Part shown: piece by piece, positions 1 through 10,805 of the stretch | Numbering within the stretch: position 1 is the first letter of the stretch | Layout of the letters: every line of letters starts with the position of its first letter | Origin: Blastococcus sp. CT_GayMR20 | GTDB taxonomy: Bacteria > Actinomycetota > Actinomycetes > Mycobacteriales > Geodermatophilaceae | Length of the DNA: 10,805 nucleotides | NCBI RefSeq assembly: GCF_004570345.1 | Contig: NZ_SPQM01000149.1 | Span: 1-10,805, forward strand | Reading direction: 5' to 3' | Notes under the pieces: generated by a model | Told to the model about the DNA's origin: nothing | The model's database searches: none | The model's input: only the letters and a program-made list of their open reading frames with translations | Program-made: the position numbers and the translations under genes

Positions 1-19
1 CGGCGGGGAGCCCGCCGGT

Positions 20-25
20 TAGGGT
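20..25 (+). promoter_or_regulatory. -10 box of small membrane protein gene
   Basis: TAGGGT fits the actinobacterial TANNNT -10 consensus and ends 6 nt before the GTG at 32. Transcription would begin at or next to the start codon, giving a leaderless mRNA. No clear -35 is visible, since the window begins too close. The same spacing recurs at several genes in this window, which strengthens the call. Confidence 0.5.
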
Positions 26-31
26 CGGCCC

Positions 32-235
32 GTGCTGCTCCTGATGGTCTGGATCGTCGCCGTCGTCCTGGCGCTGGTCGTCCTGGGCTCGATCGCCTAC
101 GGCCTCCTCGGGGCCGCCGGGCGGCTGCAGCGGGAGATGGCGGCCGCCGAGCGCGACGCCCGGCCGCTGCTGGCGCAGATCGAGGCCGCACAGGCCGCCG
201 CCGAGGCGCGTGGCGGGACAGCGAACGGCGACTGA
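32..235 (+). CDS. Small single-pass membrane protein, unknown function
   Basis: A 67-aa protein with a GTG start. Residues about 2-28 are strongly hydrophobic (MVWIVAVVLALVVLGSIAYG) and form one membrane segment. Residues about 30-60 are Ala/Glu/Arg-rich and look like a short coiled coil on the cytoplasmic side. There is no recognisable domain. The GTG at 32 is preferred because a -10 box ends 6 nt before it and no Shine-Dalgarno is present. The ATG at 44 is possible but would cut into the hydrophobic segment. It lies directly before tatA, in the slot between pafC and tatA if the mycobacterial order holds. A role with the Tat translocase is only a guess from position. Codon use and third-position GC support real coding. 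Confidence 0.65.
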   Translation: MLLLMVWIVAVVLALVVLGSIAYGLLGAAGRLQREMAAAERDARPLLAQIEAAQAAAEARGGTANGD

Positions 236-306
236 ACGCAGGCCGACATGTCGGTCGCCATCGCGACCCATCCGCGCGGACGGCGGGTTCCGAACACCCT
301 CCGGCG

Positions 307-312
307 TAGCAT
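307..312 (+). promoter_or_regulatory. Candidate -10 box of the tat operon
   Basis: TAGCAT lies in the 108-bp gap before tatA, 31 nt ahead of its ATG, leaving room for a short leader that holds the GGAGG ribosome binding site at 332-336. No convincing -35 lies 16-18 nt upstream. It is the best TANNNT match in the gap, but weak evidence alone. Confidence 0.35.
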
Positions 313-331
313 TCCGCACGACCCCACCTCT

Positions 332-336
332 GGAGG
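332..336 (+). promoter_or_regulatory. Ribosome binding site fixing the tatA start
   Basis: GGAGG sits 7 nt before the ATG at 344. It decides against the upstream in-frame ATG at 248, which has no Shine-Dalgarno and would add 32 residues not typical of TatA. Confidence 0.75.
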
Positions 337-343
337 ACCTGTC

Positions 344-697
344 ATGGGCGGACTCGGCCCGCTGGAGATCGGCCTGATCATCCTGGCGATCCTGTTGCTC
401 TTCGGCTACAAGAAGCTGCCGGATGCCTCCCGCTCGCTGGGCCGCTCGCTGCGCATCTTCAAGGGCGAGATGAAGGGCATGAAGGACGACGATGCCCGCG
501 ATGGGGTGCGCGCCAAGGACGCCGCACAGGCGACCCCCGTGCGCGGCGAGATCGTCGCGCCCGCGTCCCCTCCCACCACCACTGCCTCCGGCGACCTGAC
601 CGCGCAGCTGCACGAGGAGGCCCGGGTCGCCGAGGCGCGCGCCGCCGAGCTGCGCGCCCGCGCCGAGCAGACCCGCGTTACCGACGGCCCCCGCTGA
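344..697 (+). CDS. tatA: Sec-independent translocase pore subunit TatA
   Basis: TatA polymerises with TatC to move folded twin-arginine proteins across the membrane. The 117-aa product begins [10 protein letters not shown], the usual actinobacterial TatA N-terminus. It has one membrane helix at about 6-20, the hallmark Phe-Gly hinge (F20-G21), then the amphipathic helix with KKLPD and [13 protein letters not shown] (about 23-46). The acidic/charged stretch at 44-60 and a Pro/Thr-rich linker (64-82) lead to an Ala/Glu/Arg helix at 84-112 that may be a coiled coil. At 117 aa it is longer than many TatA proteins (about 70-95 aa), owing to this tail. tatC follows after 25 nt, so the two are probably co-transcribed. 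TatB is not in the window; in actinobacteria it is usually encoded elsewhere. Confidence 0.93.
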
Positions 698-722
698 CCC
701 ACCCGTTCCAGGCAGGACGACG

Positions 723-1622
723 GTGAGCGAGGGCGGCACCCGGCCCCGGTTGAAGCGGCGCAAGCCGCCGCGCGACGCCGAGGCGACGATGACGCTCATC
801 GCCCACCTCACCGAGCTGCGCAACCGGATCGCCAAGGCGCTCTTCTTCATCGCGCTCGGCACCGTCGTCGGGTTCATCTGGTACGACCGCGGCCTGCTGA
901 CGTTCCTCACCGAGCCGTACTGCGCCGTCCCCGACCGGCTGCGGCTCGACGGTGACGGCAACTGCCGGCTCGTTGTGCTCGACGTCTTCGGCGGCGTCCT
1001 GCTCCGGCTGAAGATCGCCCTGATCGCCGGCATCGGGCTGTCGGCGCCGTTCTGGCTGTACCAGATCTGGGCCTTCATCACGCCCGGCCTCAAGCGCAAC
1101 GAGAAGCGCTACACGGTCGGCTTCGTCGCCGCCTCCACCCTGCTGTTCGCCGGCGGCACCGTCCTCGCGTGGCTGACCCTGCGCAAGGGCCTCGAGCTGC
1201 TGCTGCGCCTCGCCGGTGACGAGGTCGCCTTCCAGCTCACCGCGCCGCTCTACCTGAGCTTCGTGATCAGCCTGCTCGTGGCGTTCGGCCTCTCGCTGGA
1301 GCTGCCGCTGATCGCGGTGGCGCTCAACCTCGTCGGCGTCCTGAGCTACGAGGCGCTGAAGAAGTCCCGGCGGTGGATCTTCTTCCTCACCATCGTCTTC
1401 GCCGCGTTCGTCACGCCCACCCAGGACCCGTTCACGATGCTGGCCATGGCCGGCCCGATGATCCTGCTCTTCGAGCTGGCCATCCAGCTGGCCCGTATCG
1501 TGGACAAGCGGCGGGCCAAGCGCGCCGCCTTGGAGCACTTCCACGACCTCGGCGACGACGAGGCCTCGCCGCTCGACGCCCGGCCGTCGTCCCTCGACGA
1601 CGCCCCGTCCCTGCGTCGCTGA
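723..1622 (+). CDS. tatC: Sec-independent translocase receptor TatC
   Basis: TatC is the multi-spanning membrane receptor that binds the twin-arginine signal peptide and recruits TatA. The 299-aa product has the conserved N-terminal HLTELRNRI (28-36) before the first helix. The loop FITPGLKRNEKR (118-129) carries the conserved Pro and Glu (E127) of the signal-peptide site. The motif FVTPTQDPF (229-237) corresponds to the conserved Pro-rich loop before the fifth helix. About six hydrophobic segments can be traced, at roughly 36-54, 88-117, 130-155, 172-200, 215-232 and 236-258. The charged C-terminal tail (259-299) is Asp/Arg-rich and cytoplasmic. The GTG start has a modest GGCAGGA ribosome binding site at 711-717. 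The kinase gene follows 8 nt after its stop, which suggests one operon. Confidence 0.95.
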   Translation: MSEGGTRPRLKRRKPPRDAEATMTLIAHLTELRNRIAKALFFIALGTVVGFIWYDRGLLTFLTEPYCAVPDRLRLDGDGNCRLVVLDVFGGVLLRLKIALIAGIGLSAPFWLYQIWAFITPGLKRNEKRYTVGFVAASTLLFAGGTVLAWLTLRKGLELLLRLAGDEVAFQLTAPLYLSFVISLLVAFGLSLELPLIAVALNLVGVLSYEALKKSRRWIFFLTIVFAAFVTPTQDPFTMLAMAGPMILLFELAIQLARIVDKRRAKRAALEHFHDLGDDEASPLDARPSSLDDAPSLRR

Positions 1623-1630
1623 GCGCGCAC

Positions 1631-2530
1631 GTGACCGGTTCCGGGGACGTCGCCGTCCTCGTCAGCCCGGCCGCGGGCCGCGGGCGCGCGGGCGTGCTGG
1701 CCACCGACGTGCTCGCCGCTTTCACCGCCGTCGGGCTCGAGGCCCGGCTGCTGCCGGCCACGACGGGCGCCGAGGCGGAGCGGCAGGCCGCCGACGCGGT
1801 CGCGCAGGGTGCGGCGGCCGTGGTCGCCGTGGGTGGCGACGGGACGGTGCACGCCGCGCTGCAGGCCGTCGCCGGGACGTCGACCCCACTGGCCGTCGTC
1901 CCCGCCGGGACCGGGAACGACCTGGTCCGGGCCCTGGGGATCCCGGACTCGCCGATCTCGGCGGCGCACGCGGCGGCCGAGGACCTGGCCGCCGGCACGG
2001 TGCAGATCGTCGACGCCGGCCGCACCGGCGACCGCTGGTGGTCGACGGTCCTCTGCTGCGGTTTCGACTCCGCCGTCAGCGACCGCGCCAACCGCCTCCG
2101 GTGGCCCCGCGGACGGCGGCGCTACGACGTGGCGGTCCTCGCCGAGCTGGCGCGCCTGCGGCCGCACGAGCTGACCCTCGTCCTGGACGGCGAGTCGCAG
2201 ACGCTGCCGGTCACGATGGTCGCCGTCGGCAACACGCCGTGGTACGGCGGCGGCATGAAGGTCTGCCCCGGCGCCGACCCGACCGACGGCCTGTTCGACG
2301 TCACCGTCGTCGGGGCCACCAGCCGCCTGGAGCTGATCCGCACCAAGCCGCGGCTCACCCTCGGCACCCACGTCGAGCACCCGATGGTCACCGTGCACCG
2401 TGCGGCCCGCGTGGAACTGATCTGCCCCGGGGTCACCACCTACGCCGACGGGGAGCCGGTGGCACCGCTCCCGGCGGTCGCCGAGTGCGTGCCCGGAGCA
2501 CTCAGGGTGGTCGGCAGCGGCAGAACCTGA
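1631..2530 (+). CDS. Diacylglycerol kinase / lipid kinase family protein
   Basis: A soluble DgkB/YegS-type lipid kinase of 299 aa, expected to phosphorylate diacylglycerol or a related lipid with ATP and so return it to phospholipid synthesis. The catalytic domain has the nucleotide-binding GGDGTV (68-73), the PAGTGND loop (91-97) and the C-terminal-lobe YADGEPV (271-277). The segment NTPWYGGGMKVCPGADPTDG (201-220) matches the glycine-rich and metal-site region of the family. The reading frame is open further upstream inside tatC. The GTG at 1631 is chosen because it follows the tatC stop by 8 nt and sits just before the first beta strand (VAVLVSP). Exact lipid substrate cannot be read from sequence; mycobacterial relatives use diacylglycerol. 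I do not recall this gene in the M. tuberculosis tat-helY block, so it may be an insertion relative to that order. Confidence 0.88.
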   Translation: MTGSGDVAVLVSPAAGRGRAGVLATDVLAAFTAVGLEARLLPATTGAEAERQAADAVAQGAAAVVAVGGDGTVHAALQAVAGTSTPLAVVPAGTGNDLVRALGIPDSPISAAHAAAEDLAAGTVQIVDAGRTGDRWWSTVLCCGFDSAVSDRANRLRWPRGRRRYDVAVLAELARLRPHELTLVLDGESQTLPVTMVAVGNTPWYGGGMKVCPGADPTDGLFDVTVVGATSRLELIRTKPRLTLGTHVEHPMVTVHRAARVELICPGVTTYADGEPVAPLPAVAECVPGALRVVGSGRT

Positions 2531-2574
2531 GGCCCGCGGCGATCGCGACCCCACTCGTCGCCGGGCAACGGTCC

Positions 2575-2580
2575 TACGAT
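2575..2580 (+). promoter_or_regulatory. -10 box of the 57-aa protein gene
   Basis: TACGAT ends 6 nt before the ATG at 2587 in the 56-bp gap after the lipid kinase gene, and no ribosome binding site lies between them. This implies a leaderless start and an independent promoter for the small gene. No -35 is recognised. Confidence 0.5.
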
Positions 2581-2586
2581 CCGGGC

Positions 2587-2760
2587 ATGTACGCGGTACA
2601 TCTCACCGACGCCGAGCTGGAGACGGCACGGCACGCCCTCCGGGCCTATCTCTCGGCCTTCGGTCACGACGAGGCCGAGACCGTGGGCGAGATCAGGCGC
2701 GTGATCGCCAAGCTGGACGCCGCCCAGACGGAGGACCGGGACCCGCGCATCTCCGCCTGA
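2587..2760 (+). CDS. Conserved small protein, unknown function (57 aa)
   Basis: The protein begins MYAVHLTDAELETARHALRA and continues through AYLSAFGHDEAETVGEIRRV. It looks wholly helical: an LTDAEL helix start, then two amphipathic helices joined at the GHDEAE turn, and a charged tail. There is no membrane segment or Cys. I recall similar short proteins next to helY-like genes in actinobacteria but know no function. The frame is open far upstream through the kinase gene; the ATG at 2587 is chosen because a TACGAT -10 box ends 6 nt before it and codon bias turns normal there. A regulatory or helicase-associated role would be inference from position alone. Confidence 0.7.
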   Translation: MYAVHLTDAELETARHALRAYLSAFGHDEAETVGEIRRVIAKLDAAQTEDRDPRISA

Positions 2761-2813
2761 TCCCGCGCGGTGACGCGCGAGGACCGGCCCGAGCCGTTTC
2801 CCTGGAGCGCGCC

Positions 2814-2819
2814 TAACGT
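2814..2819 (+). promoter_or_regulatory. -10 box of helY
   Basis: TAACGT ends 6 nt before the helY ATG at 2826, so the transcript would begin at the A of the start codon. A GGAGG at 2820-2824 is only 1 nt from the ATG, too close to act as a normal Shine-Dalgarno, which favours leaderless translation. No -35 is recognised. Confidence 0.55.
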
Positions 2820-2825
2820 GGAGGC

Positions 2826-5672
2826 ATGTCCAGCCCCGCTGAGCGGTACGCCGCTGCGCGGCGGCGGACCGCCCACCCGACCCTGGCGGACTTCACCGCC
2901 GACCTCGGCTTCTCCCTGGACCCCTTCCAGGTCGAGGCGTGCGAGGCCCTCGAGGAGGGCTCGGGCGTCCTCGTCTGCGCGCCGACCGGCGCGGGCAAGA
3001 CCGTCGTCGGTGAGTTCGCCGTCCACAAGGCGCTGGCGGAGGGGCGCAAGGCGTTCTACACGACGCCGATCAAGGCGCTGTCCAACCAGAAGTACGCCGA
3101 CCTGGTCGAGCGCTACGGGCCGACGCAGGTGGGCCTGCTGACCGGGGACAACGCGATCAACGGCGACGCGCCCGTGGTGGTGATGACGACCGAGGTGCTG
3201 CGCAACATGCTCTACGCGGAGTCGCCCGCCATCGCCGGCCTCGGCTACGTGGTCATGGACGAGGTGCACTACCTCGCCGACCGGTTCCGCGGTGCGGTGT
3301 GGGAGGAGGTGATCATCCACCTCCCGCAGTCGGTCACGCTCGTCTCGCTGTCGGCGACGGTGAGCAACGCCGAGGAGTTCGGCGACTGGCTGGTCACGGT
3401 GCGCGGGCACACGAAGGTCGTCGTCAGCGAGGTCCGGCCGGTCCCGCTCTGGCAGCACATGCTGGTGGGCAACCGCGTGTTCGACCTGTTCTCGCTGCGG
3501 CCGGCCGCGCACGCGGGGGAGCAGGGGCTCACCCCGCGCGAGCAGTCCACCCGGGAACGCGGCGCCTCGGTCGTCGACCCGGAGCTGGTGCGCTACGTCC
3601 GCGAGCACGAGCGACGGATCGACTCCTGGCACGGCGGCGGTCCCGGTTCCCGGCGGGGCGACACCTCGCACCGGCCCCGCTACCGGGCGCCGTCCCGGTC
3701 CGACGTCATCACCCGGCTGGACAACGCCGGGCTGCTGCCGGCGATCACCTTCGTCTTCAGCCGCAACGGCTGCGACGCCGCGGTCCACCAGTGCCTGCTG
3801 TCCGGTCTGCGGCTCACCGACGAGGCGGAGCGCGCGGAGATCGCCGAGATCATCGACCGCCGCACCGGCTCCCTGCCGGAGGAGGACCTGCACGTCCTCG
3901 GCTTCTGGGAATGGCGGGAAGGCCTGCTCGCCGGGCTCGCTGCCCACCACGCCGGGCTGGTGCCGGCGTTCAAGGAGACCGTCGAGGAGTGCTTCGTCCG
4001 CGGCCTGGTGAAGGCGGTGTTCGCCACGGAGACCCTCGCGCTGGGCATCAACATGCCTGCCCGCAGCGTCGTCCTCGAGCGGCTGGTCAAGTGGAACGGC
4101 GAGGCGCACGTCGACGTGACGCCGGGGGAGTACACCCAGCTCACCGGCCGGGCCGGCCGCCGGGGCATCGACGTCGAGGGGCACGCCGTGGTCGTCTGGG
4201 GGCCCGGGGTCGACCCGGCGACCGTCGCGGGCCTGGCCAGCACCCGCACGTACCCGCTGCGGTCGTCGTTCCGGCCGAGCTACAACATGGCGGTCAACCT
4301 GGTCAGCTCGTTCGGCCGGGCCCGCGCCCGCGAGCTTCTGGCGTCGTCGTTCGCGCAGTTCCAGGCCGACCGGTCCGTCGTCGGACTGGCCCGGGCGGCC
4401 GCGAAGCACGAGCAGGACGCCGAGCGGGCCGCGGCCGAGATGCACTCCGACCGCGGGGACGTCGGCGCGTACGCCGAGCTCCGGCGGGAGATCGCCGACC
4501 GGGAGAAGGACCTGTCCCGCGACTCGCAGGCCAAGCGGCGCATCGAGGCCGCGGAGGCCCTGGCTGCCCTGCGGCCCGGTGACGTCATCCGGGTGCCGTC
4601 CGGACGGCGCCAGGGGCTGGCCGTCGTCCTCGACCCGGGGATCACCGACCTCGCCGACCCCCGGCCCCTGGTGCTGACCGAGGACAAGTGGGCCGGCCGG
4701 CTCGCGTCGATCGACTTCCCGACGCCGGTGAACGCGCTCGCGCGGGTCCGGGTGCCCAAGAACTTCAACCACCGCAGCCCGCATGCCCGCCGCGACCTCG
4801 CCGCCACCCTGCGGAACGCCCGCGTCGAGAACGACCTGGGTGCCCGCCGGGTCAAGCACCGGTCGGCGGCGGCGGACGACCCGGTGCTGGCCGACCTGCG
4901 CCAGGCCCTGCGCAACCACCCCGTGCACCAGTTGCCGGACCGCGAGGAGCGGGTGCGGGTCGCCGAGCGGTGGCTGCGGGCAGTCCGCGAGGCCGACGCG
5001 CTGCAGCGCAAGATGACCGAGCGCACGGGCTCGCTGACCCGGCAGTTCGACGCCACCTGCGACGTCCTCGAGGAGCTCGGCTACCTCGTGCCCGAGGTGG
5101 CGCCCCTGGTGCCGGCCGACACGGAGGTCATGGGCGCGGTGGACGACGTCCCGGTCGTCACCGACGACGGACGGCGGCTGTCGCGCATCTGGTCGGAGGC
5201 GGACCTCCTGGTCGCCGAGTGCCTGCGGGCCGGCGCGTGGCGGGGACTGAACCCGGCCGAGCTGGCGGCGGCGACGTCCACGGCCGTGTTCGAGGCGCGA
5301 CGGGACAACCCGGCCCTGCCGGCCGTGCCGGCCGGGAAGGTGGCGGCGGCCATCGGCGAGATGCGCCGGATCCGAGCCCGGCTGCACGACGTCGAGGCCG
5401 ACCACGGCGTGCGAGTGACCCGCGACCTCGATCTCGGCTTCGCCTGGGCCGCCTACCGCTGGGCGGACGGACAGAGCCTCGACCGGGTGCTGGCGGGCGC
5501 CGAGCAGGCCGGCACCGAGCTGTCCGGCGGCGACTTCGTGCGCTGGGCCCGGCAGCTGATCGACCTGCTGGACCAGCTGGCCAAGGTGGCGGAGGAGCCG
5601 GTGGCCGGCGTCGCCCGGGCCGCCGTCGGAAAGATCCGGCGGGGTGTCGTCGCGGTCGCGGTCGGCGGTTGA
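2826..5672 (+). CDS. helY: Ski2/Mtr4-like DEAD/DEAH-box RNA helicase HelY
   Basis: A superfamily 2 ATP-dependent helicase of 948 aa, expected to unwind structured RNA, as related Ski2/Mtr4 enzymes do for exonucleolytic decay. Visible motifs are a Q-motif-like LDPFQVEA (31-38), Walker A APTGAGKT (52-59), TTPIKALSNQ (79-88), Walker B DEVH (145-148), motif III SAT (176-178), FSRNGCD (311-317), HHAGLVP (374-380), ATETLALGINMPAR (400-413) and motif VI QLTGRAGRRG (438-447). A basic, Gly/Arg-rich linker (about 225-292) separates the two RecA lobes. The last 170 or so residues, from about 775, match the helical DSHCT domain of this family, including LDLGFAWAAYRWADG. The length is close to mycobacterial HelY (about 900 aa). 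The gene has its own leaderless promoter and is not obviously co-transcribed with the next gene 94 bp on. Confidence 0.93.
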   Translation: MSSPAERYAAARRRTAHPTLADFTADLGFSLDPFQVEACEALEEGSGVLVCAPTGAGKTVVGEFAVHKALAEGRKAFYTTPIKALSNQKYADLVERYGPTQVGLLTGDNAINGDAPVVVMTTEVLRNMLYAESPAIAGLGYVVMDEVHYLADRFRGAVWEEVIIHLPQSVTLVSLSATVSNAEEFGDWLVTVRGHTKVVVSEVRPVPLWQHMLVGNRVFDLFSLRPAAHAGEQGLTPREQSTRERGASVVDPELVRYVREHERRIDSWHGGGPGSRRGDTSHRPRYRAPSRSDVITRLDNAGLLPAITFVFSRNGCDAAVHQCLLSGLRLTDEAERAEIAEIIDRRTGSLPEEDLHVLGFWEWREGLLAGLAAHHAGLVPAFKETVEECFVRGLVKAVFATETLALGINMPARSVVLERLVKWNGEAHVDVTPGEYTQLTGRAGRRGIDVEGHAVVVWGPGVDPATVAGLASTRTYPLRSSFRPSYNMAVNLVSSFGRARARELLASSFAQFQADRSVVGLARAAAKHEQDAERAAAEMHSDRGDVGAYAELRREIADREKDLSRDSQAKRRIEAAEALAALRPGDVIRVPSGRRQGLAVVLDPGITDLADPRPLVLTEDKWAGRLASIDFPTPVNALARVRVPKNFNHRSPHARRDLAATLRNARVENDLGARRVKHRSAAADDPVLADLRQALRNHPVHQLPDREERVRVAERWLRAVREADALQRKMTERTGSLTRQFDATCDVLEELGYLVPEVAPLVPADTEVMGAVDDVPVVTDDGRRLSRIWSEADLLVAECLRAGAWRGLNPAELAAATSTAVFEARRDNPALPAVPAGKVAAAIGEMRRIRARLHDVEADHGVRVTRDLDLGFAWAAYRWADGQSLDRVLAGAEQAGTELSGGDFVRWARQLIDLLDQLAKVAEEPVAGVARAAVGKIRRGVVAVAVGG

Positions 5673-5766
5673 CCTGCGCTGCGCCACCCTCCGCGGCGGG
5701 CCTCGGTAGGGCACAATTCCTCCGCCCGCGACCGGCGTCGCGGGAAGGCCGGACCGGGGAGCGACG

Positions 5767-6357
5767 ATGACCAACCCGCCGCAGGGCGACGAGCCGGGCG
5801 CAGATCAGGACCGGAACCCGACCCAGCCGACGCCCTCGGTCGAGCCCCAGCGGGCGCCGTGGCAGGGGCCGACCCCGCCCTACGTCCAGCCGGCCCAGCA
5901 GCCGTACCAGCCCTACGTCCAGCAGCCCCCGCAGTACGCGCAGCCGCCCTACGGCCAACCGCCCTACGGCGCGGCGCCAGAGCCCCAGTACGGGCAGCCG
6001 CAGTACGGGCAGCCGCAGTACGGCCAACCGCCCTACGGTCAGCCGACCCCGAAGTCCAAGGTCGGCCTGATCGCCGCGATCACCGGCATCACCCTGCTCG
6101 TTCTCGCGGGCGTCGTCGTCCTGGTGCTGTCCCTGCAGTCGACGGTGCTCGACCGGGCGGCCGTCGAGCGCGACGTCGCCGCGCAGTTCGAGGAGCGCGA
6201 GGGCGTCGCCATCGAGCTCAGCTGCCCGGGCGACATGGCAGTGGAGTCGGGTTCCTCCTACGAGTGCACCGGCACGACGGCCGACGGCGAGGACGTCACG
6301 CTGCAGATCCGCATCGAGGACGAGGACTCCGCGGCCTACACCTGGACGGAGCCCTGA
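5767..6357 (+). CDS. Pro/Gln-rich membrane-anchored DUF4333 protein
   Basis: A 196-aa protein in three parts. Residues 1-97 are a disordered, Pro/Gln/Tyr-rich cytoplasmic arm with tandem [10 protein letters not shown] repeats (61-93). Residues 99-123 form one membrane helix. Residues 126-196 form an extracytoplasmic domain with the DUF4333 pattern: [14 protein letters not shown], a first cysteine in ELSCPGDM, a second in [13 protein letters not shown], and a C-terminal AYTW. The two cysteines, C153 and C167, would suit a disulfide outside the membrane. The function of DUF4333 is unknown to me. A GGGGAG ribosome binding site lies about 7 nt before the ATG. The slot after helY and before the inverted exonuclease matches M. 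tuberculosis Rv2091c, also annotated as a membrane protein. It ends convergently 9 bp from the exonuclease gene. Confidence 0.85.
5986..6045 (+). repeat. 15-bp tandem repeats coding [10 protein letters not shown]
   Basis: Four consecutive 15-bp units are present. The first two are identical (CAGTACGGGCAGCCG), the third differs at two positions, and the fourth replaces CAG with CCC and has one synonymous change. A further related unit lies at 5947-5961. All keep the reading frame, so unit gain or loss would lengthen or shorten the disordered arm without a frameshift. Near identity of adjacent units suggests recent slippage. Confidence 0.85.
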
Positions 6358-6371
6358 GCCGACCGGTCAGG
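6353..6371. terminator. Weak hairpin at the convergent gene junction
   Basis: CCTGA and TCAGG form a 5-bp stem with a 9-nt loop, built from the two facing stop codons of the DUF4333 and exonuclease genes. It could serve both strands as a terminator, but the stem is short and no T-run follows. Part of the symmetry is a trivial result of two TGA codons facing each other. Confidence 0.2.
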
Positions 6372-7296
6372 CCACCGCGTCGGCCGGCCAGCCCAGGGCG
6401 GCGCCCAGCCGCTTGAGCGAGCTCTCCAGCCCGTGCGCGGTCGCCAGGGCCGCCAGGGCCGCCGGGTCGGCGGGGGTGCGGGGGAGGGCGCCTTCGATCG
6501 GGGGCAGGTCGATCTCCTTCGCGACCGCCACGACCACCGGTGCGGCGTCGAGGTAGTTCGCCGCGGCGTGGATCTTCTTCAGGACGGCGGCCGTCAGCGG
6601 CGGCCTGGGGACGACGGTCCGCTGCACCGCCGAGCGGATCCCGGCCAGGTCCCCGAACTCGTTGATCAACGCCGCCGCGGTCTTCGCGCCCACGCCCGCG
6701 ACGCCCGGCAGACCGTCGCTCGGATCGCCCCGGAGGACGGCGAAGTCGGCGTAGGCCCGGCCCGGGATGCCGTACTTGGCGGTGACGACCGCCTCGTCGA
6801 CCAGCTCGATGTCGCCGATGCCGCGGGCCGTGTACAGCACCCGGATGCCGCGGGCATCGTCCACGAGCTGGAACAGGTCCCGGTCACCGGTGACCACGTC
6901 GACCGGCCGGTCGGCGCGGGTGGCGAGTGTGCCGATGATGTCGTCGGCCTCGTAACCCGGCGCACCGACCCGGTCGATGCCGGCCGCGGCCAGCACGTCG
7001 ACCAGGATCGGCACCTGCGGGCTCAGATCGTCCGGCACGACCTCCTCGCTGCCGTCGGGCGCGAGTCGGTGGGCCTTGTACGAGGGCAGCGCCTCGACGC
7101 GGAAGGCGGGCCGCCAGTCGTCGTCCCAGCAGGCGACCAGCCGGTCGGGCGCGTGAGCGGTCAGCAGCCGGGCGGTCATGTCCAGGAACCCGCGCACGGC
7201 GTTGATGGGTCGCCCGTCCGGCGTCGTGATGCTGGTCGGCACCCCGTAGAAGGCCCGGAAGTAGAGGCTGGCCGCGTCCAGCAGCATGGTCGTCAC
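6367..7296 (-). CDS. 5'-3' exonuclease, PolI-N/FEN-like
   Basis: A stand-alone 5' nuclease of 309 aa, related to the N-terminal domain of DNA polymerase I and to FEN enzymes; expected to remove 5' flaps or RNA primers. Metal-binding acids fall in the expected places: D7 in LLDAAS, D59-D60 region in CWDDDWRP, EADD (117-120), GDRD (137-140) and DPSDGLPG (191-198). A helix-3-turn-helix DNA-binding segment follows (GVAGVGAKTAAALI). SYKAHR (72-77) is the conserved basic motif of the family. Sequence and inverted orientation match M. tuberculosis Rv2090, as I remember it. The GTG at 7296 is chosen; an ATG at 7287 (starting MLLD) is possible. It is divergent from the M24 peptidase gene, with 67 bp between the two starts holding both promoters. 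Confidence 0.92.
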   Translation of the reverse strand: MTTMLLDAASLYFRAFYGVPTSITTPDGRPINAVRGFLDMTARLLTAHAPDRLVACWDDDWRPAFRVEALPSYKAHRLAPDGSEEVVPDDLSPQVPILVDVLAAAGIDRVGAPGYEADDIIGTLATRADRPVDVVTGDRDLFQLVDDARGIRVLYTARGIGDIELVDEAVVTAKYGIPGRAYADFAVLRGDPSDGLPGVAGVGAKTAAALINEFGDLAGIRSAVQRTVVPRPPLTAAVLKKIHAAANYLDAAPVVVAVAKEIDLPPIEGALPRTPADPAALAALATAHGLESSLKRLGAALGWPADAVA

Positions 7297-7304
7297 GTTG
7301 GCGG

Positions 7305-7310
7305 ACGGTA
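7305..7310 (-). promoter_or_regulatory. -10 box of exonuclease gene
   Basis: On the minus strand TACCGT ends 8 nt before the GTG at 7296, consistent with a leaderless or nearly leaderless transcript. No Shine-Dalgarno is seen ahead of the start. Confidence 0.4.
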
Positions 7311-7351
7311 GCGGTCTGGAAACGATTCCGGAGAACGGCGTCCTCGCTGGT

Positions 7352-7357
7352 TAGTCT
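7352..7357 (+). promoter_or_regulatory. -10 box of M24 peptidase gene
   Basis: TAGTCT ends 6 nt before the GTG at 7364, so the predicted transcript starts on the start codon. The overlapping GTG at 7362 is in another frame. The shared 67-bp divergent region must also hold the exonuclease promoter on the other strand. Confidence 0.5.
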
Positions 7358-7363
7358 GCGCGT

Positions 7364-8512
7364 GTGGCTCCCGCGATCTCTCCGAGCAGCCCCCTCGTGA
7401 CGATCGACCGCGTGCACGCCGCCCGGGAGATCGCCGCGGAGAACGGCGTCGACCTCCTCGTCCTCACCCCCGGGTCGGACCTGCGGTACCTGGCGGGCTA
7501 CGACGCCCACGCCATGGAGCGGCTGACCGCCCTCGCCGTCCCGCGCACGGGCGAGCCGTTCCTCGTCGTGCCGCGGCTCGAGGCCCCGATGGTCGACGCG
7601 AGCCCGGCCGGCACGCTGGGCCTCGAGCTCCTCGCCTGGGACGAGACGGACGACGCCTTCGCCCTGCTGGCGTCGGCCGCGACCGCCCGGCTGGGCTCGG
7701 CCCCCGCCCGGGTCGCCGTCGGCGCCCGGACCTGGGCCGAGCACGCGCTCGGGGTGCAGCGCGCGCTGCCGGGGTCGGCGCTGGGGCTCGCGAGCCCGGT
7801 CGTCGACCGGCTGCGGATGGTGAAGTCGCCCGCGGAGATCGAGGAGCTCGCGCTGGCCGGCGCCGCGATCGACCGGGTGCACGCGAACATGGACGTCTGG
7901 CTGACGGTCGGTCGCACCGAGGCGCAGGTCGGCGCCGACATCGCCGCGGCGATCATCGCCGAGGGGCACACCGGCGTCGACTTCACGATCGTCGGCTCCG
8001 GCCCGAACGGCGCCAGCCCGCACCACGAGCTCTCCGACCGGGTCGTGCAGGCCGGTGACCTCGTCGTCGTCGACATCGGCGGTGAGACGGCGACCGGCTA
8101 CCGGTCGGACTGCACCCGCACCTACGTCGTCGGTGGAGGGCCCAGCGCCGAGGTGGCCGAGTGGTATGCGGTCCTGCAGGCGGCCCAGGCGGCGTCGACG
8201 GCCGCCGTCCGGCCCGGAGTGACGGCGGAGCAGATCGACGCGGCGGCGCGGGACGTGATCGAGGACGCCGGCTGGGGCAAGCACTTCATCCACCGCACCG
8301 GCCACGGCATCGGGCTGGACACCCACGAGGCGCCCTACATCGTGGCCGGCAACGACATCCCTCTCGTGCCGGGCATGGCGTTCTCCGTGGAGCCCGGCAT
8401 CTACCTGGCGGGCGACTGCGGTGCCCGCATCGAGGACATCGTCGTCTGCACCGAGGACGGCGTCCGCACGCTCAATGACGGTCCCCGTGAGCTCGTCGAA
8501 CTCCCCGGCTGA
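7364..8512 (+). CDS. M24 family Xaa-Pro aminopeptidase/dipeptidase (PepE/PepQ-like)
   Basis: A cytoplasmic metallopeptidase of 382 aa that should cleave peptide bonds next to proline. The creatinase-like N-terminal domain spans about 12-150 and the pita-bread catalytic domain about 155-375. All five expected metal ligands are visible: D237 in VVVDIGG, D249 in RSDCTRTY, H314 in RTGHGIG, E343 in FSVEPGIY and E357 in ARIEDIVV. A further catalytic-type His lies in DTHEAP (H321). The gene follows the divergent exonuclease exactly as pepE (Rv2089c) does in M. tuberculosis, so PepE is the likely ortholog; substrate preference (dipeptide or longer) is not decided by sequence. The Lrp-type gene overlaps its 3' end, suggesting translational coupling. 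Confidence 0.92.
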   Translation: MAPAISPSSPLVTIDRVHAAREIAAENGVDLLVLTPGSDLRYLAGYDAHAMERLTALAVPRTGEPFLVVPRLEAPMVDASPAGTLGLELLAWDETDDAFALLASAATARLGSAPARVAVGARTWAEHALGVQRALPGSALGLASPVVDRLRMVKSPAEIEELALAGAAIDRVHANMDVWLTVGRTEAQVGADIAAAIIAEGHTGVDFTIVGSGPNGASPHHELSDRVVQAGDLVVVDIGGETATGYRSDCTRTYVVGGGPSAEVAEWYAVLQAAQAASTAAVRPGVTAEQIDAAARDVIEDAGWGKHFIHRTGHGIGLDTHEAPYIVAGNDIPLVPGMAFSVEPGIYLAGDCGARIEDIVVCTEDGVRTLNDGPRELVELPG

Positions 8513-8972
8513 GCCCGGCGCCGGGGCCGTGCCCCCGGTCGACGTCGACCGCGAGCTGCTCGCCGCCCTGGCCAGGGACGGCCGGGCCAGCTACACCGAC
8601 CTCGCCGAGCGGGTGGGGCTGTCGGTGTCGGCGGTGCACCAGCGGGTGCGCCGCCTGGAGCAGCGGGGCCTGATCACCGGCTACCACGCGACGGTCGACG
8701 CCAAGGCGCTCGGGCTGCCGCTGACGGCGTTCGTCTCGATCACGCCGATCGACGTCGCCCAGCCCGACGACGCCCCGGCGCGGCTGGCGCACCTGTCGGC
8801 CATCGAGGCGTGCCACTCGGTCGCGGGGATGGAGAGCTACATCCTCAAGGTGCGCGTCGCCTCACCGGACGCCCTCGAGGGACTGCTGCAGGACATCCGC
8901 GCCGCGGCGAACGTCACGACGCGGACGACGGTCGTGCTGTCGACGTTCTACGAGGACCGCCCGCCGCTCTGA
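8487..8972 (+). CDS. Lrp/AsnC family transcriptional regulator
   Basis: A 161-aa regulator of the leucine-responsive family. It has an N-terminal winged helix-turn-helix, with the helices at about 36-57 (YTDLAERVGLSVSAVHQRVRRLEQRGLI). The C-terminal AsnC ligand/oligomer domain covers about 79-154 and includes the effector-site region SVAGMESYILKVRV. Such proteins bind an amino acid or similar effector and control metabolism or transport genes. The start is uncertain. The GTG at 8487 overlaps the peptidase gene by 26 bp; ATG 8475 would overlap more, and GTG 8529 would start just before the conserved VDVDRELL and remove the overlap. None has a good ribosome binding site. Coupling to a proline peptidase suggests amino-acid sensing, but the target is unknown. 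Confidence 0.88.
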   Translation: MSSSNSPAEPGAGAVPPVDVDRELLAALARDGRASYTDLAERVGLSVSAVHQRVRRLEQRGLITGYHATVDAKALGLPLTAFVSITPIDVAQPDDAPARLAHLSAIEACHSVAGMESYILKVRVASPDALEGLLQDIRAAANVTTRTTVVLSTFYEDRPPL

Positions 8973-8980
8973 GCCGGCGC

Positions 8981-8986
8981 TACCGT
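8981..8986 (+). promoter_or_regulatory. -10 box of the Ddn-like gene
   Basis: TACCGT ends 6 nt before the GTG at 8993, in the 20-bp gap after the Lrp gene. It supports a leaderless start there rather than the nearby out-of-frame ATG at 8989. Confidence 0.5.
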
Positions 8987-8992
8987 CGATGC

Positions 8993-9439
8993 GTGGCCGG
9001 TCCCTGGATCACGAACCGGGTCGCCGACCCGGTGCTGGCGCCGCTGCTGCGCGGCGCCGCCGGTCGGTGGCTCGGCCGGCGCCTGCTGCTGATGCGCTAC
9101 CACGGCCGACGCACCGGTCGGCCGCACGAGGTGGTCGTCCAGTACGCGCGGTCCGGGCCGACCGTGTGGGCGATCGTCGGGCGCGCCGAGCGCACGACCT
9201 GGTGGCACAACCTCCAGGCCCCGGCGGAGGTGGACGTGTGGCTGGCCGGGGAGCGGTTCCGTGCCCGCGCCGTCGCCGTGGTGGGTGCGGACCAGCCGGC
9301 CGAGGCCCTCCGCGGCCTCCTCGCGTACCTGGCGCAGCGGCCTCTGGCCGCTCGCGCGCCGGGCTCCGTCGAGGATGCGGTCACCCGCGTCGTGCTCCTG
9401 CGGGTCGACCTGCAGGCGGAGCCGGACGAGGCCGCCTGA
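8993..9439 (+). CDS. Deazaflavin (F420)-dependent nitroreductase/quinone reductase, Ddn family
   Basis: A small split-barrel protein of 148 aa resembling the actinobacterial Ddn/DUF385 family, which use reduced coenzyme F420 to reduce quinones or nitro compounds. Family features are the basic loop YHGRRTGRPHEVVVQ (36-50), which contacts the cofactor phosphate, the strand VWAIVGRAE (58-66), the WWHNL motif (70-74) and the barrel strand EVDVWLAGERFRARA (79-93). The N-terminal helix, VADPVLAPLLRG, is typical of members that sit near the membrane. The GTG at 8993 has a -10 box 6 nt upstream. Natural substrate cannot be predicted. It implies that the host makes F420, as most actinobacteria do. Confidence 0.82.
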   Translation: MAGPWITNRVADPVLAPLLRGAAGRWLGRRLLLMRYHGRRTGRPHEVVVQYARSGPTVWAIVGRAERTTWWHNLQAPAEVDVWLAGERFRARAVAVVGADQPAEALRGLLAYLAQRPLAARAPGSVEDAVTRVVLLRVDLQAEPDEAA

Positions 9440-9444
9440 CGGAC

Positions 9445-9473
9445 TGGACATCCGTTCGAACGTGTGTTCGCAT
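9445..9473 (+). promoter_or_regulatory. Candidate promoter of radical SAM gene (-35 TGGACA, -10 TCGCAT)
   Basis: TGGACA (9445-9450) and TCGCAT (9468-9473) are separated by 17 nt, and the -10 ends 6 nt before the ATG at 9480, the same leaderless spacing as neighbours. The -10 lacks the usual A at its second position, so the promoter should be weak. The LexA box lies inside it. Confidence 0.45.
9457..9470 (+). promoter_or_regulatory. LexA SOS box
   Basis: CGAACGTGTGTTCG matches the CGAAC-RNRY-GTTCG operator of Gram-positive and actinobacterial LexA at every position; the flanking T at 9456 extends it to TCGAAC. It sits between the proposed -35 and -10 and overlaps the latter by 3 nt, and ends 9 nt before the ATG. 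LexA binding here should block transcription until DNA damage triggers RecA-dependent LexA cleavage. Confidence 0.88.
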
Positions 9474-9479
9474 GGAGTC

Positions 9480-10619
9480 ATGCGATGGGACGCGCAGCGG
9501 CTGGACCGGGAGGAGCCGTCGACACTGCCCGGCATGCCGAGCATCCGTGGCCTGCTCCGGAGCGTCCAGGTGCCCGACTTCCCGGGTCTGACGTTCCACG
9601 AGGTGCGGGCCAAGAGCGCGCTCAACCACGTGCCCGGCGAATCCGCGATGCCGTTCCCGTGGACGATCAATCCATTCCGTGGATGCAGTCATGCGTGCGC
9701 CTACTGCTTCGCGAGACGAACCCATGAATGGCTCGAATTCGACTCCGGGGAGGACTTCAACAGCCAGATCGTCGTCAAGACGAACCTGGTCGACGTGCTG
9801 CGTCGCGAGCTGGCCCGACCGTCCTGGACGCAGGAACACGTCGCGCTCGGCACGAACACCGATCCCTACCAGCGCGCCGAGGGCCGCTACCGTCTGATGC
9901 CCGGCGTCATCGGCGCCTTGGCCGAGTCGGGAACGCCGTTTTCCATCCTGACGAAAGGCACCCTGCTCCGCAGGGACATTCCCCTGCTGGTCGAGGCTGC
10001 CCGAGAGGTCCCCATCGGGCTGGGGGTCTCCATGGCGATCTGGGACGACGACCTGCATGCCGCCCTCGAGCCGGGCGTGCCGACCCCCCGTGCGCGGCTC
10101 GACCTCGTCGCGGCCCTCACCGATGCGGGACTGCCGTGCGGCGTGTTCCTCGCCCCGGTCCTGCCCGGGCTGACCGACGACACCGCCTCGCTCGACGCGG
10201 CGTTGGGAGCGATCGCCGCGTCCGGCGCCAGCGGTGTCACGGTCATCCCGCTGCACCTGCGGCCGGGCGCCCGCGAATGGTTCATGGCCTGGCTGCGCCG
10301 GGCGCACCCCGAACTGGTCGCGCGCTACGAGCGGATGTACGCCCGTCGGGCGTACGTGCCCGCCGAGTACCGCACCTGGTTGCAGCAGCAGGTGGCACCG
10401 CTGCTGCGGGAACACGGCCTCGACCGGCAGTCGGGAGGTACGGCTCGCGGCGCGTCGGACCCCGTCGCCGCGGGCGTGCCAGGTGACGCGGAGGTCGGCT
10501 TCCCGGAGGGCAGCCTGCCGACGGGCGGCATGCCGGGTGTGCGTCCGAAGGGCGAGATGGTGGCCACGACGACGGCGAGCGCTATCGGCCCCGAGACGGA
10601 GCAGCTGTCCCTGATCTGA
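9480..10619 (+). CDS. Rv2578c family radical SAM protein, SOS-regulated, with putative clamp-binding tail
   Basis: A radical S-adenosylmethionine protein of 379 aa, related to the SPL (spore photoproduct lyase)-like group and recognisable as the Rv2578c family by its MRWD start, FHEVRAKSALNHVP, ALGTNTDPYQRAEGRYRLMPG and LTKGTLLRRD blocks. The [4Fe-4S] cluster is held by C69, C73 and C76 in RGCSHACAYCFAR. A barrel domain continues to about 265, then a helical part (EWFMAWLRRAHPELVARYERMYARR) to about 313. Residues about 316-370 are Gly/Pro/Ala-rich and probably disordered. The last residues are EQLSLI, like a beta-clamp-binding motif. The substrate is unknown; DNA repair is inferred from the SOS box, the SPL-like fold and the tail. 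Codons around the Cys motif are unusually A/T-ending. The ATG at 9480 is the only sensible start. Confidence 0.92.
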   Translation: MRWDAQRLDREEPSTLPGMPSIRGLLRSVQVPDFPGLTFHEVRAKSALNHVPGESAMPFPWTINPFRGCSHACAYCFARRTHEWLEFDSGEDFNSQIVVKTNLVDVLRRELARPSWTQEHVALGTNTDPYQRAEGRYRLMPGVIGALAESGTPFSILTKGTLLRRDIPLLVEAAREVPIGLGVSMAIWDDDLHAALEPGVPTPRARLDLVAALTDAGLPCGVFLAPVLPGLTDDTASLDAALGAIAASGASGVTVIPLHLRPGAREWFMAWLRRAHPELVARYERMYARRAYVPAEYRTWLQQQVAPLLREHGLDRQSGGTARGASDPVAAGVPGDAEVGFPEGSLPTGGMPGVRPKGEMVATTTASAIGPETEQLSLI

Positions 10620-10640
10620 CTGACCTCCGGAGGCCCAGTC
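10618..10640 (+). terminator. Imperfect hairpin after radical SAM gene
   Basis: GACTG (10618-10622) pairs with CAGTC (10636-10640), and within it CCT/AGG pair around a CCGG tetraloop, with a small internal loop. It begins inside the stop codon and has no T-run. It could end the radical SAM transcript before the promoter of the next gene. Confidence 0.3.
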
Positions 10641-10651
10641 GCGGCCCGAAA

Positions 10652-10674
10652 GTGTCGTACCCCTTCCGTAGATT
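10652..10674 (+). promoter_or_regulatory. RecA-NDp-like (PafBC-dependent) damage promoter
   Basis: GTGTCGTACCC, a 6-nt spacer and TAGATT resemble the LexA-independent DNA-damage promoter remembered as TTGTCAGTGGC-N6-TAGGGT, activated by PafBC. The TGTCR core, the final C, the 11+6 spacing and the TAG---T all fit; the GTGG part does not. The -10 ends 7 nt before the GTG at 10682, implying a leaderless transcript. Confidence 0.55.
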
Positions 10675-10681
10675 CGCGCAT

Positions 10682-10805
10682 GTGTTCGAGGGATACGGCG
10701 TCGACCTGGCGATCGCTCCGTTCGGTGGCGTCGAGGTGCCGGGTCCGGCGGAGGGGCGGCCGTCTCGGCTGGCCGAGATCTTCCCGGCGGGGGTGCGGTC
10801 GGAGG
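10682..10805 (+). CDS. N-terminus of probable DUF222/HNH endonuclease-like (13E12 family) protein, cut by window end
   Basis: Only the first 41 codons are present. The frame starting at GTG 10682 reads VFEGYGVDLAIAPFGG and then a Pro-rich stretch and RPSRLAEIFPAGVRSE. It has strong third-position GC, unlike the overlapping ATG frame at 10680. Short N-termini of this type (initial FE, an APFGG stretch, then a SRLAEIFP-like segment) recall DUF222-containing HNH endonuclease proteins, abundant in Geodermatophilaceae and related to the mycobacterial 13E12 repeat proteins, but the DUF222 and HNH domains themselves would lie beyond the window. The RecA-NDp-like promoter supports this, since 13E12 genes are reported as damage-inducible. 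Identity remains tentative. Confidence 0.5.
   Translation, partial: MFEGYGVDLAIAPFGGVEVPGPAEGRPSRLAEIFPAGVRSE

What the first reader, a model, noticed from the sequence alone, without database searches (positions are those of the whole stretch)
10602..10616. Radical SAM protein ends in a putative DNA sliding-clamp-binding motif (QLSLI)
The last five residues are Q-L-S-L-I, nearly the bacterial beta-clamp-binding consensus QL(S/D)LF, preceded by about 55 Gly/Pro/Ala-rich residues that look disordered. Clamp-binding peptides are usually placed on exactly such flexible tails. Combined with the LexA box, this suggests that an SPL-like radical SAM enzyme of unknown function is tethered to the replication or repair machinery, and it would give the Rv2578c family a concrete physical partner. 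The motif and tail are seen directly; binding is inference.
Basis: partly seen in the sequence, partly recalled or inferred. Interest (0 to 1): 0.82.

Follow-up and report, generated by a model that had tools for sequence, protein, structure and literature searches.

The report
Repair-linked enzyme with clamp-binding tail
A radical-chemistry enzyme of unknown function, probably switched on by DNA damage, ends in a short peptide that looks like the tag other repair proteins use to dock on the replication clamp, and relatives in quite different bacteria keep that tag while the stretch before it drifts; binding itself has not been tested.

The parts
9456..9471 (+). LexA (SOS) box TCGAACGTGTGTTCGC, 24 bases before the start codon
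   Evidence: Read; 11 of 12 consensus matches. Relatives carry boxes scoring 11-12 of 12 in 103 of 184 upstream regions against 0.04 expected by mononucleotide shuffles.
9480..10619 (+). CDS of the Rv2578c-family radical SAM protein, 379 aa, stop codon included
   Evidence: NF038135 519.3 bits, cut-off 430.
9531..10439 (+). Folded radical SAM core, residues 18-320
   Evidence: High-confidence part of the AlphaFold model; PF04055 at residues 63-235; nearest solved fold spore photoproduct lyase.
9684..9707 (+). CxxxCxxC iron-sulfur motif, Cys69, Cys73, Cys76
   Evidence: Invariant in 49 of 49 aligned sequences.
10440..10601 (+). Disordered linker, residues 321-374
   Evidence: pLDDT below 50 over 322-371; mean pairwise identity 9%.
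10500..10520 (+). FPEGSLP, a second short segment inside the linker, conserved only in part of the family
   Evidence: Matching pattern in 54 of 126 group A proteins and in 118 of 120 closest relatives, 0 of 120 Mycobacterium-type and 0 of 120 PA0069-type ones.
10602..10616 (+). C-terminal QLSLI, putative beta-clamp-binding motif
   Evidence: Q375 and L378 nearly invariant in the dereplicated alignment.

Best explanation
The protein is an SOS-induced radical SAM enzyme that acts on DNA while tethered to the replication clamp. LexA represses it through the box just upstream (inferred from the box). After damage it is made as a compact radical SAM domain whose fold is nearest to spore photoproduct lyase (shown on a predicted model), followed by a disordered tether of about 54 residues ending in QLSLI (shown). 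The terminal Gln and the Leu/hydrophobic residues dock in the hydrophobic cleft of DnaN (inferred from the conserved motif), which holds the enzyme at forks or gaps where the clamp is loaded. There its [4Fe-4S]/SAM centre makes a 5'-deoxyadenosyl radical that reverses or modifies a damaged base (inferred). It is probably not the classical spore photoproduct reaction, because the hydrogen-donor cysteine has no conserved counterpart. My estimates for the steps: clamp binding about 0.85; DNA lesion chemistry about 0.55.
For: Conserved terminal motif after a non-conserved tether. Synonymous codon variation at the Gln and second Leu in 106 genes that match the motif (CAG 88, CAA 18; CTG 64, CTC 25, TTG 13, CTT 4), so the protein and not a DNA element is kept. 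Pentapeptide and QLxLxL-like forms both occur in the sister group; Pol IV's QLVLGL is a structurally studied example of the second form (PMC3716654, passages). In some relatives 1 to 20 residues follow the motif, which a clamp ligand tolerates. A second family, PA0069, keeps QLSLF-type ends. LexA boxes in most Rv2578c-type genes and in 6 of 6 proteobacterial PA0069 genes. Disordered linker; fold nearest a DNA lesion enzyme. In S. venezuelae a LexA-bound radical SAM gene, family not verified by me, is induced 20-fold by mitomycin C (PMC9380542, passages). NucS, a clamp-stimulated repair nuclease of Streptomyces and relatives, also has its clamp motif at the C-terminus (PMC11109965, passages) and ends in RLF in 7 of 7 genomes checked.
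Against: No binding or activity was tested. The window motif ends in I, not the consensus F. Eleven group A proteins (10 Modestobacter, 1 other Geodermatophilaceae) end in QLxLC and one Blastococcus in QLSLG. Five group A proteins keep a hydrophobic end but lack Gln at that place (in L102 it is one residue further on), and four match none of my patterns, though they read QLSLG, QLSFL, QLSIP and QLTLT. Nine of the 19 named records that I picked lack the motif, all remote relatives, as do 7 of 11 in the remote group E. The LexA core GAAC-N4-GTTC is missing upstream of 17 of 124 group A and 15 of 49 group B genes that could be tested, and of 5 of 5 testable actinobacterial PA0069 genes, L198 left aside. 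DNA as substrate rests on fold, regulation and annotation.
Confidence: 0.72

Rival explanations
1. The tail does bind the clamp, but the substrate is not a DNA lesion: the enzyme modifies a replisome protein, an RNA or a nucleotide at the fork.
Confidence: 0.25
2. The C-terminal residues are a degradation signal that removes this SOS protein after damage is repaired.
For: The motif is mostly at the extreme C-terminus with a hydrophobic end.
Against: The Gln is nearly invariant although it lies five residues from the end; in some relatives 1 to 20 residues follow the motif, and hexapeptide forms replace the pentapeptide. This is not expected of a free-end signal.
Confidence: 0.06
3. The tail binds another partner, such as RecA or another SOS protein, through a motif that merely resembles the clamp ligand.
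For: SplB-like genes sit in operons with ImuB-C domain genes in some bacteria (PMC3765255, passages).
Against: The residue pattern, including its alternative forms, is that of clamp ligands.
Confidence: 0.06
4. The tail folds back as a lid on the enzyme's own active site.
For: The last block of residues has slightly higher pLDDT (55) than the linker blocks (37-41).
Against: The distance from the last nearly invariant core residue (Y287) to the Gln varies from 42 to 90 residues in 49 sequences, and no secondary structure is predicted at the end.
Confidence: 0.04

Closest known systems
Rv2578c family radical SAM protein (NF038135)
   Same: Member over the curated cut-off (519.3 against 430 bits).
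   Different: The model matches residues 1-315 only (317 of 317 positions) and does not include the tail or motif.
PA0069 family radical SAM protein (NF033668)
   Same: Related radical SAM core; QLSLF-type or QPSLF(D)-type C-terminus; LexA-type boxes in 6 of 6 proteobacterial loci.
   Different: The window protein scores 201.2 against a cut-off of 360.
Spore photoproduct lyase (4fhe, 4fhf and related entries)
   Different: 14% identity; no conserved cysteine outside the cluster motif.
EndoMS/NucS
   Same: Actinobacterial repair enzyme with a C-terminal clamp motif and clamp-enhanced activity (PMC11109965, passages).
   Different: A nuclease of an unrelated family; its motif (KLRLF type) lacks the Gln.
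ImuB of the mycobacterial mutasome
   Same: DNA-damage-response protein with a clamp motif, QLPLWG, needed for its foci with the clamp (PMC10421592, passages).
   Different: Inactive Y-family polymerase; motif internal.

Membership tests
Rv2578c family radical SAM protein (NF038135) | Score over the curated cut-off of 430 bits | tested here: met
   519.3 bits, E 3.1e-156.
PA0069 family radical SAM protein (NF033668) | Score over the curated cut-off of 360 bits | tested here: not met
   201.2 bits.
Intein-containing Rv2578c family (NF038136) | Score over the curated cut-off of 700 bits | tested here: not met
   545.9 bits; the window protein has the uninterrupted cluster motif.
Bacterial beta-clamp ligand | QL[S/D]LF-like peptide, usually C-terminal | tested here: met
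   QLSLI at the C-terminus with I in place of F; Q and L conserved in 46 and 47 of 49. Consensus as given in PMC9690074 and PMC3716654 (passages).
Bacterial beta-clamp ligand | Motif on a flexible segment | tested here: met
   pLDDT below 50 over 322-371. That clamp motifs often sit on flexible tails is recalled.
Bacterial beta-clamp ligand | Physical binding to DnaN | not testable with these tools
   No complex modelling or binding assay was available.
Spore photoproduct lyase | Radical SAM fold of the SPL type | tested here: met
   Six SPL entries rank first by Foldseek and by VIA-align, on a predicted model.
Spore photoproduct lyase | Hydrogen-donor cysteine (Cys140 in the solved enzyme) beyond the cluster motif | tested here: not met
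   No cysteine lies between Cys76 and Cys220 in the window protein; Cys220 is present in 27 of 49 and only the three cluster cysteines are invariant. The role of Cys140 and its spacing from the cluster are recalled; no residue-by-residue structural alignment was seen.
LexA regulon | LexA box near the start codon | tested here: met
   9456-9471, 11 of 12 matches; in relatives GAAC-N4-GTTC in 142 of 183 upstream regions against 0.4 expected.
LexA regulon | Induction by DNA damage | not testable with these tools
   Only indirect: S. venezuelae radical SAM gene vnz_31145 is induced; I did not verify that it belongs to this family.

The most novel reading that the evidence does not exclude
Two radical SAM families (Rv2578c and PA0069), found in Actinomycetota and Pseudomonadota, form an unrecognised SOS-induced, clamp-tethered direct-reversal DNA repair route, with a radical SAM chemistry different from spore photoproduct lyase carried out at replication forks or gaps.
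Probability: 0.45. Interest if true: 0.88.

Novelty: new variant of a known kind. Interest (0 to 1): 0.74.

Why it matters
SplB-like radical SAM genes recur in SOS regulons of several phyla, yet what most of them do is unknown. A clamp-binding tail would place the enzyme at the replisome, give it a concrete partner, and predict when and where it acts. It would make the open question of what these proteins repair directly testable, and would add the radical SAM enzymes to the clients of the sliding clamp.

Tried and rejected
Chance match: rejected by shuffles and by neighbouring ORFs. A conserved DNA element at the gene end: disfavoured by synonymous codon variation. Free-end degron: disfavoured by internal and hexapeptide forms. 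True spore photoproduct lyase: fold yes, donor cysteine no. Relatives of the window protein in the PDB by sequence: none useful (best E 0.058). Three haloarchaeal relatives show no clamp-type ending (by eye). Linker lengths by pattern were spoiled by inteins (maximum 603) and replaced by the alignment count. Searches read several NucS, Y-family and DnaN loci in wrong frames or on the wrong strand; redid them with strand, and only its NucS and DnaN readings are used (for DnaN, L253). As a positive control the 15 Y-family polymerase loci were inconclusive: 9 show a Q-x-x-L-type match within 130 residues of the ORF end and 6 show none. One search opened an unrelated paper, found only because it holds the string PA0069.

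Rows dropped and choices made: alignment A1 holds the window protein and 48 of 56 dereplicated loci; left out were L056 (start misplaced, ends QDALF), L198 (broken gene) and the remote L200, L201, L202, L207, L208 and L210, of which L207 ends QTSLF and the others have no motif. L139 was left out because its frame runs off the contig. L198 was counted in group D by its number although it looks like a broken gene of another group. In the group of 126, L089 repeats L001, and L117 and L118 show the same C-terminus from two genomes. From I fetched 100 further stretches beside its 30 loci and left the truncated or weakest matches. The 19 named records were picked by me to span taxa out of 110 listed hits; they are not a random sample.

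Full report
Observation. The five residues QLSLI are encoded at 10602-10616 and end the ORF 9480-10619. The protein is a member of the Rv2578c radical SAM family (NF038135, 519.3 bits against a cut-off of 430); the curated model matches residues 1-315 and stops before the tail.

Conservation inside the family. Group A in my counts has 126 closed ORFs: these 80 loci, which were not scored one by one against NF038135 except the seven, and 46 loci over its cut-off from genomes. Of these 126, 96 end exactly in QxxL[FLIM] against 0.095 by shuffling, and 100 have a penta- or hexapeptide form in the last 8 residues against 0.36. With a wider pattern, 114 of 126 have a pentapeptide in the last 8, 3 have a hexapeptide or internal form, 5 keep only a hydrophobic end and 4 match none. 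Neighbouring ORFs from the named loci: 0 of 267 in the last 8 residues, 2 of 267 in the last 40. Close relatives in a large protein collection: 116 of 120 (Blastococcus type), 112 of 120 (Mycobacterium type) and 119 of 120 (PA0069, Paracoccus type) have the motif in the last 8 residues (these are the best 120 of about 8000 scored hits each).

Motif against linker. In the alignment of 49 sequences the last nearly invariant core residue is Y287 and the next nearly invariant ones are Q375 and L378. Mean pairwise identity is 54% in the core (57-290), 9% in the linker (321-374), 53% in the last five residues and 90% for the Gln/Leu pair; 42 to 90 residues separate the Y287 and Q375 columns. MAFFT placed the ends together by itself.

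Forms of the motif. Group B, the sister group (about 370-430 bits to NF038135), has the pentapeptide in 40 of 52 and hexapeptide or internal forms, such as QLSLDL, QMSLDL and QLALDL, in the other 12. Both kinds are known in clamp ligands: QL[S/D]LF as consensus and QLVLGL in Pol IV (PMC3716654, passages; PMC9690074, passages); the general QLxLxL form is recalled. This alternation is, to me, the strongest sequence argument for the clamp over a free-end signal.

Wider family. Of 19 named plasmid or phage records that I picked to span taxa, 10 have a motif: six PA0069-type proteins of Pseudomonadota (Paracoccus QLSLF, Sinorhizobium QLSLL, Azospirillum QLTMF, Aeromonas QLRLF, Methylobacterium QYSLF, Sphingomonas QGELF), Gemmatirosa QLSLGI, and the actinobacteria Tsukamurella QESLF, Arthrobacter QEPLF and Nonomuraea QLRLL. 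Nine lack it: Runella, Paenibacillus, Nostoc, three haloarchaea, Parabacteroides mobile pair B, Monoglobus and a phage. In 396 genomes drawn from the phylum of a Blastococcus genome, 45 hold an Rv2578c protein and 19 a PA0069 protein over the curated cut-offs. Of the 18 group D loci, PA0069-like apart from the broken L198, 17 have the pentapeptide in the last 8 residues; in the remote group E 4 of 11 do.

SOS control. Upstream regions score 11 or 12 of 12 against TCGAAC-N4-GTTCGA in 103 of 184 (0.04 expected, mononucleotide shuffles); GAAC-N4-GTTC occurs in 142 of 183 (0.4 expected): 107 of 124 in group A, 34 of 49 in group B, 1 of 6 in group D (the one is L198), 0 of 1 in group C and 0 of 3 in group E. 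Many Streptomyces genes carry GGGAACA-type variants. So actinobacterial PA0069 genes, as far as testable, lack this box. Six of six proteobacterial PA0069-type loci carry a box of the kind recalled for their class: GTTC-N7-GTTC in five Alphaproteobacteria, CTGT-N8-ACAG in Aeromonas (0.06 loci expected; in three of the six the start codon was taken as the start of the match). Published work had already placed SplB-like genes in SOS networks: predicted in Alpha- and Betaproteobacteria (PMC3323433, passages), inferred in Bacteroidetes, with statements of SOS regulation in several species (PMC8565304, passages), and a LexA-bound, induced radical SAM gene in Streptomyces venezuelae (PMC9380542, passages). 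An M. tuberculosis study lists a DNA repair photolyase, not further named in the passage, as RecA-dependent (PMC8151990, passages). So SOS control is not new; the clamp tail appears to be.

Clamp context. DnaN of a Blastococcus genome matches PDB chain 5ah2 (DNA polymerase III subunit beta) at 437.8 bits, so a modelled complex is practical. NucS, whose clamp dependence is published (PMC11109965, passages), ends in RLF in 7 of 7 genomes checked, with no Gln five from the end; by analogy the few Q-less members here may still bind.

Print. Searches for beta clamp, clamp-binding motif and radical SAM, sliding clamp with radical SAM and SplB or spore photoproduct lyase with clamp terms listed no paper on this motif, judged from listings; 4 of 24 papers and 54 of 74 were not listed. 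Searches for Rv2578c, PA0069 and COG1533 listed 2, 3 and 4 papers, of which I opened PMC12924846, PMC8565304 and the unrelated PMC11091187. The library lacks most subscription journals.

Limits. Binding, induction and activity are untested. Counts rest on related sequences.

Noticed in passing
L027-L041, L043-L051, L053, L071 and PA0069-type L188, L193-L197, L199: Many relatives seem to carry an intein just before the third cluster cysteine (Cys76): matches start at residue 76 or hold large insertions; some of the homologous proteins bear the intein domain PF14890 and NCBI has a model for the intein form (NF038136). The window copy has none.
   Followed up: partly
10500-10520: A second short segment, FPEGSLP, is conserved inside the otherwise drifting linker in Blastococcus-type proteins (118 of 120) and also in Nakamurella and a few others, but in 0 of 120 Mycobacterium-type relatives. 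It may be a second binding motif.
   Followed up: partly
9480-9488: The N-terminus MRW is kept in 118 of 126 group A proteins, with starts chosen by my script, although residues 1-17 are predicted disordered.
   Followed up: partly
L204-L207: A remote radical SAM group ends in QASLF, QTSLF or QGSLF, possibly a third clamp-tailed group.
   Followed up: no
L220, L221: Relatives in Nostoc and Haladaptatus lie beside genes for the three-Cys-motif partner protein TcmP.
   Followed up: no
   Followed up: no
248-9436: Other Pfam matches in the window: TatA-like, TatC, a DEAD/DSHCT helicase, a DUF4333 protein, a 5'-3' exonuclease on the minus strand, an M24 peptidase, an AsnC-type regulator and an F420H2-dependent quinone reductase-like protein.
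   Followed up: no
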